DNA from: an uncultured Lachnospiraceae bacterium | Lineage (GTDB): Bacteria; Bacillota; Clostridia; Lachnospirales; Lachnospiraceae | Length of the DNA stretch: 64,000 nt | Direction of reading: 5' to 3' | NCBI GenBank assembly: GCA_900316395.1 | Contig: ONCT01000003.1 | Span: 1-64,000 of the forward strand | Shown here: in pieces, positions 1 to 64,000 of the stretch | Layout of the letters: every line of letters begins with the position of its first letter | Numbering within the stretch: position 1 is the first letter of the stretch | The notes under the pieces: model-generated | What the model was told of the DNA's origin: nothing | The model's input: the letters and a program-made list of their open reading frames with translations, nothing else | The model's database searches: none | Translations under genes and position numbers: made by a program

Positions 1-81
1 TCTAATGTCAGCATCATTAGTCTTAAGCTCATAGTAATCATCTATTTTATATATAGCCTTAATGTCTGTGATTATTCTCAT
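1..81 (-). CDS. 5' part of an unrecognised gene, cut by the window edge
   Basis: An open frame starts at ATG (81-79) and runs off the left edge after 27 codons; it begins MRIITDIKAIYKID. It starts 5 nt after the kdgK stop and has a good Shine-Dalgarno (GAGGTGA) inside the end of kdgK, so it is almost certainly translated as the third gene of an araC-kdgK operon. I do not recognise the N-terminus. The context suggests a role in uronate or pectin breakdown, but the fragment is too short to assign one. Confidence 0.6.
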   Translation of the reverse strand, partial: MRIITDIKAIYKIDDYYELKTNDADIR

Positions 82-86
82 AGTTA

Positions 87-1172
87 TCACCTCTTAACTC
101 TGGCAGAACCACCAGACATTAACGCTTCAACTTCTTTCACATTTGCCATAGAAGTATCTCCAGGTGTGGTCATTGCAAGAGCTCCGTGTGCGGCGCCGTA
201 GTTGACCGCCTTAGCTGGGTCACCAGTTGTCATCAGGCCATAGATCAATCCACTTGCAAATGAGTCACCGCCTCCAACTCTGTCGAGAATTTCTAAGCTG
301 TCATATTTGTTAGATTCATATATGTTGCCATCGCTGTAACAGATTGCAGACCAGTCATTAACGCTGGCTGTCTTAACTGTTCTAAGGGTTGTAGCAACAA
401 CCTTCCAATTAGGATATATCTTGACAGCATTTTCAAGCATAGCCTTGTAGCCATCGATGTTAAGAGTCTTAAGAGAATCATCGTTGCCCTCGACCTCTAG
501 TCCGAGGCATGCAGTAAAGTCCTCTTCATTACCAATCATTACGTCAACATATTTTGCAATTTCTTTATTAACTTCTCTTGCCTTATCAAGACCTCCAATT
601 GCAGACCACATAGAAGGTCTGTAGTTAAGGTCATAGCTGACATAAGTGCCATATTTCTTAGCAGTCTTAATTGCCTTGATAACACACTCGGCTGTTGTCT
701 CAGACAGGGCAGCATATATTCCTCCTGTGTGAAGCCACTTAACCCCAAGCTCTCCGAAGATATAGTCAAAGTCATAGTCAGAAGTCTTAGAGATGGCAGT
801 ATTGGCTCTGTCGGAACAACCAACAGCACCTCTTACACCGAAGCCGCGCTCTGTGAAGTTAAGACCGTTTCGGCAGCTTCTTCCGATGCCGTCATATTGC
901 TGCCATTTAATAAGGGAAGTATCAACCCCGCCTTGTAGAATCAGATCCTCAAGGAGCCTTCCCACTTCGTTATCAGCAAAGCTGGTGATACAAGCGGTGT
1001 TCATTCCGAAGCACTTTCTAAGGCCGCGAACAACGTTGTATTCTCCGCCGCCCTCCCATACTTTGAATTGTCTAGTGGTTCTAATCCTTCCTTCACCTGG
1101 GTCGAGCCTGAGCATTATTTCACCTAATGAAACAGCATCATATTTTGCATCCTTCTTTAATTCAAATTTCAT
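87..1172 (-). CDS. kdgK: 2-keto-3-deoxygluconate kinase (PfkB family)
   Basis: Cytoplasmic PfkB/ribokinase-family kinase expected to phosphorylate 2-keto-3-deoxygluconate to KDPG, the step between mannonate dehydratase and KDPG aldolase. The 361-residue protein has a Gly-rich N-terminal signature (EGGGEYNV) and the C-terminal anion-hole/catalytic motif GGGDSFASG, with the base Asp near residue 303. The start has a strong AAGGAGG ribosome binding site and overlaps the 3' end of the araC gene by 11 bp, so the two are translationally coupled. Substrate is inferred from the neighbours: every other enzyme of the glucuronate route to pyruvate lies on the divergent strand. A different PfkB sugar kinase cannot be excluded from sequence alone. 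It is somewhat longer than the usual 310-340 residues. Confidence 0.88.
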   Translation of the reverse strand: MKFELKKDAKYDAVSLGEIMLRLDPGEGRIRTTRQFKVWEGGGEYNVVRGLRKCFGMNTACITSFADNEVGRLLEDLILQGGVDTSLIKWQQYDGIGRSCRNGLNFTERGFGVRGAVGCSDRANTAISKTSDYDFDYIFGELGVKWLHTGGIYAALSETTAECVIKAIKTAKKYGTYVSYDLNYRPSMWSAIGGLDKAREVNKEIAKYVDVMIGNEEDFTACLGLEVEGNDDSLKTLNIDGYKAMLENAVKIYPNWKVVATTLRTVKTASVNDWSAICYSDGNIYESNKYDSLEILDRVGGGDSFASGLIYGLMTTGDPAKAVNYGAAHGALAMTTPGDTSMANVKEVEALMSGGSARVKR

Positions 1173-2052
1173 CGTTATCCTCCTTGTTACTACTATCTCT
1201 TATTATTTCTTTTGGGCTTTTTTTATAAATCTTCTTACACTCTCTGTAAAATGTTGAATAGTTATCGAAACCGTATTCCTCAGCAGCAGTTGTAAGAGCT
1301 GTTCCCTGCCTTACTTTCGTAAGAGCATTTTCAATCTTGACCTTGACGATGTATTTATGTACCGATGTGTTTAAGTGCTCCTTAACAATCTTGGATATGT
1401 AGCTTCGACTCACATAGAACTGGGTGCTTAAGTCGTCTATACTTAGGGGCTCCTTAATATGTGAATGAATGTACCTTATAATAGAAGAGTACAAATCAGG
1501 GCTAACTGTCTCCTGACGAAATGTATTACGGATACTAATTACCCGACATAGACGGATGATAAGCTGCATAAACAAGGATTCAATTGCGAATTTGTATCCT
1601 ACACTTTTCTCATCCATCTCGGATGTCATGTCCTCTAATATATTAAGTATGATTGTCTTATTCTTGGTGTCAGGTCGAAAGTGGCACAAGTTCTTCTTGG
1701 ATATCTTACTGAACACCTTGAGGATTCCGTCGTCTCGTATGGATAGCTCATTTATATATGTGTCACTGGCCCATATAACGAATCGCTCATAGGTATTATT
1801 CTCGTCTGTGAATTTTACCTCTGGGAAATGTAATACTCCGGGCTTAATAATAAGAAAGTCTCCCTTCTTAAGATGGAACTTCTCATTTCCCACATTATAA
1901 TTAGTATCACCATCAAGAAAGAAATAGAATTCAAAATGATTATGAGAATGTGGCTGAATCTTATCTATTGTCACATCCTTATAATGAAAGAACTCTAATG
2001 TCTCGCTTTGCATAATCTGCCTGGACGAAAATGAATTGAATATTGCTTCCAT
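1162..2052 (-). CDS. AraC-family transcriptional regulator of the uronate locus
   Basis: A 296-residue regulator with an N-terminal cupin-like sensor domain (His-rich PHSHNHFEF around residues 34-42, then a GDFLIIKPGVLH strand) and a C-terminal double helix-turn-helix AraC domain (about 195-295, ending in a typical GFDNYSTFYRECKK segment). I place the start at ATG 2052-2050, behind GAGGAAG, rather than at the upstream ATG at 2115. The upstream ATG has no ribosome binding site and lies upstream of the apparent promoter. The gene reads into kdgK and diverges from uxuA; the spacer holds repeated TTTTGCAAT boxes, so it is the likely local activator responding to a uronate intermediate. The ligand is not visible from sequence. 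Confidence 0.9.
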   Translation of the reverse strand: MEAIFNSFSSRQIMQSETLEFFHYKDVTIDKIQPHSHNHFEFYFFLDGDTNYNVGNEKFHLKKGDFLIIKPGVLHFPEVKFTDENNTYERFVIWASDTYINELSIRDDGILKVFSKISKKNLCHFRPDTKNKTIILNILEDMTSEMDEKSVGYKFAIESLFMQLIIRLCRVISIRNTFRQETVSPDLYSSIIRYIHSHIKEPLSIDDLSTQFYVSRSYISKIVKEHLNTSVHKYIVKVKIENALTKVRQGTALTTAAEEYGFDNYSTFYRECKKIYKKSPKEIIRDSSNKEDNDEI

Positions 2053-2073
2053 ATAGTCTTCCTCTATGTTTAT

Positions 2074-2102
2074 AATATACTTTCTTACCCTGAATGATAC
2101 AA
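2074..2102 (-). promoter_or_regulatory. Promoter of araC-kdgK
   Basis: On the minus strand, -35 TTGTAT (2102-2097) and -10 TATATT (2079-2074) are separated by exactly 17 nt. A start of transcription about 7 nt downstream would leave a short leader with the GAGGAAG ribosome binding site, which supports the internal start chosen for the regulator. Confidence 0.6.
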
Positions 2103-2111
2103 CGCTTGTAG

Positions 2112-2157
2112 ACATTTTGCAATGTTTTGTGCTAAATATGCAATTACATTTTGCAAT
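2112..2157. promoter_or_regulatory. Putative AraC-type operator: direct repeats
   Basis: The 12-mer ACATTTTGCAAT occurs perfectly at 2112-2123 and 2146-2157, 34 nt apart (about three helical turns). A third half-site TGCAAT lies at 2139-2144. The second copy overlaps the -35 of the uxuA promoter. Direct repeats beside a -35 are typical of AraC-family activator sites; binding by the adjacent regulator is inferred. Confidence 0.55.
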
Positions 2158-2171
2158 TATTGTACTATAAT
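2143..2171 (+). promoter_or_regulatory. Promoter of uxuA-uxuB-uxaC-eda
   Basis: A perfect -10 TATAAT (2166-2171) is preceded at 17 nt by ATTACA (2143-2148), a weak -35 embedded in the repeat operator. The poor -35 together with an overlapping site suggests activator dependence. Confidence 0.55.
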
Positions 2172-2219
2172 TGTCTTACAGGTTAAGTAAAGCATTACAT
2201 TAAGGAAAGGAAGCCAATT

Positions 2220-3266
2220 ATGAAACTTTCGTTTAGGTGGTATGGAGAAGACGACAAAGTAACTCTCGATAACATTGCACAAATCCCAGGCATGGACTCT
2301 ATTGTAACTGCAATATACGACGTTCCAGTTGGAGAGGTCTGGCCTCAGGAGGCAATCGACAAGCAGGCGAAGCTGGTTAAGGAAAAGGGATTATCATATG
2401 AGGTAATCGAATCAATTCCAGTTCACGAGGACATTAAGTTAGGAAAGCCAACTCGCGACAAATTAATTGATAATTATTGTGAGAATATAAGAAGGGTTGC
2501 CAAGGCAGGAATCAAATGCATCTGCTATAATTTCATGCCTGTATTTGATTGGACAAGAACGAGTCTTGACCATGTCAACAAGGATGGCTCAACATCTCTT
2601 GTATATTATCAGGAGGAGGTTGATAAGGTTAACCCTCTTAAGTCTGATTCCGACCTGACACTTCCAGGATGGGATGCAAGTTATACTCCTGAGGAGTTGG
2701 CACAGGTTGTATCTGAGTATAATGAGATGACAGAGGATCAGCTGTGGGACAACTTGGCGTATTTTATACATAGGATAATTCCTGTTGCAAGTGAATGTGA
2801 TGTTAATATGGCAATTCATGAAGACGATCCTTGCTGGAGTATCTTTGGTCTTCCAAGAATAATAACAGATGAGAAGAATCTTGACAGATTCCTTGCTCTC
2901 GAGGATGACAAGCACCATGGCATTACACTTTGTACAGGTTCCCTTGGTTGTTCTAATAAGAATGATGTTGTTAAGATGGCTTATAAATATTCTAAGATGG
3001 GAAGAATACATTTTGCTCATCTAAGAAATGTTAAGGTGTTAGATAACGGTTTCGAGGAGTCAGGACATTTGTCCAAGGATGGAAGTCTTGATATGTATGA
3101 GATTGTCAAGGCTCTTGTTGACGGAGGCTTCGATGGATATGTAAGACCAGACCATGGACGAATGATATGGGGCGAGACAGGAAGAGCAGGATATGGACTA
3201 TATGACAGAGCGCTAGGCGCATCATATATTAATGGATTATTTGAAGCAGTTGAGAAGATGCAATAA
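2220..3266 (+). CDS. uxuA: Mannonate dehydratase
   Basis: Converts D-mannonate to 2-keto-3-deoxygluconate in the cytoplasm. The 348-residue protein starts MKLSFRWYGE and carries recognisable UxuA segments: GMDSIVTAIYDVPVGEVW near residue 25, the CICYNFMPVFDWTRT stretch near residue 100, the metal-site strand MAIHEDDP near 200, and HLRNV near 267. Length matches the TIM-barrel UxuA family. It is the first gene of the rightward uronate operon, with an AAGGAAAGGAAG ribosome binding site and the AraC-type operator just upstream; uxuB follows after 16 nt. Confidence 0.95.
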   Translation: MKLSFRWYGEDDKVTLDNIAQIPGMDSIVTAIYDVPVGEVWPQEAIDKQAKLVKEKGLSYEVIESIPVHEDIKLGKPTRDKLIDNYCENIRRVAKAGIKCICYNFMPVFDWTRTSLDHVNKDGSTSLVYYQEEVDKVNPLKSDSDLTLPGWDASYTPEELAQVVSEYNEMTEDQLWDNLAYFIHRIIPVASECDVNMAIHEDDPCWSIFGLPRIITDEKNLDRFLALEDDKHHGITLCTGSLGCSNKNDVVKMAYKYSKMGRIHFAHLRNVKVLDNGFEESGHLSKDGSLDMYEIVKALVDGGFDGYVRPDHGRMIWGETGRAGYGLYDRALGASYINGLFEAVEKMQ

Positions 3267-3282
3267 TTAAGGAGGAAATAAA

Positions 3283-4131
3283 ATGCAGGACTTTGGACTT
3301 GATATTAATGGTAAGGTAGCAGTTGTAACAGGAGCAGGTGGAGTGCTATGCTCAATGTTCGCTAAGACATTAGCAGAGCAGGGAGCTAAGGTTGCCCTTC
3401 TTGATCTTAACGAGGAAGCAGCGAAGAAGGCTGCTAAGGAGATTGAAGATGAAGGCTTTATAGCCAAGGGCTACAAGGCAAATGTGCTTGACAAGGCTAG
3501 TCTTGAAGAAGTACATTCAGCTGTATTAGAGGATTTGGGACCCTGTGATATATTGCTTAACGGAGCAGGTGGCAACAATGCAAGAGCTAATACTACTAAT
3601 GAATATTTTGAAATAGGCGATGACGAGAAGGAAGATATTGTATCCTTCTTTGACTTAGACCAGAGTGGAGTTGAGTTCGTATTCAATCTCAACTTCATAG
3701 GAACACTTCTTCCTACACAGATATTTGCCAAGGATATGATTAATCGCAAGGATTGCTGCGTTATCAATGTATCATCTATGAATGCATTTACACCACTAAC
3801 TAAGATACCTGCATATTCAGGCGCCAAGTCAGCGATTTCTAACTTCACTCAGTGGCTTGCAGTACATTTCTCTAAGGTAGGAATCAGAGTAAATGCTTTA
3901 GCGCCAGGCTTTTTCGTAACTAATCAGAATAGAGATTTGTTATTTGATAAGGATGGTAATCCTACAGAACGTAGTAACAAGATTCTTAATGCAACACCAA
4001 TGGGACGCTTTGGAGAGGCAGAGGAGATTAATGGTACATTATTATACTTAGTTAACCCTAAGATGTCTGGATTTGTCACAGGCGTTGTAGTTCCAATTGA
4101 CGGTGGTTTTGCAGCATACTCGGGAGTTTAA
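3283..4131 (+). CDS. uxuB: D-mannonate oxidoreductase / fructuronate reductase, short-chain dehydrogenase type
   Basis: NAD(P)H-dependent reduction of D-fructuronate to D-mannonate. The 282-residue protein has the Rossmann motif TGAGG at residues 16-20, the NGAGGNN strand, and the catalytic Ser with YxxxK at Tyr178/Lys182. It is the short-chain-dehydrogenase version (Bacillus YjmF-like), not the long polyol-dehydrogenase form of E. coli UxuB. A GGAGG site sits just upstream and the gene lies tightly between uxuA and uxaC, which fixes the substrate by pathway logic. A gluconate-type short-chain dehydrogenase would look similar, so specificity is inferred from context. Confidence 0.88.
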   Translation: MQDFGLDINGKVAVVTGAGGVLCSMFAKTLAEQGAKVALLDLNEEAAKKAAKEIEDEGFIAKGYKANVLDKASLEEVHSAVLEDLGPCDILLNGAGGNNARANTTNEYFEIGDDEKEDIVSFFDLDQSGVEFVFNLNFIGTLLPTQIFAKDMINRKDCCVINVSSMNAFTPLTKIPAYSGAKSAISNFTQWLAVHFSKVGIRVNALAPGFFVTNQNRDLLFDKDGNPTERSNKILNATPMGRFGEAEEINGTLLYLVNPKMSGFVTGVVVPIDGGFAAYSGV

Positions 4132-4132
4132 T

Positions 4133-5527
4133 ATGAAACAATTTCTAAATGATGATTTTCTACTACAATCAGACACTGCCAGGAAGCTATACAAGATAGC
4201 CAGCTCAGAAGGCGTTATTGATTTCCACAATCATCTAAGCGCTCAGGAAATCTACGAAAACAAAAACTATGATAACATAGCAACAGTATGGTTAGGTCAC
4301 GACCACTACAAGTGGCGCGCCATGCGAAGCAATGGTATCCATGAGAAATTCATAACAGGCAATGCGCCAGACTATGATAAATATATGAAGTGGTGCGAAA
4401 CAGTTCCTCGATTAATTGGAAGCCCTTTATATCATTGGAATCATCTTGAGATGAAGAGGTATTTTAATTATGACAAGCCCCTCTCATCAAAGACAGCAGA
4501 AGAGTTCTGGGATGTTGCAAATGATATGCTTTGCCTTGATGATTTTCGTCCAAGAGAGCTGCTAGTTAAAATGAATGTGGAAGAGCTATGTACTACAGAT
4601 GATCCATCTGACAATCTTGAGTATCATAAGAGACTTAAGGATGAGGAGAAGAGATTCGTAGTTCGACCAACATTTCGCCCTGACAAAGCTCTTAATATAT
4701 TAAGAGATGATTATAATACATACATGGCGGACCTTGAAGAAGCAGTGGGCTATTCTATCACATGCTATGATGACTTATGTAAGGCATTAGTGGATAGAAT
4801 GGATTACTTCGAAGAGGCAGGCTGTAGAATTTCTGACCATAGTCTTGAAGGATATGTCTATATGGAAGACGAATCTGCAGCAACCCAGGATGATATATTC
4901 AGCAGAAGGAGAAATAACGAAGCCATAACAGCTAAAGAGGCAGCAGTATATCGAAGCCGACTGCTTGTATTTCTAGCAGCTAACTACCATAAAAAGGGTT
5001 GGATAATGCAGCTTCATATAGGTGCACTTCGTAATAACTCCACGAAGAGATATGAGAGTATTGGTGTCGATAGTGGCTTCGATAGTGCTGATGATTTTAG
5101 TTATGCTAAGGAGTTGTCTTCTCTACTTGATGCCATGGATTATAATAATAATCTTCCGAAGACAATTATTTATAATCTTAATTCCAAGGACAATACAACT
5201 ATTGCAACTATGCTTGGGAATTTCCAAAATGAAGAAGCTAGAAGTAAGATCCAGCTTGGTGCAGCATGGTGGGTGCTAGACCATAAGAGAGGAATGGAGA
5301 ATCAATTAATGTCATTTGCCGAATCAGGAGTTCTTGCTAACTTTGTTGGTATGGTAACTGATTCAAGAAGTATGTTGTCATTTCCAAGACATGAGTATTT
5401 TAGACGAATCCTTTGTAACTACATAGGGGGACTAGTTGAGAATGGCGAATACCCTGATGATGAGGAAATGCTCTCTGAGATAGTTAAGGATATATGCTAC
5501 AATAATATTAAGAAGTTCATGAAGTGA
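4133..5527 (+). CDS. uxaC: Uronate (glucuronate) isomerase
   Basis: Isomerises D-glucuronate to D-fructuronate (and galacturonate to tagaturonate in the wider family). The 464-residue protein belongs to the amidohydrolase-like TIM-barrel family, with the metal-site motif DFHNHL at residues 30-35 and the conserved MKQFLNDDFLL start. The ATG at 4133 sits 1 nt after the uxuB stop behind GGGAG. An upstream in-frame start at 4097 would overlap uxuB and adds residues foreign to the family, so it was not used. Other conserved blocks include RPTFRPD and WWVLDHKRGMENQL (a substrate-binding region near the C-terminal third). Confidence 0.95.
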   Translation: MKQFLNDDFLLQSDTARKLYKIASSEGVIDFHNHLSAQEIYENKNYDNIATVWLGHDHYKWRAMRSNGIHEKFITGNAPDYDKYMKWCETVPRLIGSPLYHWNHLEMKRYFNYDKPLSSKTAEEFWDVANDMLCLDDFRPRELLVKMNVEELCTTDDPSDNLEYHKRLKDEEKRFVVRPTFRPDKALNILRDDYNTYMADLEEAVGYSITCYDDLCKALVDRMDYFEEAGCRISDHSLEGYVYMEDESAATQDDIFSRRRNNEAITAKEAAVYRSRLLVFLAANYHKKGWIMQLHIGALRNNSTKRYESIGVDSGFDSADDFSYAKELSSLLDAMDYNNNLPKTIIYNLNSKDNTTIATMLGNFQNEEARSKIQLGAAWWVLDHKRGMENQLMSFAESGVLANFVGMVTDSRSMLSFPRHEYFRRILCNYIGGLVENGEYPDDEEMLSEIVKDICYNNIKKFMK

Positions 5528-5539
5528 GTGGAGGATGAT

Positions 5540-6166
5540 ATGGATATTTACAAATTAATAGAGGAAGCAAGGATTGTTCCTGTAATTGTAATAGAAGATG
5601 AGAAGGATGCACTTCCATTAGCAGAAGCACTAAGAAAAGGCGGAATTAATATTGCTGAAGTGACATTTCGAACTGACGCGGCTAAGGCTTCAATTGAGAA
5701 GATAAGTGCCGCATATCCTGATATGTTAGTAGGAGCAGGTACTGTCCTAACAATCGGACAAGTAGATGAAGCAGTTAAGGCTGGTGCCAAGTTCATTGTA
5801 ACCCCAGGTAGCAATCCGAAGGTGATTGAATATTGTGTTAAGAACAATATTACAATCATTCCAGGCTGTGCTAATCCATCCAATGTGGAGTTAGCACTTG
5901 AGAACGGACTTGATGTTGTTAAGTTCTTTCCGGCAGAACAGGCAGGAGGAATTAATTACATTAAGGCAATCTCTGCACCTTATGGAAATGTAAGATTTAT
6001 GCCAACAGGTGGAATTAATCCTCAGAATGTGGGAAGCTACCTAAAGGAAAAATGTATCATTGCCTGCGGCGGCAGCTGGATGGTGAAAAAAGACTTGATT
6101 GCAAATAAACAATTTGAAGAGATAACAAGACTTTGTAAAGAGGCTCTTGATATTGCGAAGGAATAA
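5540..6166 (+). CDS. eda: KDPG (2-keto-3-deoxy-6-phosphogluconate) aldolase
   Basis: Class I aldolase splitting KDPG to pyruvate and glyceraldehyde-3-phosphate, the last step of the pathway encoded here. In the 208-residue protein the catalytic Glu is in INIAEVTFRT (Glu40) and the Schiff-base Lys in DVVKFFPAE (Lys128). GAGTVL and the phosphate-binding FMPTGGI segment are also present. The ATG at 5540 is 5 nt after a GGAGG site (5530-5534); an in-frame GTG at 5528, abutting the uxaC stop, lacks this spacing and is less likely. A bidirectional-looking hairpin follows immediately. Confidence 0.94.
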   Translation: MDIYKLIEEARIVPVIVIEDEKDALPLAEALRKGGINIAEVTFRTDAAKASIEKISAAYPDMLVGAGTVLTIGQVDEAVKAGAKFIVTPGSNPKVIEYCVKNNITIIPGCANPSNVELALENGLDVVKFFPAEQAGGINYIKAISAPYGNVRFMPTGGINPQNVGSYLKEKCIIACGGSWMVKKDLIANKQFEEITRLCKEALDIAKE

Positions 6167-6170
6167 AAAG

Positions 6171-6196
6171 AGAGGGTGTGGTATGCCACACCCTCT
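6171..6196. terminator. Terminator hairpin between convergent eda and the membrane protein gene
   Basis: A perfect 11-bp inverted repeat AGAGGGTGTGG / CCACACCCTCT has a 4-nt loop (6182-6185). An A-run on its left becomes a U-run for leftward transcripts, so it should terminate the gene at 6215-6832 best, and may also end the uronate operon. Confidence 0.75.
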
Positions 6197-6214
6197 AAGT
6201 GCTTAATGAAAGTA

Positions 6215-6832
6215 TTATACTTCGTTTCTTGCTGCATTTAAGAAACCTACATACTTAACGTATCCAGCGATTTCAAGAATTGCAGCGAAGACGCTTAATG
6301 CAACAAGTAAGATTGCGCCTAATGTTACAATTCCTACTGCTGTAACAATAATAGAGGCAATAGCTAATACTAGTGAAATAATAATAGTAGCTAAGTATAC
6401 GCGCCATGTACTTTGGGCCTTGTCAGTTAAAGAAGGATTAAGATTAGCACCACCAAATAATACATGATGTGTAACATACAAGCTAATAACCAAAGCAATA
6501 ATATCACCTAAAGAATGTAGCCAGGTGATATTTGTTAATGCACCAATTAAAGGTATAACTGCTGAAGCAATTAATGCTATAAGTGTACCAACAAATGCTG
6601 ATTTAATCATAGGCTCATCCTTACCAGCCTTGCTAAGACCAACTAACTGCAATATAAAAGCAATGATTACTAAAACAACTGAGCCAATTTCAACTACTCC
6701 ATAGATAACAAGTCCTGCAGCAGGAATAAGAGTAAGGAGTACACCAACAACATCTATTACTGCAGCAATAATAACAAGTACCTCTGCTGTAAATAAATTC
6801 TTAAATCCCGCGCGAGCGTTTTCATGAGTCAT
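6215..6832 (-). CDS. Multi-pass membrane protein of unknown function
   Basis: I do not recognise this 205-residue protein. The start chosen is MTHENARAG (6832), 6 nt after GGGAGAA; the frame extends upstream to 6898 without a ribosome binding site. After a short charged N-terminus it contains about five to six hydrophobic segments in two blocks (roughly residues 18-40, 45-65, 78-100, 105-120, then 145-175 and 178-198), separated by a hydrophilic stretch near 125-143 with an NPSLTDKAQSTW sequence. It is monocistronic, ending at a strong hairpin. No transporter or enzyme motif is visible. Confidence 0.8.
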   Translation of the reverse strand: MTHENARAGFKNLFTAEVLVIIAAVIDVVGVLLTLIPAAGLVIYGVVEIGSVVLVIIAFILQLVGLSKAGKDEPMIKSAFVGTLIALIASAVIPLIGALTNITWLHSLGDIIALVISLYVTHHVLFGGANLNPSLTDKAQSTWRVYLATIIISLVLAIASIIVTAVGIVTLGAILLVALSVFAAILEIAGYVKYVGFLNAARNEV

Positions 6833-7000
6833 AATTAATTCTCCCTTCAAAAATATAATTATGCCTTGAATTGTAGCAAAGATAATTTTATAAATCAATA
6901 GTCTATACCGATTGAAAATAATTGCCTTTTACTTTAAAATCATATAGTATATTAATTTGGTGTGGAAAAGATAAATTGTATATAGTTAGAAGAGGACAAA

Positions 7001-7972
7001 ATGGATTTTATACCTGTTTTTATAAAAATGTCAGAACTCTTTCTGATAATTATAATTGGATATATTGCAGCTAAAGCAAAGATACTTGGACCTAATGTGA
7101 AGGCAGCGCTTTCTAAGATTATTATTAATATATCTATGCCTTGTACAATTCTGTCATCCGTAATGAATTCAGAGAACCTTCCTTCTACAAGTGAGATATT
7201 ATTTATTCTGTTAATTGCATTTTCAACATATATTGTTCTTTTTGCATTAGCAAAGGGAACATCCTTTATACTAAGGCTTAAGGGCCAGCAAAAGGGCGCA
7301 GCAGAATTCGGAATTATGTTCGCTAATGTTGGCTTTATTGGCTTTCCAGTAACTTACGCAGTATTCGGTCCAGAATCTGCATTTTACACAAGCATATTCA
7401 ATATGCCCTTCAATCTCTTATGTTATTCTCTTGGTATTGCAATGCTATCAGGCTACAACATCAAGGAGAAGATGAAGAATGTTAAAGAATCTGAAGTAAG
7501 TACCCTTAAAATATTTACAAGAAAAATTGGCAAGCTTATTCTTACACCGGCAATGATTGCAGCTATATTATGTGTAATTATGGGAGTAACTGGTTTTCAG
7601 GGACCAGACTTTCTTGCTGACACATTTGACATATTAGGAGGGATTACAACTCCTGGTGCATTGCTTGTAATCGGAGCAGCATTAGCAGAGATGCCATTCA
7701 AGGAAATGTTTACTAATGGCAAGGCGTATTTGTTCGCGCTAATCCAGGTAATTGTAACCCCGCTTCTTATGTACTTTATATATCTTCCAATATGTCAGGG
7801 GAATGATTTGCTCTTGGGAGAGACAGTGATAATATCAGCCATGCCAGTTGCAACAGCAGGTACTATGCTATGTGTTGAGTATGATGGTGATGAGAAATTC
7901 ATGGCCCAGATAACATTTATTACAACCCTTGCTACTGTCATCACAATACCACTTCTTGCAGTCGTGTTGTAA
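7001..7972 (+). CDS. AEC-family transporter (auxin efflux carrier / malate permease-like)
   Basis: The 323-residue inner-membrane carrier has about ten hydrophobic segments in a 5+5 arrangement. The first half contains IIIIGYIAAK and INISMPCTILSS; the GIMFANVGFIGFPV segment, with its conserved N and GxPV crossover, is the hallmark of the bacterial AEC family (MleP, YfdV). A predicted solute is an organic acid, but this cannot be read from the sequence. AGAGGACAAA serves as ribosome binding site. It stands alone between the eda/membrane-protein terminator and the cardiolipin synthase gene, and may read through into the latter (58 nt gap, no hairpin). Confidence 0.9.
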   Translation: MDFIPVFIKMSELFLIIIIGYIAAKAKILGPNVKAALSKIIINISMPCTILSSVMNSENLPSTSEILFILLIAFSTYIVLFALAKGTSFILRLKGQQKGAAEFGIMFANVGFIGFPVTYAVFGPESAFYTSIFNMPFNLLCYSLGIAMLSGYNIKEKMKNVKESEVSTLKIFTRKIGKLILTPAMIAAILCVIMGVTGFQGPDFLADTFDILGGITTPGALLVIGAALAEMPFKEMFTNGKAYLFALIQVIVTPLLMYFIYLPICQGNDLLLGETVIISAMPVATAGTMLCVEYDGDEKFMAQITFITTLATVITIPLLAVVL

Positions 7973-8030
7973 TGTCTGATATAATGATAAATCATAATGT
8001 GATTTGGCAAAAATCGGGAAGGATGCAGTT

Positions 8031-9581
8031 ATGGTTAAGAAGATATTAGGGCGTGTATTAGTTGTCGTTCCGGCGTTGGCTATACAGGTGTTATGGATAG
8101 TATTGGTAGTCAAAGGAGTTAACTGGATTGCTGACGATTATCTGGTAGATGTTCTTAATGTATTATTTAGAATTCTAGCGGTAATATTTGTAATTAGTAT
8201 TGTTAATAGAAGAGATGAAAGTGCCTATAAGATATTATGGGTTATAGTTATTGTGGCACTTCCAATCCTTGGTTCTATAATGTATCTGTTCCTTGGAAAT
8301 AAGAGAACAGGAGCCCACTTAGACAGGAAGATAAGAAGGGCTGAGGAGGCGCTTGACAGAAGGACATTCTATAAGAATGAGAATATTGTATCTGAGATAG
8401 AGAGGGATGATGAGCATGTGGCTCAGATAATATCACACCTAAGCGAGGATACGAATTTTCCAGTTCTTCCTAATGAGAGTGTTAAGTACTATCCTTGGGG
8501 ACAGGACGTCTTCGCAGATATGTGCGAGGATTTGAAGAAGGCTAAGAAATATGTGTACATTGAGTACTTCATAATTGAGAGAGGATTATTCTGGGATACA
8601 CTTACTGATATTCTTGCAGAGAGGGTCAAGGAAGGTGTAGACGTCAGAGTAATATATGACGACCTTGGAAGTATCGGAACATATTCTGTTAAGGATGCCA
8701 AGGAGCTGAAGGATAGAGGAATCAAATGTGTTCCATTTAATCCACTTTTATTTGTCAGAACACAGCTTAATAACAGAACTCACCGCAAGATAATGGTAAT
8801 TGATGGTGAGGTTGCATACAGTGGCGGAATTAATCTTGCGGATGAATATATTAATGAGACTCATCCTTATGGCGTATGGAAGGATATAGGATTTCGTATG
8901 ACTGGTAAAGCAGTTCAAAGCTACCAGTTCATGTTCCTTGAATTCTGGAATGCAATAGTTCCTATAGATGAAGTAATGATTCCAGAGATACCTAAGGTTG
9001 TGGATAAGCCAGCAAGTGTAGATATGAGTAATATGGATGGATTTATCTGGCCATATTATGATTCACCTGAGAGAGAAGAGCATACAAGTAATGCGTTATT
9101 TACTGAGATGCTGTCAATGGCAACAGAGTATATATGGTTCTATACACCATATCTTATGTTGGGTGATACCTTATTCGATGCATTTATCAGAGCAGCAAGA
9201 AGAGGTGTAGATGTACGAGTAATTGTACCGGGTACTAGTGATTCTAAGATGGTGCAGCGAATTGCCAAGACCTACTACAGAGATTTAGTGGCTGCAGGGG
9301 TTAAGATCTATGAATATACACCAGGATTTGTTCACGCCAAGGCCATGATATGTGACGATAAGGTAGCAGGTGTAGGAACAGTTAATCTTGATTATAGAAG
9401 TCTGTTCTTACATTATGAATGCTTCAGCGTATTCTACAAGTCACATCTTATAGATGAGTTGAAGAAGGATTTCTTAGCCACTCAGGAAGAATGTGAGCTT
9501 AAGCCGCTAGAAAGCATACCTAACGGTGTTTTAACCAGATTCCTAAACGGAGTACTTCGACTGATTGCTCCACTTATGTAA
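8031..9581 (+). CDS. cls: Cardiolipin synthase (phospholipase D family)
   Basis: Membrane enzyme condensing phosphatidylglycerol to cardiolipin. The 516-residue protein has two N-terminal transmembrane segments (about 10-30 and 40-62, plus a third near 68-85) and two HKD catalytic motifs, HRKIMVIDGEVAYSGGINLAD near residue 251 and HAKAMICDDKVAGVGTVNLD near 435. These spacings and the total length match bacterial Cls. The ATG at 8031 has AAGGA 7 nt upstream; the frame is open to a TTG at 8004, which lacks one. It is convergent with the next gene, with only 5 nt between stops and no visible terminator. Confidence 0.94.
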   Translation: MVKKILGRVLVVVPALAIQVLWIVLVVKGVNWIADDYLVDVLNVLFRILAVIFVISIVNRRDESAYKILWVIVIVALPILGSIMYLFLGNKRTGAHLDRKIRRAEEALDRRTFYKNENIVSEIERDDEHVAQIISHLSEDTNFPVLPNESVKYYPWGQDVFADMCEDLKKAKKYVYIEYFIIERGLFWDTLTDILAERVKEGVDVRVIYDDLGSIGTYSVKDAKELKDRGIKCVPFNPLLFVRTQLNNRTHRKIMVIDGEVAYSGGINLADEYINETHPYGVWKDIGFRMTGKAVQSYQFMFLEFWNAIVPIDEVMIPEIPKVVDKPASVDMSNMDGFIWPYYDSPEREEHTSNALFTEMLSMATEYIWFYTPYLMLGDTLFDAFIRAARRGVDVRVIVPGTSDSKMVQRIAKTYYRDLVAAGVKIYEYTPGFVHAKAMICDDKVAGVGTVNLDYRSLFLHYECFSVFYKSHLIDELKKDFLATQEECELKPLESIPNGVLTRFLNGVLRLIAPLM

Positions 9582-9586
9582 TCTGA

Positions 9587-12148
9587 TTATTTCTTAATAT
9601 AGGATATGAATACGTTGTTGTTCGCCTCGAATTTTGATGCGGCTTCAATCATTCCAACTCTGTTATATGCGTTGTTGTTAGGATTATATGTAACGATGCT
9701 TCCTGCATCATATCCCACAATTAGCTCTGCATCATTTGGTCCCGTTATGGCAAGCACAGGACTTCCCTGTGATACATAATACAGAACTTCATTCAGGTTA
9801 CATCCTGTAAGGTCGAGCACGTTGTAATTCTTCATAACGCTCTTAAGTATCTCGTATGGACCCTCGCCGTTATCTATATAGGTATTAACCTCAACGTTGA
9901 TGCCTTCCTTTACAAGCATTGTACTTATACATTTTGATAATGTATCAGCCTTGGCATCCTGGTCTCCTACATGCAATCCGCTAAATGCGTTAACATAGGC
10001 CTTGCGTCCCTTCTTCCATACATAGGACGAATTGTTATCTACTACAATTCCCATCTGTTCATCAGCGAATCTAATGGCATTGGATGTGATGTTAGAAGCG
10101 AGAAGAACGTTGCTTCCAACATATACGAAGTACTCGTCATTAGTGTTGTTAGCAGTAACGGTAATTGTGTTGCTGCCACCTATAAAGTGTGTGTCAGCCT
10201 TGGCGAAGTTCAGGGATGGAATAGGGTTTCGATCATCCATCTTCGCGCTCTTAAGAGTTGTTATCTCACCTCTTACTGGGTCCGGTGTAAATGTAAATGT
10301 AACAGCTCGTCCTAACTCACCAGCAGTATTCTTAATGGTATCCCCTTCGACCTCCATGTATCCAGCATCTGATCTTGATACTCTATCTAGCCACAATGTG
10401 AAGGATTCCAATCTTGCATTTGTTATATAGTATCCATCCTTGTGATAATCCTTAAGAATTGGATGTGATGGCAAAGTAACCTGCATTATGTAGATGTTAG
10501 ATACAGGATATATTACCGAGCCTGCAATATTCTTGTCTACATCATTCACATTTACAATACCATATACTAGGTCTTCATCCATGAAGGCAAGTGGTCTTAT
10601 GTATTCGTTCGATCCTGCATCTATGGTAAATGTGCTTTCATTACTTAAGTCTTCTACAATAAGGGATGTAGCCTTATTAGGCGTAGTAGTATAGGCAAGG
10701 TAGCGACCTGATTTTGATGCAGCATATTGTGAGGAATCTAGTCCTTCAAGTACTGTTTCCATAGTATCATTCTTCAAGTTAATCTTAACTAAGTTGCCCG
10801 AAATCATAACATAGAAGTACTTGTCATTAGCCTTATATAACAGGTCAGAGAAGCTTGCGTTAAGGATTTGATATGAACAGGTTGTGGCAACGAAGGCCTC
10901 TTCTATTGTCTTCTCTGAAGCTGCATCGTATTTATATAAATCAATACCGCAGTAGCCCTCGTGAGGACCATTGTTCATATAACCAAATACCGCAAAGTTC
11001 ACATCACCATTTTCGTTAATTGCAAGAATCTTAATAGAGTGAGCATCATAGTAGCATCTTGGATCATTAATATTTCCATCAAGGAAACTAAATAACTTAA
11101 GCAGCTTACCCTTGTTCTGGTTGTATTCGTACAACTCTCCTGCCTGCTCAAAACAGGTAATAGTTCCCGTCTCATTAGACAGATAGTTCATGTCTCTTGA
11201 GGTTACGCCTAAGGTTAGGGAATTGTTATTCTGAGTCACATCATTTTCGTCAAGAAGCTCTTCCATATGACGACGATAATCTAATATGAAAACTCTTGTA
11301 GGTGTATAACGGACTTTATAGTATTCTTTAACATTGAAGTTAGAGATCTTGCCATTCTCGTTAAGCTGCAGCTGGTAAGTCATCTCGAATACGCAATAAT
11401 CCGAGTTGATGTCCTTAATCTCGATAATAGGTGAATCGACCTGTGTTGCATCGAATCCACTGAAGCCAATCTGATCAGCGCTTGAAGCTAGAGTAACATC
11501 AGATAGTGTATCAAGGTTGGCATTGCTTGAAGTTTCAAGGTACATGCCAAGCTCGCTATAATGACCATTTAGCGAGGTGTCATGAAAATATTTGACGAAG
11601 TCAAACAGCTCCTTCTCATGACAATTAGATGGAATTAGTATTCTTGTGTAATAACGAATATCATCACCGTTACATTTTAGCTTAATAATGAACAGGTACT
11701 CTGTTCCTTCCTCCGTAAGATTCTCAATCTGAAGGTTGAGATTGATAACTCCTGAATCAGAGGTGCTATAGTCACTTACTTTAGTCTCAGCAATCTTTCG
11801 CTCCATATCTGTTGAGCGAATCTCATAGGATATGGCGTCAATATCGTTGCCATAGGTATTAATATCAAGTGACAGCTTTCTGTCGGAGGTCAGTGGAATT
11901 ACAGAGTCACGCATATAGCAGGCATCCATCTCGTCCTTATACCCATGTAGCTGTCCTATGGTTGTACCAAATGCTTCTGAGGATATTGTAGGCAGAGTAG
12001 CGCCCTCCATATCAGATGTTGCATATACCTTTTTGAAATTAAATATAATAGAAAAAATAGCAAAGGCTACTACAAAAATAATAAGTGAAATTATTATTTG
12101 CTTTTTTAAACCCTTAACCATTTTAGGAAATCGTGAACGTGAACGCAT
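9587..12148 (-). CDS. Large membrane-anchored extracytoplasmic protein with a C39-peptidase-like C-terminus
   Basis: The 853-residue protein has a basic N-terminus and a single transmembrane anchor (about 17-37); the rest is predicted outside the cell. The middle (about 330-600) is beta-rich with repeated YxYD/LVY blade-like segments, reminiscent of a propeller. The last 130 residues resemble a papain-like C39 fold: the segment ADTLSKCISTML in the position of the catalytic Cys helix, then GSPVLAITGPNDAELIVGYD followed by YNPNN. The His that normally precedes the GYD strand appears replaced, so a peptidase activity is doubtful. AAAGGAG precedes the ATG. The gene diverges from the LTA-synthase-like gene, which hints at a shared envelope role. 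Function is unknown. Confidence 0.8.
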   Translation of the reverse strand: MRSRSRFPKMVKGLKKQIIISLIIFVVAFAIFSIIFNFKKVYATSDMEGATLPTISSEAFGTTIGQLHGYKDEMDACYMRDSVIPLTSDRKLSLDINTYGNDIDAISYEIRSTDMERKIAETKVSDYSTSDSGVINLNLQIENLTEEGTEYLFIIKLKCNGDDIRYYTRILIPSNCHEKELFDFVKYFHDTSLNGHYSELGMYLETSSNANLDTLSDVTLASSADQIGFSGFDATQVDSPIIEIKDINSDYCVFEMTYQLQLNENGKISNFNVKEYYKVRYTPTRVFILDYRRHMEELLDENDVTQNNNSLTLGVTSRDMNYLSNETGTITCFEQAGELYEYNQNKGKLLKLFSFLDGNINDPRCYYDAHSIKILAINENGDVNFAVFGYMNNGPHEGYCGIDLYKYDAASEKTIEEAFVATTCSYQILNASFSDLLYKANDKYFYVMISGNLVKINLKNDTMETVLEGLDSSQYAASKSGRYLAYTTTPNKATSLIVEDLSNESTFTIDAGSNEYIRPLAFMDEDLVYGIVNVNDVDKNIAGSVIYPVSNIYIMQVTLPSHPILKDYHKDGYYITNARLESFTLWLDRVSRSDAGYMEVEGDTIKNTAGELGRAVTFTFTPDPVRGEITTLKSAKMDDRNPIPSLNFAKADTHFIGGSNTITVTANNTNDEYFVYVGSNVLLASNITSNAIRFADEQMGIVVDNNSSYVWKKGRKAYVNAFSGLHVGDQDAKADTLSKCISTMLVKEGINVEVNTYIDNGEGPYEILKSVMKNYNVLDLTGCNLNEVLYYVSQGSPVLAITGPNDAELIVGYDAGSIVTYNPNNNAYNRVGMIEAASKFEANNNVFISYIKK

Positions 12149-12189
12149 AATTTGCTCCTTTCATTGCTTGACTATTATACCATCTTTTC

Positions 12190-12218
12190 TTGCGAAAAAC
12201 CATTTATAGTGGTATAAT
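12190..12218 (+). promoter_or_regulatory. Promoter of the LTA-synthase-like gene
   Basis: TTGCGA (12190-12195) and a perfect TATAAT (12213-12218) are separated by 17 nt; transcription would start about 33 nt before the ATG at 12258. Confidence 0.6.
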
Positions 12219-12257
12219 TTATCAGCAATTTGCGTATTGTAATTATAAGGAGCACTC

Positions 12258-14387
12258 ATGAAAGAGTTTTTTTCTAAAATCGGTGGGTTTTTTAAGAATA
12301 TAGGTGACAAGATAAGTGGATTTTTCGGCAAGATACCGAAGCCAAAGTTTATGCAAAGCGAGAAATGGAAGAAGGTGTCAGACTTCTTAAAGAAGCATAT
12401 GTTCATTTCCCATATCCCGCTTTCGCTTATTATGTGCTTTGTATTAGAGTGGATGTCGCGCCATTCCTTTATTAATGCATGTCATTTTGTAACGGATCAT
12501 ACAGCGGCATATCTATACAATTCATTCCTTATATATATTGTATATAGTCTGTGCTTCCTTTTCAAAAGACAGACATTTACAAGAATGATAATCTCCGCAG
12601 TCTTCGTTGCACTTGGAATTACTAACTGTATCGTATTATATAACAGAGTTACACCGTTCGGTTTTACTGACCTTAATATGATAACTGACCTCTTAACAAT
12701 GCAGGGTGCAGGTTATATGAGCGTTGGTTTGACAGTAATTCTATTTGTTGCACTTGGTTCATATATAATCTACCTTGTATGGCTATTTAGAAAAGGTCAG
12801 AAGACTACTTACAAGATGCCTTTCTGGGGAAGACTAATAATTGTTGTCTTATGCTTTGTATCACTTCCACTTACCACGAAGTTCCTACAGAAGCAGGAAA
12901 TACTTGCGGCTTATTTTGGTAATCTTCAGCAGGGATATTTTGATTACGGTTATTTATATGGCTTCTCTACAAGTGTCTTCGACAGAGGTATGAGTAAGCC
13001 TATGGATTATAATGAGGAAAATGTTGTTAAAATCGCTGACGAGACAGCGAAGGAGACTACTATTACTGCTGAGCAAGAGCCTAATATTATAGTTGTTCTG
13101 TTAGAGTCCTTCTATGATGTATCTGAGTCGGATTTTATTAAGACATCTGAGGATGCAACTCCATTTGCACATAGCTTAGAGAGAGATTTTTCTACAGGAC
13201 ACCTTACAGTTCCAGTTGTTGGCGCAGGAACCTGTAACTCAGAATTCGAGGTTCTTACTGCAATGTCCTGCAGATACTTCGGACCAGGTGAGTATCCACA
13301 GAAGACCGTTCTTAAGGATGTTGACAAATGTGAATCTGTAGCAGGAGACCTTAGAAATATAGGATACAGCTCACACGTAGTTCATAATAATGGTGGTAAT
13401 TTCTATTCGAGAGTTAACGCATTTACACTGATGGGATTCGACACATTCCAGAGTAAGGAAATGCTTGATATAGTTGATTATACTCCAATGGGTTCATGGC
13501 CTACAGATGATATACTTATTCAATCTTCTGTAGACGCAATGGATATGACACCTAACAAGGATATGTTATATACAATTACTGTTGGAACTCATGGTAATTA
13601 TCCGAAGGTACCTTATCCTGATGACCAGAAGATTAAGGTAAGCTGTGAGGGTAAGTCTCAAGAGGTTACCAACCAGTGGACATATTACATCAACAGATTA
13701 AATGAGATGGACACATTTATGAAGAACTATTGTGAGGCTCTTAATAACAGAGGCGAGAAGACTATTGTTATATTCTTCGGAGACCACTTGCCTACATTAG
13801 GTCTAACTGAGGCAGAGGTTGCTACTCACGACCTATATAAGACTAAGTATTTTACATGGAATAACTTCGGAATGTCCAAGGATGATATGGACTTAACAGC
13901 ATATCAGCTTGTGCCAGAGTATCTTGATAGAATGGGAATTCACGAAGGTGTAATGATTAATTATAATCAGGACAGGATGGAGAAAGACATTCCTACCAAC
14001 TCGGAAGAGTATCAGGAAGGATTGAAGCTTCTGCAATATGATATTCTCTATGGTAAGCAGTATGCTTATAAGGGAGAGGATAAGTATCCAGCATCTAACC
14101 TTGTAATGGGTGTTAAGGATGTTGTGATTAATAGAATGTATAACTTTGATGATGAGCTTCACATATACGGAGACAACTTTACTAACTGGAGTAAGGTATA
14201 TGTTAATGGCAACAAGGTGGCTACAGGATATAAGAGTGGTCAGTGCCTGACAATAGATACTGAAGATGTTAAGAATGGAGATGTAATATGCGTACAGCAA
14301 ATGGGCTCTAATAATTCAGTATTTAGAAGGTCTAATGAAGTGGTTGTGAATATTCCTACATTGAATCAAGAGGAAGCTAAGCAATAG
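12258..14387 (+). CDS. LTA synthase family sulfatase-type transferase
   Basis: The 709-residue membrane enzyme resembles lipoteichoic acid synthases or other glycerolphosphate/ethanolamine-phosphate transferases. An amphipathic, Phe/Lys/Gly-rich N-terminus (1-50) precedes about five transmembrane helices (50-235). The extracellular alkaline-phosphatase-type domain follows (about 265-600): VVLLESFYD metal site, catalytic Thr in GAGTCNSEFEV, HNNGGNFYSR, TVGTHGNYP and FFGDHLPTLG. After the enzyme domain there is an extra C-terminal module (about 615-709) with NRMYNFDDELHIYGDNFTNW, which looks like an IPT/Ig-like beta-sandwich. AAGGAG lies just before the ATG. The exact phospho-donor cannot be decided from sequence. 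Confidence 0.88.
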   Translation: MKEFFSKIGGFFKNIGDKISGFFGKIPKPKFMQSEKWKKVSDFLKKHMFISHIPLSLIMCFVLEWMSRHSFINACHFVTDHTAAYLYNSFLIYIVYSLCFLFKRQTFTRMIISAVFVALGITNCIVLYNRVTPFGFTDLNMITDLLTMQGAGYMSVGLTVILFVALGSYIIYLVWLFRKGQKTTYKMPFWGRLIIVVLCFVSLPLTTKFLQKQEILAAYFGNLQQGYFDYGYLYGFSTSVFDRGMSKPMDYNEENVVKIADETAKETTITAEQEPNIIVVLLESFYDVSESDFIKTSEDATPFAHSLERDFSTGHLTVPVVGAGTCNSEFEVLTAMSCRYFGPGEYPQKTVLKDVDKCESVAGDLRNIGYSSHVVHNNGGNFYSRVNAFTLMGFDTFQSKEMLDIVDYTPMGSWPTDDILIQSSVDAMDMTPNKDMLYTITVGTHGNYPKVPYPDDQKIKVSCEGKSQEVTNQWTYYINRLNEMDTFMKNYCEALNNRGEKTIVIFFGDHLPTLGLTEAEVATHDLYKTKYFTWNNFGMSKDDMDLTAYQLVPEYLDRMGIHEGVMINYNQDRMEKDIPTNSEEYQEGLKLLQYDILYGKQYAYKGEDKYPASNLVMGVKDVVINRMYNFDDELHIYGDNFTNWSKVYVNGNKVATGYKSGQCLTIDTEDVKNGDVICVQQMGSNNSVFRRSNEVVVNIPTLNQEEAKQ

Positions 14388-14427
14388 ATAAAAGCATAGT
14401 TAAAGCAGACAAGGAAGGAGATATATT

Positions 14428-15804
14428 ATGTCTGAGAAAAAGATACCATACAAGATTTACTTAACAGAAGAAGAGATGCCTAAGCAGTGGTATAACCTGC
14501 GTGCAGATATGAAGAATAAGCCAGCGCCACTTCTTAATCCAGGTACGCTAGAGCCTGCTACTTTAGAAGAGCTAGAGCATGTATTTTGTACGGAGCTTGC
14601 CAAGCAGGAATTAGATGATACTAATCCTTATATAGATATTCCTGAAGAGATTAGAGACTTCTATAAGATGTTTCGCCCATCTCCACTTGTTAGAGCATAT
14701 TGCCTAGAGGAGAAATTGCAGACACCAGCGAAGATTTATTATAAGTTCGAGGGTAATAATACTTCTGGTTCACATAAGCTTAATTCAGCAATTGCTCAGG
14801 CTTACTATGCTAAGAAGCAGGGACTTAAGGGTGTTACTACAGAGACAGGAGCAGGCCAGTGGGGTACAGCTCTTTCTATGGCATGTTCTTACTTCGGTCT
14901 AGATTGTAAGGTGTTCATGGTTAAGAGTTCATATAACCAGAAGCCTCAGAGAAAAGAAGTTATGAGAACATACGGTGCATCTGTTACAGCATCACCTTCA
15001 ATGGATACTAATGTAGGAAGAGCAATTAATGAACAGTTCCCTAATGGAAATGGTTCTCTTGGTTGTGCCATATCAGAAGCGGTTGAGATGGCAACAACTC
15101 ATGAAGGATATAGATATGTATTAGGCTCAGTTCTTAATCAGGTATTACTTCATCAGTCAGTTATTGGTCTTGAGACATTAACTGCTCTTGAGAAATATGG
15201 TGAGAAGGCTGATATCATTATTGGTTGTGCCGGTGGTGGTTCTAACTTAGGAGGTCTTGTATCACCATTTGTTAGAGATAAGATTCAAGGCAAGGACGAT
15301 TATAGAATTATTGCTGTTGAGCCAGCATCTTGTCCTTCCCTTACAAGAGGTATATACGCATACGATTTCTGTGATACTGGTAAGGTATGTCCACTTGCTA
15401 AGATGTACACATTAGGACATGACTTTATGCCTTCTCCATCACATGCTGGAGGACTTAGATACCATGGAATGTCTTCTGTATTATCACAGCTTAAGGATGA
15501 CGGAATAATTGAAGCTACAAGTGTAACTCAGACAGAGGTATTCGAGGCTGCTCAGAAGTTCGCAAGAGTTGAAGGAATTCTTCCAGCACCTGAAAGTGCA
15601 CATGCTATTAAGGTTGCAATGGATGAGGCTATTCGTTGCAAGGAAACAGGCGAAGAGAAGACAATAGTATTCGGCTTAACAGGAACTGGTTATTTCGATA
15701 TGTATGCTTATGCTGAATTCAATGATGGTACAATGTCAGACTATATTCCTACTGATGATGACATTAGAGAAAGTCTTAAGAACGTACCTAATGTTGATAA
15801 ATAA
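14428..15804 (+). CDS. trpB: Tryptophan synthase beta chain, TrpB2 type
   Basis: PLP-dependent enzyme expected to make tryptophan from indole and serine. The 458-residue protein is the longer TrpB2 class: characteristic N-terminus (IPYKIYLTEEEMPKQWYN), the PLP lysine in GSHKLNSA near residue 118, the ETGAGQWG block, and the Gly-rich phosphate loop GCAGGGSNLGG near 266. No trpA or other trp gene is adjacent, which is usual for TrpB2, where the enzyme is thought to act as an indole salvage enzyme. AAGGAGATATATT precedes the ATG. It is followed after 24 nt by ddh, with which it probably forms an operon. Confidence 0.92.
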   Translation: MSEKKIPYKIYLTEEEMPKQWYNLRADMKNKPAPLLNPGTLEPATLEELEHVFCTELAKQELDDTNPYIDIPEEIRDFYKMFRPSPLVRAYCLEEKLQTPAKIYYKFEGNNTSGSHKLNSAIAQAYYAKKQGLKGVTTETGAGQWGTALSMACSYFGLDCKVFMVKSSYNQKPQRKEVMRTYGASVTASPSMDTNVGRAINEQFPNGNGSLGCAISEAVEMATTHEGYRYVLGSVLNQVLLHQSVIGLETLTALEKYGEKADIIIGCAGGGSNLGGLVSPFVRDKIQGKDDYRIIAVEPASCPSLTRGIYAYDFCDTGKVCPLAKMYTLGHDFMPSPSHAGGLRYHGMSSVLSQLKDDGIIEATSVTQTEVFEAAQKFARVEGILPAPESAHAIKVAMDEAIRCKETGEEKTIVFGLTGTGYFDMYAYAEFNDGTMSDYIPTDDDIRESLKNVPNVDK

Positions 15805-15828
15805 AAAAGAAGAAAGGAAAAAGAAGCT

Positions 15829-16812
15829 ATGACAAGAATTGGAATTATTGGATATGGTAATCTTGGAAGAGGAGTTGAGTCTGCAATTCGTCAGAATGAT
15901 GATATGGAGCTTGTAGCAGTATTTACAAGAAGAGACCCTTCTACTCTCACAATCAAGTCACAGGGAGTTAAGGTTGATTCAGTAGATAATGTGGCAGATT
16001 ATCAGGGAAAGATTGATGTTATGATTCTATGTGGAGGTTCAGCAACTGACCTTCCTAAGCAGACACCAGAATATGCGAAGCTATTTAACGTAGTTGATTC
16101 ATTTGACACACATGCTAATATTCCTACACATTTTGCTAATGTAGACAAGTCCTGCAAGGAGAATAATCATGTGGGATTAATCTCTTGTGGATGGGACCCA
16201 GGAATGTTCTCGCTTATGAGATTATATGGCAATGCATTTCTTCCAGATGGCGCTGATTACACATTCTGGGGCAAGGGCGTAAGCCAGGGACACTCAGATG
16301 CTGTTAGAAGAATCAAAGGAGTTAAGAATGCTAAGCAGTATACAATTCCTGTAGAGGCGGCGCTTGAGGCTGTAAGAAGCGGAAGCAACCCAGAGCTTAC
16401 TACAAGACAGAAGCATACACGTGAGTGCTTCGTAGTGTTAGAGGATGGAGCTGATGCTAAGGCAATCGAGAAAGAGATCTGTGAAATGCCTAACTATTTT
16501 GCAGATTATGATACAACAGTTCATTTTATCGATGAGGAGGAATTCAATAAGAACCATAGTGGAATTCCACACGGTGGATTCGTTATTAGAAGTGGTAAGA
16601 CAGGATGGGATTTAGAGGATACACATGTGGTTGAATACTCTATTAAGCTTGATTCTAATCCTGGATTTACATCTAGCATTATCGTAAGCTTTGCAAGAGC
16701 TGTTGACAGACTTTCTAAGGAAGGTGTGACTGGCGCTAAGACAGTATTCGATATTGCTCCTGCTTATCTTATTAATAAGTCTGATGAGGATATAAGAGCA
16801 CATCTACTATAA
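15829..16812 (+). CDS. ddh: meso-Diaminopimelate D-dehydrogenase
   Basis: NADPH-dependent single-step conversion between tetrahydrodipicolinate and meso-diaminopimelate, feeding lysine and peptidoglycan synthesis. The 327-residue protein starts with a Rossmann motif IGIIGYGNLGRGVE. It has conserved substrate-binding blocks CGWDPGMFSLMRLYGNAFLP, WGKGVSQGHSDA(I/V)RRIKGV and HTRECFVVLE, all diagnostic for Ddh rather than DapB. Length is normal. It is co-directional with trpB and followed by a strong terminator. Confidence 0.95.
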   Translation: MTRIGIIGYGNLGRGVESAIRQNDDMELVAVFTRRDPSTLTIKSQGVKVDSVDNVADYQGKIDVMILCGGSATDLPKQTPEYAKLFNVVDSFDTHANIPTHFANVDKSCKENNHVGLISCGWDPGMFSLMRLYGNAFLPDGADYTFWGKGVSQGHSDAVRRIKGVKNAKQYTIPVEAALEAVRSGSNPELTTRQKHTRECFVVLEDGADAKAIEKEICEMPNYFADYDTTVHFIDEEEFNKNHSGIPHGGFVIRSGKTGWDLEDTHVVEYSIKLDSNPGFTSSIIVSFARAVDRLSKEGVTGAKTVFDIAPAYLINKSDEDIRAHLL

Positions 16813-16847
16813 AGATTATTATATAAATAGGTATTATTAATGAATGG

Positions 16848-16887
16848 AAAAAGCCGACTTCCCTGGGGATAGGGAGTCGGCTTTTTT
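16848..16887 (+). terminator. Terminator after ddh
   Basis: AAGCCGACTTCCC pairs with GGGAGTCGGCTT (one bulged T) around an 8-nt loop, followed by T6 (16882-16887). The A-run on the left flank makes it a plausible bidirectional terminator for the convergent chemoreceptor gene. Confidence 0.88.
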
Positions 16888-16904
16888 AGGGAGTAAGAAT
16901 ATGA

Positions 16905-18386
16905 TTAACAATCTTCGGATGCTTCTTCATTAACCTGACTTTTCATCTGGTTAGAAGCATCGAATATTGTATCAAGCAATGTGTTCATCTCTGTCATCTG
17001 TGTCAGGCTATCATCGCTGACAGAAATTGAACTATCTGCCGAAGCAGATACCTCCTGGGTAGTGGCTGAGAGGTTAGTGATTGAATCCATAATAGTTCTG
17101 TTAGCAGAGACAATATCGTTAACAGTACGGGTTATATTGTTAATTGAATCAATTAACTCTGACACATGGGCTTTAATCTCGTCAAAGCCCTCACTTGTCT
17201 TATCTATCATTTCGTTCTGTTTATCTGAACTTTCAGCTGACTTAGCCATATTATTACTTGCGTTATCTACGTCAACTGTTAGCTTGTTAATAATATCTGT
17301 TATCTGTTCTGTTGATTGCTTTGTCTCTTCAGAGAGGTTACGAATCTCATCAGCAACAACAGCGAAACCTTTACCTGCTTCACCGGCTCTTGCCGCTTCA
17401 ATAGAAGCATTAAGGGCAAGCAGGTTAGTCTGATCTGAGATACTTAAGATGGTTCCAATAATTGCTTCTACTTCCTTAATTCTGTCATTAAGCTCAACTG
17501 TTGTGGTACGAGTTGTTCTATTAATCTCAGCGGTTTCCTGAGCTTGTCTTTTTAGCTCTTCAATTATTCTTGAGCCATTATCCACAACCTCTGCCGCCTG
17601 AAGAGAAGTCTCTTTCATTGCGTTAGCTTCATCTCCGGCACCAATAAGGTGTTCCTGGATGTCGCTGGTCATGGCTGTCTGATTATCAATTGATTCAGCA
17701 GTGCTTCTAATTGACATGGCTATTTCATTAACGGAAGAATTGCTTTGCTTAATACTGTCTGTTAATGTTGTTACAACACCAGAAGCGCTGTCCAAATTTT
17801 GGGACATAACTTTATATGCAGACATAATATTGTTGCTGGTATTCTTCTGGTCTTCCATCTGCTGATTAATGGCATCAATTTTCTCCGTGTTGTTCTTTAT
17901 CTGCAGTCGGATAACAAATATACCGAATGTAAGTGATATAGCAACAACTACGCAGTTAATAATAACCTGGAATAGACCACTTCCGTCTGTTGTTAGTAAG
18001 AAGATTACTACGAATATTACATTAATAAGTACACATCCTATTGTGGCAATAACAGCTATTTTCATATCCTGTTCTAAGACAACTAATAGGACAAAGGGGA
18101 ACATGAAGGCATATAATGCAGGCTCATTACAACTGCAATATAAGAATGCATAGGATAATGTCATTAATCCTAGACAAATCAAACCATCCTTGCTTTCTGC
18201 CTTGTTTCTAATTCTGGCAAATATAGCAAATAGGGCTGAGAAACCAATAAAGCCAGTTCTTACAATAGATAGGATTGAACCGTCCAGATATAGAGCAGAT
18301 ATTAATCCCATAGCAATAATAACAACCAAACGCACATTTGCAGCAAATTTATACTGCCTTAAAAACTGCATTTTCTCCAATGACAT
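16905..18386 (-). CDS. Methyl-accepting chemotaxis protein with membrane-embedded sensor region
   Basis: The 493-residue chemoreceptor has about six hydrophobic helices filling residues 12-175, with only short loops and no sizeable extracellular ligand domain. A coiled-coil signalling domain follows, with the hairpin tip at residues 310-352 ([20 protein letters not shown]), which contacts CheA/CheW. No clear HAMP domain or CheR-binding pentapeptide is visible. GGGGAGGT is the ribosome binding site. It is near-identical in layout and length to the receptor at 59975-61456. The signal could be a small membrane-associated or intracellular cue; none can be named. Confidence 0.93.
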
Positions 18387-18483
18387 TATAAGTACCTCCC
18401 CATCTGTGTATTATGTCTTATACATAATTATACAATAGGAGAGGATGTATTACTATTGCCAGATTATTAAGAAATGAGAAGTA

Positions 18484-19347
18484 TTACTCGTTAGAACGTT
18501 TTAATTTACGTTTTATGATATTAGACATCTTCTTTCGCTTGCCTTCGTTCTTGAATTCGCTAATACGAGACAAGGCATCTTTCTCGAATGCAGGGGTAGC
18601 TTCCATCATGGATTCAACCTCCTGCTCTAAGATTAATTCTTCTTCCTCATTATATTTTTTCGTCTTAGAGCTTAGACTGCCAGTCTTGGCTGTGATTTTG
18701 TCTTTGCTTTTTTCCAAACCTTTTTTGGCATCATTAATCTTAGATACAACGCTGCTTTCAATGTTGTCGTAGAGCTTCGACATTCTATAAGTGTATCTTG
18801 CTTCGAGTCTGTTGAAGTTGTGCTGGAAATTAGACAACGCAGATATGGTTAGGGCGAAGTCAATACCTAAGAGGAATATGAATAATAGTGACAGGCTTAC
18901 CATTAAGGCATCTGGAAAATACGCAACAATGCCCTCTACCCATGGAATAAGCCATTTTACAATTATTATGGCTGCAACACCAAAGCCTATTGATGCACTA
19001 AGACAAATACGACCGTTGATGTTGAGGAATTTCTTGCTATAATCCCACCATATTGCGTGGAAGATTTTCTCTAATACATAGCTTGTCGTATATTCTAGAA
19101 CAATACTTCCAAGATATCCAACAAGGAAGATAATGAATATATTTTTGTCGGCGAGAAATGGGATATTAAGGTCATAGAAAAGAAGGGTACCTATACAGGC
19201 GCCCACACCATAGATTGGGATAATAGGGCCGTAGAAAAAGCCCCTGTTTTGCCAACCATGCTTCTTAATAGATGAATATATTGATTCATATATAAATCCA
19301 AGAAAGCTATAGAAGAAAAAAATTACAACATATTTGCAGATTATCAT
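18484..19347 (-). CDS. CmpB-type putative ABC-transporter membrane protein (PF06541-like)
   Basis: The 287-residue protein's first 175 residues form five or so membrane helices. They carry the family's motifs: FYSFLGFIYESIYSS, NRGFFYGPIIPIYG, EYTTSYVLE and WWDYS followed by NINGRICL. The remaining about 110 residues are a charged, lysine/glutamate-rich cytoplasmic tail likely to be helical. The family is common in Firmicutes; its role is not established and no ATPase lies next to it here. AAAAGGAAC precedes the ATG. Confidence 0.85.
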   Translation of the reverse strand: MIICKYVVIFFFYSFLGFIYESIYSSIKKHGWQNRGFFYGPIIPIYGVGACIGTLLFYDLNIPFLADKNIFIIFLVGYLGSIVLEYTTSYVLEKIFHAIWWDYSKKFLNINGRICLSASIGFGVAAIIIVKWLIPWVEGIVAYFPDALMVSLSLLFIFLLGIDFALTISALSNFQHNFNRLEARYTYRMSKLYDNIESSVVSKINDAKKGLEKSKDKITAKTGSLSSKTKKYNEEEELILEQEVESMMEATPAFEKDALSRISEFKNEGKRKKMSNIIKRKLKRSNE

Positions 19348-19379
19348 TGTATGTTCCTTTTCTATTACTACTATTAATA

Positions 19380-19408
19380 ATTATCACATTTTGTAGAGAA
19401 AATAACAA
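19380..19408 (-). promoter_or_regulatory. Promoter of the CmpB-type gene
   Basis: On the minus strand, TTGTTA (19408-19403) and GATAAT (19385-19380) are spaced by 17 nt, about 33 nt upstream of the start codon. Confidence 0.5.
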
Positions 19409-19435
19409 GAAAAATAAAGACAAAATTGGTGTAAT

Positions 19436-19464
19436 TTGACCTTACAGGTGTGGTGGGGTACAAT
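19436..19464 (+). promoter_or_regulatory. Promoter of the yhaO/yhaN-like pair
   Basis: TTGACC (19436-19441) and TACAAT (19459-19464) with a 17-nt spacer lie about 35 nt before the ATG at 19500. Confidence 0.65.
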
Positions 19465-19499
19465 ATATGGATGAGTGTTGTAACATAAAGGAGACTTTA

Positions 19500-20594
19500 A
19501 TGAGAATTATACACTGTGCAGATTTGCATCTTGAATCTTCTCTTAAAAGCATATTGACGGGGGATAAGTTCAAGGAGAGAAGAGATGAGCTTCTACATAA
19601 TTTCGATAGATTAGTTGACTATGCCAATGATAATAGCGTGGATATTATTCTGGTGGCTGGAGACATATTTGACAATGGCAAAAGAAGAAAGACAGCCATA
19701 AGACATATTATTGATCTGGTCAAGGATAACCCTGATATTGATTTCGTATTTCTTAAGGGTAATCACGACACGGGTGGTGTGTTCGATGATGAATATGAGA
19801 TACCAGATAATGTGAAGCTCTTCGACCAGAAGAACTGGAAGAAATATGAATTCGGTGATGTGGTTATAAAGGGTGTGGAGCTTACCAAGGATAATTATAA
19901 GAATGTTGCATTAAGCCTTGTACTAGACCCTGGCAAATGTAACATAGTAACACTACATGCTGGTCTTGCTAATCATGAGGGCAATAAGGAGGCTTATGAA
20001 GTTAACCTTAATGACCTTAAGAATAAGAATATAGATTATCTTGCCCTTGGTCATATCCATAAGTATGAGAGGGAAGAGCTGGATGATAAAGGAATCTATG
20101 TCTATCCAGGCTGCCTTGAAGGTAGAGGATTTGACGAGGTTGGTCCTAAGGGATTTGTTCTATTAGATATTGGCGAAGATGGTAAGGTTGTAGATACGTT
20201 CGTACCATTTGCGAAAAGGGAAATCCACAGAGAAGAGGTCATGATAACACCTGAAGATACCATGCCTGATATTATTGGTAAGGTGGAGTCTGCTGTTAGT
20301 GGTATATCAGATAAAGACCTTGTTGAAATTATTCTTGTGGGTAAGACTAACATGGATGAGCTAGTCGATATTGATACATACAGAATCAAGAAGACGTTCG
20401 AAGACAGCTTCTATTTATTCAAGATAAAGGATAATACAACAGTAGATGTAGATTACGCAAGTTTTGCTAATGATAAGAGCCTCAAGGGAGAATTTATAAG
20501 GCTTCTTGAGAAGGAAGATCTTGAGGACGAGGACAAGTCAATCATTGTTGAACTTGGTATCAAAGCGCTTAAAGGGGAGCATTTGGATATATGA
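19500..20594 (+). CDS. Metallophosphoesterase, SbcD/YhaO-like DNA exonuclease subunit
   Basis: The 364-residue calcineurin-like phosphoesterase carries the metal-binding motifs in order: CADLHLESSLKS (residues 6-17), AGDIFDNGKRR (about 59-69), KGNHDTGG (about 90-97), TLHAGLANHE and ALGHIHKYE. These are the Mre11/SbcD nuclease family residues. The start at 19500 follows AAAGGAGA; the frame is open to 19467 but the family starts at MRIIHCADLHL. Its stop overlaps the start of the next ATPase gene (ATGA), so the two form an Mre11-Rad50-like complex. B. subtilis YhaO is the closest architecture I know. Confidence 0.88.
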   Translation: MRIIHCADLHLESSLKSILTGDKFKERRDELLHNFDRLVDYANDNSVDIILVAGDIFDNGKRRKTAIRHIIDLVKDNPDIDFVFLKGNHDTGGVFDDEYEIPDNVKLFDQKNWKKYEFGDVVIKGVELTKDNYKNVALSLVLDPGKCNIVTLHAGLANHEGNKEAYEVNLNDLKNKNIDYLALGHIHKYEREELDDKGIYVYPGCLEGRGFDEVGPKGFVLLDIGEDGKVVDTFVPFAKREIHREEVMITPEDTMPDIIGKVESAVSGISDKDLVEIILVGKTNMDELVDIDTYRIKKTFEDSFYLFKIKDNTTVDVDYASFANDKSLKGEFIRLLEKEDLEDEDKSIIVELGIKALKGEHLDI

Positions 20595-23260
20595 TGATAG
20601 TATCTTGTCATATTGCAGGATATGGCAAATTCAAAGATAAAAGAATAGATTTTAAAGAAGGTCTCAACGTGTTAACAGAGGATAACGGTTGGGGCAAGAG
20701 TACGTTATGCTCTTATATATTTTCCATGTTCTACGGCAATCCTGCCTCAACTAGTAGAAAAGAGTTAGGAGACAGGAAGAAGTATGCCCCATGGGACGGT
20801 GGCCCATACGGGGGAAGTATGGTATTCGAGGTAGATGGTAAGAGATATCGCGTAGAGAGAATGTTTGCTTCAAGGCAAAAGGATGACACATTTGAACTAT
20901 ACGACGAAGAGACTAATCTTATCTCAGAAGATTATAGTGAGAACCTTGGTGAAGAATTATTCGGTATAGACAGAGAATCCTTCACTAAGTCTGTTTATGT
21001 GCCACAAAGTAGTATTCATTCAGAGATGACGAGTGCTATTAATAGTAAGCTAGGGGATATTGTAACTCTGCAGGATGACATTAACAATTTTGACGTAGCT
21101 ATTAAACGAATCGAAACAGAGATTAGGGTATATAAGAAGAACAGTAAAGACGAAGGCATAAGAGGCAAGATTCTTAAGGTCCAGGATGAGATCAAAGAAT
21201 TAGCAGAGGATGTTGAGAAGCTAGACAGCTTCCTTGAGTCCCAGCAAATGTATGAAAAGCTTCTTGATGATAAGGAAGAAGCTATAGCCAAGCTAAGAAG
21301 CGAGAAGGAAGTATTAAAAGGTCAGATTACGAAGCAAAGTGAAAGAGACCAGCTTACAGGTGAATACAATAATATCAAGAAGACGTACAACGAAGAGAAG
21401 CTAAGGCTTGATGAGCTAGACGACTATTTTGCTAGTGGCGTACCTACAGAGGAAGAGACGGAAGAGATGTTCGGTCTTGTTCAGAAGGTAGATGTACTTC
21501 AAAGCAGGGCTGACGATATTAAGAAGAATATGCCAAGCGAAGAGAAGATAGAGCTTCTTAAGAAATTGTTTACAGAGCCTCTTGAAGAAGAAACTATTAA
21601 TGAGTGGAAAGAGCGCGCTAACAGATTGTCAGAGCTTCGTGTTCAGAAAGAGCATGCACAATTATCGGAAGATGATAAGAATGCCCTTGGGGAGCTTAAG
21701 TATTATTTTTCCAAGAAAAAGCCTACTAAGGAAGAGCTAGAAATAATTCGAAATGAGGCTGGAAATGTTAACAGGTTACAGGGAAGAATAGAAGAGACAA
21801 GAGAATACTTCGAGCAGCAACAGCATATATATGAGGAAGGCAAGAAGGAGAATTCCAATAATAACAAGCCTCTTATGATAATGCTATTTATAATTGGTAT
21901 AATAATATTCGTTGGTTCTGTTACAACCATAATTCTAGTTAACAATACCCTAGGATATATTGTCGGCTTTTCTGGAATGGCAATATCACTAGTTATGTTC
22001 GCAGTAAGTGTTCTTATTAACAGGAAGCGTAACAAGATATCGAAGGATTTGATAGACGAGCTTGAGAAGAATTATAATGAAGCGAAGGAGAAGTATGAGC
22101 AGACAAAGAGCGAGTATGATGCTTCTAATAACATTTGTAAGGAATTCCTATCAGATTATCTTGTAAATGCTAATGATACCCTGCAGCAGATGGTATCAGA
22201 CATAGAGCTTAAAGCAGAGAGATATGAGGCACTTCTTGCCAGTGAAGAGAAGGCTGTAGAGGCAGGAGGAAATGCCCTTGAGGAATTGAGCAGATTAGAG
22301 GTAGAGCTTTATACTGAGCTTATGCATTATCAGAACTGCTACGAGATGGAAGACTTGTATTCTTCTAATGCTGAGATGGAACTGATTCTTAAGATTAGTG
22401 AAGATAATAAGCTTTACATTACATATTTTAGCGATGATAAGGAAAGGTCAGAGATCATCGAACAAAGAGAAGTAATGATGAAGAAGATTGCTGCTTTCCT
22501 TAATAGATTTCCTTTCACAACAGGAGAAAATTTTGCGCAGAAGCTGGGCTTTGTATTAACTCAGAGAAGACAATACGAAGAGGTTGCTTCTAAGGTTGCA
22601 AAGCACGAAGAATATATTCAGGATTTTGAGAAGGATAACGAGGAATACACAGATGCTGCATCCGTAGAGGAGCTGCAGCATCAGCAGGAGGAATTAGATA
22701 AGAATATCGCATCTCTTATTGAGGAGATTAACGAGACTAGAAATCAGTTAAGAGATGTAAGAGAGATGATAGACAGTTGTCATGATAAGGCTAATCAGAT
22801 TACTGAGCTTAGAGAGAAAGAGCAAGAGTATAACAGAAATGTAGATTATCTAGAGAAGACAATTACTTATCTAACTAAGGCTAAGAATAATTTCCTATCA
22901 AAATATATGCGACCTATGCAAAGGGGAATGAGAAATTACTTAGAACGAATCAATGACAAGGATGGGGCTTTATCAAGTGACGCATTTCGTATTGATACAA
23001 ATCTTAATGTGTCAGTTGTATATGAAGGAAGCTCTAAGAGAGAAGAGTACCTTAGTGCAGGATATATTGATGTGGCATCTCTTTGTGCCAGATTCGCTCT
23101 AATTGATATTATGTACGATAACAAGAAGCCTATGGTTATATTAGATGACCCTCTAACTAATATGGATGAGTCTAAGATTGACATGGCACTTGATTTACTT
23201 AAGGATTTGTCTGAAGAAATACAGATATTGTATTTTACCTGTCACTCTTCAAGGGCATAA
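20591..23260 (+). CDS. SbcC/Rad50-like coiled-coil ATPase (YhaN-like, with central membrane hairpin)
   Basis: The 889-residue SMC/Rad50-type ATPase has Walker A NGWGKST at residues 32-38 and Walker B KPMVILDDP near 850, followed by a D-loop and a switch His in FTCHSS at the C-terminus. Between them are two long coiled-coil arms. Instead of a zinc hook, the middle (about 430-480) carries two strongly hydrophobic helices joined by a short turn, predicting a membrane anchor as in B. subtilis YhaN. It overlaps the nuclease gene by 4 nt. The likely role is nucleolytic processing of DNA ends or branched structures, tethered to the membrane. Confidence 0.85.
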   Translation: MMIVSCHIAGYGKFKDKRIDFKEGLNVLTEDNGWGKSTLCSYIFSMFYGNPASTSRKELGDRKKYAPWDGGPYGGSMVFEVDGKRYRVERMFASRQKDDTFELYDEETNLISEDYSENLGEELFGIDRESFTKSVYVPQSSIHSEMTSAINSKLGDIVTLQDDINNFDVAIKRIETEIRVYKKNSKDEGIRGKILKVQDEIKELAEDVEKLDSFLESQQMYEKLLDDKEEAIAKLRSEKEVLKGQITKQSERDQLTGEYNNIKKTYNEEKLRLDELDDYFASGVPTEEETEEMFGLVQKVDVLQSRADDIKKNMPSEEKIELLKKLFTEPLEEETINEWKERANRLSELRVQKEHAQLSEDDKNALGELKYYFSKKKPTKEELEIIRNEAGNVNRLQGRIEETREYFEQQQHIYEEGKKENSNNNKPLMIMLFIIGIIIFVGSVTTIILVNNTLGYIVGFSGMAISLVMFAVSVLINRKRNKISKDLIDELEKNYNEAKEKYEQTKSEYDASNNICKEFLSDYLVNANDTLQQMVSDIELKAERYEALLASEEKAVEAGGNALEELSRLEVELYTELMHYQNCYEMEDLYSSNAEMELILKISEDNKLYITYFSDDKERSEIIEQREVMMKKIAAFLNRFPFTTGENFAQKLGFVLTQRRQYEEVASKVAKHEEYIQDFEKDNEEYTDAASVEELQHQQEELDKNIASLIEEINETRNQLRDVREMIDSCHDKANQITELREKEQEYNRNVDYLEKTITYLTKAKNNFLSKYMRPMQRGMRNYLERINDKDGALSSDAFRIDTNLNVSVVYEGSSKREEYLSAGYIDVASLCARFALIDIMYDNKKPMVILDDPLTNMDESKIDMALDLLKDLSEEIQILYFTCHSSRA

Positions 23261-23301
23261 AAAGGGCGCTGTACTTATTAATTAATAATAATTACAACGC
23301 C
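23258..23301 (-). terminator. Terminator of the FliD-like gene
   Basis: On the minus strand, GGCGTTGTA pairs with TACAGCGCC (one mismatch) around an AT-rich loop and is followed by CTTTTT. The stop codon of the FliD-like gene lies in the hairpin. Confidence 0.6.
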
Positions 23302-24575
23302 TGATCTACTAACATTCCTGCATAAGCACTGCTTGCATATATTGCCGTAAAATTCTTACCCGGATTCTTGTATTCAACAAGCAGCTTATCTACATATTTC
23401 ATAGGGTTAATAGAGGTCTTATCAGCTGCATTAGACAGGGCATGCTTGAAGGTGTTAAGAGTCTTGAACACGTCACTTCTATTAGCTCCTGTAACGCCAC
23501 TTTGGATGGCCTCTCTATCCATTTCAAGGAAACCATTATCCGCAATACTAATTCCAATATCAGATAGCTGATTGCTTAGGGAACGACCTATTGCTGTCAT
23601 CTCATTGAAGTATGAGTTGTTATGGTTGTTAGAGTAATCAGCTCCAATTCTAACCATGTTGTTGTATGCTTTAATAAGGTCTCCCACACTATCTGCAAGT
23701 GCCTCTGTATTAGTCTTGAATCCCACATTAACCTGCTGTCCATTAGAAGGCCTGTGAAGTGTTACCTCGAAGGCTTTATTAATGGTAAATGTGTTAGACA
23801 TAGACGAATGCTCAGTATCGTTCAATGTAAATGAAGAATTGCGAGCAGGACTGGTGGTGTGGTTAATACCAAGTCTGTTAATCTCTGACCAGGATGTGCT
23901 ACTCTCGATAGAGAACAATTCATCAGTACCTTCAGGAAGTCCTGTATTCTTAGAGGTTAGCTGTAGAGCACTCTGGTCTCTGCCGTTACTAATAACCTCT
24001 GCCTTAAGTCCTACATCTGAAGAATTTACAAGTCTTGCAATTTTTTTCTGAATATCTATGTTATTATCGCCGATATTAACGTTGAACTGGAATTCAAACG
24101 AATTACTAGTTGTGTTAAGGTCGAAGGAATAATGTCCTTCCTCAAAGTCATATCCATTGGAATTAAGGAAGTTACCAGTGTTAATCTGTGGTGTTGCAAG
24201 AGCCTCAACAGACATATTAAAGCTTGTGCTTGTCTGTGTGTTCTCGTCACCAACATAGCTTACACTAACTAAGTCATCATTAGAGGAAGCAGCTACTTTC
24301 TTATCAAGGAGAGATTCCATATCGTCGCCGTTAGATGACACCTCTGCAATGATGTTCTTAGCAGCTCTGGCGTTCTCCTTAAGATCAATGGCAAAACGAG
24401 TAAGGTCCCCGTCGTCCATATTAATCTTATACAGAGGAGACTCCTTGTTAGTTTTAAGCATATTATTATATGCAGCTCTTAATTCACTTTTCTTGTGGAT
24501 ATCATACTTAGAACCATTACCTCTAGGGTTATAGGTTGACAGATAATAATTGTATGCAGCATCAATCCTTGCCAT
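23292..24575 (-). CDS. FliD-like flagellar hook-associated / filament-cap protein
   Basis: The 427-residue secreted-type protein lacks a signal peptide or membrane helix, as expected for flagellar axial proteins. It is rich in Asn, Ser and Thr. The C-terminal third matches the FliD C-terminus in style: DSVGDLIKAYNNMVRIG, then GRSLSNQLSDIGIS and NGFLEMDREAI. The middle has FNMSVEALATPQ, reminiscent of FliD's conserved N-terminal strand. The extreme N-terminus (about 1-110) is unlike standard FliD. No other flagellar structural gene is nearby. AAAGGAGG precedes the ATG. It may be a paralogous cap rather than the main FliD. Confidence 0.65.
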   Translation of the reverse strand: MARIDAAYNYYLSTYNPRGNGSKYDIHKKSELRAAYNNMLKTNKESPLYKINMDDGDLTRFAIDLKENARAAKNIIAEVSSNGDDMESLLDKKVAASSNDDLVSVSYVGDENTQTSTSFNMSVEALATPQINTGNFLNSNGYDFEEGHYSFDLNTTSNSFEFQFNVNIGDNNIDIQKKIARLVNSSDVGLKAEVISNGRDQSALQLTSKNTGLPEGTDELFSIESSTSWSEINRLGINHTTSPARNSSFTLNDTEHSSMSNTFTINKAFEVTLHRPSNGQQVNVGFKTNTEALADSVGDLIKAYNNMVRIGADYSNNHNNSYFNEMTAIGRSLSNQLSDIGISIADNGFLEMDREAIQSGVTGANRSDVFKTLNTFKHALSNAADKTSINPMKYVDKLLVEYKNPGKNFTAIYASSAYAGMLVDQAL

Positions 24576-24666
24576 AAGACGTCCCCTCCTTTCTTCCGTG
24601 AAATAATGCTTAGTAAAAATCCTTTCTTACCTGCACCGGGGTATAAAAGTCCATTTATTCGCTTAT

Positions 24667-24695
24667 AGTATACCAAAAATCAAGGGTTTTGTCAT
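24667..24695 (-). promoter_or_regulatory. Promoter of the FliD-like gene
   Basis: On the minus strand, ATGACA (24695-24690) and TATACT (24672-24667) have a 17-nt spacer. This is a sigma-A-type promoter; I did not find a sigma-28 (TAAA/GCCGATAA) motif in the spacer region. Confidence 0.55.
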
Positions 24696-24705
24696 CTACT
24701 AGATA

Positions 24706-24734
24706 TTGAAAATTCGCGTAATAAAAGGTAATAT
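24706..24734 (+). promoter_or_regulatory. Promoter of pth-mfd
   Basis: TTGAAA (24706-24711) and TAATAT (24729-24734) with a 17-nt spacer lie 38 nt before the pth start codon. Confidence 0.4.
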
Positions 24735-24771
24735 GTAGTATGCTGATTAAATAACGAAGAGGTATAGGAAA

Positions 24772-25359
24772 ATGTACGTAATAACAGGGCTTGGAAATCC
24801 AACATTAAAGTATTCAAAAACAAGGCATAATGTGGGCTTTGATACTATAGATGTTCTTGCAAAAAAATATGGAATTAAGGTCAAAAAAAAGCAGTTCAAG
24901 GCACTAACAGGTGAGGGCTTTATTGGTGGTGAAAAAGTCATCCTTGTTAAGCCTATGACTTACATGAATAATAGTGGAGAGTCAGTAAGTGAGATTGTTA
25001 AGTATTATAAGATTGACCCTGATATGGAGCTTATAATTATATCAGATGATCTTAATTTGGATGTGGGGGTACTTCGAATAAGAGCAAAGGGAAGTGCAGG
25101 AGGTCACAATGGCCTTAAAAGCATTATTAAGTGTGTGGGCACTGAAAGCTTTGACAGAGTTAGAATTGGTGTTGGCAAAGTACCAGCAGGAACAGATGTA
25201 ATAACTCACGTACTAACACGTTTTAGCAGAGCTGACAGGGCCATTGTTAAGGAAAGCTTTGAGGTTGCGGCTGATGCAATCGTAAGTATTATAAGTGATG
25301 GAATAGACAAGACCATGAGTAAGTACAATGGTCCAATTGAACAGATTAGGAATAATTAG
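24772..25359 (+). CDS. pth: Peptidyl-tRNA hydrolase
   Basis: Hydrolyses peptidyl-tRNAs released from stalled ribosomes. The 195-residue protein shows family motifs: GLGNPTLKY at the N-terminus, catalytic His19 in KTRHNVGFDT, KPMTYMNNSGE near residue 64, and the DDLNLDVG and GSAGGHNGLKSI blocks. Length is normal. Ribosome binding site GAGGTATAGG. As in many Firmicutes, mfd follows directly (21 nt gap). Confidence 0.97.
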   Translation: MYVITGLGNPTLKYSKTRHNVGFDTIDVLAKKYGIKVKKKQFKALTGEGFIGGEKVILVKPMTYMNNSGESVSEIVKYYKIDPDMELIIISDDLNLDVGVLRIRAKGSAGGHNGLKSIIKCVGTESFDRVRIGVGKVPAGTDVITHVLTRFSRADRAIVKESFEVAADAIVSIISDGIDKTMSKYNGPIEQIRNN

Positions 25360-25380
25360 AATTATAGTCAAGGGTAAGTA

Positions 25381-28300
25381 ATGAAAGCGTTAGAAGAGCC
25401 ATTTGACAATTTAATAGAGTTAGCAGAGCTTAAGAAGGCGCTAAGTGGAAGCGTTGCAACATACGAATTGTCTGGCTGTATTGAGCCTGTTAAGCCGGCT
25501 ATTATTAATGGCATGTCACAGGGCAGGACTATTGTGGTTGCCAGAGACGATGTGAGAGCAAGGCAGTTATATAATAGCTTTCAGGCTTACGGTGACAAGG
25601 GGGTATTCTTTCCTGGTAAGGATGTAATGTTTTATCAGGCTGACATTCGTGGAAATGCTCTTACGAAGGAAAGAATTAATGCTATTAAAGAAATACTTAA
25701 TAGAGAAGAGGTTACTGTATTTCTTAGCGTGGATGGTCTCATTAACTGTTTGCCTGCAAAGGAAGTATTTAGCAGTAACTCTCTTAGTGCCAAGGTGGGA
25801 GACAGTGTTGATTTAGACAAGTGGATTAAGACACTTCTAAGCCTTGGATATGACAATGTATCAAGCGTTGATCATCCCGGGGAATTTACAGTGCGTGGAG
25901 GAATTCTTGATGTATTTCCTCTCACATCTGATATGCCATTTAGAGTGGAGCTATTTGGAGATGAAGTTGACTCTATTAGAAAATTCTCTGTGGAGAGTCA
26001 GACATCTGTTGAGAAGGTTGACAGGATAGATATAGACCCAGCCAGTGAGGTGGTTCTTACAGAGGATGACATCTACGAAGGAATACGTCTTATGGAGGAG
26101 GATGCTGATAAGCTATATAACAAGCTTAGAGAAGAATCCAAAATCGTAGAGGCGTCCAGAATACAAAAATCAACAGAGCAGATAATTGATGAAATAAGAG
26201 GTGGATGGGGAATGCAGGAATTAGAATCGCATTTGCCATACTTTGTAGACAAGACATATTCCATTCTAGATTACTTCGAAGATGCCCTTGTTATATTCGA
26301 TGATGCCCGTAATTTCGAGGAAGAATTAATAGTTAGAGAAAGTGAATTCTTAGATAGTATGACGCGTCGTCTCGAGAAGGGATATTTGCTGCCTAGACAG
26401 TTAGAGATGATGAAGACTTCTAAGGAAATTATGACTAAGCTTAAGAAGTTCCATAGACTGGTTCTATCTGTTCTCGATACAAGAATTGCCAATATAACAA
26501 TTAAGAAGAATTATTATATTAATGCAACTTCAATTACAAGCTATGGCGGAAGCTTTGAGAAGCTTGTAGAAGACTTGGAAAAATATAAGAAAAAGAGTAC
26601 AAGAGTTGTCATAACCTCTGCTTCAAGGACAAAGGCTAAGAGACTTGCCAAGGATTTATTTGATAGAGAGTTGAACGCATATTACAGCGAGAATAAGGAC
26701 AAGGAAGTATTAGAAGGGGAAGTACTAGTTACAGTAGGTGAGATTGAGAAGGGCTATACTTTTCCTGACATTAACTATGTGCTTATTACTGAAAATGATA
26801 TATTCGGCTCTAAGGCTGCAGTAAAGAAAAGACGCAGAAAAAAATTCAAGGGAGAGCGCTTCAACTCCCTTCAGGAATTAAAAAATGGAGATTATGTAGT
26901 TCACGAGAATCATGGTGTTGGAATATATCGTGGAATTGAGAAAATCGAAGTCGAAGGTGTAATGAAAGACTATATTAAGATAGAGTATGCCAAGGGAGGC
27001 AATCTATTTATTCTTGCATCTTCATTTGACATGATTCAAAAGTATGGCGGAGCCGATTCTAAGAAGCCTAAGCTAAATACACTCGGTACAGCTGCATGGT
27101 CAAGGACTAAGCAAAGCGTAGAAAATGCAGTAGGTGAAGTGGCAAAGGAATTAGTTGAGCTATACGCACTTCGTCAGCAGGATAAGGGCTATGTATATAG
27201 CAAGGACACCTTATGGCAGACGGAGTTCGAGGAGACATTTCCTTATGAGGAGACAAAGGGACAACAGGAAGCAATTGAAGCCATGAAGGCCGATATGGAA
27301 AGTCCTAAGATTATGGACCGACTTATTTGTGGAGACGTTGGATACGGCAAGACGGAAATCGCAATTCGTGGAGCCTTCAAGGCTGTTCAGGATAACAAAC
27401 AGGTGGTAATGCTATGTCCAACGACAATACTAGCGCAGCAGCATTATAATACATTTATCCAGAGGATGGAGAACTATCCTGTCAACATAGAGCTGCTCTG
27501 CAGATTTCGCACGCCTGCCCAGCAAAAGCAGACAATAGAAGGTCTAAAAAGCGGCAAGGTAGACATTGTGATTGGAACCCACAGAGTCTTGTCTAAGGAT
27601 GTGTCCTTTCATGACTTGGGGCTTCTTATAATTGATGAGGAGCAAAGGTTCGGAGTTGCCCATAAGGAGAAGATTAAGACCCTTAAGAAGAATATAGACG
27701 TTATAAGTCTTACTGCTACACCAATTCCAAGAACCCTTCATATGAGTCTGGCAGGAATAAGGGACATGAGTGTTCTCGAGGAAGCCCCTGTAGACAGAAT
27801 GCCTATTCAGACATTTGTATTTGAATACAACGAAGAGATGGTAAGGGATGCCATCCTAAGGGAAATGCACCGCGGTGGTCAGGTCTATTATGTGTATAAC
27901 AGAGTTAACACAATAATGGAAATGACTAATAAGATTAAGGAACTTGTTCCTGAGGCAAATGTGGAATACGCCCATGGCAGAATGAGCGAGTCTCGCCTTG
28001 AAGAGATAATGAGTGATTTTGTTAATGGTGAGATAGACGTGCTTATATCAACAACTATTATTGAGATAGGTCTGGATATTCCTAATGTCAATACTATGAT
28101 TATTCATGATGCCGAGAGACTGGGACTATCGCAGTTATATCAGCTAAGAGGCAGAATTGGAAGAAGTAACAGAATGGCCTATGCCTTCTTCATGTATAAG
28201 AAGGACAAGATTCTTAAGGAAGAAGCGGAGAAGCGACTGGCGGCTATTAAGGAGTTTTCTGATCTTGGAAGTGGCTTCAAGATTGCATTAAGAGACTTAG

Positions 28301-28899
28301 AGATGAGAGGCGCCGGCAACATGCTTGGCAAGAGTCAGCATGGTCACATGGAAGCAGTGGGTTACGACTTGTACTGTAAAATGTTAAATAACGCCCTGAA
28401 GCTTGAAAAGGGCGATAAGGACATACCAGCCCATAGCACTGAAATTGATATCAATATAGATGCTTACATTCCGCCTAAATATATATCAGATGAGGTTCAT
28501 AAGTTAGATATCTATAAGAGAATCTCAGAGATAAAGAATGATGATGAGTATGATGCAATGCTCGAAGAATTACTAGATAGGTTCGGAGAGATTCCTAAGC
28601 CGGTTATGAACCTAATGAATATTGCCAGATTAAAATATAATGCCCTTCGTTCCTGTGTCACTAAGATATCAAGAAGTGATAATGAGATTAGGATTCGAAT
28701 GTATAACAAGGCAAGGTTCAATCCAGAAGGAATAATCGACTTGGTAGAGAGACGTCATCCTGTCATTACATTTTCAGCAAATCCAAAGAATCCAGAATTT
28801 ACATATAACATTAAGGCTGATAATGTAAAGAGTCCAGAAGAGATGTGCGATACACTTCTTGACTTCTTGCAAGACCTGCAGAAAATAAGAGAGGAATAG
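25381..28899 (+). CDS. mfd: Transcription-repair coupling factor
   Basis: DNA translocase that removes stalled RNA polymerase and recruits UvrA. The 1172-residue protein has all expected modules: the UvrB-like N-terminal region (1-350), the RNA-polymerase-interacting CarD-like domain around 495-570 (NGDYVVHENHGVGIYRGIE), helicase motor with Walker A GDVGYGKTE near 652 and DEEQRFG box near 755, TATPIPRTL motif, QLRGRIGRS near 920, and the C-terminal TRCF domain. It is intact and in the usual pth-mfd order. A lipoprotein gene with its own promoter follows. Confidence 0.97.
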   Translation: MKALEEPFDNLIELAELKKALSGSVATYELSGCIEPVKPAIINGMSQGRTIVVARDDVRARQLYNSFQAYGDKGVFFPGKDVMFYQADIRGNALTKERINAIKEILNREEVTVFLSVDGLINCLPAKEVFSSNSLSAKVGDSVDLDKWIKTLLSLGYDNVSSVDHPGEFTVRGGILDVFPLTSDMPFRVELFGDEVDSIRKFSVESQTSVEKVDRIDIDPASEVVLTEDDIYEGIRLMEEDADKLYNKLREESKIVEASRIQKSTEQIIDEIRGGWGMQELESHLPYFVDKTYSILDYFEDALVIFDDARNFEEELIVRESEFLDSMTRRLEKGYLLPRQLEMMKTSKEIMTKLKKFHRLVLSVLDTRIANITIKKNYYINATSITSYGGSFEKLVEDLEKYKKKSTRVVITSASRTKAKRLAKDLFDRELNAYYSENKDKEVLEGEVLVTVGEIEKGYTFPDINYVLITENDIFGSKAAVKKRRRKKFKGERFNSLQELKNGDYVVHENHGVGIYRGIEKIEVEGVMKDYIKIEYAKGGNLFILASSFDMIQKYGGADSKKPKLNTLGTAAWSRTKQSVENAVGEVAKELVELYALRQQDKGYVYSKDTLWQTEFEETFPYEETKGQQEAIEAMKADMESPKIMDRLICGDVGYGKTEIAIRGAFKAVQDNKQVVMLCPTTILAQQHYNTFIQRMENYPVNIELLCRFRTPAQQKQTIEGLKSGKVDIVIGTHRVLSKDVSFHDLGLLIIDEEQRFGVAHKEKIKTLKKNIDVISLTATPIPRTLHMSLAGIRDMSVLEEAPVDRMPIQTFVFEYNEEMVRDAILREMHRGGQVYYVYNRVNTIMEMTNKIKELVPEANVEYAHGRMSESRLEEIMSDFVNGEIDVLISTTIIEIGLDIPNVNTMIIHDAERLGLSQLYQLRGRIGRSNRMAYAFFMYKKDKILKEEAEKRLAAIKEFSDLGSGFKIALRDLEMRGAGNMLGKSQHGHMEAVGYDLYCKMLNNALKLEKGDKDIPAHSTEIDINIDAYIPPKYISDEVHKLDIYKRISEIKNDDEYDAMLEELLDRFGEIPKPVMNLMNIARLKYNALRSCVTKISRSDNEIRIRMYNKARFNPEGIIDLVERRHPVITFSANPKNPEFTYNIKADNVKSPEEMCDTLLDFLQDLQKIREE

Positions 28900-28903
28900 T
28901 AGG

Positions 28904-28932
28904 TTGAATTAATTTCATAATAAATGTATAAT
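28904..28932 (+). promoter_or_regulatory. Promoter of the lipoprotein / ABC exporter genes
   Basis: TTGAAT (28904-28909) and a perfect TATAAT (28927-28932) with a 17-nt spacer lie 33 nt before the lipoprotein ATG. Confidence 0.65.
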
Positions 28933-28965
28933 TTCTAAGGATAACATCATAATAGGAGTGAACAA

Positions 28966-29661
28966 ATGAAGAAGAAAATATTATGTATAGGAATGATTCT
29001 TGTTATGGCAATGGTTGCGCTAACAGGATGTAAAATTAAGAATTACGACTCTAATGTAGTTGATATTAATAATGGCGAAGATGGCATTAAGCTTGGATAT
29101 GTCAACTTTGTATTCAAATATACACAGGCGGGCTATGACATCAATTATGGTTCTACATATGGAACTAAGCTCTGGACTGATGATATGACAGGTACAGGCC
29201 AGCCATTCTCAGAGGAAGTTAAGAATAATGTTGTTGAGACTTTAGAGAAGCAGTATATCATCAAGAAGCACGCAGACGAATTAGGCGTTAAGATAACAGA
29301 GGATGATAAGACTAAGATTGACGAGGCAACTAAGAAGTTCCTAAGTGAGAATACATCTTCTACCCTTAATGCAATGGGAGCAGACGAAGATGTTGTAAGA
29401 CAGATGCTTACTGATATGACTTATGTATCCAAGGTTGAGAAGGCATTAGAAGCACGCGGCAAAGCAGAAGGCGCTATTAATGACACTACTAATGCTAATA
29501 CCTATGTCAACAATGTTGTTGCGACCTGGGAGAACGGATATGATTTCAAGGTAGATGATAAGCTATTATCACAGATAACTGTTGAAGATATGTTTGCAAC
29601 TAGCGCATCAGCATCAGCAGCTAGTGCAGCTACAACTACTAACAGTACTCAAGGGAAATAA
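28966..29661 (+). CDS. Lipoprotein resembling the chaperone part of PrsA/SurA
   Basis: The 231-residue protein has a lipoprotein signal peptide ending in the lipobox LTGC (Cys22), so it should be anchored on the outer face of the membrane. The body is charged and helical; YVNFVFKYTQAGYD and LEKQYIIKKHADELGVKITEDDK resemble the SurA-N/trigger-factor-like domain of PrsA foldases. There is no parvulin peptidyl-prolyl isomerase domain, and the tail is low-complexity Ala/Ser/Thr. In related Clostridia a PrsA-like gene often follows mfd. It ends 6 nt before the first ABC gene and shares a promoter with it. Chaperone function is inferred. Confidence 0.7.
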   Translation: MKKKILCIGMILVMAMVALTGCKIKNYDSNVVDINNGEDGIKLGYVNFVFKYTQAGYDINYGSTYGTKLWTDDMTGTGQPFSEEVKNNVVETLEKQYIIKKHADELGVKITEDDKTKIDEATKKFLSENTSSTLNAMGADEDVVRQMLTDMTYVSKVEKALEARGKAEGAINDTTNANTYVNNVVATWENGYDFKVDDKLLSQITVEDMFATSASASAASAATTTNSTQGK

Positions 29662-29667
29662 TAATAT

Positions 29668-31266
29668 ATGAAATTTGTATTAAGATACATGGCTTTATAC
29701 AAAAAACAAAGTATATTGGCACCTATATTCAAAATGCTAGAGGCAGTTTTTGAATTATTGGTGCCTTTTGTTGTGGCTGAAGTTATTGATAATGGAATTA
29801 ATGCACGGGATGAAGGCTACATAGTTAAGATGATTCTCGTTATGTTAGCATTTGCTATTGTAGGTGCCATATCTGCTGTGACAGCCCAGTATTTTGCAGC
29901 CAGCGCTGCAACAGGGGTGGCCGCTGATATAAGAAAAGACCTTAACAATAAGGTAATTAATATGGATAAGAGAAGGTATAGAAGCCTTGGTGTATCTACT
30001 CTTATTACGAGAATGACAAGCGATGTGAATGCCGTACAAAATGCGGTTAATATGTTCCTGAGATTATTCTTAAGGTCTCCATTTATTGTTGCAGGTGCAT
30101 TCATAATGTCTGTCATTATTAGTCCCCGCATGTCTCTTATTATTGGTGGAGTAATTGTAGTTCTTGCCATAGTTATTGCTGTTGTTATGAAGATAACTCT
30201 TCCTCGAATTAGTGATATTCAATCTAAGCTGGACTCTCTAATTGTGAGCATTAGGAACAATTATTCTGGAGCGAAGGTAATAAGAGGATTTCTTATACAG
30301 GATAAGGAAGTAGAGAAGTTTGATGGAGAATTGGAAGATATTAGAACAAGTCAGCTTAAGGTTGGAAGAAGGTCTAACATTCTTAACCCAATAACATTTG
30401 CGCTAGTTAATCTTGGCATTGTATTAGTTCTTCATTTTGGTGGGGGAAATGTGTATGCAGGAGAGCTGACAACTGGTGAAGTAGTGGCTCTTCTTAATTT
30501 CATGTCACAGATTCTAATTGAGCTTGTGAAATTAGCCAATCTAATTGTAATTCTAATGAAGGGTATTCCAAGTGCCAACAGAATAGAAGAGGTAATTGAA
30601 GGGGAGGGTAAAGAAGAGGCTGAAGCCCCAATAGTATTATCAGTTCGTAGCATTGTTGATGAAGAGTTAAAGGACATAGGTAAGGGAAAAAAGATTGGAA
30701 TAATAGGACCAACGGGTTCTGGAAAAAGCCTGCTTCTTAGTGAGTACATGCAAGGGGTAACAGATAAGTCTAAGGTGGGCTATGTTCCCCAGGAGGATAC
30801 ATTCTTTACAGGCAGTATTGCTGAGAATATTCTTCTCAAAGACCACAAGGGAGAAGATATAAGCTATGCACTTAATATGAGTTGCTTTCAGGAAGTGGTT
30901 GATGTCAAGGGAGGAGAGGATACTTTACTTGAGAGAAATGCAGACAATCTCTCCACTGGTCAGAGGAAGAGGTTAGCTCTTGCAAGAGCTCTTAATAAGA
31001 AGCCTGATGTTCTATTAATGGATGATGTTACTAATCCACTTGATATGATTACAGAGAAGGAAGTAATTAGTAATGTGCTTGACTCAGATATGGCAGTTGT
31101 AATTGCATCACAGAAGCCTAGTGCGGTTATGAGAGCAGACACAATAATTGTTATTGACGGCGGCAAAATCCTTGACAAGGGAAGTCATGAAGAGCTGTTA
31201 GAAAAATGCTCATTATATGAGAAGATGTTCTATGCTCAGTTCCCGGAGAGGAGAGCCTATGTGTAG
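29668..31266 (+). CDS. ABC exporter half-transporter with degenerate ATP site
   Basis: The 532-residue fusion of six transmembrane helices (about 1-290) and an ATPase domain (about 325-532). Walker A is GPTGSGKS, the signature is LSTGQ, Walker B reads VLLMDDV with Asp where the catalytic Glu belongs, and the switch position reads VIASQKPS with Gln in place of His. Such changes mark the non-hydrolysing site of heterodimeric type IV exporters (BmrC/TM287-like). The ATPase domain is also shorter than usual after Walker A. The partner gene overlaps its 3' end by 8 bp. Substrate (drug, peptide or lipid) is unknown. Confidence 0.9.
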   Translation: MKFVLRYMALYKKQSILAPIFKMLEAVFELLVPFVVAEVIDNGINARDEGYIVKMILVMLAFAIVGAISAVTAQYFAASAATGVAADIRKDLNNKVINMDKRRYRSLGVSTLITRMTSDVNAVQNAVNMFLRLFLRSPFIVAGAFIMSVIISPRMSLIIGGVIVVLAIVIAVVMKITLPRISDIQSKLDSLIVSIRNNYSGAKVIRGFLIQDKEVEKFDGELEDIRTSQLKVGRRSNILNPITFALVNLGIVLVLHFGGGNVYAGELTTGEVVALLNFMSQILIELVKLANLIVILMKGIPSANRIEEVIEGEGKEEAEAPIVLSVRSIVDEELKDIGKGKKIGIIGPTGSGKSLLLSEYMQGVTDKSKVGYVPQEDTFFTGSIAENILLKDHKGEDISYALNMSCFQEVVDVKGGEDTLLERNADNLSTGQRKRLALARALNKKPDVLLMDDVTNPLDMITEKEVISNVLDSDMAVVIASQKPSAVMRADTIIVIDGGKILDKGSHEELLEKCSLYEKMFYAQFPERRAYV

Positions 31267-32965
31267 AAGATTAATTAGGGATTATAAGAGATACATATTA
31301 CCATTCATAGCTTCCATGGTATTAGCTCTAATATCAACTGGACTTGCTCTCTTCGTACCAGTTCTTATGGGACAGGGAATGGATACAATAATTGGAGTAG
31401 GGGATGTTGACTTTGACAGCCTCTTTGTAATAATCCAGAAGATGATTCTTGCAATACTAATAAGTGCAATTAGCTTATGGATCATGAATGGAATTAATAA
31501 CAGAATTGTCTATGGAATATCTACTGACTTAAGAGGTCGCGCTTTCAAAAGCTTTGTTGGAGCGCAGTACGATTATTTGGACACCTATAGCGAGGGAGAT
31601 ATTGTGAGCAGAATCATAGTTGACTGTGATGCAATTAGCGATGGCTTGCTTCTTGGCTTCAACCAATTCTTCATTGGTGTCGTAACAATTATTGTAACTC
31701 TTGTATTCATGATTAGGATAAATGTATATCTTGCCTTAGCGGTTGTTATCCTTACGCCTCTGTCATTATTTGTAGCAAGATTTATTATTAAGAATAGCAA
31801 TAAATATTTTGAGCAGCAGGCTAAGAGTAGAGGAGAAATCACAGAGACATCCTCAGACATAATTACAATGAAGAAGGTAATTAATGATGAGGCTGCAGAA
31901 GAATATTTTGTAGAGAAATTCGAAGACATTAATACTAAGAATGAGAAGGTCTCAAGGAAGGCAACCTTCTTTTCTTCTCTTACTAATCCTATGACAAGAT
32001 TAGTTAATGCAATATGTTACGCCCTGCTGACCTTTGGTGGTGGTATTATTGCAATAAAAGGAGACATTACAATTGGTGGACTAACAAGCTTCTTAGCTTA
32101 CGCATCACAGTTTGCCAAACCATTTAACGACATTTCATCTGTTGTAACGGAGCTTCAAAATTCAATTGTGTGCTTAAAGAGAATGTATGAATTGATTGAC
32201 GCCAAGCAGGAAAATGATATGGATAAATGTGATATGGATGAAGACGTTGATTCTGATATAGTATTTAACCATGTTGACTTTAGCTATACTGATAAGAAGG
32301 TCCTTAGTGATGTAACATTTACCATACCTAAGAATAAGAAAATGGGAATAGTGGGACCTACTGGCTGTGGCAAGACTACAATTATGAAGCTTCTCCTTAA
32401 GTACTATAATTATGATACGGGGGAGATTACTGTTGGAGGCAGGGATATTAGAGGCATGTCTCCCGACAAGGTTCGAGGAATGATGGGAATTATGTTCCAG
32501 GAGACATTCCTGATTACGGGAACTGTTATGGACAATATTCGCATGGGAAATGATGATGCAAGTGATGAAGATGTAATTAGGGCAGCGAAGGAATGTAACG
32601 CCCATGACTTTATAATGAATCTGCCTGATGGATATGAGACAATGGTCAATGAAGAGAATCTGTCTAAGGGACAAAGGCAGCTAATATGTATTGCAAGGCT
32701 GATGCTGGGGGACAGCTCTATTATTCTTCTTGACGAGGCTACGTCGTCGCTGGATATTCTAAGTGAGCAGCTAATTAAGGAGGCCTTTGATAAGATAATG
32801 GAAGGAAGGACAACTGTTGTTGTGGCCCACAGATTGTCTACTATAATCGACGCCGATATTATCCTGGTGGTTAAAGATGGCAGGGTGGTGGAAAGCGGCA
32901 CTCATAGAGAACTGTTAGAGGGCAGAGGCTTTTATCATCAGCTGTACGAGAGTCAGCTTGGCTAG
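31259..32965 (+). CDS. ABC exporter half-transporter, catalytic partner
   Basis: The 568-residue permease-ATPase fusion has six transmembrane helices (about 12-305) and an ATPase domain with Walker A GPTGCGKTT, Q-loop MFQETFLITGTV, signature LSKGQ, canonical Walker B ILLDEATS and switch His in VVAHRLS. It therefore supplies the catalytic Glu and His that its upstream partner lacks, predicting an asymmetric heterodimer. The ATG at 31259 lies inside the upstream gene behind AGGAG; the frame is open to 31217, but that start extends far into the partner without a ribosome binding site. It is the last gene of the lipoprotein-ABC unit before the murA promoter. Confidence 0.92.
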   Translation: MCRRLIRDYKRYILPFIASMVLALISTGLALFVPVLMGQGMDTIIGVGDVDFDSLFVIIQKMILAILISAISLWIMNGINNRIVYGISTDLRGRAFKSFVGAQYDYLDTYSEGDIVSRIIVDCDAISDGLLLGFNQFFIGVVTIIVTLVFMIRINVYLALAVVILTPLSLFVARFIIKNSNKYFEQQAKSRGEITETSSDIITMKKVINDEAAEEYFVEKFEDINTKNEKVSRKATFFSSLTNPMTRLVNAICYALLTFGGGIIAIKGDITIGGLTSFLAYASQFAKPFNDISSVVTELQNSIVCLKRMYELIDAKQENDMDKCDMDEDVDSDIVFNHVDFSYTDKKVLSDVTFTIPKNKKMGIVGPTGCGKTTIMKLLLKYYNYDTGEITVGGRDIRGMSPDKVRGMMGIMFQETFLITGTVMDNIRMGNDDASDEDVIRAAKECNAHDFIMNLPDGYETMVNEENLSKGQRQLICIARLMLGDSSIILLDEATSSLDILSEQLIKEAFDKIMEGRTTVVVAHRLSTIIDADIILVVKDGRVVESGTHRELLEGRGFYHQLYESQLG

Positions 32966-33021
32966 TGCATTTTATAGTAATAATAGAGGAAAATGGACAC
33001 GTGTTTAGTAGTTTATGTATA

Positions 33022-33049
33022 TTTACAAGTTGACATTTTGTGATATAAT
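33022..33049 (+). promoter_or_regulatory. Promoter of murA
   Basis: A perfect TATAAT (33044-33049) is preceded at 16 nt by TTTACA (33022-33027). The leader that follows can form a small hairpin (AATTGC / GCAATT) upstream of the ribosome binding site. Confidence 0.55.
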
Positions 33050-33096
33050 TTTAGTAATTGCGGAAAAATGCAATTGAGTATGAAGAGGTAGGGTAA

Positions 33097-34389
33097 ATGG
33101 AACAATATGTTATAAAAGGCGGAAAGCCTCTTAGTGGCGAAGTAGAGATAGGTGGAGCGAAGAATGCGGCTCTTGCTATTATTGCTGCAGCCATTATGAC
33201 AGATGAGACTGTCATTATAGATAACCTTCCTAATGTGCGTGATGTCAATGTTATGTTGGGCGCAATGGAAGATATAGGTGTTCATATTGAGAGAATCAAT
33301 GAGCATCGTGTTAAGGTCAATGCGACTACAATCGGAAGACTTAGTGTTGATTACGAATACATTAAGAAGATAAGAGCATCTTATTATCTCTTAGGTGCCC
33401 TTCTTGGTAAATACAAGAAGGCTGAGGTGGCACTTCCTGGTGGATGCGACATAGGAAGCAGACCTATTGATTTGCATGTTAAGGGATTCAAGAGTCTTGG
33501 GGCAGAGGTGGATCTAAGCTATGGTCTAATCTCTGTTAATGCTAAGAGACTAATTGGAAAACATATATATATGGATAAGGTCTCGGTTGGAGCTACCATT
33601 AATATTATGATGGCTGCTACTCTTGCTGAGGGCAAGACTATTATTGAAAATGCTGCTAAGGAGCCACACGTGGTTGATGTAGCCAACTTCCTTAATAGCA
33701 TGGGAGCTAATATTCGTGGTGCTGGTACTGATGTAATTAGAATTCAGGGTGTTAGCAAGCTCCACGGAACAGAGTATTCTGTAATTCCTGATCAGATTGA
33801 AGCTGGAACATTTATGTTCGCGGCAGCTACAACTAAGGGAGATATTCTTGTTAAAAATGTAATTCCTAAGCATTTAGAGGCTACAACAGCTAAGCTTATT
33901 GATGCAGGTTGTCAGGTTGTTGAATATGATGATGCTGTTCGTGTAATTGGAAGAAATAAGCTTATGGCTACACAGGTTACTACATTGCCATATCCTGGAT
34001 TTCCAACAGATATGCAGCCACAGATGACTGTTGTGTTGGCGTTGGCTGATGGAGTTAGTACTGTTAACGAGTCAATATTCGAGAATAGATTCAAGTATGT
34101 AGATGAGCTTGCCAGAATGGGAGCTAACATTCAGGTTGAAGGCAATATTGCTATTATACGTGGTGTTGAGAAATATACAGGAGCCAGAGTAAGTGCTCCG
34201 GACCTTCGTGCAGGTGCAGCACTTGTAATTGCTGGACTTGGTGCAGAAGGAATTACCATTGTTGATGATATATATTATATTCAACGTGGGTATGAGAACT
34301 TCGATGAGAAGTTAAGAGGGCTCGGTGCTGTGATAAAGAAGACCGACTCTGAAGATCAGATTGAAAAATTCATACTTAAGGTGTCGTAA
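33097..34389 (+). CDS. murA: UDP-N-acetylglucosamine 1-carboxyvinyltransferase
   Basis: First committed step of peptidoglycan synthesis: transfers enolpyruvate from PEP to UDP-GlcNAc. The 430-residue protein has the GGAKNAAL N-terminal motif and the catalytic loop LPGGCDIGSRPID with Cys117, so the enzyme is expected to be fosfomycin-sensitive. FPTDMQPQ and the C-terminal DLRAGAALVIAGL block are present. Monocistronic: own promoter and an immediate terminator. Confidence 0.96.
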   Translation: MEQYVIKGGKPLSGEVEIGGAKNAALAIIAAAIMTDETVIIDNLPNVRDVNVMLGAMEDIGVHIERINEHRVKVNATTIGRLSVDYEYIKKIRASYYLLGALLGKYKKAEVALPGGCDIGSRPIDLHVKGFKSLGAEVDLSYGLISVNAKRLIGKHIYMDKVSVGATINIMMAATLAEGKTIIENAAKEPHVVDVANFLNSMGANIRGAGTDVIRIQGVSKLHGTEYSVIPDQIEAGTFMFAAATTKGDILVKNVIPKHLEATTAKLIDAGCQVVEYDDAVRVIGRNKLMATQVTTLPYPGFPTDMQPQMTVVLALADGVSTVNESIFENRFKYVDELARMGANIQVEGNIAIIRGVEKYTGARVSAPDLRAGAALVIAGLGAEGITIVDDIYYIQRGYENFDEKLRGLGAVIKKTDSEDQIEKFILKVS

Positions 34390-34392
34390 AAT

Positions 34393-34418
34393 AAGCCTGC
34401 AGCTGCAGGCTTTTTTTT
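34393..34418 (+). terminator. Terminator after murA
   Basis: AAGCCTGCAGCTGCAGGCTT is self-complementary and followed by a run of T (34411-34418). The convergent HD-GYP gene ends at its 3' edge. Confidence 0.88.
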
Positions 34419-35577
34419 ATAAGATAGATGTAATTGTTATATCTGTCTCCCTACTTAGGTCTACCATCTCATCACCGTCCACTTGGACGATAGGGCGGGA
34501 TAGGCGAGACTTGTTAATATATACAATCTTGCCACTTCTACCATCTGATAAGATAACCTTACTGTTCTGGTAAGCGTTAGCAATTCTCTCAAGAAATGTT
34601 AAGATGTATTTTGTGTTGTATTTCTGAAGACCATCCTCTTCAAATGCTGCTATAACTTGGAAAGCACATTTTGGAGTTCTGTAGCTTCTTGCAGATGTCA
34701 TGGCATCGTATACATCAGCGATTGCAATAATTGATGCAAAGTCTGATATCTCGTCAGCTTCAAGTCCACGAGGATAACCACTTCCGTCACTTCTCTCATG
34801 ATGCTGCAATGCAGCGAATTGAATGTCGCTATTGAAGCCTGCTTTCTTAAGAAGCTTACTTCCCTTAAGGGCATGTGATTTGATAAGTTCGAACTCCTCG
34901 TCAGTAAGCTTTCCTGTCTTATTAAGAATCTCACTAGGAATCTCTGCTTTACCTATATCGTGAAGCATACCTGCAATTGTAAGTTCATTTAACTCAGACT
35001 TAGGAAGTTTGAGCCACTTACCAATTGCTCTTGATATAAGTGCCACATTAATTGAATGAGCATATACTGTGTCGTCAATTGATTTCATGCAGTGGAGTAA
35101 GTCAAATAACTGAATGCTTGTCTTAGATGCGAATAAGGACTCTGCCTTCTTGATAATACTTTCTTCTGATATGTTACCATCGCCAAATATTATGGTATCG
35201 AAAGCTTCTTCAAGTGAAGCCATATTCTCCGAATAGCTTAATTGGAAATCCTGGAATTCCTTGTCAGCCTGAAGTCTGCTGGTATAAGACATAGTCTCAG
35301 AAACTGTAGTAGCTTCCTCTTTCTTAGGCGCTGGCTTTGGTTCTGGTTTTGGGTCTGGCTTTGGTTCTTCTACTGGAGGTGCAACCTCAGCAACAGGAGG
35401 CTCTTCACCGAATCCATCTTCTACATGAACGCTTTCAATCTTATAGAAGGAAAGTCTGGCAATAAGCTTTGAATCTAATACTGTTCCCTTCTTAGATATT
35501 GTCTGACCTCTTTTGGTGATTATGGCCTTCTCCACAACCATTCCAGGTTTGAGTTCTTTGACTTCAAGTTTTGGCAT
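34417..35577 (-). CDS. HD-GYP domain protein (probable cyclic-di-GMP phosphodiesterase)
   Basis: The 386-residue protein has an N-terminal beta-rich domain (1-60, DUF3391-like), then a Pro/Lys/Glu-rich linker (about 65-95), and an HD-GYP domain (about 150-340). The latter contains the metal-binding motif MLHDIGKAEIP and the diagnostic HHERSDGSGYPRG. A final 40-residue beta segment resembles a small PilZ-like or OB element. The family hydrolyses cyclic-di-GMP and so influences motility versus attachment, which suits a genome with three chemoreceptors. All HD and GYP residues are present. No membrane segment. Confidence 0.93.
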   Translation of the reverse strand: MPKLEVKELKPGMVVEKAIITKRGQTISKKGTVLDSKLIARLSFYKIESVHVEDGFGEEPPVAEVAPPVEEPKPDPKPEPKPAPKKEEATTVSETMSYTSRLQADKEFQDFQLSYSENMASLEEAFDTIIFGDGNISEESIIKKAESLFASKTSIQLFDLLHCMKSIDDTVYAHSINVALISRAIGKWLKLPKSELNELTIAGMLHDIGKAEIPSEILNKTGKLTDEEFELIKSHALKGSKLLKKAGFNSDIQFAALQHHERSDGSGYPRGLEADEISDFASIIAIADVYDAMTSARSYRTPKCAFQVIAAFEEDGLQKYNTKYILTFLERIANAYQNSKVILSDGRSGKIVYINKSRLSRPIVQVDGDEMVDLSRETDITITSIL

Positions 35578-35710
35578 TTTCTTACTCCTAAATTTGAATT
35601 AATATAGTTATGGAAACTACATATTGTGTTTTTCTTGTGAACATCTAGTAGTATTATACGCGTTAATAGTAGGTTTATGCAATATTTTTTCTAAAAAAAC
35701 TGCATATATA

Positions 35711-35739
35711 TTGACAAAAAATGGATAAGAGTGTATTGT
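35711..35739 (+). promoter_or_regulatory. Promoter of the metK riboswitch operon
   Basis: A perfect TTGACA (35711-35716) and TATTGT (35734-35739) with a 17-nt spacer give a transcript starting about 25-30 nt before the riboswitch P1 helix. Confidence 0.65.
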
Positions 35740-35773
35740 TGTACGAGAAATATGAAAAATGAATAAAGAAGTG

Positions 35774-35879
35774 TAATTCTTATTAAGAGTGGTGGAGATA
35801 GTATGGATCGACGAAGCCACAGCAACCCCCGAATATGGGAAGGTGCTCACCGAAGCGAGTTATCGAACAATAAGAATTA
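35774..35879 (+). promoter_or_regulatory. SAM-I (S-box) riboswitch
   Basis: The conserved SAM-I core is legible. An 11-bp P1 helix (TAATTCTTATT at 35774-35784 with AATAAGAATTA at 35869-35879) encloses AAGAGTGGTGGAG, GAAGCCACAGCAACC and AAGGTGCTCACC. A terminator hairpin follows 9 nt after P1. High SAM should stabilise P1 and let the terminator form, turning off metK and anything cotranscribed. Identification rests on the consensus elements; the aptamer is the normal length. Confidence 0.92.
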
Positions 35880-35888
35880 GTTAATCGG

Positions 35889-35912
35889 TCCGCATAATAA
35901 GCGGATTTTTTT
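35889..35912 (+). terminator. Riboswitch expression-platform terminator
   Basis: TCCGC pairs with GCGGA around a 7-nt loop and is followed by T7 (35906-35912). It is short, as expected for a conditional terminator, and lies 32 nt before the metK start codon. Confidence 0.85.
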
Positions 35913-35944
35913 ATGCTCATTTTATTCAGAGAAAGGAAATAGAA

Positions 35945-37123
35945 ATGGAAAAGTTATTATTTACTTCAGAGTCTGTAACGGAAGGACACCCAGACAAGGT
36001 CTGTGATGCAATATCTGATGCAATTCTTGATGCGTGCTATGAGCAGGATCCAATGAGTCGTGTTGCATGTGAAAGTGCTTCTTGTACAGGTTTTGTACTT
36101 GTAACAGGAGAGATTACTACGAAGGCTAACCTTGATATACCTAAGATTGTTAGAGATACTGTCCTTGAGATAGGTTATGATGACGGCGCCAAGGGACTTG
36201 ATGGCAATTCCTGTGCTGTTATGGTAGCTCTTGATAAGCAGTCGGCTGATATTGCAATGGGTGTTGATAAGGCACTTGAAGCCAAAGAAGGCTCTCTTAA
36301 CGATGATTTAGACACAGGTGCTGGCGACCAGGGAATGATGTTCGGATATGCTACTAATGAGACAGAGGCATATATGCCATATCCAATTGACTTAGCTCAT
36401 AAGCTATCCCTTCAGCTTGCCAAGGTTAGAAAGGATGGTACATTATCATACCTTAGACCTGATGGTAAGACGCAGGTGTCTGTTGAGTATGATGAGGCTG
36501 GCAAGCCTAAGAGATTAGAGGCAGTTGTTCTCTCAACTCAGCATAGCGATGATGTAACTCAGGAGCAGATTCATAAGGATATTAAGAAACACGTATTTGA
36601 CCCAATCCTTCCACAGGAAATGGTAGATGATAAGACTAAATTCTTCATCAATCCTACTGGTCGATTCGTAATCGGTGGACCTCATGGAGATGCTGGTCTT
36701 ACAGGACGTAAGATTATTGTTGATACTTATGGCGGAATGGCTCGTCATGGCGGCGGAGCCTTCTCTGGAAAGGATTGTACTAAGGTTGACCGTTCAGCAG
36801 CTTATGCAGCAAGATATGTTGCTAAGAATATTGTTGCAGCAGGACTTGCTGACAAATGTGAAATTCAGCTAAGCTATGCAATTGGTGTTGCAGAGCCAAC
36901 TTCAATTATGGTTGACACATTTGGCACAGGTAAGAAGTCAGATGAAGAGCTTGTAGAGATTGTTAGAGATAATTTCGACCTAAGACCTGCAGGCATTATT
37001 AAAATGTTAGACTTAAGAAGACCTATTTATAGAAAGACAGCTTCCTATGGTCATTTCGGTAGAACGGATATTGATCTTCCATGGGAGAAATTAGACAAGG
37101 TAGATATACTTAAGAACGCTTAA
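35945..37123 (+). CDS. metK: S-adenosylmethionine synthetase
   Basis: Makes SAM from methionine and ATP. The 392-residue protein has the signature motifs [18 protein letters not shown] at residues 11-28, [12 protein letters not shown] near 125, and the P-loop-like [18 protein letters not shown] near 270. It sits directly behind a SAM-I riboswitch, giving feedback control by its product. AGAAAGGAAATAGAA precedes the ATG. A histidine kinase gene starts only 3 nt after the stop, with no terminator between. Confidence 0.97.
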
Positions 37124-37126
37124 TTT

Positions 37127-38224
37127 ATGAAGATAAGAACAAGACTTGTATTAGCATTTTGTATAATTATATTTATACCAATCGTAACGGTATTTACCGC
37201 ATATATGCTGCTAGGATTCTCCAATTTTATTCCAAGTGACACTTTTGTACGCCTCAAGGAGCATCTTAGTGGCTTATCTGTTGATGCAGTAATATCAGGT
37301 GCTTTAATACTAATTCTTACAGCTACCATACTTATTCTGTGGATATATAAGGGCTTTGTGCCTAATATTAAGAAGCTTACCAAGGCTGCAAAATGTATTA
37401 AGGACGGAGATCTTGAATTTACAATATCAAGTGACGGTGCAGACGAGCTTAGTGAGCTTTGTAATACATTTGAAGAGATGAGGCTTCGTCTTAAGACTAG
37501 TGCTACAGACCGCGTGCGTAATGAGGCGGAGCAGAAAATGCTCATTTCCAATATTGCACATGACCTAAAGACACCTATTACGGCCATAAAGGGCTATTCA
37601 GAGGGCTTGTTAGACGGCGTGGCTAATAGTCCTAAGAAGCAGGAGGAGTATGTTAGAACCATTCTTAATAAGGCTATAGAAATGGATACTCTAATCAATG
37701 AGCTTACATTATATAGCAATCTAGATACCAGCAGAATTCCTTATAATTTCCAGAAAGTCAACGTGTCAGACTATTTTCAGGATTATACATGTGATATAAG
37801 TATGGATTTGTCCAATAAAGGAATAGAGCTTCAGTATGTTAATTATCTCGACCCTGATGTGGTCTGTGTTATTGACAGGGAGCAGCTTGGCAGGGTTATT
37901 AACAATATTGTGGGTAATTCTGTAAAATACAAAGGGGATAATGACCTTAAGATTGTATTTGCGATGCATGATGCAGGTGACTATGTGCAGGTGGATATTA
38001 AGGACAATGGTGTTGGTATTGCCAAGGATGATTTGCCTTATGTATTCGACCGTACATACAGGGGTGACAGAGCCAGAAATATGTCTGCCGGCGGAAGCGG
38101 AATAGGGCTATCCATTGTTAAGAGGATTGTAGAAGACCACGGTGGCAGAATCTGGGTTTCTAGCATTGAAGGCAAGGGAACAACAATGAGCTTCGTGCTT
38201 AAGAAGTACAAGCCTAAGAAATAA
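37127..38224 (+). CDS. Sensor histidine kinase
   Basis: The 365-residue membrane kinase has transmembrane helices at about 7-29 and 52-75 flanking a very short external loop of some 22 residues, then a HAMP linker (about 75-125). The dimerisation domain has phospho-acceptor His145 in SNIAHDLKTPITAIKG. The ATPase domain contains the N box NIVGNSVKYK, DNGVGIAKDD (G1) and GGSGIGLSIVKRI (G2). The short loop suggests sensing of membrane state or of a partner protein. The gene has no strong Shine-Dalgarno and probably depends on coupling to metK translation. It is followed by its response regulator. Confidence 0.93.
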   Translation: MKIRTRLVLAFCIIIFIPIVTVFTAYMLLGFSNFIPSDTFVRLKEHLSGLSVDAVISGALILILTATILILWIYKGFVPNIKKLTKAAKCIKDGDLEFTISSDGADELSELCNTFEEMRLRLKTSATDRVRNEAEQKMLISNIAHDLKTPITAIKGYSEGLLDGVANSPKKQEEYVRTILNKAIEMDTLINELTLYSNLDTSRIPYNFQKVNVSDYFQDYTCDISMDLSNKGIELQYVNYLDPDVVCVIDREQLGRVINNIVGNSVKYKGDNDLKIVFAMHDAGDYVQVDIKDNGVGIAKDDLPYVFDRTYRGDRARNMSAGGSGIGLSIVKRIVEDHGGRIWVSSIEGKGTTMSFVLKKYKPKK

Positions 38225-38234
38225 GGAGTATTTG

Positions 38235-38927
38235 ATGCAGAAAATATTGATTGTTGAGGATGATGAGGCAATAGCGAATCTAGAAAAGGACTATCTTGAG
38301 GCAAGTGGCTTTAAGGTTGTGCTGGAAAATAAGGGCTCAGAGGGCTTGAAAAGAGCATTAGAAGAGGATTTTGATTTGTTTATTCTTGATTTAATGTTGC
38401 CTGATGTTGACGGATTTGAAATATGTAAGAGGATTAGAGAAGTCAAGAACACACCAATACTCATGGTTTCTGCCAAGAAGGATGATATTGACAAGATTAA
38501 CGGTCTTGGAATGGGAGCTGATGACTATATTACCAAGCCCTTCTCTCCTGGTGAGCTTGTGGCAAGAGTAAAGGCGCATCTTAACAGGTTCGAGAGACTT
38601 ATATCTAGTAATTCTGCTAAGAGGAAGAAGCTAATAGAAATTCGTGGCCTGCAGATAGATGAGGATAGTCGAATTGTCAAGGTAGATGGGGAAGAGATTC
38701 AGTTTTCTACAAGAGAATATGACCTGTTATTATATATGGTGAAGAATCCTAATAAGGTTATTTCCAAGGAAGAGCTTTTCGAGGCAATATGGGGGCAGGA
38801 TTCCTGTGGCGACATCTCAACAGTAACTGTTCACATTAAGAAGGTAAGAGAGAAGATAGAATTAGATTCTTCCAAGCCACAGTATGTTGAAACAATATGG
38901 GGCCTGGGATATCGCTTCAGAATTTAG
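38235..38927 (+). CDS. OmpR/PhoB-family response regulator
   Basis: The 230-residue protein has a receiver domain (1-120: acidic pocket VEDDE, phospho-acceptor Asp52 in LDLMLPDVDG, Lys in DYITKPFSPGE) and a C-terminal winged-helix DNA-binding domain (about 135-230, ending WGLGYRFRI). The ATG at 38235 follows AAGGAGTATTTG; an in-frame TTG immediately before it is not needed. It pairs with the kinase 10 nt upstream. Targets are unknown; no obvious direct repeat of an OmpR-type box stands out in the flanking DNA. Confidence 0.95.
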   Translation: MQKILIVEDDEAIANLEKDYLEASGFKVVLENKGSEGLKRALEEDFDLFILDLMLPDVDGFEICKRIREVKNTPILMVSAKKDDIDKINGLGMGADDYITKPFSPGELVARVKAHLNRFERLISSNSAKRKKLIEIRGLQIDEDSRIVKVDGEEIQFSTREYDLLLYMVKNPNKVISKEELFEAIWGQDSCGDISTVTVHIKKVREKIELDSSKPQYVETIWGLGYRFRI

Positions 38928-38963
38928 TTGTTAAATGGTGATATAACATTTTGCAGAGGTAGC

Positions 38964-40004
38964 ATGGATAAGAAGGTTTGCATATATGCAATGACGCACA
39001 AGAGGTTTGATGAGTCTCACATAGACTTATACAAACCTTTATTTGTGGGTGCGCATGGTAAAGAAGACACATATGGTTATATAAGAGATGACAGCGGTGA
39101 CAATATATCCCATAAAAACTGTTATTATAGCGAGCTGACGGGGCTGTACTGGGTGTATAAGAATGTTACTGATATGGATATTGTGGGCTGTTGCCATTAC
39201 AGAAGATATCTAATTGACGAAGACGAGAATATTTTAAGTAAAGAGCAGATTATCGGCTATCTAAAGGACTATGATTGTATTACAAGCAAATGTCTTGATT
39301 TGAATTATACCTATTATTATGGTTTTTCTGAGAATCATAAGCCCTATTACCTTGATGAAACAAGGAAGGTGATTCAGGACATTTATCCGGATTACCTAGC
39401 GGACTATGACAAGCTTGTGAACGACAAGCACACATATTTTGGGAATATTCTAATATGCGAGAAGACGCTATTTGATGAATATGCAAAATGGCTATTTGAT
39501 ATACTTTTTACCTTAGAAGACAGGATTGTTATAGAAGAAGAGAACTCCTATCACAGGCGGATATTTGGCTTTATATCGGAATTTCTATGGTTTTTATGGG
39601 TTAAGCATAATAAGCTTGCTGCCAAGGAGCTGAAGGTTGGAATAGTTGGTGAGAAAATAGAAATTAAGGCTGTAAGAGCAAGGCTTAGGGAATATTTCGC
39701 CGCTGGAGACGTAGATGGAGCCAAAACGTATTTCCTAGAAGCAAAGAAAGCAAGGCCCGATATGATGATGGAGGCTTCTGATATAACAGGGGAGCTTCAT
39801 ATATGCATGCAGGCAATTGCAATAGCAGGACTTGAGAGAGAAATGGGACTTGATGACATAATATCAACCATCAGAGATTATGATAAGATAATAGATTATC
39901 TAGTGCGGCTTAATAACAAGGTAATTGAGGGACAGGAGGCCGATATTAAGGATGATTATTCCTTCGTTGCCATTGAGGTTGCAAGACGCATGTATATTCA
40001 GTAG
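38964..40004 (+). CDS. DUF4422 family protein (putative glycosyltransferase)
   Basis: The 346-residue protein's first about 235 residues match the DUF4422 pattern found in capsule and exopolysaccharide clusters: VCIYAMTHKRF, YSELTGLYWVYKN, DIVGCCHYRRYL, TYFGNILICEKTLFDEY and RIFGFISEFLWFLW. The remaining about 110 residues are helical, charged and not part of that family. The ATG at 38964 follows AGAGGTAGC; the frame is open upstream to a TTG at 38928 without a site. It lies 36 nt after the response regulator and is probably in the metK unit. Acceptor and donor are unknown. Confidence 0.8.
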   Translation: MDKKVCIYAMTHKRFDESHIDLYKPLFVGAHGKEDTYGYIRDDSGDNISHKNCYYSELTGLYWVYKNVTDMDIVGCCHYRRYLIDEDENILSKEQIIGYLKDYDCITSKCLDLNYTYYYGFSENHKPYYLDETRKVIQDIYPDYLADYDKLVNDKHTYFGNILICEKTLFDEYAKWLFDILFTLEDRIVIEEENSYHRRIFGFISEFLWFLWVKHNKLAAKELKVGIVGEKIEIKAVRARLREYFAAGDVDGAKTYFLEAKKARPDMMMEASDITGELHICMQAIAIAGLEREMGLDDIISTIRDYDKIIDYLVRLNNKVIEGQEADIKDDYSFVAIEVARRMYIQ

Positions 40005-40093
40005 AGAAAGTGAGTTAATAGCGCCACTTTCCTTGCACTAAACTATGTAAAATGCTAATATAGATTAAGATTTTTGGATATAAGGAGATTAAG

Positions 40094-41533
40094 ATGTCTA
40101 ATAATAAGAAATTCGTTGAAGAGATTACATCCAGGGAAGAGGATTATACACAGTGGTACACTGACGTTGTGAAGAAGGCAGAGCTTATGGACTATTCTTC
40201 TGTCAAGGGCTGTATGATTCTTAAGCCTAGAGGATATGCTATTTGGGAGAATATACAGCACATTCTTGATAAGAGATTCAAGAAGACTGGTGTGGAAAAT
40301 GTGTATATGCCACTGTTTATCCCAGAGAGCCTGCTACAGAAGGAAAAGGATCACGTGGAGGGATTTGCTCCAGAGGTTGCCTGGGTAACTCATGGTGGTG
40401 CGGAAGAATTGCAGGAGAGACTATGCGTTCGTCCTACTTCTGAGACACTGTTTTGCGATTTGTATAAGGACATTATTCATTCATATAGAGATTTGCCTAA
40501 ATGCTACAACCAGTGGTGCTCTGTTGTAAGATGGGAGAAGACTACAAGACCATTCCTTCGTTCATCAGAGTTCTTATGGCAGGAGGGACATACTGTTCAT
40601 GCAACACATGAGGATGCTGAAGAGCGAACAATTCAGATGCTTAATGTGTATGCTGATTTTGCCAGTGAAGTCCTTGCAATTCCTATGGTTAAGGGCAAGA
40701 AGACTGACAAGGAGAAGTTCGCAGGAGCAGAGTCAACATATACTATTGAGGCTCTTATGCCTGATGGTAAGGCTCTTCAGTCAGGTACAAGTCACAACTT
40801 CGGAGACGGCTTTGCCAAGGCATTTGGCATACAGTATACAGACAACAATAATCAGCTGCAATACGCTCATCAGACTTCCTGGGGCGTATCCACAAGACTA
40901 ATTGGCGCTATTATTATGGTACACAGTGATGACGCAGGTCTTTGCCTGCCTCCAATGATTGCACCTACACAGGTATGCGTTATTCCAATCCAGCAGAAGA
41001 AGGATGGAGTGCTTGATAAGGCTAGGGAGCTACATAATACACTTCTTGATGCTGATATCAGGGCCACAATTGACGACTCTGACAAGAGCCCTGGATGGAA
41101 GTTCTCAGAGGCTGAGATGTGTGGCGTTGCCTTAAGAATTGAGATTGGACCTAAGGATATAGAAGCTGGCAAATGTGTAATTGTACGCAGAGACACCAGA
41201 GAAAAGGTTGATTGCAAGCTAGAGGACGTTGTATCTACTGTTGAGTCGCTTATGAAGACAATGCAGCAGGATATGTATAATAAGGCTAAGGAATACTTAG
41301 ATTCACATATTAGCGATGCTCATAATTACGAGGAATTTGTTAAGGCCGTAGAAGAGAAGCCTGGATTTATCAGAGGTATGTGGTGCGGCAATGTAGAGTG
41401 TGAGGAGAAGATTAAGGAGGATACAACTGCAACAAGTAGATGTATGCCTTTCGAGCAGGAAGAAATAGACAGCAAATGTGTATGCTGCGGAAAGCCAGCT
41501 AAGAAGCTGGTATACTGGGGAAAAGCTTATTAA
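40094..41533 (+). CDS. proS: Prolyl-tRNA synthetase, archaeal/eukaryal-like (type 3)
   Basis: Charges tRNA-Pro. The 479-residue protein is the shorter ProS form without the bacterial editing insertion. Class II motifs are visible: motif 2 region [23 protein letters not shown] and RPTSETLF, then [24 protein letters not shown]. The Cys-rich zinc-binding tail ([10 protein letters not shown] ... [18 protein letters not shown]) is typical of this type in Clostridia. AAGGAGATTAAG precedes the ATG. I see no T-box in its 89-nt leader. Confidence 0.96.
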
Positions 41534-41555
41534 ATTCTGATATAAGGAATGATAT

Positions 41556-42917
41556 ATGAGTTGTAATAAGATGGAATTACCGAAAGAGGTAAGTTGTATA
41601 ATTAAACTTCTAAATGAACGCGGACACGAAGCCTACGCAGTAGGCGGCGCTGTCCGCGACACTATATTAGGACGTAGTCCAGAGGACTGGGATGTTACTA
41701 CCAGCGCCCTTCCTGATGAAATTAAATCAATATTTAACAGAACTGTAGACACTGGAATAGAGCATGGCACTGTTACAGTGCTTATGAAGGGCAAGGGCTA
41801 TGAGGTAACTACCTATCGAATTGATGGGGAATACTTAGACAGCAGACATCCGAGAGATGTTAAATTCACCAGAAATCTTAGCGAAGATTTGTTAAGGCGT
41901 GATTTTACAATTAATGCAATGGCCTATAATGACAGGGATGGCCTTGTGGATGAATATGGTGGCGAGAAGGATCTTGAGGATGGAATCATTAGATGCGTAG
42001 GGGACCCAATTAAGAGATTTGAAGAAGATGCCCTTAGGATGTTAAGAGCAGTCAGGTTCTCGGCTCAGCTTGGATTCACTATTCATCCTGATACCAGGGA
42101 AGCGATTATTAAGCTTGCTCCTACAATTAAGAATATAAGCTGCGAGAGGATAAGAGACGAGATTCTAAAGCTAATAGAATCCGATAATCCGGGACACATA
42201 AGGGAATTATATAATCTTGGATTAACAAAATACATTTTGCAGGAATTCGATGAAATGATGGCCTGCGAGCAAAATAGTAAGCATCATATGTATAATGTAG
42301 GTGAGCACACCATACATGCCATGGAGAATATAGAGAGTGACCGGGTTCTTCGTCTTACAATGCTTCTTCATGATATGGGTAAGCCTTCTACTAAGTCTCA
42401 GGATGAGGATGGATATGATCATTTCTACAACCATCAGATAGTTGGCGCAGAAATGGCTAATAAGACTCTTCGTAGTCTTAAGCTGGATAATGATACCAGG
42501 AAGAAAGTGGTTAACCTGGTAAGATTCCACGATGAAAGGCCTGTTCTCAAGGAGAAAAAGGTCAGAAAATGTATTGTTGAGACTGGACTTGAAGCATTTC
42601 CTAATATTTTCGCTGTAAAAAGGGCGGATACCTTAGCTCAATCTATGTATAAAAGGGAAGAAAAGCTTAAGTATATTGATGATTTTGAAGCTATGTATAA
42701 TGATATTGTTAGTAAGGGCCAGTGTCTTAGAATAGCTGATATGAAGATATCAGGTAAGGATTTGATTGAAATGGGAGTTAGACAAGGTCCTGATATTGGT
42801 GACATACTACAGGAACTATTTGAGGATGTGCTTAACAATCCTTCTCATAATGAAGAACAGTATCTTAAGGAACAGGCTGCAAAGCTATTATTAAAGAGGA
42901 AACAGCATGAAAGTTAA
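41556..42917 (+). CDS. cca: CCA tRNA nucleotidyltransferase with HD domain
   Basis: Adds or repairs the CCA end of tRNAs. The 453-residue protein has the nucleotidyltransferase signature VGGAVRDTILGRSPEDWDVTTS (catalytic DxD) and the RRDFTINAMAYN motif. The HD domain has LLHDMGKP near residue 271 and the C-terminal part the QDEDGYDHFYNHQIVGAEMA block. AAGGAATGATAT is the ribosome binding site. Its 3' end overlaps the next lipoprotein gene by 11 bp. Confidence 0.94.
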   Translation: MSCNKMELPKEVSCIIKLLNERGHEAYAVGGAVRDTILGRSPEDWDVTTSALPDEIKSIFNRTVDTGIEHGTVTVLMKGKGYEVTTYRIDGEYLDSRHPRDVKFTRNLSEDLLRRDFTINAMAYNDRDGLVDEYGGEKDLEDGIIRCVGDPIKRFEEDALRMLRAVRFSAQLGFTIHPDTREAIIKLAPTIKNISCERIRDEILKLIESDNPGHIRELYNLGLTKYILQEFDEMMACEQNSKHHMYNVGEHTIHAMENIESDRVLRLTMLLHDMGKPSTKSQDEDGYDHFYNHQIVGAEMANKTLRSLKLDNDTRKKVVNLVRFHDERPVLKEKKVRKCIVETGLEAFPNIFAVKRADTLAQSMYKREEKLKYIDDFEAMYNDIVSKGQCLRIADMKISGKDLIEMGVRQGPDIGDILQELFEDVLNNPSHNEEQYLKEQAAKLLLKRKQHES

Positions 42918-44085
42918 ATCTATAATCAAGAACTTAACAGGTATTGTTTTGTTGCTGATAATAGGTGTGACATGTCTTGCGGGATGTGGCGAAAGCGATG
43001 CACATTTTGGCAAATCTAAAGCGCTACCGACGGAAGGCAACTCCACTTCTTCAGATAAGACTGACAATAATATATGCATAATACAAGAACTGAATATGCT
43101 TGAAGAGAACATTACTGTCTATAATATAGTGACTAATCGTGTTATGAGGTATAAATACAGCCTTGCCACTAGATTTCTAGACAAATACGGACAGGAAAGT
43201 AGCTCTCTTAACTTTACCCCGGGAACTGCAGTTGTACTTGGAGACAAGCTTCCTACTAATGCCTTAAGCGTTGTGAAGATGTCAGATAAGACCTGGAAGC
43301 AGGATGGTGTTACTAATTACACCATCAGCCCTGAAAATCACAAAATGACAATAGGAAGTGCAGAGTATCAGTTTAACGACAATATATGCGTATATTCTGG
43401 TGCCCAGTCCATATCAATACTTTCTGTTGGAAAGAGCGACACACTTACAGTTGTTGGTAAAGATAATAATATTCTGTCTATTGCAGTAACTACAGGCCAT
43501 GGATATATTCAATTTATTAATTCGGAAAATTTTATTGGAAGTATGGTGCAGATAGGAAGCAATATCTTCGCCAAAATTACGCCTGATATTCTAGTTGAAG
43601 TACCAGAGGGTACATATAATGTTACTGTTGCTAACAATGGCTTTGGTGGAACTGTACAATGTAATGTAACTAAGGGTGAAATATCTGTTATTGATTTGGG
43701 TGAGATTCAAAGAGGCGGACCTAAGACTTCTCAGATTACTTTTGTATCGGCTACACCTGGCGTGGCGGTGTTCCTTGATGGCAATCAGGTGAATCCTAAT
43801 GAACCTCAGGTTGTTCCTTATGGAATGCATCATGTTAAGGTTACAGCTACTGGCTACAATGACTGGAGCAGAACCTTGTATGTTAACTCTCCAAGTGCGA
43901 AGATTGCCATAGATATGTCAGACGAATCATCAACGCCGAGCAATAATACTACTACTGTTAGCAAGAGCAAGAAGAATACTACGAATGCTACTAATAGCTC
44001 CTCTGCTGTAAGCAATGATGTGGATTATTTGTCTACTTTGTCTAATATGATAAGCACAATTACGGGCAATAATTCAAGTACATAA
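42907..44085 (+). CDS. Lipoprotein with PEGA-type repeats
   Basis: The 392-residue protein has a signal peptide and lipobox LAGC (Cys at about 27), so it is membrane-anchored outside the cell. A central beta-rich region (60-215) precedes two PEGA-like Ig modules: a degenerate one (EVPEGTYNVTVANNGFGG, about 235-265) and a clear one (VAVFLDGNQVNPNEPQVVPYGMHHVKVTATGYNDW, about 285-325). The tail is Ser/Thr/Asn-rich. PEGA domains are found on surface proteins that bind other envelope components; no enzyme motif is visible. It starts within the end of cca. Confidence 0.8.
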   Translation: MKVKSIIKNLTGIVLLLIIGVTCLAGCGESDAHFGKSKALPTEGNSTSSDKTDNNICIIQELNMLEENITVYNIVTNRVMRYKYSLATRFLDKYGQESSSLNFTPGTAVVLGDKLPTNALSVVKMSDKTWKQDGVTNYTISPENHKMTIGSAEYQFNDNICVYSGAQSISILSVGKSDTLTVVGKDNNILSIAVTTGHGYIQFINSENFIGSMVQIGSNIFAKITPDILVEVPEGTYNVTVANNGFGGTVQCNVTKGEISVIDLGEIQRGGPKTSQITFVSATPGVAVFLDGNQVNPNEPQVVPYGMHHVKVTATGYNDWSRTLYVNSPSAKIAIDMSDESSTPSNNTTTVSKSKKNTTNATNSSSAVSNDVDYLSTLSNMISTITGNNSST

Positions 44086-44114
44086 AAAATTCATTGAAAT
44101 TATGGGATTTTTCC

Positions 44115-44143
44115 TTGACAAAGTGGTGCAAAAACAGTATAAA
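44115..44143 (+). promoter_or_regulatory. Promoter of hup
   Basis: TTGACA (44115-44120) and TATAAA (44138-44143) with a 17-nt spacer, a strong promoter as expected for an abundant nucleoid protein. Confidence 0.75.
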
Positions 44144-44211
44144 TGATGTTGTAAATTGTTTAGGGATGAACCTAATGATTATTAAATAATATTCTCGAGG
44201 AGGAAGAAACT

Positions 44212-44487
44212 ATGAACAAAACAGAATTAGTTGCAGCTATGGTTGACAAAACTGGATTAACTAAGAAAGACTTAGAAGCTTCATTAAAGGCTTTTACAGA
44301 GGTTGTTGCTGAAGAGCTTAAGAAGGGTGAGAAGATCCAATTAGTTGGATTTGGTACTTTCGAAGTTTCTGAAAGAGCTGCACGTACAGGTAGAAATCCT
44401 AGAACAGGTGAAGAGATGAAGATCGCAGCTTCAAAGGCACCTAAGTTCAAGGCTGGTAAGGCTTTAAAGGATGCTGTAAATAAGTAA
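44212..44487 (+). CDS. hup: HU-family DNA-binding protein
   Basis: The 91-residue nucleoid protein is of standard HU length and pattern: [22 protein letters not shown] helices, VQLVGFGTF-like segment ([27 protein letters not shown]) forming the DNA-clamping arms, and the AFKAGKAL-type tail ([13 protein letters not shown]). GAGGAGGAAG precedes the ATG. It has its own strong promoter and terminator and heads the rqcP-divIC-tilS-hpt-ftsH neighbourhood, as in many Clostridia. Confidence 0.97.
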
Positions 44488-44510
44488 TTCTTTTTTGAAC
44501 AGAATTTCCG

Positions 44511-44541
44511 ACCCAAGGCATTAAATGTCTTGGGTTTTTTT
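44511..44541 (+). terminator. Terminator after hup
   Basis: ACCCAAG pairs with CTTGGGT around an 11-nt loop, followed by T7 (44535-44541). Confidence 0.88.
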
Positions 44542-44571
44542 GTAGATACTATTTAAGCAAAGGAAACATTT

Positions 44572-44814
44572 ATGAGACTAGATAAATATCTTAAGGTAAG
44601 CAGACTAATAAAAAGAAGAACAATTGCACAAGAGGCCTGTGACGCAGGGCGTGTCAAAATAAATGACAAGGTGGCGAAATCTTCTACCAAGGTTAAGGTT
44701 GGGGATATAATTGAAATTGAATTCGGTAACAAATCTGTTAAGGTGAGAGTTCTTGATATTCAGGATACTACCAAGAAGGAAGAAGCCAAAGATTTATTTG
44801 AATACATTAGCTAA
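44572..44814 (+). CDS. rqcP: S4-domain ribosome quality-control factor RqcP
   Basis: The 80-residue S4 RNA-binding protein (YabO/Hsp15-like) has [36 protein letters not shown] covering the S4 motif. In B. subtilis RqcP works with RqcH in adding alanine tails to nascent chains on stalled 50S subunits. Length and position (between hup and divIC) agree with yabO. An AAAGGAAAC site precedes the ATG. The yabP and yabQ genes that normally follow are missing here. Confidence 0.92.
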
Positions 44815-44830
44815 TCTAGTTAAATATTTA

Positions 44831-44884
44831 AGTTCCAAATACCCGAAAGCGATAAAAATGTCTTTATTTCGGGCATTTGAAACT
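44831..44884. repeat. Long inverted repeat after rqcP
   Basis: Two 18-nt arms (44831-44848 and 44867-44884) match at 16 of 18 positions around an 18-nt spacer that can pair further. The core arms are CCCGAAA and TTTCGGG. It lies 16 nt after the rqcP stop without a clear U-run. It may act as a terminator, an RNA-processing hairpin or a protein-binding site. Confidence 0.6.
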
Positions 44885-45080
44885 TTAATTGTAAAAAAGT
44901 TAAAAATTTTTTAAAATAACTATAAAGTATTTAATAAATCTTCCGATATAGAAGATGACAGATATTTTAAGTTGCCGCTTTGTAGTATTTGTCGAAGGTG
45001 TGATAGCACAAGATATTGTGTAGCTTTGAATAGCGAATCATTAAAAATCAATTATTGAATGATAATTAAGGAGATTAACC
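44885..45080 (+). other. Gene-free leader before divIC
   Basis: About 200 AT-rich bases without an ORF. They include a candidate -10 (TATAAA near 44930), a small inverted repeat CACAA / TTGTG near 45008, a second ATCATT / AATGAT (45037-45042 and 45058-45063), and the AAGGAG ribosome binding site of divIC. No remnant of yabP or yabQ is detectable by eye. Confidence 0.5.
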
Positions 45081-45371
45081 ATGTCTAGACCGAAGAAGAG
45101 GCGGGCTCTGAATGGTCGTATTTCTTTTGTGATTATCGTGTTGTTTCTAGTTGTAGTTATGACAGTTGCCATGATTATCCTAATTAGGAAGGATTTGGCC
45201 TTAAAGGACGTTGAGGCTAAGAAGATGGCTGAACTAGAGAAGGAACAACAGGTATCTCAGGAGTTAAGCGACAAAGAACGGTACACACAGACATCTGAAT
45301 ATGTTGAGAATACGGCTAAGAATAAGCTTGGACTCGTGAAAGAGGATGAGATTATTTTCCGTGAGAAATAA
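45081..45371 (+). CDS. divIC: Septum formation initiator (DivIC/FtsB family)
   Basis: The 96-residue bitopic division protein has a basic cytoplasmic N-terminus (RPKKRRALNGR), one transmembrane helix (about 15-35), and an extracellular coiled coil (about 40-75) followed by the short conserved tail TAKNKLGLVKEDEIIF. It fits DivIC/FtsB in size, topology and position (upstream of tilS-hpt-ftsH). It would join the FtsL-FtsQ/DivIB complex at the septum. AAGGAGATTAACC precedes the ATG; a terminator follows. Confidence 0.9.
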   Translation: MSRPKKRRALNGRISFVIIVLFLVVVMTVAMIILIRKDLALKDVEAKKMAELEKEQQVSQELSDKERYTQTSEYVENTAKNKLGLVKEDEIIFREK

Positions 45372-45373
45372 TT

Positions 45374-45408
45374 AAGCGCACGACACCTGTAGTTTTTGTG
45401 CGCTTTTT
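45374..45408 (+). terminator. Terminator after divIC
   Basis: AAGCGCAC pairs with GTGCGCTT around a 16-nt loop and ends in T5. It separates divIC from tilS, so tilS needs its own promoter. Confidence 0.8.
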
Positions 45409-45428
45409 GTGTATTTTCAGCTTCTTTT

Positions 45429-45437
45429 TGATATAAT
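45429..45437 (+). promoter_or_regulatory. Extended -10 promoter of tilS, start codon at the expected +1
   Basis: TGA-TATAAT (45429-45437) is a perfect extended -10; a convincing -35 is lacking. The tilS ATG starts 7 nt after the -10, so transcription would begin at or next to the start codon. Confidence 0.55.
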
Positions 45438-45443
45438 TAATCT

Positions 45444-46808
45444 ATGATTTCTACTGTAAAAGACACCATTATTAATAACAAAATGATTGACAGAGGCGAT
45501 AAGGTATTCGCAGCTGTATCTGGAGGCGCAGATTCGGTGTGCCTTCTTATTGTGCTTAAATATATTAAGGATGAATTGGGATTTGACCTTGAGGCAATCC
45601 ATGTAGAGCATGGAATCAGAGGAGAGGAAAGTATAGAGGACGCAAGGTTCGTGGAGAAGCTATGTGATTCTATGAATATTAAGATTCATATGCACTCTGT
45701 TAAGTCTACAGAGTATGCCAAGAAGAATTCCATGTCCTTAGAGGAGGCTGCAAGAGAGCTTCGCTACAATATATTCGAGGGATATGAAGGCAAGATTGCC
45801 ATTGCTCACAATATGGAGGATAACGCGGAGACGCTTATTTTCAATATGGTTAGGGGCTCAGGAATTGAGGGCCTAACAGGTATAAGTATAAAAAGGGGTA
45901 AATACATTAGACCACTATTAGATTGTAGCAGAGCAGATATTGAGAAATATTTGTCTGATAATAATCAGCCCTACAGGACTGATTCCACTAACGAGGACAG
46001 TACATACACAAGGAATAATATCAGACATAACATTATTCCGAAGCTCAGAGAGCTTAATCCGAAGGCGATTGAGCACATATCTGAACTTACTGATATGCAA
46101 AGAAGGGCAGTTGACTATATTAATAGCAGGGCTGACAAGGCATATCACAAGTACGTATCTAATAACAGGCTCTCTCGGGATATATTAAACGAAGAATTAA
46201 TTATTGTCCAATGCGTTGCATATAAATATCTATGCGAATTTGCAGGTTCTAAGAAGGATATTGCAGCTACTCACGTAGATCAGGTGTTAGATATGTTAAA
46301 TGGAACAGCAGGCCGGCAAACACATTTACCATATAACATGATTGTCAGGGCAGATTACGACTATATTGAGCTACATAGCAAGGGGGAGACTCAAGAAGAG
46401 TCAGAGAGCATCAACAAAATCCTTAATCTACACAAAGTAGGAGATAAGGAAATTATTGAGTGGGAAGGTGTGTGGCTTAAGCTCGAATTGAAGCCGAAAG
46501 AAAGTGAAACAGAAATAGAGCCAAAGAACTATACTAAAGTACTTGATTATGATAAAATTATAAATGGTGTCTGCGTAAGGAATAGACAAAGGGAAGACTA
46601 TATTGTAATAAACAGCAAGGGATCTAAGAAGTCTATTAGCAGATATATGATTGATGAGAAGATTCCGTCTCACATAAGGGACAAAGAGTTGCTTATATGT
46701 GATGGACATCATGTAATGTATGTTGTAGGGCACAGGATTAGTGAGGCCTACAAGGTAGATGATGAAACGAAAGTAGTTCTTAGGATAGATGTTGATATTA
46801 TTAGTTAA
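45444..46808 (+). CDS. tilS: tRNA(Ile)-lysidine synthase
   Basis: Converts C34 of the CAU anticodon of tRNA-Ile to lysidine. The 454-residue protein has the PP-loop SGGADS at residues 26-31, the HVEHGIRGEES block near 53 and IAHNMEDNAETLIFNMVRGSG near 113. The C-terminal TilS domain (about 375-454, RQREDYIVINSKGSKKSISRYMIDEKIP) is also present. There is no Shine-Dalgarno; the only promoter-like sequence places +1 at the ATG. The family's usual N-terminus supports this start rather than the Met at codon 14. hpt follows after 11 nt. Confidence 0.94.
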   Translation: MISTVKDTIINNKMIDRGDKVFAAVSGGADSVCLLIVLKYIKDELGFDLEAIHVEHGIRGEESIEDARFVEKLCDSMNIKIHMHSVKSTEYAKKNSMSLEEAARELRYNIFEGYEGKIAIAHNMEDNAETLIFNMVRGSGIEGLTGISIKRGKYIRPLLDCSRADIEKYLSDNNQPYRTDSTNEDSTYTRNNIRHNIIPKLRELNPKAIEHISELTDMQRRAVDYINSRADKAYHKYVSNNRLSRDILNEELIIVQCVAYKYLCEFAGSKKDIAATHVDQVLDMLNGTAGRQTHLPYNMIVRADYDYIELHSKGETQEESESINKILNLHKVGDKEIIEWEGVWLKLELKPKESETEIEPKNYTKVLDYDKIINGVCVRNRQREDYIVINSKGSKKSISRYMIDEKIPSHIRDKELLICDGHHVMYVVGHRISEAYKVDDETKVVLRIDVDIIS

Positions 46809-46819
46809 AGGAGAAGTAA

Positions 46820-47341
46820 ATGAGCGGAAAAGTCACTCAGATGATTAAGGAAGAAGATGTTGACAGTCGAATTAAGGAGTTAGCTGCTAAGATAGACGAG
46901 GATTACAAGGGTGAAGAGATATTCATTGTATGTATCCTTCGAGGAGCAGCATTTTTCGCGTGCGAATTAGTGAAGAGGATAAAGGCGCCTGTTACAATAG
47001 ATTTTATGCAGGTATCCAGCTATGGCGCAGGAACAGTATCCTCTGGTGAGGTTAAGATTATTAAGGACATCGACCTGTCTGTTCGAGACAAGAATGTAAT
47101 AATTGTGGAAGATATTGTTGATACGGGAAATACCTTATCAACTCTTAGAGATATATTCGAGCACAGAAAGTCTAAGAGCGTTAAGATATGTAGTCTGCTT
47201 GACAAGCCTGACAGAAGAGAGGTTGAAGTAGACATTGATTATGTGGGATTTTCTGTTCCTGACAAATTCATAGTTGGTTACGGACTTGACTGGGACCAAA
47301 GGTACAGGAATTTGCCTTACATTGGAGTGGTTGAGACATAA
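46820..47341 (+). CDS. hpt: Hypoxanthine phosphoribosyltransferase
   Basis: Salvages hypoxanthine and guanine with PRPP. The 173-residue protein has the PRPP-binding signature VIIVEDIVDTGNTLS (near residue 93), the FIVCILRGAAFFACELVKRI segment and the C-terminal FIVGYGLDWDQRYRNLPYIG block; all match bacterial Hpt. AAAGGAGAAG precedes the ATG. It is located between tilS and ftsH, the classic Firmicute arrangement, and probably cotranscribed with both. Confidence 0.96.
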   Translation: MSGKVTQMIKEEDVDSRIKELAAKIDEDYKGEEIFIVCILRGAAFFACELVKRIKAPVTIDFMQVSSYGAGTVSSGEVKIIKDIDLSVRDKNVIIVEDIVDTGNTLSTLRDIFEHRKSKSVKICSLLDKPDRREVEVDIDYVGFSVPDKFIVGYGLDWDQRYRNLPYIGVVET

Positions 47342-47369
47342 TATAAATAATTAGAAAAGAGGTTATTAT

Positions 47370-49193
47370 ATGGACGAGAATAGACCAAGGAGACCGTTAG
47401 GTAGCTTGTGGCTATACATTATTATAATCGTGATGATTGTGGTGGGATGGTTCCTGCTATCGCGTCAGACGCCAGTAACATATAGCAAAGATTCCCTATA
47501 TAAAGCTATGGCGGAAGATACGGTTTCATCAATTATGATTAAGCAAAACAGTACAGTTCCAACGGGTACTGCTACAGTGACATTCAAGAATGGAGATAAG
47601 GCCCAGACCTTGTACGTGTCTGATGTTAACGATTTTCAGAAGGAGCTAGACGCTAAGAATTTCAAGGATTATAAGGTGTCTGATGTTCCAAGAGACGAAT
47701 GGCTTGGAATGATAGTTCCAATATTGTCAATCGTTGCTATATTTATACTAATCTTCGTTATGTTTCGCGGCCAGGGAGGCGGTGCAGGTGGTGCCAATGC
47801 CAAAATGATGAATTTTGGTAAGAGTAGAGCAAGAATGACCAACAAGGAAGACATAGATATAGGATTTGAGGATGTTGCAGGTCTTATAGAAGAGAAGGAA
47901 GAATTGGCAGAGGTTGTTGATTTCCTAAAGGATCCTGGCAAATACACAGCCATTGGCGCTAGAATTCCTACAGGTATTCTTCTTGAGGGACCTCCTGGTA
48001 CAGGTAAGACATTGCTTGCCAAGGCTATTGCAGGTGAAGCAGGCGTGCCATTCTTTAGCATTTCTGGTTCCGATTTCGTGGAAATGTTTGTTGGTGTGGG
48101 AGCTTCCCGTGTAAGAGATTTGTTCGACGAAGCTAAGAAGAATTCACCATGTATCGTATTTATAGACGAGATTGACGCTGTTGCAAGACGACGTGGAACT
48201 GGAATGGGCGGCGGCCATGATGAAAGAGAGCAGACTCTTAATCAGATGCTTGTAGAGATGGACGGATTCGCTGTTAATCAGGGAATAATCGTAATGGCTG
48301 CAACTAACAGAGTTGATATCTTAGACCCTGCTATTTTGCGACCAGGAAGATTCGACAGAAAGGTTGTTGTTGGACCGCCTGATGTTAGAGGTCGTGAGGA
48401 GATATTAGAGGTACATTGTCGTAAGAAGGCAATAGGAGATGATGTTGACCTTAAGCAGATAGCTCAGACAACTGCTGGATTTACAGGGGCAGACCTTGAG
48501 AATCTTGTTAACGAAGCAGCTATTAGAGCGGCAAAAGAGGATAGAAAGTACATCGTACAGGAAGATATAAGGAAATCCTTTGTTAAGGTAGGTCTTGGAA
48601 CAGAGAAGAAGAGTAAGATTATATCAGACGAGGATAAGAAGATTACGGCTTATCACGAGGCGGGACACGCCATATTGTTCCATGTACTGCCAGATGTGGG
48701 CCCTGTATATACTGTATCTATTATTCCTACAGGTATTGGCGCAGCAGGATACACAATGCCACTTCCTGAGAAGGACAGAATGCATATGACCAAGGGAAGA
48801 CTGCTTCAGGAGATTACAGCAGCCCTTGGAGGTAGAATTGCTGAGGCAATAATATTCGATGATATTACCACAGGTGCATCACAGGATATTAAGCAGGCAA
48901 CAGCAATGGCTAAGAATATGGTTGTAAAATACGGTATGTCAGACAAGATTGGTATGATTAATCTTGATGATAATCAGGAAGAAGTATTTATAGGTAGAGA
49001 CCTGGCTCATCAAAAGGGTTATTCTGAACAGACAGCAGCCATTATTGATGAGGAAGTACGTTCTATCGTTGATTCATGCTATAAGCGTGCAGAGAAAATT
49101 CTTAGAGAGAATGAAAATGTGCTTCATTCCTGCGCAGACCTTCTTATAGAGAAGGAAAAGATTACAAGAGAAGAGTTTGAAGCGCTGTTTTAA
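47370..49193 (+). CDS. ftsH: ATP-dependent zinc metalloprotease FtsH
   Basis: Membrane-bound AAA+ protease for quality control of membrane proteins. The 607-residue protein has two N-terminal transmembrane helices (about 12-32 and 113-132) around an external domain. The AAA module has Walker A GPPGTGKT near residue 207, Walker [11 protein letters not shown] and the SRH region [20 protein letters not shown]. The protease domain has zinc site HEAGH starting near His429. Length is normal. GAAAAGAGG lies before the ATG. It ends the tilS-hpt-ftsH unit. Confidence 0.97.
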
Positions 49194-49220
49194 GGGAAGT
49201 TTATATATGTATTAGGGCGT

Positions 49221-49241
49221 TTTTGTGCATATAGCACAAAA
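49221..49241. promoter_or_regulatory. Perfect 8-bp palindrome downstream of ftsH
   Basis: TTTTGTGC (49221-49228) and GCACAAAA (49234-49241) flank a 5-nt AT centre. No U-run follows, so it looks more like a protein-binding site than a terminator. It lies about 180 bp before the GH13 gene. Confidence 0.4.
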
Positions 49242-49332
49242 CTTGACAGAGGTTTTTGTTATATTTGTGAACACTTATATATGCCCCACTTGTATAATAA
49301 GTATCGTAAAAACCCCCAATACATTATATTAA

Positions 49333-49356
49333 TTTTTACTAACCCCATAGTAAAAA
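49333..49356. repeat. Inverted repeat in the GH13 leader
   Basis: TTTTTACTA and TAGTAAAAA form a 9-bp stem with loop ACCCCA, 12 nt before a terminator-like hairpin. Confidence 0.6.
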
Positions 49357-49367
49357 TACCTTCTCCT

Positions 49368-49396
49368 AAAAAGGACAGCGCGAGCTGTCTTTTTTA
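49368..49396 (+). terminator. Terminator or attenuator immediately before the GH13 gene
   Basis: GACAGC pairs with GCTGTC around a GCGA (GNRA) tetraloop, extended by A/T pairs and ending in a T-run. It ends about 20 nt before the GH13 start codon and just before its GAAAGGA ribosome binding site. It can be the ftsH terminator, but any promoter for the next gene must then lie upstream of it. Confidence 0.8.
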
Positions 49397-49416
49397 CTTT
49401 ATATGAAAGGAACACC

Positions 49417-51450
49417 ATGAACAGAGAAGCGATATTTAGTGACGGTACAATGGAATTCAGGAGCCCTTGGGAGCCGAAGGCTGGTGATCGAGTTAAGATC
49501 AGAGTCAGAGTGGCCCATGGAAGCGAGGCGAAGGTCGTACTTCGTACTCCTGAATATAGCTTTCCTATGGAATTAGATGAAGCAGGAGATGTATTTGACT
49601 ATTACCAGGTCCATGTGAAGGTTAACGATGCGCCTTTTAAGTACATTTTCCAGATAGAGCAGGATGGCGAGAGGGTCTATCTTGACAGATATGGCGTAAG
49701 CGATGATATGCGCTGGGATTATAAATTCATGATTGTTCCAGGCTTTGACACACCTGAATGGGTGAAGGGCGCTGTAATGTATCAGATTCTTGTGGACCGC
49801 TTTAATAACGGTGACCCTACTAACGATGTAGAAACTGGGGAATACTACTATATATCAATGCCTTCTACCAAGGTTAGTGACTGGAAGCAGAATCCAGACA
49901 GCTTTGATGTGTGTAAATTCTATGGTGGAGATTTAGAGGGAGTAAGGCAGAAGTTAGGCTATCTCAAGAGCATGGGCGTTGAGGTTATATATTTTAACCC
50001 CCTATTCGTATCACCATCTAATCATAAGTATGATACCCAGGATTACGACTATATTGACCCTCATTATGGCAAGATTGTTGTGGATGAGGGAAATGTGCTT
50101 CCTGAAGGGGAGACTGACAACAGCAAGGCAACGAAATACATTTCCAGGGTGACTAATAAGACCAATCTTGACGCTTCTAACAAGTTCTTCGCTGAGTTCG
50201 TAACTGAGGCCCATGAGAAGGGTATAAGAGTCATATTAGACGGTGTATTTAACCATTGTGGCTCCTTCAATAAATGGATGGATAAGGAGAGGCTATACGA
50301 GAATCAGCTTGGATATGATAAAGGTGCTTATATTAGCGAATATAGCCCTTATAAAGAATATTTTGGCTTCAATGAGGATGGCTCCTGGCCATATAATAGC
50401 CATTATGATGGCTGGTGGGGACACGATACCCTTCCTAAGCTCAATTATGAGAATTCAGAGAAGCTATGTAATTATATATTAGATATAGGTAGAAAATGGG
50501 TTTCAGCCCCTTATCTATGCGATGGATGGAGATTAGATGTGGCGGCTGACCTTGGACATAGCGAGGAGTTCAACCACAAGTTCTGGCGCGCCTTCAGGGA
50601 TGCGGTTAAAGAGGCCAACCCTAATGCTGTTATTCTTGCAGAGCATTATGGCGACGCTTCGGCATGGCTTAGCGGCGATCAATGGGATACAGTAATGAAT
50701 TATGATGCCTTTATGGAGCCTGTAACCTATTTCTTAACTGGAATGGAGAAGCATTCTGACGCCTTCGATGAGGGAGCAATAGGTGATGGAGGAAGATTCG
50801 AGGCGGCTATGAGGCATTATATGTCAAGATTTTTGACGCCATCACTTTATAGTGCAATGAATCAATTGTCTAATCATGACCATTCACGATTCTTAACCAG
50901 AACGAATCATAAGGTAGGTCGTGTTGGGGAGCTTGGAAGCAGTGCAGCTTCAGAAAACGTGGATACGGGGCTTCTTAAGGCTGCTGTTCTTATGCAAATG
51001 ACATGGCCTGGCGCCCCTACCTTGTATTATGGAGACGAAGTAGGACTATGTGGCTTTACTGACCCTGATAACAGGCGTACATTCCCTTGGGATAATATGG
51101 ACTATGCATTAATTGATTTTCATCGTGATATGATTAGTGAGCACAAGAAGTCCTCTGCTCTTAAGAGAGGTTCCTTCGTATTCCTTAAATGTGATAGAGA
51201 TTATGTGTCTTATGGAAGATTCAACAGAGAGCAGAAATGTGTAATAGTGGTAAATGGAAGTAATCATTATATAGAGGTTGAAATTCCAGTATGGAAGGCA
51301 GACGTGCCATTAGAGTGCGAGATGACGCTTTCTATGGTTACAACTTCAAATGGATACTCTATAATGCCTGTTCGCATTCCAGTTAAGAATGGAATGATGC
51401 TTGTTCACCTACAGGCAGGACAAGCAGCATTGTTTGAGAAAAACATGTAG
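49417..51450 (+). CDS. GH13 alpha-glucan hydrolase (neopullulanase / cyclomaltodextrinase-like)
   Basis: The 677-residue protein has no signal peptide, so it is probably cytoplasmic and acts on imported maltodextrins. An N-terminal beta domain (1-105, CBM34-like: VRVAHGSEAKVVLR) is followed by the alpha-amylase barrel. Visible conserved regions are VMYQILVDRFNNGD, DGVFNHCG (region I), DGWRLDVAADL with the nucleophile Asp (region II), VILAEHYGD with the acid Glu (region III) and LSNHDHSRFL with the third catalytic Asp (region IV). A small beta domain ends the protein. Subfamily assignment (cyclomaltodextrinase, neopullulanase or maltogenic amylase) is by architecture only. Confidence 0.92.
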   Translation: MNREAIFSDGTMEFRSPWEPKAGDRVKIRVRVAHGSEAKVVLRTPEYSFPMELDEAGDVFDYYQVHVKVNDAPFKYIFQIEQDGERVYLDRYGVSDDMRWDYKFMIVPGFDTPEWVKGAVMYQILVDRFNNGDPTNDVETGEYYYISMPSTKVSDWKQNPDSFDVCKFYGGDLEGVRQKLGYLKSMGVEVIYFNPLFVSPSNHKYDTQDYDYIDPHYGKIVVDEGNVLPEGETDNSKATKYISRVTNKTNLDASNKFFAEFVTEAHEKGIRVILDGVFNHCGSFNKWMDKERLYENQLGYDKGAYISEYSPYKEYFGFNEDGSWPYNSHYDGWWGHDTLPKLNYENSEKLCNYILDIGRKWVSAPYLCDGWRLDVAADLGHSEEFNHKFWRAFRDAVKEANPNAVILAEHYGDASAWLSGDQWDTVMNYDAFMEPVTYFLTGMEKHSDAFDEGAIGDGGRFEAAMRHYMSRFLTPSLYSAMNQLSNHDHSRFLTRTNHKVGRVGELGSSAASENVDTGLLKAAVLMQMTWPGAPTLYYGDEVGLCGFTDPDNRRTFPWDNMDYALIDFHRDMISEHKKSSALKRGSFVFLKCDRDYVSYGRFNREQKCVIVVNGSNHYIEVEIPVWKADVPLECEMTLSMVTTSNGYSIMPVRIPVKNGMMLVHLQAGQAALFEKNM

Positions 51451-51458
51451 AAATTAAA

Positions 51459-52874
51459 TTAGGAATTATTTTTGCGTTTAAATATAAAGAAGTGCTCTGC
51501 ATTTGTATATTCTGGCTTTCTAAACTCACGTACTGCCATTACTATACAGATTGCGCATGCAAGTAAATCAGCAATAGGCTGAGCGTAGAGCAGTCCCTCG
51601 AAGCCGAAGATTAGTGGCAAAGCAATAATAAGTGGTATCAGGAATATGAATTGTCTCGTTAGGCTTAAGAATATACCCTTCTTAGGCTTGCCTATAGCTG
51701 TAAAGAAGTTAGAGGTTATAGGCTGTACGAAAATCATGCACATCATAAATAGTGTAATTCGAGAGAATTTCACACCGAATTGCATGTACATTTCAGAGCC
51801 CTGACCGAACATGCTTATAATTTCAGCAGGGAATATTTGGAATATTAAGAATCCTACAATTGATACAACTGCGCCTGCTTTTGTTGCAAGGGTATAGCCT
51901 CGCTTAACTCTCTCGTAATTCTGGGCTCCGTAATTAAAGCTGGCAATAGGCTGGAGACCTTGAGCTATTCCAATTATAATGCCAAATAAAAGCTGCATAC
52001 ATTTGATAACGATACCTGCAACGGCAATAGGAATTGCATCGCCATATTCACTCATGGCACCGTAATGCTTTAAGCTGTTATTGAAGATAATCTGAGTTGT
52101 CATCATTGCCATCTGGTTGAAGAATGGTGCAGCGCCAAGTGCGCAGCTTTCCTTGAATGAGAACCATTTTGGTACGAAGTTCTTTAGCTTAAGCTTTACC
52201 GACTTAAAATGGAACATATATACAACAACAATAAGGGATGAGACAGCCTGTCCGATTACTGTTGCAATAGCGGCTCCGGCCATTCCCATTCCGAAATATA
52301 CAACGAATAAAGCGTCTAAAGCGATATTAATAACAGCACCCACAATATTAATTGTCATAGTAATATTAGGGCTGCCGTCTGCTCTTACTAAGTGACCGCC
52401 TCCTGCCTGAAGTATAAGAAATGGAAAACCAATTGCTGTAATACTAAGGTAAGTGTGACCATATTCCATTACACTGTCCGGAGAGCCTAAGAATTTTAGG
52501 ATAGGGTCAGTGAATATAAAGCACGATAGACCAATTACTACACCTATTAGAATCATTGATGTGATGGCACATCCTATGTAATAGGCAGATTTGTCGATTT
52601 CACCACGACCTTGGGCTAGGTTAAATGCAGAAGAACTACCTATACCGAATAGTAGTGCAATACTAAGGCAGCACATGGTAAGTGGAAATACGATATTAGT
52701 TGCGGCGTTGCCTAATTCGCCTACAAATTGTCCTATAAATAGCTGGTCAACGATGTTGTATAGAGAAGTAACAAGCATGGCAATAATGCTTGGAACGGCA
52801 AATTTTGTAAGAAGATTACCTATACCTTCGTAGTATAGGGGGTTATTTTTTACAGCGTCATTTGAGTTGTTCAT
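51459..52874 (-). CDS. MATE-family efflux transporter
   Basis: The 471-residue, 12-helix sodium- or proton-coupled exporter shows MATE hallmarks: LTKFAVPSIIAMLVTSLYNIVDQLFIGQFVG in helix 1, GIGSSSAFNLAQGRGE near residue 80, the second-half repeat IIGIAQGLQPIASFNYGAQNYERVKRG near 310, and ITSNFFTAIGKPKKGIFLSLTRQ. It is of the DinF/MepA-like branch. Substrate is unknown. The ribosome binding site is weak (GAGGAAT 14 nt upstream). Convergent with the GH13 gene with only 8 nt between the stops. Confidence 0.94.
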   Translation of the reverse strand: MNNSNDAVKNNPLYYEGIGNLLTKFAVPSIIAMLVTSLYNIVDQLFIGQFVGELGNAATNIVFPLTMCCLSIALLFGIGSSSAFNLAQGRGEIDKSAYYIGCAITSMILIGVVIGLSCFIFTDPILKFLGSPDSVMEYGHTYLSITAIGFPFLILQAGGGHLVRADGSPNITMTINIVGAVINIALDALFVVYFGMGMAGAAIATVIGQAVSSLIVVVYMFHFKSVKLKLKNFVPKWFSFKESCALGAAPFFNQMAMMTTQIIFNNSLKHYGAMSEYGDAIPIAVAGIVIKCMQLLFGIIIGIAQGLQPIASFNYGAQNYERVKRGYTLATKAGAVVSIVGFLIFQIFPAEIISMFGQGSEMYMQFGVKFSRITLFMMCMIFVQPITSNFFTAIGKPKKGIFLSLTRQFIFLIPLIIALPLIFGFEGLLYAQPIADLLACAICIVMAVREFRKPEYTNAEHFFIFKRKNNS

Positions 52875-53017
52875 AATATATTTATATTCCTCATTACATA
52901 CTTAATTTCAATCAAACAAGGACATTATATAGCATTATCTGAGGTAAATAATGCAGATATTTAAGTAATAGTCTATTCAAACTATATGTAAAATATATAA
53001 TAAATAGTAGTTTTCTG

Positions 53018-53046
53018 TGGAAAAGTAATGAAAAAAATGTAATAAT
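53018..53046 (+). promoter_or_regulatory. Candidate promoter of truA, start codon at the expected +1
   Basis: TGGAAA (53018-53023) and an extended -10 TGT-AATAAT (53038-53046) with a 17-nt spacer. The truA ATG begins 7 nt after the -10, which would make the transcript leaderless. Confidence 0.45.
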
Positions 53047-53052
53047 AGACAC

Positions 53053-53805
53053 ATGGGCGAAAAAAGAGTAAAGCGCAATTACAAACTTAAAATAAGCTAT
53101 GATGGAACGAGATATAGTGGTTGGGAGCGTCAGCCCAACAGGGAGACTATACAGGGCAAGCTGGAAAATGTGCTTTCTCGAATGTGTGATGAAGATATAG
53201 AGATTATTGGCGCTGGAAGGACAGATGCAGGTGTTCACGCCAAGGCAATGATTGCTAACGTTCATCTGGGTATAGACATGAGTGAAGAAGAGATACTAGA
53301 GTATCTCAATAGATACCTGCCAGATGATATTGCAGTAACCAAGGTGAGTCTTGCGGCGGACAGATTCCATGCAAGATATAATGCCAAGGGCAAGACTTAT
53401 TGCTATACAATATTTAATGGCAAAGTTAAACCTGTATTTAATAGGAAATATTATACATTTATAGAAGAACAATTAGATATTGACGCCATGAAGAAGGCTA
53501 GCGAGTATCTAATTGGTGAACATGATTTTAAAAGCTTCTGCGGCAATCCCAAGATGAAGAAGTCTACCGTAAGAAGAATTAACAGCATTGATATTAAGAC
53601 CTCTAAGGGCTATATATACATTTACTATAATGGAACAGGATTCTTACAATATATGGTAAGGATAATGACTGGAACCCTCATTGCAGTTGGACGAGGGGAA
53701 ATAGAGCCTGAGGAAGTCAAAAGTATACTAGAAGCAAGGGACAGAAGCATCGCTCCAGGCACAGCGCCTGCTAAGGGACTTTGTTTGGAAAAGGTGCATT
53801 ATTAA
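53053..53805 (+). CDS. truA: tRNA pseudouridine synthase A
   Basis: Modifies U38-U40 of the anticodon arm. The 250-residue protein begins with the family start [20 protein letters not shown], has the catalytic Asp in [13 protein letters not shown] (about residue 56), [14 protein letters not shown] near 118, and the C-terminal [20 protein letters not shown] block. No ribosome binding site precedes the ATG, and there is no alternative ATG before the conserved region. It diverges from the MATE gene and is followed by a chemoreceptor. Confidence 0.95.
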
Positions 53806-53839
53806 ATTCGTTCTTAATAATCATGGAGGGGTTATAATT

Positions 53840-55333
53840 ATGAAAAGTCCAAAGAAACAAAAAACTGACATGGCAAGAATCAATGGATTCACCCTGGCGG
53901 GCTGGGGAGCAGTCTTAGGTGTAATTGCGCTAGCTTATCTACTTGAGGTTATCAAGGGAGAGAGGACAATAGTATATTTCATTATATTATTGGCCTGTGC
54001 ATTTATTCCATTCGTAATTGGAATCATTATGAAGAGCAAGAATCCGGATAGTAAGAGCTTAGCCTACGTAATAGTTTACGGATATGGAGTACTATTTGGC
54101 TATGTTTTGATTACGGGTGACACACCGCTTACATTTGTGTATCTGTTCCCGGTATTAGCGGTAATTCTAACATATAGTGATTTCAAGGTGCTGCTACAAT
54201 TCTTCATTGTGTTCTTCGCGATAAATGTTGTATCAGTTCTTGTCAGAATCGTGATGTTTGGCGCAACGAGTGCAGATGATATTGCGAACTATGAGATACA
54301 GTTATTAGCAACCCTGATTGTGGGAATTCTATCTCTAATTTCTATTAGGATTATTCAGGATATTAACAGAAAGAGAATGGCTCAGATTGAGGAGCAGAAT
54401 AAGAAGTCCGTTGAAGTACTTAACGCAATTAAGGAAGCAACAGAAGCTCTTAGTACTCGTGTAGAGGATATTGATGGTAAGGCTAAGGATATTGAATCTC
54501 AGTCAGAGTCAGCTCAGCTATCTATTGAAGAGATTGCAACTGGTACAAGCGATGTTGCAGAGACAATTCAGACTCAGCTTGTTATGAGTAATGGAATTAG
54601 TGATGAGTTAGATGCCTTAACTAATATTAGTAAAGAGATACAGGAGAGATTTGCTGATACTCACGAGTTGTCTCAGCTTGGTATGAAGAATGTTAATGAC
54701 TTATCAGATTCTACTAAGCTTGTTGCAGAGTCTAAAGAGAAGGTATCGGACGCAACTGCTACATTAGTTGAGTCCCTACAGGAAGCTAAAGAGATTCTGT
54801 CAATTATTAGAAATATTGCTGAACAGACTAACCTGTTATCACTTAATGCTTCTATTGAGGCAGCAAGAGCTGGTGAGCAGGGTAAAGGATTCGCCGTTGT
54901 TGCTGGCGAGATTCAGAAATTATCTGGTGATACAAGTAATGCCACAGAGAAGATTAATGGCATATTAGAGACACTTGCTGATGAGGCAGGGCTTGTTAAT
55001 GATGCTGTATCTAACTTAGATGCTGTTAGTGAGAGACAGAACGAAATTGTTACTCAGACAGATGAGCAGTTCAAGACAATTGATGAGAATATCAATACAA
55101 TGACGGATGCTGTTAAGACACAGAGCGAATACTTAAGCAACATCAATAAGAATAATTCGGATATTGCAGGCTCTATATCTAATACAAGTGCTTATACTGA
55201 AGAGCTTACAGCTAATAGTGAGAATACTATGAATATTACTAAGAAATCCCTTGATGGAACCAGAGAGATGTCAGAATATCTTACAGAGATTCTTAGTAGC
55301 ATACAGCAATTGCAAGCTATCGCTGAGAAGTAG
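53840..55333 (+). CDS. Methyl-accepting chemotaxis protein with membrane-embedded sensor region
   Basis: The 497-residue chemoreceptor has a basic N-terminus, then about six hydrophobic helices (residues 15-175) with only short loops. A long coiled coil follows whose hairpin tip lies near 318-362 ([21 protein letters not shown] followed by [15 protein letters not shown]). The tip differs from the other two receptors in the window (AEQ and LSL instead of SDQ and LAL), so it is a more distant paralogue. No HAMP is evident. GGAGGGG precedes the ATG. It lies between truA and the fused kinase gene. Confidence 0.93.
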
Positions 55334-55358
55334 AGTTTGATAATTCGAAGGAGAAGGG

Positions 55359-56888
55359 ATGGTTTATACAGTTACTCTTAATCCATCGTTGGATTATTAT
55401 ATTAAGATTAAAGAACTTAAGATTGGTGAGATTAACAGGACTAATTCGGAAGAGATATTTCCTGGTGGAAAGGGAATTAATGTATCGATTCTTCTTAGCA
55501 GATTAGGAATTGAGACTACTGCTCTTGGCTTCAAGGCTGGCTTTACAGGAGAAGAGATTGAGCGTCTTCTTGGGGAAGAGGATGTAAAATGCGACTTTAT
55601 TTCATGTGAAGGAAGCAGCAGAATCAATATTAAGGTTACAGGGACCAAGGAAACTCAGATTAATGGTGACGGTCCTGTAATGAAGAATGAATATCTCGAG
55701 AAATTATATGATAGGCTATTAGATATTGGTAAGGACGATATCCTTGTACTTGCAGGCTCTGCTCCAAGAAGCCTGGGGACTAGCGTATATAAGAGCATTA
55801 TAGAACATTTGCCATATCGTGAAACCAAGGTGGTGGTAGATGCGGCTGGTGGACTATTAGAGGATGCCCTTACAACTAATCCATTTCTTGTTAAGCCTAA
55901 TGTGGAAGAGTTATGCAATCTCTTCAAGACTACCATCAGAAGCAATGATGAAGTAATTCGTTACGCGAAGCAGCTTCAGAATATGGGTGCGAGAAATGTT
56001 ATTGTATCCCGAGGCGTTAACGGCGGCGTGATGGTTACGGAAGACGGAGAAACCTATAGCTCCCTGCCTCCAAGGGGAGAGGTTGTTAATTCTACTGGTG
56101 CGGGAGATTCAGTTGTTGCAGGCTTTTTATATAGCTACATTGAATCTGACAATATGAAGAAGGCTTTCTATATGGGCATGAGGTGTGGAAGCGCAACGGC
56201 CTGCTCGTCTGGAATAGCAAGTGCTGACTCTATTCTTAACAATTATAAGGCCCTTGCCTTGGACTTAGACGGTACATTGCTTGATACAATTGATGATCTT
56301 GCAGCGGCTGTAAATTACAGCTTAGAGAAATTCAATCAGCCAACTCACAGTGTTGATGAGATAAGGAATATGGTTGGCAATGGCATACGCAATCTGATGG
56401 CAAGAGCTGTGCCAGGAGGAGAGGACTGTCCTACATTTGAAGACCAGTTCGGTGCATTTCTAAAATATTATTTGGAAAATCTGTATGTATATTCCTCTGT
56501 ATATCCTGGAATGATGGAGCTCTTAGAAGAGTGTAAGAAGCGAGGGATTCCAGTGGGAATTGTAAGCAACAAGGAAGAAGGTGCTGTAGGCAAGATTGTT
56601 GAGCATTTCTTCGATGGTTATATTACATCCTATGCTGGGGACAATATGGTAAGAGCGAAGAAGCCTGCGAAGGATAGCGTATATGCCGTTCTTAAGGATA
56701 TAGATGAAAGTCTTAATCCAAGTGATGTCTTATATGTTGGAGACTCTGGCGTTGATTCTCTAACGGCGGAATGTGCAGGTATGGATTGTCTTCTTGTTAG
56801 CTGGGGATTCAGGCCTAGAGAAGAGTTAGAACAGCTAACATGTATGGCGATAATAGACAGTGCAGATGAGATTATGTATTTCTTCTAA
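55359..56888 (+). CDS. Fusion of PfkB sugar-phosphate kinase and HAD phosphatase
   Basis: The 509-residue single reading frame has two enzyme domains. Residues 1-292 are a LacC/FruK-type PfkB kinase (likely 1-phosphofructokinase or tagatose-6-phosphate kinase): TLNPSLDYY at the N-terminus, PGGKGINVS at 35-43, and catalytic GAGD at 247-250. Residues 297-509 are a phosphoglycolate-phosphatase-like HAD hydrolase: nucleophile motif DLDGTLLDT at 302-310, SNK at 403-405, a KKP Lys near 434, and GDSGVD at 461-466. Both catalytic sets look intact. The kinase's usual last helix is shortened and the HAD first strand follows after only a few residues. Ribosome binding site AAGGAGAAGGG. Substrates are inferred from family only. 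Confidence 0.88.
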   Translation: MVYTVTLNPSLDYYIKIKELKIGEINRTNSEEIFPGGKGINVSILLSRLGIETTALGFKAGFTGEEIERLLGEEDVKCDFISCEGSSRINIKVTGTKETQINGDGPVMKNEYLEKLYDRLLDIGKDDILVLAGSAPRSLGTSVYKSIIEHLPYRETKVVVDAAGGLLEDALTTNPFLVKPNVEELCNLFKTTIRSNDEVIRYAKQLQNMGARNVIVSRGVNGGVMVTEDGETYSSLPPRGEVVNSTGAGDSVVAGFLYSYIESDNMKKAFYMGMRCGSATACSSGIASADSILNNYKALALDLDGTLLDTIDDLAAAVNYSLEKFNQPTHSVDEIRNMVGNGIRNLMARAVPGGEDCPTFEDQFGAFLKYYLENLYVYSSVYPGMMELLEECKKRGIPVGIVSNKEEGAVGKIVEHFFDGYITSYAGDNMVRAKKPAKDSVYAVLKDIDESLNPSDVLYVGDSGVDSLTAECAGMDCLLVSWGFRPREELEQLTCMAIIDSADEIMYFF

Positions 56889-56926
56889 AGTCTTGTGAAA
56901 TAAATGTCAATATACTGCTCTTTTTC

Positions 56927-56955
56927 TTGATTTATACACATTTATCTCGTATAAT
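56927..56955 (+). promoter_or_regulatory. Promoter of the FeS/FAD oxidoreductase gene
   Basis: TTGATT (56927-56932) and a perfect TATAAT (56950-56955) with a 17-nt spacer leave a leader of about 54 nt. Confidence 0.65.
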
Positions 56956-57015
56956 AAAATAATATCAGAGCAGAAATTTATAAAAGTTAATATCAGAAAG
57001 AGAGGGTATTTATTT

Positions 57016-59808
57016 ATGGCAGGAACTAACCCAAATTATCCACTTCGTCCAGATTGTGCAGACGTAAGTGGACCAATGTTACCTAACGTTGCTAGATTAG
57101 GTAAAATTATTACTGACAGAGCTAAGATTAAATTAGGTCTTCAGAAGGTTACAAAGGATGATCCTGAGTATTGGGCTGTTAAGGCACTTGTTAATGACGA
57201 TGATGATTTGGCAAAATGGGTTGCTGATAACTTCAAGGAGATTCGTCACCCATTAACATTTGAAGAGTTGAAGGCAAGTTCAGGATTATCAGATGAGGAA
57301 TTAGAGAAGAAGCTAGAGTATATCTCATATACAGGTATTGTTGAGTGGAACTATGAGGATTTAGATCCAAAGTGGCCTAATCCTGAGCATAAGAAGAGAT
57401 GGGTTCTTCCTATGTATGTACCAGGTTCTGCCGAATTCTCTAATATGAACCAGGAAATGATTGCTAAGCGTCCAGAGCTTGGTATGTTCTTCGAGCATAT
57501 GACAAGACTTCCACTAGAAGGACTTACACATATGGTTCCTCCTGGAGGCGCTGGAATCGGTATGCACGTTATCGCCGTTGAGAAGGAAGTAGATATGAAT
57601 GAGACATCTATTCCTATTGAGCACATTTCTCACTGGTTAGATAAGTACGAAGGAAGATATGCTGCATCTCCTTGTTCATGTCGTCGTTCAAGAATGACAT
57701 ATGACGAAGGTTGTGCTGATGATTTCAACGACTGGTGTGTTGCTGTAGGTGACATGGCAGAGTACGTTGTTGAGACTGGCAAGGGTGGTCGTTATATCAC
57801 TAAGGAAGAAGCCCTTGAGATATTTAGAAAGGGTGAAGAGAACGGTTTCGTACATCAGATTACTAATATCGATGGTGAGGACAAGATTTTCGCTATCTGT
57901 AACTGTAATGTTAATGTATGTTACGCTCTTCGTACATCACAGTTATTCAATACTCCTAACATGAGTAGATCTGCTTATGTAGCTCATGTTGAGAAGGAGA
58001 AGTGTGTAGCTTGTGCAAGGTGTGTTGAGGTATGTCCAGCAGGTGCTCTTACTCTTGGTCAGAAGTTATGTAAGAAGGATGGTACAGAGGTTCAATATCC
58101 TAAGCAGCCACTTCCTACAGATAAGAAATGGACTAGAGATGACTGGAACTGGGATTACAGAGATACTAACCGTATCGAGTCTCATGAGACAGGTACAGCT
58201 CCATGTAAGACAGCTTGTCCTGCACATATCGCAGTTCAGGGTTACTTAAAGCTTGCTGCACAGGGCAAATATACAGAGGCACTAGCTCTCATTAAGAAGA
58301 ATAATCCACTTCCTGCAGTATGTGGTCACGTATGTAACCGTCGTTGTGAGGATGCTTGTACAAGAGGAACAGTTGATGAGGCTATTGCAATTGATGAAGT
58401 TAAGAAATTCGTTGCAATGCGTGATCTTAATGCAGATACACGTTATGTACCTAAGAAGGTTATACCTAAGGTAGTTGGTGAATTCGATGAGAAGATTGCT
58501 GTTATCGGCGCAGGTCCTGCAGGAATCTCTTGTGCTTACTACTTAGCTGAGAAGGGTTATAAGCCTACATTATTCGAGAAGAATAAGAAGCCTGGTGGAA
58601 TGGTTACATACGGTATTCCTTCATTCGTTATGGAGAGTGAAATCGTAGAGGCTGAGGTAGATGTTCTTCGTGAGATGGGCGTAGACATTAAGCTTGGTGT
58701 AGAAGTTGGTAAGGATATAACTCTTGCAGAGCTTAGAAAGCAAGGCTATAAGGCATTCTATATTGCAATTGGATGTCAGGGCGGACGTGGAATAGGTGTT
58801 CCTGGTGAAGACGCTGAAGGCGTTATGAAGGGTGTTGACCTACTTCATGAAGTTACTGATGATGAATCATATAAGATTAGTGGTGACACAGTAGTCATCG
58901 GTGGTGGTAACGTTGCTATCGATGTATCTCGTACAGCAGTACGTTGCGGAGCTTCTAAGGTAACACAGGTATCACTTGAGACACGTGATATCATGCCAGC
59001 ACTTCCAGAGGAAATTGAGATTGCTGAGTCAGAAGGAATTGTTCTTGAAGGTGGCTGGGGACCTAAGGAAATTCTTACAGAGAATGGCAAGGTTACAGGC
59101 ATCGTATTCAAGAAGTGTACACAGGTTAAGAACGAAGAAGGTCGTTTCGATCCTAAGTATGATGAGAATGATACAATGACAATTGAGTGCTCTAATGTAC
59201 TTCTTTCAGTTGGTCAGTGCACAGAGTGGGGCAACCTACTTGAAGGTGAGGACGTTGAATTCAGAGGACCAGCACCAGTTGCTGATAAGGTTACATTCCA
59301 GACTACAGTTCCTGATATCTTCGTTGGTGGTGATATGTTCTACGGACCAAGATTCGCTATCGATGCTATCGCTTGTGGTAAGGAAGGTGCTATCTCAATT
59401 CATAGATTTGTACAGCCTAACTCAAGCCTTACAATTGGACGTCAGCCACATCACTATGTTGAGTTTGATAAGGATGACTTCCAACTTCCAGAAGGATACG
59501 ATACAGGCGGAAGAAATGTTCCTGGTGTTAAGAAGGACGTTGACAAGATGTCATTTAGAGATGCTAAGGAAGTATTCACAGAAGAGCAGGTTAAGAAGGA
59601 GACAGCTCGTTGTCTATCTTGTGGTGCTACAATCGTTGATGAGAATCAGTGTGTAGGTTGTGGACTTTGTACAACACGTTGTGAATTCGATGCAATTCAC
59701 TTACATCGTGACAGACCTGAGTGCTCAACAATGGAGAAATCTGAGAATAAGCTTAAGAAGATTCTTCCATATGGATTTAAGCAACGTATCAAGGTGATGT
59801 TTAAGTAA
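57016..59808 (+). CDS. Large FeS/FAD oxidoreductase (GltD-like core with fused ferredoxin domains)
   Basis: The 930-residue protein's N-terminal about 320 residues form a Clostridial domain with several Cys motifs (SPCSCRRSR near 218, ICNCNVNVCYAL near 297). Then comes a 4Fe4S motif CVACARCVEVCP near 330-342. Next is a glutamate-synthase-small-subunit-type module: CKTACPAHIAVQGYLK, CGHVCNRRCEDACTRG, FAD site IGAGPAGISCAYYLAE near 500, NAD(P) site VIGGGNVAIDVSRTA near 635, and GGDMFYGPRFAIDAIACGKEGA. The C-terminus has a further cluster, CVGCGLCTTRC. Likely an NAD(P)H-ferredoxin-type electron bifurcating or transfer enzyme; the true acceptor is unknown. Monocistronic. Confidence 0.85.
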   Translation: MAGTNPNYPLRPDCADVSGPMLPNVARLGKIITDRAKIKLGLQKVTKDDPEYWAVKALVNDDDDLAKWVADNFKEIRHPLTFEELKASSGLSDEELEKKLEYISYTGIVEWNYEDLDPKWPNPEHKKRWVLPMYVPGSAEFSNMNQEMIAKRPELGMFFEHMTRLPLEGLTHMVPPGGAGIGMHVIAVEKEVDMNETSIPIEHISHWLDKYEGRYAASPCSCRRSRMTYDEGCADDFNDWCVAVGDMAEYVVETGKGGRYITKEEALEIFRKGEENGFVHQITNIDGEDKIFAICNCNVNVCYALRTSQLFNTPNMSRSAYVAHVEKEKCVACARCVEVCPAGALTLGQKLCKKDGTEVQYPKQPLPTDKKWTRDDWNWDYRDTNRIESHETGTAPCKTACPAHIAVQGYLKLAAQGKYTEALALIKKNNPLPAVCGHVCNRRCEDACTRGTVDEAIAIDEVKKFVAMRDLNADTRYVPKKVIPKVVGEFDEKIAVIGAGPAGISCAYYLAEKGYKPTLFEKNKKPGGMVTYGIPSFVMESEIVEAEVDVLREMGVDIKLGVEVGKDITLAELRKQGYKAFYIAIGCQGGRGIGVPGEDAEGVMKGVDLLHEVTDDESYKISGDTVVIGGGNVAIDVSRTAVRCGASKVTQVSLETRDIMPALPEEIEIAESEGIVLEGGWGPKEILTENGKVTGIVFKKCTQVKNEEGRFDPKYDENDTMTIECSNVLLSVGQCTEWGNLLEGEDVEFRGPAPVADKVTFQTTVPDIFVGGDMFYGPRFAIDAIACGKEGAISIHRFVQPNSSLTIGRQPHHYVEFDKDDFQLPEGYDTGGRNVPGVKKDVDKMSFRDAKEVFTEEQVKKETARCLSCGATIVDENQCVGCGLCTTRCEFDAIHLHRDRPECSTMEKSENKLKKILPYGFKQRIKVMFK

Positions 59809-59836
59809 TAAATATAATATAAATGTTGTTAATAAG

Positions 59837-59869
59837 ACAAGCTCGCTATTTAGTGGGCTTGTTTTTTTA
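59837..59869 (+). terminator. Terminator after the FeS/FAD oxidoreductase gene
   Basis: ACAAGCTC pairs with GGGCTTGT (one G-U) around a 10-nt loop, followed by T7. Confidence 0.85.
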
Positions 59870-59974
59870 GCGTTTTATAAAAAATTTTATGTGGATATGT
59901 GGTGTCATTACAAGAAATATAGTATAATTTAAATTACACTAGTGTATGGTTTGCTTGATTATGGGGGGTAGTTT

Positions 59975-61456
59975 ATGGATCTACAAACAAAGCATCTTAT
60001 TCAAAAGAACAAAGTTGGTTTTATTATAGATATGCTAATAGCTGTTGTTATGCTGGTTCTTGGCATATTGGCACCTAACAAGGGTGGTATTATGGTGAGA
60101 ATTATCGGAGGTATTGTATGTATCATACTTCTTATAGTTCTTAATTTTGTAATGGGCAAGAAAGAACGAGTTATGTCCTTCTACTTGTATGTGCTTGTTT
60201 TAGAGAGCGAGCTAATGACATTTTCTGGTGTTGGTAACTTCTATTTATATGCAATATGCTTTCTTGATTGTTTTGCTCTTATATTCTTTATGGATTTCAA
60301 GATGTGTATTAGAGGAGCCATTGTTAGTGATGTTTCCATGATAGTATTTACTATATTGCACATCATATATTATCCAGAGGATGGACTAATAGTTCCTTTG
60401 TCTGGCTTGGCAATGTATATTGTTGGTACAGTAATAGTTCTTTTAATTACACGTATTATCTACAATCAGAATAAAGAAGATGTGGAATATATGAAGCAGT
60501 CTGCTGATGGGCAGATTAAGGTTGCTAATCAGGTAATGGAGAGCTCTAATGATATAGCAAGACAGCTTGATGATGCACAGCATCTTGTTAAGACTCTTAC
60601 AGATAGTATTGAGAATAGTAATGCAAGTGTTAAGAGTATTGCAGATTCTACCAAGATTACATCTGATTCAATTGAGCATCAGACTGAGATGACAAGTGAT
60701 ATTCAGGAGAACCTTAGAAGCGCTCAGAATAGAACTAAGGATATGAAGGTTGCTTCAAGTCATACTGTTGAAGTGGTTGACGAGGGAGCCAAGCTCCTTG
60801 AGGAATTAAGAAGCCAGTCAGAAAGAACTGCAGAGGTTAACAAGGCTTCTCAGGCAACAACTAAGAGACTTAACGAATGTATAGAAGAGGTTGAGAATAT
60901 TATAGGAACAATTGTAAGTATATCTGACCAGACTAATCTTCTTGCCCTTAATGCGTCAATCGAGGCGGCAAGAGCAGGAGAAGCTGGTAAGGGCTTTGCA
61001 GTTGTTGCTGACGAGATTCGTAATCTGTCTGAGGATACGAAGAATTCAACTGAGCAGATTTCAAGTATTATTCAGGAATTAACAAGAAATGCTTCCGCAG
61101 CATCTAAGAGAATGTCTGAGTCAGTTGAGATCTCAGAATCACAGAATGTGATGATAGCAACTACTAATGAGAAATTTGATGAGATTAGGAATCAGATGAA
61201 TTCCCTCTCTAATGATATTAATGGTATATCTGATGAGGTTGATCATATAGTAGATGCTAACAATACAATTATGGAGGCAATCACTAACCTGTCAGCTACA
61301 GGTCAGGAGGTAAGAGCTTCTTCAGAAGATAGTATTGTTGTATCAGAGACAAGTATGGAATATATGGGACAGATGAATGAGGCATTAGACGGAATATTTA
61401 AGTCTTCGAAGGAAATGTCTGCACTTGTAGAACAAAGAAATACGGAAGAATCGTAA
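59975..61456 (+). CDS. Methyl-accepting chemotaxis protein with membrane-embedded sensor region
   Basis: The 493-residue chemoreceptor is of the same length and layout as the one at 16905-18386: about six hydrophobic helices in residues 18-170, no large extracellular domain, then a coiled coil with its tip at 310-352 ([20 protein letters not shown]). The signalling regions of the two are nearly identical, so they are recent paralogues differing mainly in the membrane part. GGGGGGTAG precedes the ATG; a TATAAT lies at 59923-59928 without a good -35. A long palindromic terminator follows. Confidence 0.93.
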
Positions 61457-61489
61457 AATAGACACATATTTCTTGACATATTATTTTTC

Positions 61490-61523
61490 AAGGGCTAACA
61501 TATATATGTTAGCCCTTGTTTTG
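61490..61523 (+). terminator. Palindromic terminator after the third chemoreceptor
   Basis: The 28 bases 61490-61517 are fully self-complementary (arms AAGGGCTAACATA and TATGTTAGCCCTT) and are followed by a short, interrupted T-run. It separates the chemoreceptor from the corA leader. Confidence 0.8.
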
Positions 61524-61563
61524 TGGTTAATAATAATTATTGAAGGAAAGAAGGTGACCATTC

Positions 61564-61632
61564 ATGGAATCAGACGGGTATTTATACTTTGTAACATATG
61601 AATCATTGAATAGTTGCCTTGTTTTGAACTAG
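61564..61632 (+). CDS. Candidate 22-codon leader peptide upstream of corA
   Basis: ATG (61564) to TAG (61632) encodes a 22-residue peptide beginning MESDGYLYFVTYESLNS. An AAGGTGA site lies about 7 nt upstream. Its last codons run through the left arm of the corA leader stem (61601-61621), so ribosomes on it would disrupt that structure. Salmonella corA also has a regulatory leader ORF (corL), but no sequence similarity is claimed. Translation is unproven. Confidence 0.4.
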   Translation: MESDGYLYFVTYESLNSCLVLN

Positions 61633-61717
61633 TATTATTTCTGTGCGATATTCTTCGCATTTTCTCAAGGCACTATTCTGATGAATGATTGTAGCAACTA
61701 AAAGTGATACTCACTTT
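61601..61717 (+). promoter_or_regulatory. Structured corA leader with alternative pairings
   Basis: The arms 61601-61621 and 61666-61690 form a long stem: AATCATT/AATGATT, GAATAG/CTATTC and TGCCTTG/CAAGGCA, with one bulged T and a 5-nt bulge. Inside it is a hairpin TGCGA/TCGCA (61644-61659). TAGTTGC (61611-61617) can instead pair perfectly with GCAACTA (61694-61700). A separate hairpin AAAGTGA-TAC-TCACTTT (61701-61717) sits just before the ribosome binding site. It does not match the M-box consensus I know. A regulatory role is inferred. Confidence 0.6.
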
Positions 61718-61740
61718 GCGCAATCAGGAAGGAGGGAATA

Positions 61741-62682
61741 GTGGTAAAAATATATAGAACAGAAGATAATATAATAAGTGAGCTTCAAGCATACGAAGAG
61801 GGCTCATGGATTAATATGGTAGCTCCTTCGTTAGAAGAATGTGTGGATATTAGCGAGCAGTTTAATATTGACATTGATGACCTAAGAGCTGCTCTTGATG
61901 ATGAGGAGAGTTCTCGTATTAATCTTGAAGATGATTACACACTGATATTAGTAGATATCCCTTCAGCAGAAATGCGTAATAATCGCCATTCTTATACAAC
62001 AATTCCTCTTGGTATTGTTCTGCTTGAGAATACAATTATTACTGTTTGTGCCGAGGAGACAGCAGTACTTAAGATATTTATTGAGCAGCGTGTAAGAGAA
62101 TTCTCTACTAAGAAGCAGATGAGATTTACATATCAGATTCTTTATAATACATGTATTGTATATCAGAGCCTGCTTCGTAATATTGACAGAAAAAGAACAG
62201 AGATAGAAGAGCGAATCAACGAGACAACACAGGACGTTGACCTTGTTGACCTTCATGAATTAGAGTCTAACCTGGTTTATTTCGCCACATCGCTTCGTGC
62301 TAATGGCGTAGTTTTAGACAGGCTGACTCGCTATGGTAAGCTTAGACAATATTCAGAGGACAGGGAATTATTAGAGGATGTAATAATTGAGAATCAACAG
62401 GCTATAGAGATGACACAGATATATAGAGATATTATTAATGGTACAAGAGAGCTGATGTCATCTGTTATTAACAATCGGCTTAACAATGTCATGAAGTACT
62501 TGGCAGCCATTACAATTGTTATGTCTATTCCAACTATTATATCAGGATTATATGGAATGAACGTTGTATCAGAGGGCATGCCCTTTGCCGACACACCCTG
62601 GGGATTCGGAATAATTACTGGAATAACAGTAATAATATGTGTAATCGCTCTTATTGTTTTGAAACGAAGGAAGATGCTATAA
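61741..62682 (+). CDS. corA: CorA-family magnesium/divalent cation transporter
   Basis: The 313-residue pentameric channel has an acidic, helical cytoplasmic domain (1-250) with a long stalk helix (RTEIEERINETTQDVDLVDLHELESNLVYF). Two C-terminal transmembrane helices are joined by the signature loop YGMNV near residue 271. Starts with GTG 4-5 nt after AGGAGGG. The gene follows a long structured leader and a possible leader ORF. Its 3' end overlaps the convergent methyltransferase gene by 32 bp. Mg2+ is the usual substrate; Co2+ or Ni2+ also possible. Confidence 0.94.
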   Translation: MVKIYRTEDNIISELQAYEEGSWINMVAPSLEECVDISEQFNIDIDDLRAALDDEESSRINLEDDYTLILVDIPSAEMRNNRHSYTTIPLGIVLLENTIITVCAEETAVLKIFIEQRVREFSTKKQMRFTYQILYNTCIVYQSLLRNIDRKRTEIEERINETTQDVDLVDLHELESNLVYFATSLRANGVVLDRLTRYGKLRQYSEDRELLEDVIIENQQAIEMTQIYRDIINGTRELMSSVINNRLNNVMKYLAAITIVMSIPTIISGLYGMNVVSEGMPFADTPWGFGIITGITVIICVIALIVLKRRKML

Positions 62683-63619
62683 ATCTTCCGCTGGCGCCAC
62701 ATGGAAGGACAAGACCTGATAGGGTAACAGGAAGACCTATTTCATCGGACTCTACCTTACCATCATATTCTGACAGGGCGCTACTTATCATATAGCTTAA
62801 AACAGCAGGCTGAAGGCCTGTAGTATAGGAGTTAACAAGGAAGAATAGAGGATTAGCTGATAGTATCTTGCTACATTCCATAATTAGTGGATATATGGCA
62901 TCTTCTATCTTCCAGATTTCTCCTTTTGGACCCCTGCCGTATGAAGGAGGGTCCATTATTATTCCATCATATCTATTGCCGCGACGAATTTCCCGTTCTA
63001 CGAATTTCTTGCAATCATCAACAAGCCATCTTATTTTGGCATCTTTTAATCCAGAACTAATAGCATTTTCCTTGGCCCAGTTCACCATACCCTTAGACGC
63101 ATCTACATGAGTAACAGACGCACCTGCAGCAGCGGCAGCAATAGTAGCGCCACCTGTATATGCGAATAAATTAAGGATTTTCAGTTCTTTGCCCGGGTTA
63201 TTAACCCTAGACTTAATTATAAGACGAGAGAACCAATCCCAGTTAGTTGCCTGCTCTGGAAATAGACCTGTGTGCTTAAAGGAGAAGGGCTTAAGGTTGA
63301 ACTTAAGCTCATTAACAATAGGGCGGACCTCGCTTCCGCTTATTGTTTCTTGTAGGAACTTTTCGCCATTATGAGAAGTAAATAATGGATAGGTTATCTG
63401 CCATTCCTTAGGGAGATTGAAGAATTCCCATTCACCGCCACCCTTTTTGCTTCTGTGATAGTGGCCGTTCTTGCGTCTCCACTCATTATTATCCTTAGGA
63501 GTATCCCATATAACCTGAGGGTCAGGTCGTACCAGCCTATAATCTCCCCAGCGCTCTAACTTTTCTCCCTTAGTTGTATCTATTACTTCATAATCCTTCC
63601 AATTATTATTAACCCACAT
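62651..63619 (-). CDS. Class I SAM-dependent methyltransferase (RlmI/RlmK-like)
   Basis: The 322-residue protein resembles the catalytic half of rRNA large-subunit methyltransferases. SAM motif I is LNLFAYTGGATIAAAAAGASVTHVDASKG (near residues 148-176), motif IV IIMDPPSYGRGPKGEIW (near 219), and FPEQATNWDW precedes motif I, as in RlmI/RlmL-type enzymes. No PUA or THUMP domain is present. Starts behind GTGAGGATACAAGC. The substrate nucleotide (23S rRNA is most likely) cannot be assigned. It overlaps the end of corA tail to tail. Confidence 0.85.
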   Translation of the reverse strand: MWVNNNWKDYEVIDTTKGEKLERWGDYRLVRPDPQVIWDTPKDNNEWRRKNGHYHRSKKGGGEWEFFNLPKEWQITYPLFTSHNGEKFLQETISGSEVRPIVNELKFNLKPFSFKHTGLFPEQATNWDWFSRLIIKSRVNNPGKELKILNLFAYTGGATIAAAAAGASVTHVDASKGMVNWAKENAISSGLKDAKIRWLVDDCKKFVEREIRRGNRYDGIIMDPPSYGRGPKGEIWKIEDAIYPLIMECSKILSANPLFFLVNSYTTGLQPAVLSYMISSALSEYDGKVESDEIGLPVTLSGLVLPCGASGRFIASSFVSKQ

Positions 63620-63668
63620 GCTTGTATCCTCACAATATCAATGTATTTTCCTATTTTCAATCCCTCAC

Positions 63669-63697
63669 ATTATCCTTCATTCTCCGGCTATTGTCAA
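63669..63697 (-). promoter_or_regulatory. Promoter of the methyltransferase gene
   Basis: On the minus strand, TTGACA (63697-63692) and GATAAT (63674-63669) have an exact 17-nt spacer, 50 nt before the ATG. Confidence 0.7.
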
Positions 63698-63734
63698 TTA
63701 ATGAGCCTTTTTGCAATATTCATTACATTTCCTA

Positions 63735-63955
63735 TTAACATTTTCCCACCAACCTCCGATATAAATAGTGAAAATAATAATACTTACAACAGTCTTAGCA
63801 AGCGAACGGTAGCTCCGCTGCTGGTGTGACAAGAGTCGCCTCAGTGTCGTGATAAAAGTGAGTAACTTAGATGAGTAAGTAGAAAGGAAACTCCGACAAA
63901 TGAAAACTAAAAACTACTAAAAGACGCGTTCTTGATATCAAGGAGGCGTCTTTTT
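63735..63955 (+). ncRNA. Unassigned structured transcript ending in a terminator
   Basis: A possible promoter (TTAACA 63735-63740, 19-nt spacer, TATAAA 63760-63765) is followed by about 180 nt of sequence markedly less AT-rich than its surroundings and free of convincing ORFs. It contains a stem CGGTAGC-TCC-GCTGCTG and a hairpin ACTTA/TAAGT, then AAAGGA with a six-codon ORF (MKTKNY, 63900-63920) that runs into a strong terminator. It could be a small RNA or a riboswitch/attenuator for a gene beyond the window. I cannot match it to a known riboswitch class. Confidence 0.5.
63919..63955 (+). terminator. Terminator of the right-edge structured element
   Basis: AAAAGACGC pairs with GCGTCTTTT. 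The loop holds a second perfect palindrome CTTGATATCAAG (63931-63942), and a T5 run ends at 63955. The 45 bases to the window edge contain another TATAAT (near 63983) but no gene start. Confidence 0.85.
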
Positions 63956-64000
63956 AGTGTTGAATAGATTGATTGTCTATACTATAATTAGTATTTGTAA

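Follow-up and report, generated by a model that had tools for sequence, protein, structure and literature searches.

A four-segment leader with a short acidic-start open reading frame ahead of corA in a Lachnospiraceae bacterium: a candidate translational Mg2+ switch

The window, a stretch of 64,000 nucleotides from the start of contig ONCT01000003.1 of an uncultured Lachnospiraceae bacterium, carries a chemoreceptor gene, the last base of which is 61456, and, downstream of it, corA; the features between the two are listed in Table 1. An earlier note, made from the sequence of the window, had placed a chemoreceptor terminator ahead of the corA leader and an intrinsic terminator was identified there, the stem of which was also present in congeners L003, L004 and L005. 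A promoter-like site at 61473-61501 scored at chance level and was rejected. The 3′-ends of corA and of a convergent SAM-dependent methyltransferase gene were found to overlap by approximately 30 bases (62651-62682).

Table 1. Features of the corA leader region, in window coordinates
Feature	Position	Strand	Evidence
Intrinsic terminator belonging to the chemoreceptor gene upstream; divides gene from leader	61489..61518	+	13-bp stem containing 6 GC pairs, with a T-run
Segment 1: leader Shine-Dalgarno AAGGTG and spacer, partner of segment 2	61551..61563	+	12 pairs, 11-12/12 in five genomes
Leader ORF MESDGYLYFVTYESLNSCLVLN, 22 codons, acidic codons 2 and 4	61564..61632	+	MESDG/MDADG in five genus genomes
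Segment 2 (core 61608-61620): forms the left arm in the ON stem; all within the leader ORF	61601..61621	+	forms 20 pairs with segment 3 (z -4.2)
Segment 3: alternative partners segment 2 (ON) or corA start region (OFF)	61666..61691	+	rank 0/20 shuffles, shared complementarity
Small hairpin AAGTGA-TAC-TCACTT within the OFF fold	61702..61716	+	6/6 pairs in five genomes
CAATCA, inner OFF partner of TGATTG 61686-61691	61721..61726	+	all 6 pairs in four genomes, 5 of 6 in G006
corA Shine-Dalgarno region GGAAGGAGG	61727..61735	+	sequence
Segment 4: GAATAGTG, holds the corA start codon (GTG) and pairs with 61671-61678 over 8 bp without mismatch	61736..61743	+	
corA, Mg2+ transporter, 313 aa, GTG start	61741..62682	+	PF01544, E 1.1e-55

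The leader ORF is preceded by a good Shine-Dalgarno sequence, 7 nucleotides upstream of the ATG, and the 22-codon ORF described in the earlier note stands. Its 3′-end does not lie within the left arm of the large stem, as had been stated; the ORF spans the whole arm and the stop codon (61630-61632) is some ten bases beyond it. The ORF was kept in four of the seven congeners, which with the window's own genome makes five of the eight in the genus, and acidic residues near the start (E2/D4 or D2/D4) were encoded by all five leaders. These were Glu2 and Asp4 in the window peptide and Asp2 and Asp4 in three congeners. No proline was found in the window's leader peptide, unlike MgtL and most relatives, and this is a weak point of the Mg2+-responsive attenuator that is proposed below. 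Congeners L006, L007 and L008 (genomes G003, G004 and G005) had no leader; here corA was directly behind the chemoreceptor gene or within approximately 100 nucleotides of it, and neither terminator nor leader was seen. The control cassette has been lost or gained within one genus.

Analysis of the possible RNA pairings revealed the plan of a four-segment attenuator (1:2, 2:3 and 3:4) in which the corA start codon is inside segment 4. The 2:3 stem (61601-61621 with 61666-61690) is the large imperfect stem that the earlier note had recognised; it had a dG of -26.4 and a z of -4.2, and 0 of 500 dinucleotide shuffles were equally stable. In the 3:4 fold, the right arm CACTATTC (61671-61678) is perfectly complementary to GAATAGTG (61736-61743) at the corA start codon, and a second part is formed by TGATTG (61686-61691) with CAATCA (61721-61726). 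This fold had a z of -4.8, was equalled by 0/500 shuffles and retained 14/14 pairs in four of five genomes. The 1:2 pairing joins the leader Shine-Dalgarno region AAGGTGACCATTC (61551-61563) to GAATAGTTGCCTT (61608-61620) through 12 pairs, and taken alone this hairpin was less exceptional (z -1.9, 24/500 shuffles as stable). Fold analysis showed that 1:2 together with 3:4 closes the corA start and that 2:3 opens it. The hairpin that had been noticed before the corA ribosome binding site (61702-61716) was recovered with 6/6 pairs in all five leader-bearing genomes of the genus. The 7-bp alternative pairing that had been proposed with it (61611-61617 with 61694-61700) was complete in the window and in G002 (7/7) but fell to 4-5/7 in G001, G007 and G006, and is probably fortuitous.

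Comparison with the congeners revealed fewer differences in the paired segments than in the rest of the leader for G007 (3/78 vs 27/121, p 2e-4), G001 (5/78 vs 28/121, p 0.002) and G006 (15/78 vs 48/121, p 0.003); the corresponding figures for G002 were 0/78 vs 5/121 (p 0.16). As the paired sequences vary hardly at all among congeners, this pattern shows constraint rather than covariation. The folds of G006 were partly degraded (2:3 16/20, 3:4 10/14), with a shared-complementarity rank of 7/20.

Ensemble folding of 61545-61760 was carried out with or without a ribosome footprint placed on the leader. With no ribosome the probability of 1:2 was 1.00 and that of 3:4 was 0.985, such that the corA start was closed. 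A ribosome on the leader start gave a probability of 0.96-0.99 for 2:3 and of 0.01-0.04 for 3:4, and a ribosome at the leader stop returned 3:4 to 0.996. In silico, mutually exclusive folds ahead of a Mg2+ transporter gene are thus switched by the position of the leader ribosome. The suggestion that leader translation could choose between two folds was in this respect upheld, with the correction that the alternative to 2:3 is the 3:4 fold and not the pairing first named.

The 3:4 fold also bears on the level at which corA would be controlled. Enteric corA is subject to Rho-dependent attenuation through corL (PMC11552253), and the same transcriptional mechanism, as in enteric corL/mgtL, could operate here in place of control of corA translation. 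The alternative stem of the window reaches the corA start codon itself, with no T-run after the stem, and the segment 3 of many relatives also pairs with the region of the corA ribosome binding site, which makes Rho-dependent attenuation improbable in our judgement. In enteric mgtL and corL, which act mainly via Rho-dependent termination, a leader ORF also precedes a Mg2+ transporter gene, the folds are mutually exclusive and the leader Shine-Dalgarno is buried in one of them (PMC11282234, PMC11552253), whereas here it is the corA start codon that the fold closes.

A search of the whole of Rfam 15 returned no match to the leader at gathering score and nothing credible at a relaxed E<=5, and so a credible match to an unrelated family was not found either. 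The sole Rfam match within the window was a SAM (S-box) riboswitch at 35777-35876. The M-box (RF00380), which controls Mg2+ transport in cis in Firmicutes, as is proposed for this leader, but does so through an aptamer, had no covariance-model match in the leader or anywhere in the eight genomes of the genus. Additionally, MgtE was not found in any of the eight genomes and no MgtA scored over the cut-off. As the genus was found to have no M-box, no MgtE and no above-cut-off MgtA, this CorA may be its main Mg2+ importer. The stability of the folds, and the report that Mg2+-dependent folding alone affects termination in Salmonella mgtA (PMC11552253), would suit an RNA that binds Mg2+ directly, as a riboswitch, with the ORF incidental. 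We regard this as very improbable, given the lack of a credible Rfam match and of a conserved aptamer core among the family leaders described below, in which the segment sequences differ from genus to genus and the ORF start is the conserved part.

Regions upstream of corA were gathered from whole-genome and named-genome collections, giving 215 distinct regions. A region was scored as having a leader when an ORF behind a Shine-Dalgarno sequence encoded an acidic residue at its second position and opened as xGP, x[DE][GPSA] or a related form. By this measure 66 of the 215 had a leader, the start of which resembled M[DE]x[GDE][PG]; dinucleotide shuffles gave 1.27 +/- 0.96 and the reverse strand gave 1. 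Leader starts in the family included MESGPSPR, MEGGPSPR, MEGVPGS, MDGDPGC, MELEPSS and MEPDSYPGPSTPP, and starts resembling that of the window (MEGDGHIRG, MDSDGHIRG and MESDSHG) were found in other genera. The figure of 66 is an undercount, as L195 has an overlapping MESDIHYR leader and L042, L049, L135 and L138 carry xGS variants.

These variants were as follows. In L195, which had been counted as leaderless, the leader MESDIHYRAEE starts approximately 65 nucleotides before corA and overlaps the corA start; the flank of its Shine-Dalgarno, GGTGGCAAATCC, is nearly complementary to GGATTTGTCACC at the corA ribosome binding site, and this is perhaps a two-segment version of the switch. Variant leaders of the form M[DE][SG]GS.YH..., with GS replacing GP, precede corA in L042, L049, L062, L135 and L138. 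Additionally, L099, from an uncultured Clostridia genome, has the leader MEPDSYPGPSTPPKRRIAE 134 nucleotides before corA, which starts with M-E-P-D like enteric MgtL (EPDP motif), a likeness that is likely to reflect convergence.

A tally that was blind to sequence took all Shine-Dalgarno-preceded ATG ORFs starting 95-200 nucleotides before corA (n=59). This revealed that codon 2 encoded D/E in 75% of them and that codon 5 encoded P in 54%; among ORFs 200-380 nucleotides upstream of corA the proportions were 10% and 6% respectively. Within the motif, synonymous codons varied (AGC, AGT, TCT and TCA for Ser; CCT, CCC and CCG for Pro) and E and D were interchanged, and for this reason it seems to be the leader peptide, and not merely the RNA, that has been conserved. 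The check for leader ORF conservation was positive both in the genus (5/8 genomes) and in the acidic-start family found before corA across Lachnospiraceae. A pattern that was blind to corA (Shine-Dalgarno and M[DE]xGP) gave six matches in 397 genomes, all six of which were just before corA by coordinates, and the reversed pattern gave none. The equivalent pattern for the window-type leader was too short for specificity (13 matches in 200 genomes) and was set aside; in the window's own genome its sole match was the corA leader. On a CorA tree the window-type leaders grouped with others of their type, in a supported clade where seven of the 15 rows had such leaders, and the leaders overall required approximately 20 gains or losses, half the number for shuffled labels.

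To see whether the family shares the fold plan, 60 distinct leaders were examined for a single segment 3 with strong complementarity both to a segment 2 upstream of it and to the region of the corA ribosome binding site. In 45 of the 60 the native value was reached by <=1/20 shuffles where 5.7 were expected, with relatedness among the leaders ignored. The mean, likewise ignoring relatedness, was 11.41 kcal/mol compared with 7.71 +/- 0.17 in shuffles for the shared segment 3, and the pairing of segment 1 at the leader start with segment 2 gave 11.87 compared with 8.40 +/- 0.34. Leaderless corA regions performed at chance in the shared segment 3 test (16/128 vs 12.2 expected); L049 and L135, which had been scored as leaderless, beat all shuffles. 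The effect of moving the ribosome from leader start to leader stop on the accessibility of the corA start was 0.122 across the leader family, compared with 0.039 +/- 0.014 in shuffles, again with relatedness ignored. In many xGP leaders segment 2 begins so near the leader's stop codon, within a few bases, that it would be covered by a ribosome terminating there.

RNAalifold applied to 35 aligned xGP-type leaders found no consensus fold past 8 pairs because neither the sequence nor the position of the segments is constant, which is why complementarity was tested sequence by sequence. Position-wise covariation in six aligned subgroups was modest, with 14 two-sided changes vs 43 broken cells for 3:4 and 6 vs 67 for 2:3. 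The covariation check thus gave complementarity above chance in the leaders and, column by column, a modest signal with many broken pairs, which we do not claim as proof.

The closest mechanistic parallel to this anatomy is the translational mgtQ-mgtB system of Salmonella, and not the Rho-dependent mgtL/corL. In mgtQ, a short ORF with early acidic codons (Asp2/Glu5), stems 1:2, 2:3 and 3:4 control mgtB translation, and 2:3 is favoured when a ribosome occupies region 1, such that the ribosome binding site of the Mg2+ transporter gene becomes free (PMC8092293), as is predicted here. It differs in having 8 codons, in lying inside the mgtC-mgtB operon and in serving another transporter, whereas the leader described here has 22 codons and precedes corA in Lachnospiraceae; no sequence relation between the two is apparent. 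The EPDP motif of MgtL, which includes Glu2 and Asp4, causes ribosome drop-off at low Mg2+, although early acidic residues by themselves are not always sufficient (PMC11282234). The MESD and MDAD starts of the genus match the acidic codons 2 and 4 of MgtL, the prolines of which are missing from the window peptide. By its anatomy, then, the corA leader would work like mgtQ, mgtL and corL, to which no homology was found. The description of the leader as a translation-coupled, corL/mgtL-like element in a Firmicute and without an M-box was supported by the conservation of the ORF and by the Rfam, M-box and MgtE searches, with mgtQ-mgtB taking the place of corL/mgtL as the nearest counterpart.

We consider it probable that the leader is a translational attenuator that reads the position of the leader ribosome and that its signal is, most likely, low cytosolic Mg2+. 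By default, segments 1:2 and 3:4 would be paired and the corA start codon closed by 3:4. At sufficient Mg2+ the leader would be translated in full, and a ribosome at its stop would cover segment 2 such that 3:4 forms and corA stays closed. Ribosomes held near the leader start, by pausing or by repeated loading and drop-off at E2/D4, would mask segment 1 and leave segment 2 free to form 2:3, by which corA would be opened. Pausing or dense reloading would be needed because free RNA returns to 1:2 and 3:4, and a brief drop-off would leave the switch OFF. Low Mg2+ is proposed to keep ribosomes near the leader start because the window shares Glu2/Asp4, the stems and a Mg2+ transporter gene with MgtL/mgtQ; as is reported of enteric MgtL and MgtQ, it would destabilise ribosomes that carry a short acidic nascent chain (acidic-proline in relatives).

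The same translational attenuator could instead respond to another signal, such as charged tRNA, an antibiotic or the general speed of translation, through codon stalling, as classical attenuators have this 1-2-3-4 layout too, and it does not in itself identify a signal. We think this unlikely. The leader has no run of codons for a single amino acid and the feature conserved across genera is the acidic/proline start, residues that work in enteric Mg2+ leaders (PMC11282234, PMC8092293); furthermore, the specific leader pattern matched only before corA. Low Mg2+ acting on an acidic nascent chain remains the signal that we favour.

The earlier observation is thus partly confirmed and its interpretation partly supported, and the finding now extends beyond the single leader to a family. 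A literature search, the coverage of which left out most subscription journals, found no such leaders in Firmicutes. We lean slightly towards the view that the corA leaders of Lachnospiraceae and neighbouring Clostridia (M[DE]x[G/D/E][P/G]) form a widespread class, so far undescribed, of Mg2+ switches that act on translation, in which a ribosome-destabilising start senses cytosolic Mg2+ and opens corA, and which evolved independently of enteric MgtL/CorL/MgtQ. If so, Mg2+ sensing through the stability of a ribosome with a short acidic nascent chain would have arisen more than once and would not be confined to enterics, and dominant gut Firmicutes would regulate an apparent main Mg2+ importer in this way. 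The dozens of natural leaders, with their varied peptides, would then be a test set for the nascent-chain features behind ribosome drop-off at low Mg2+.
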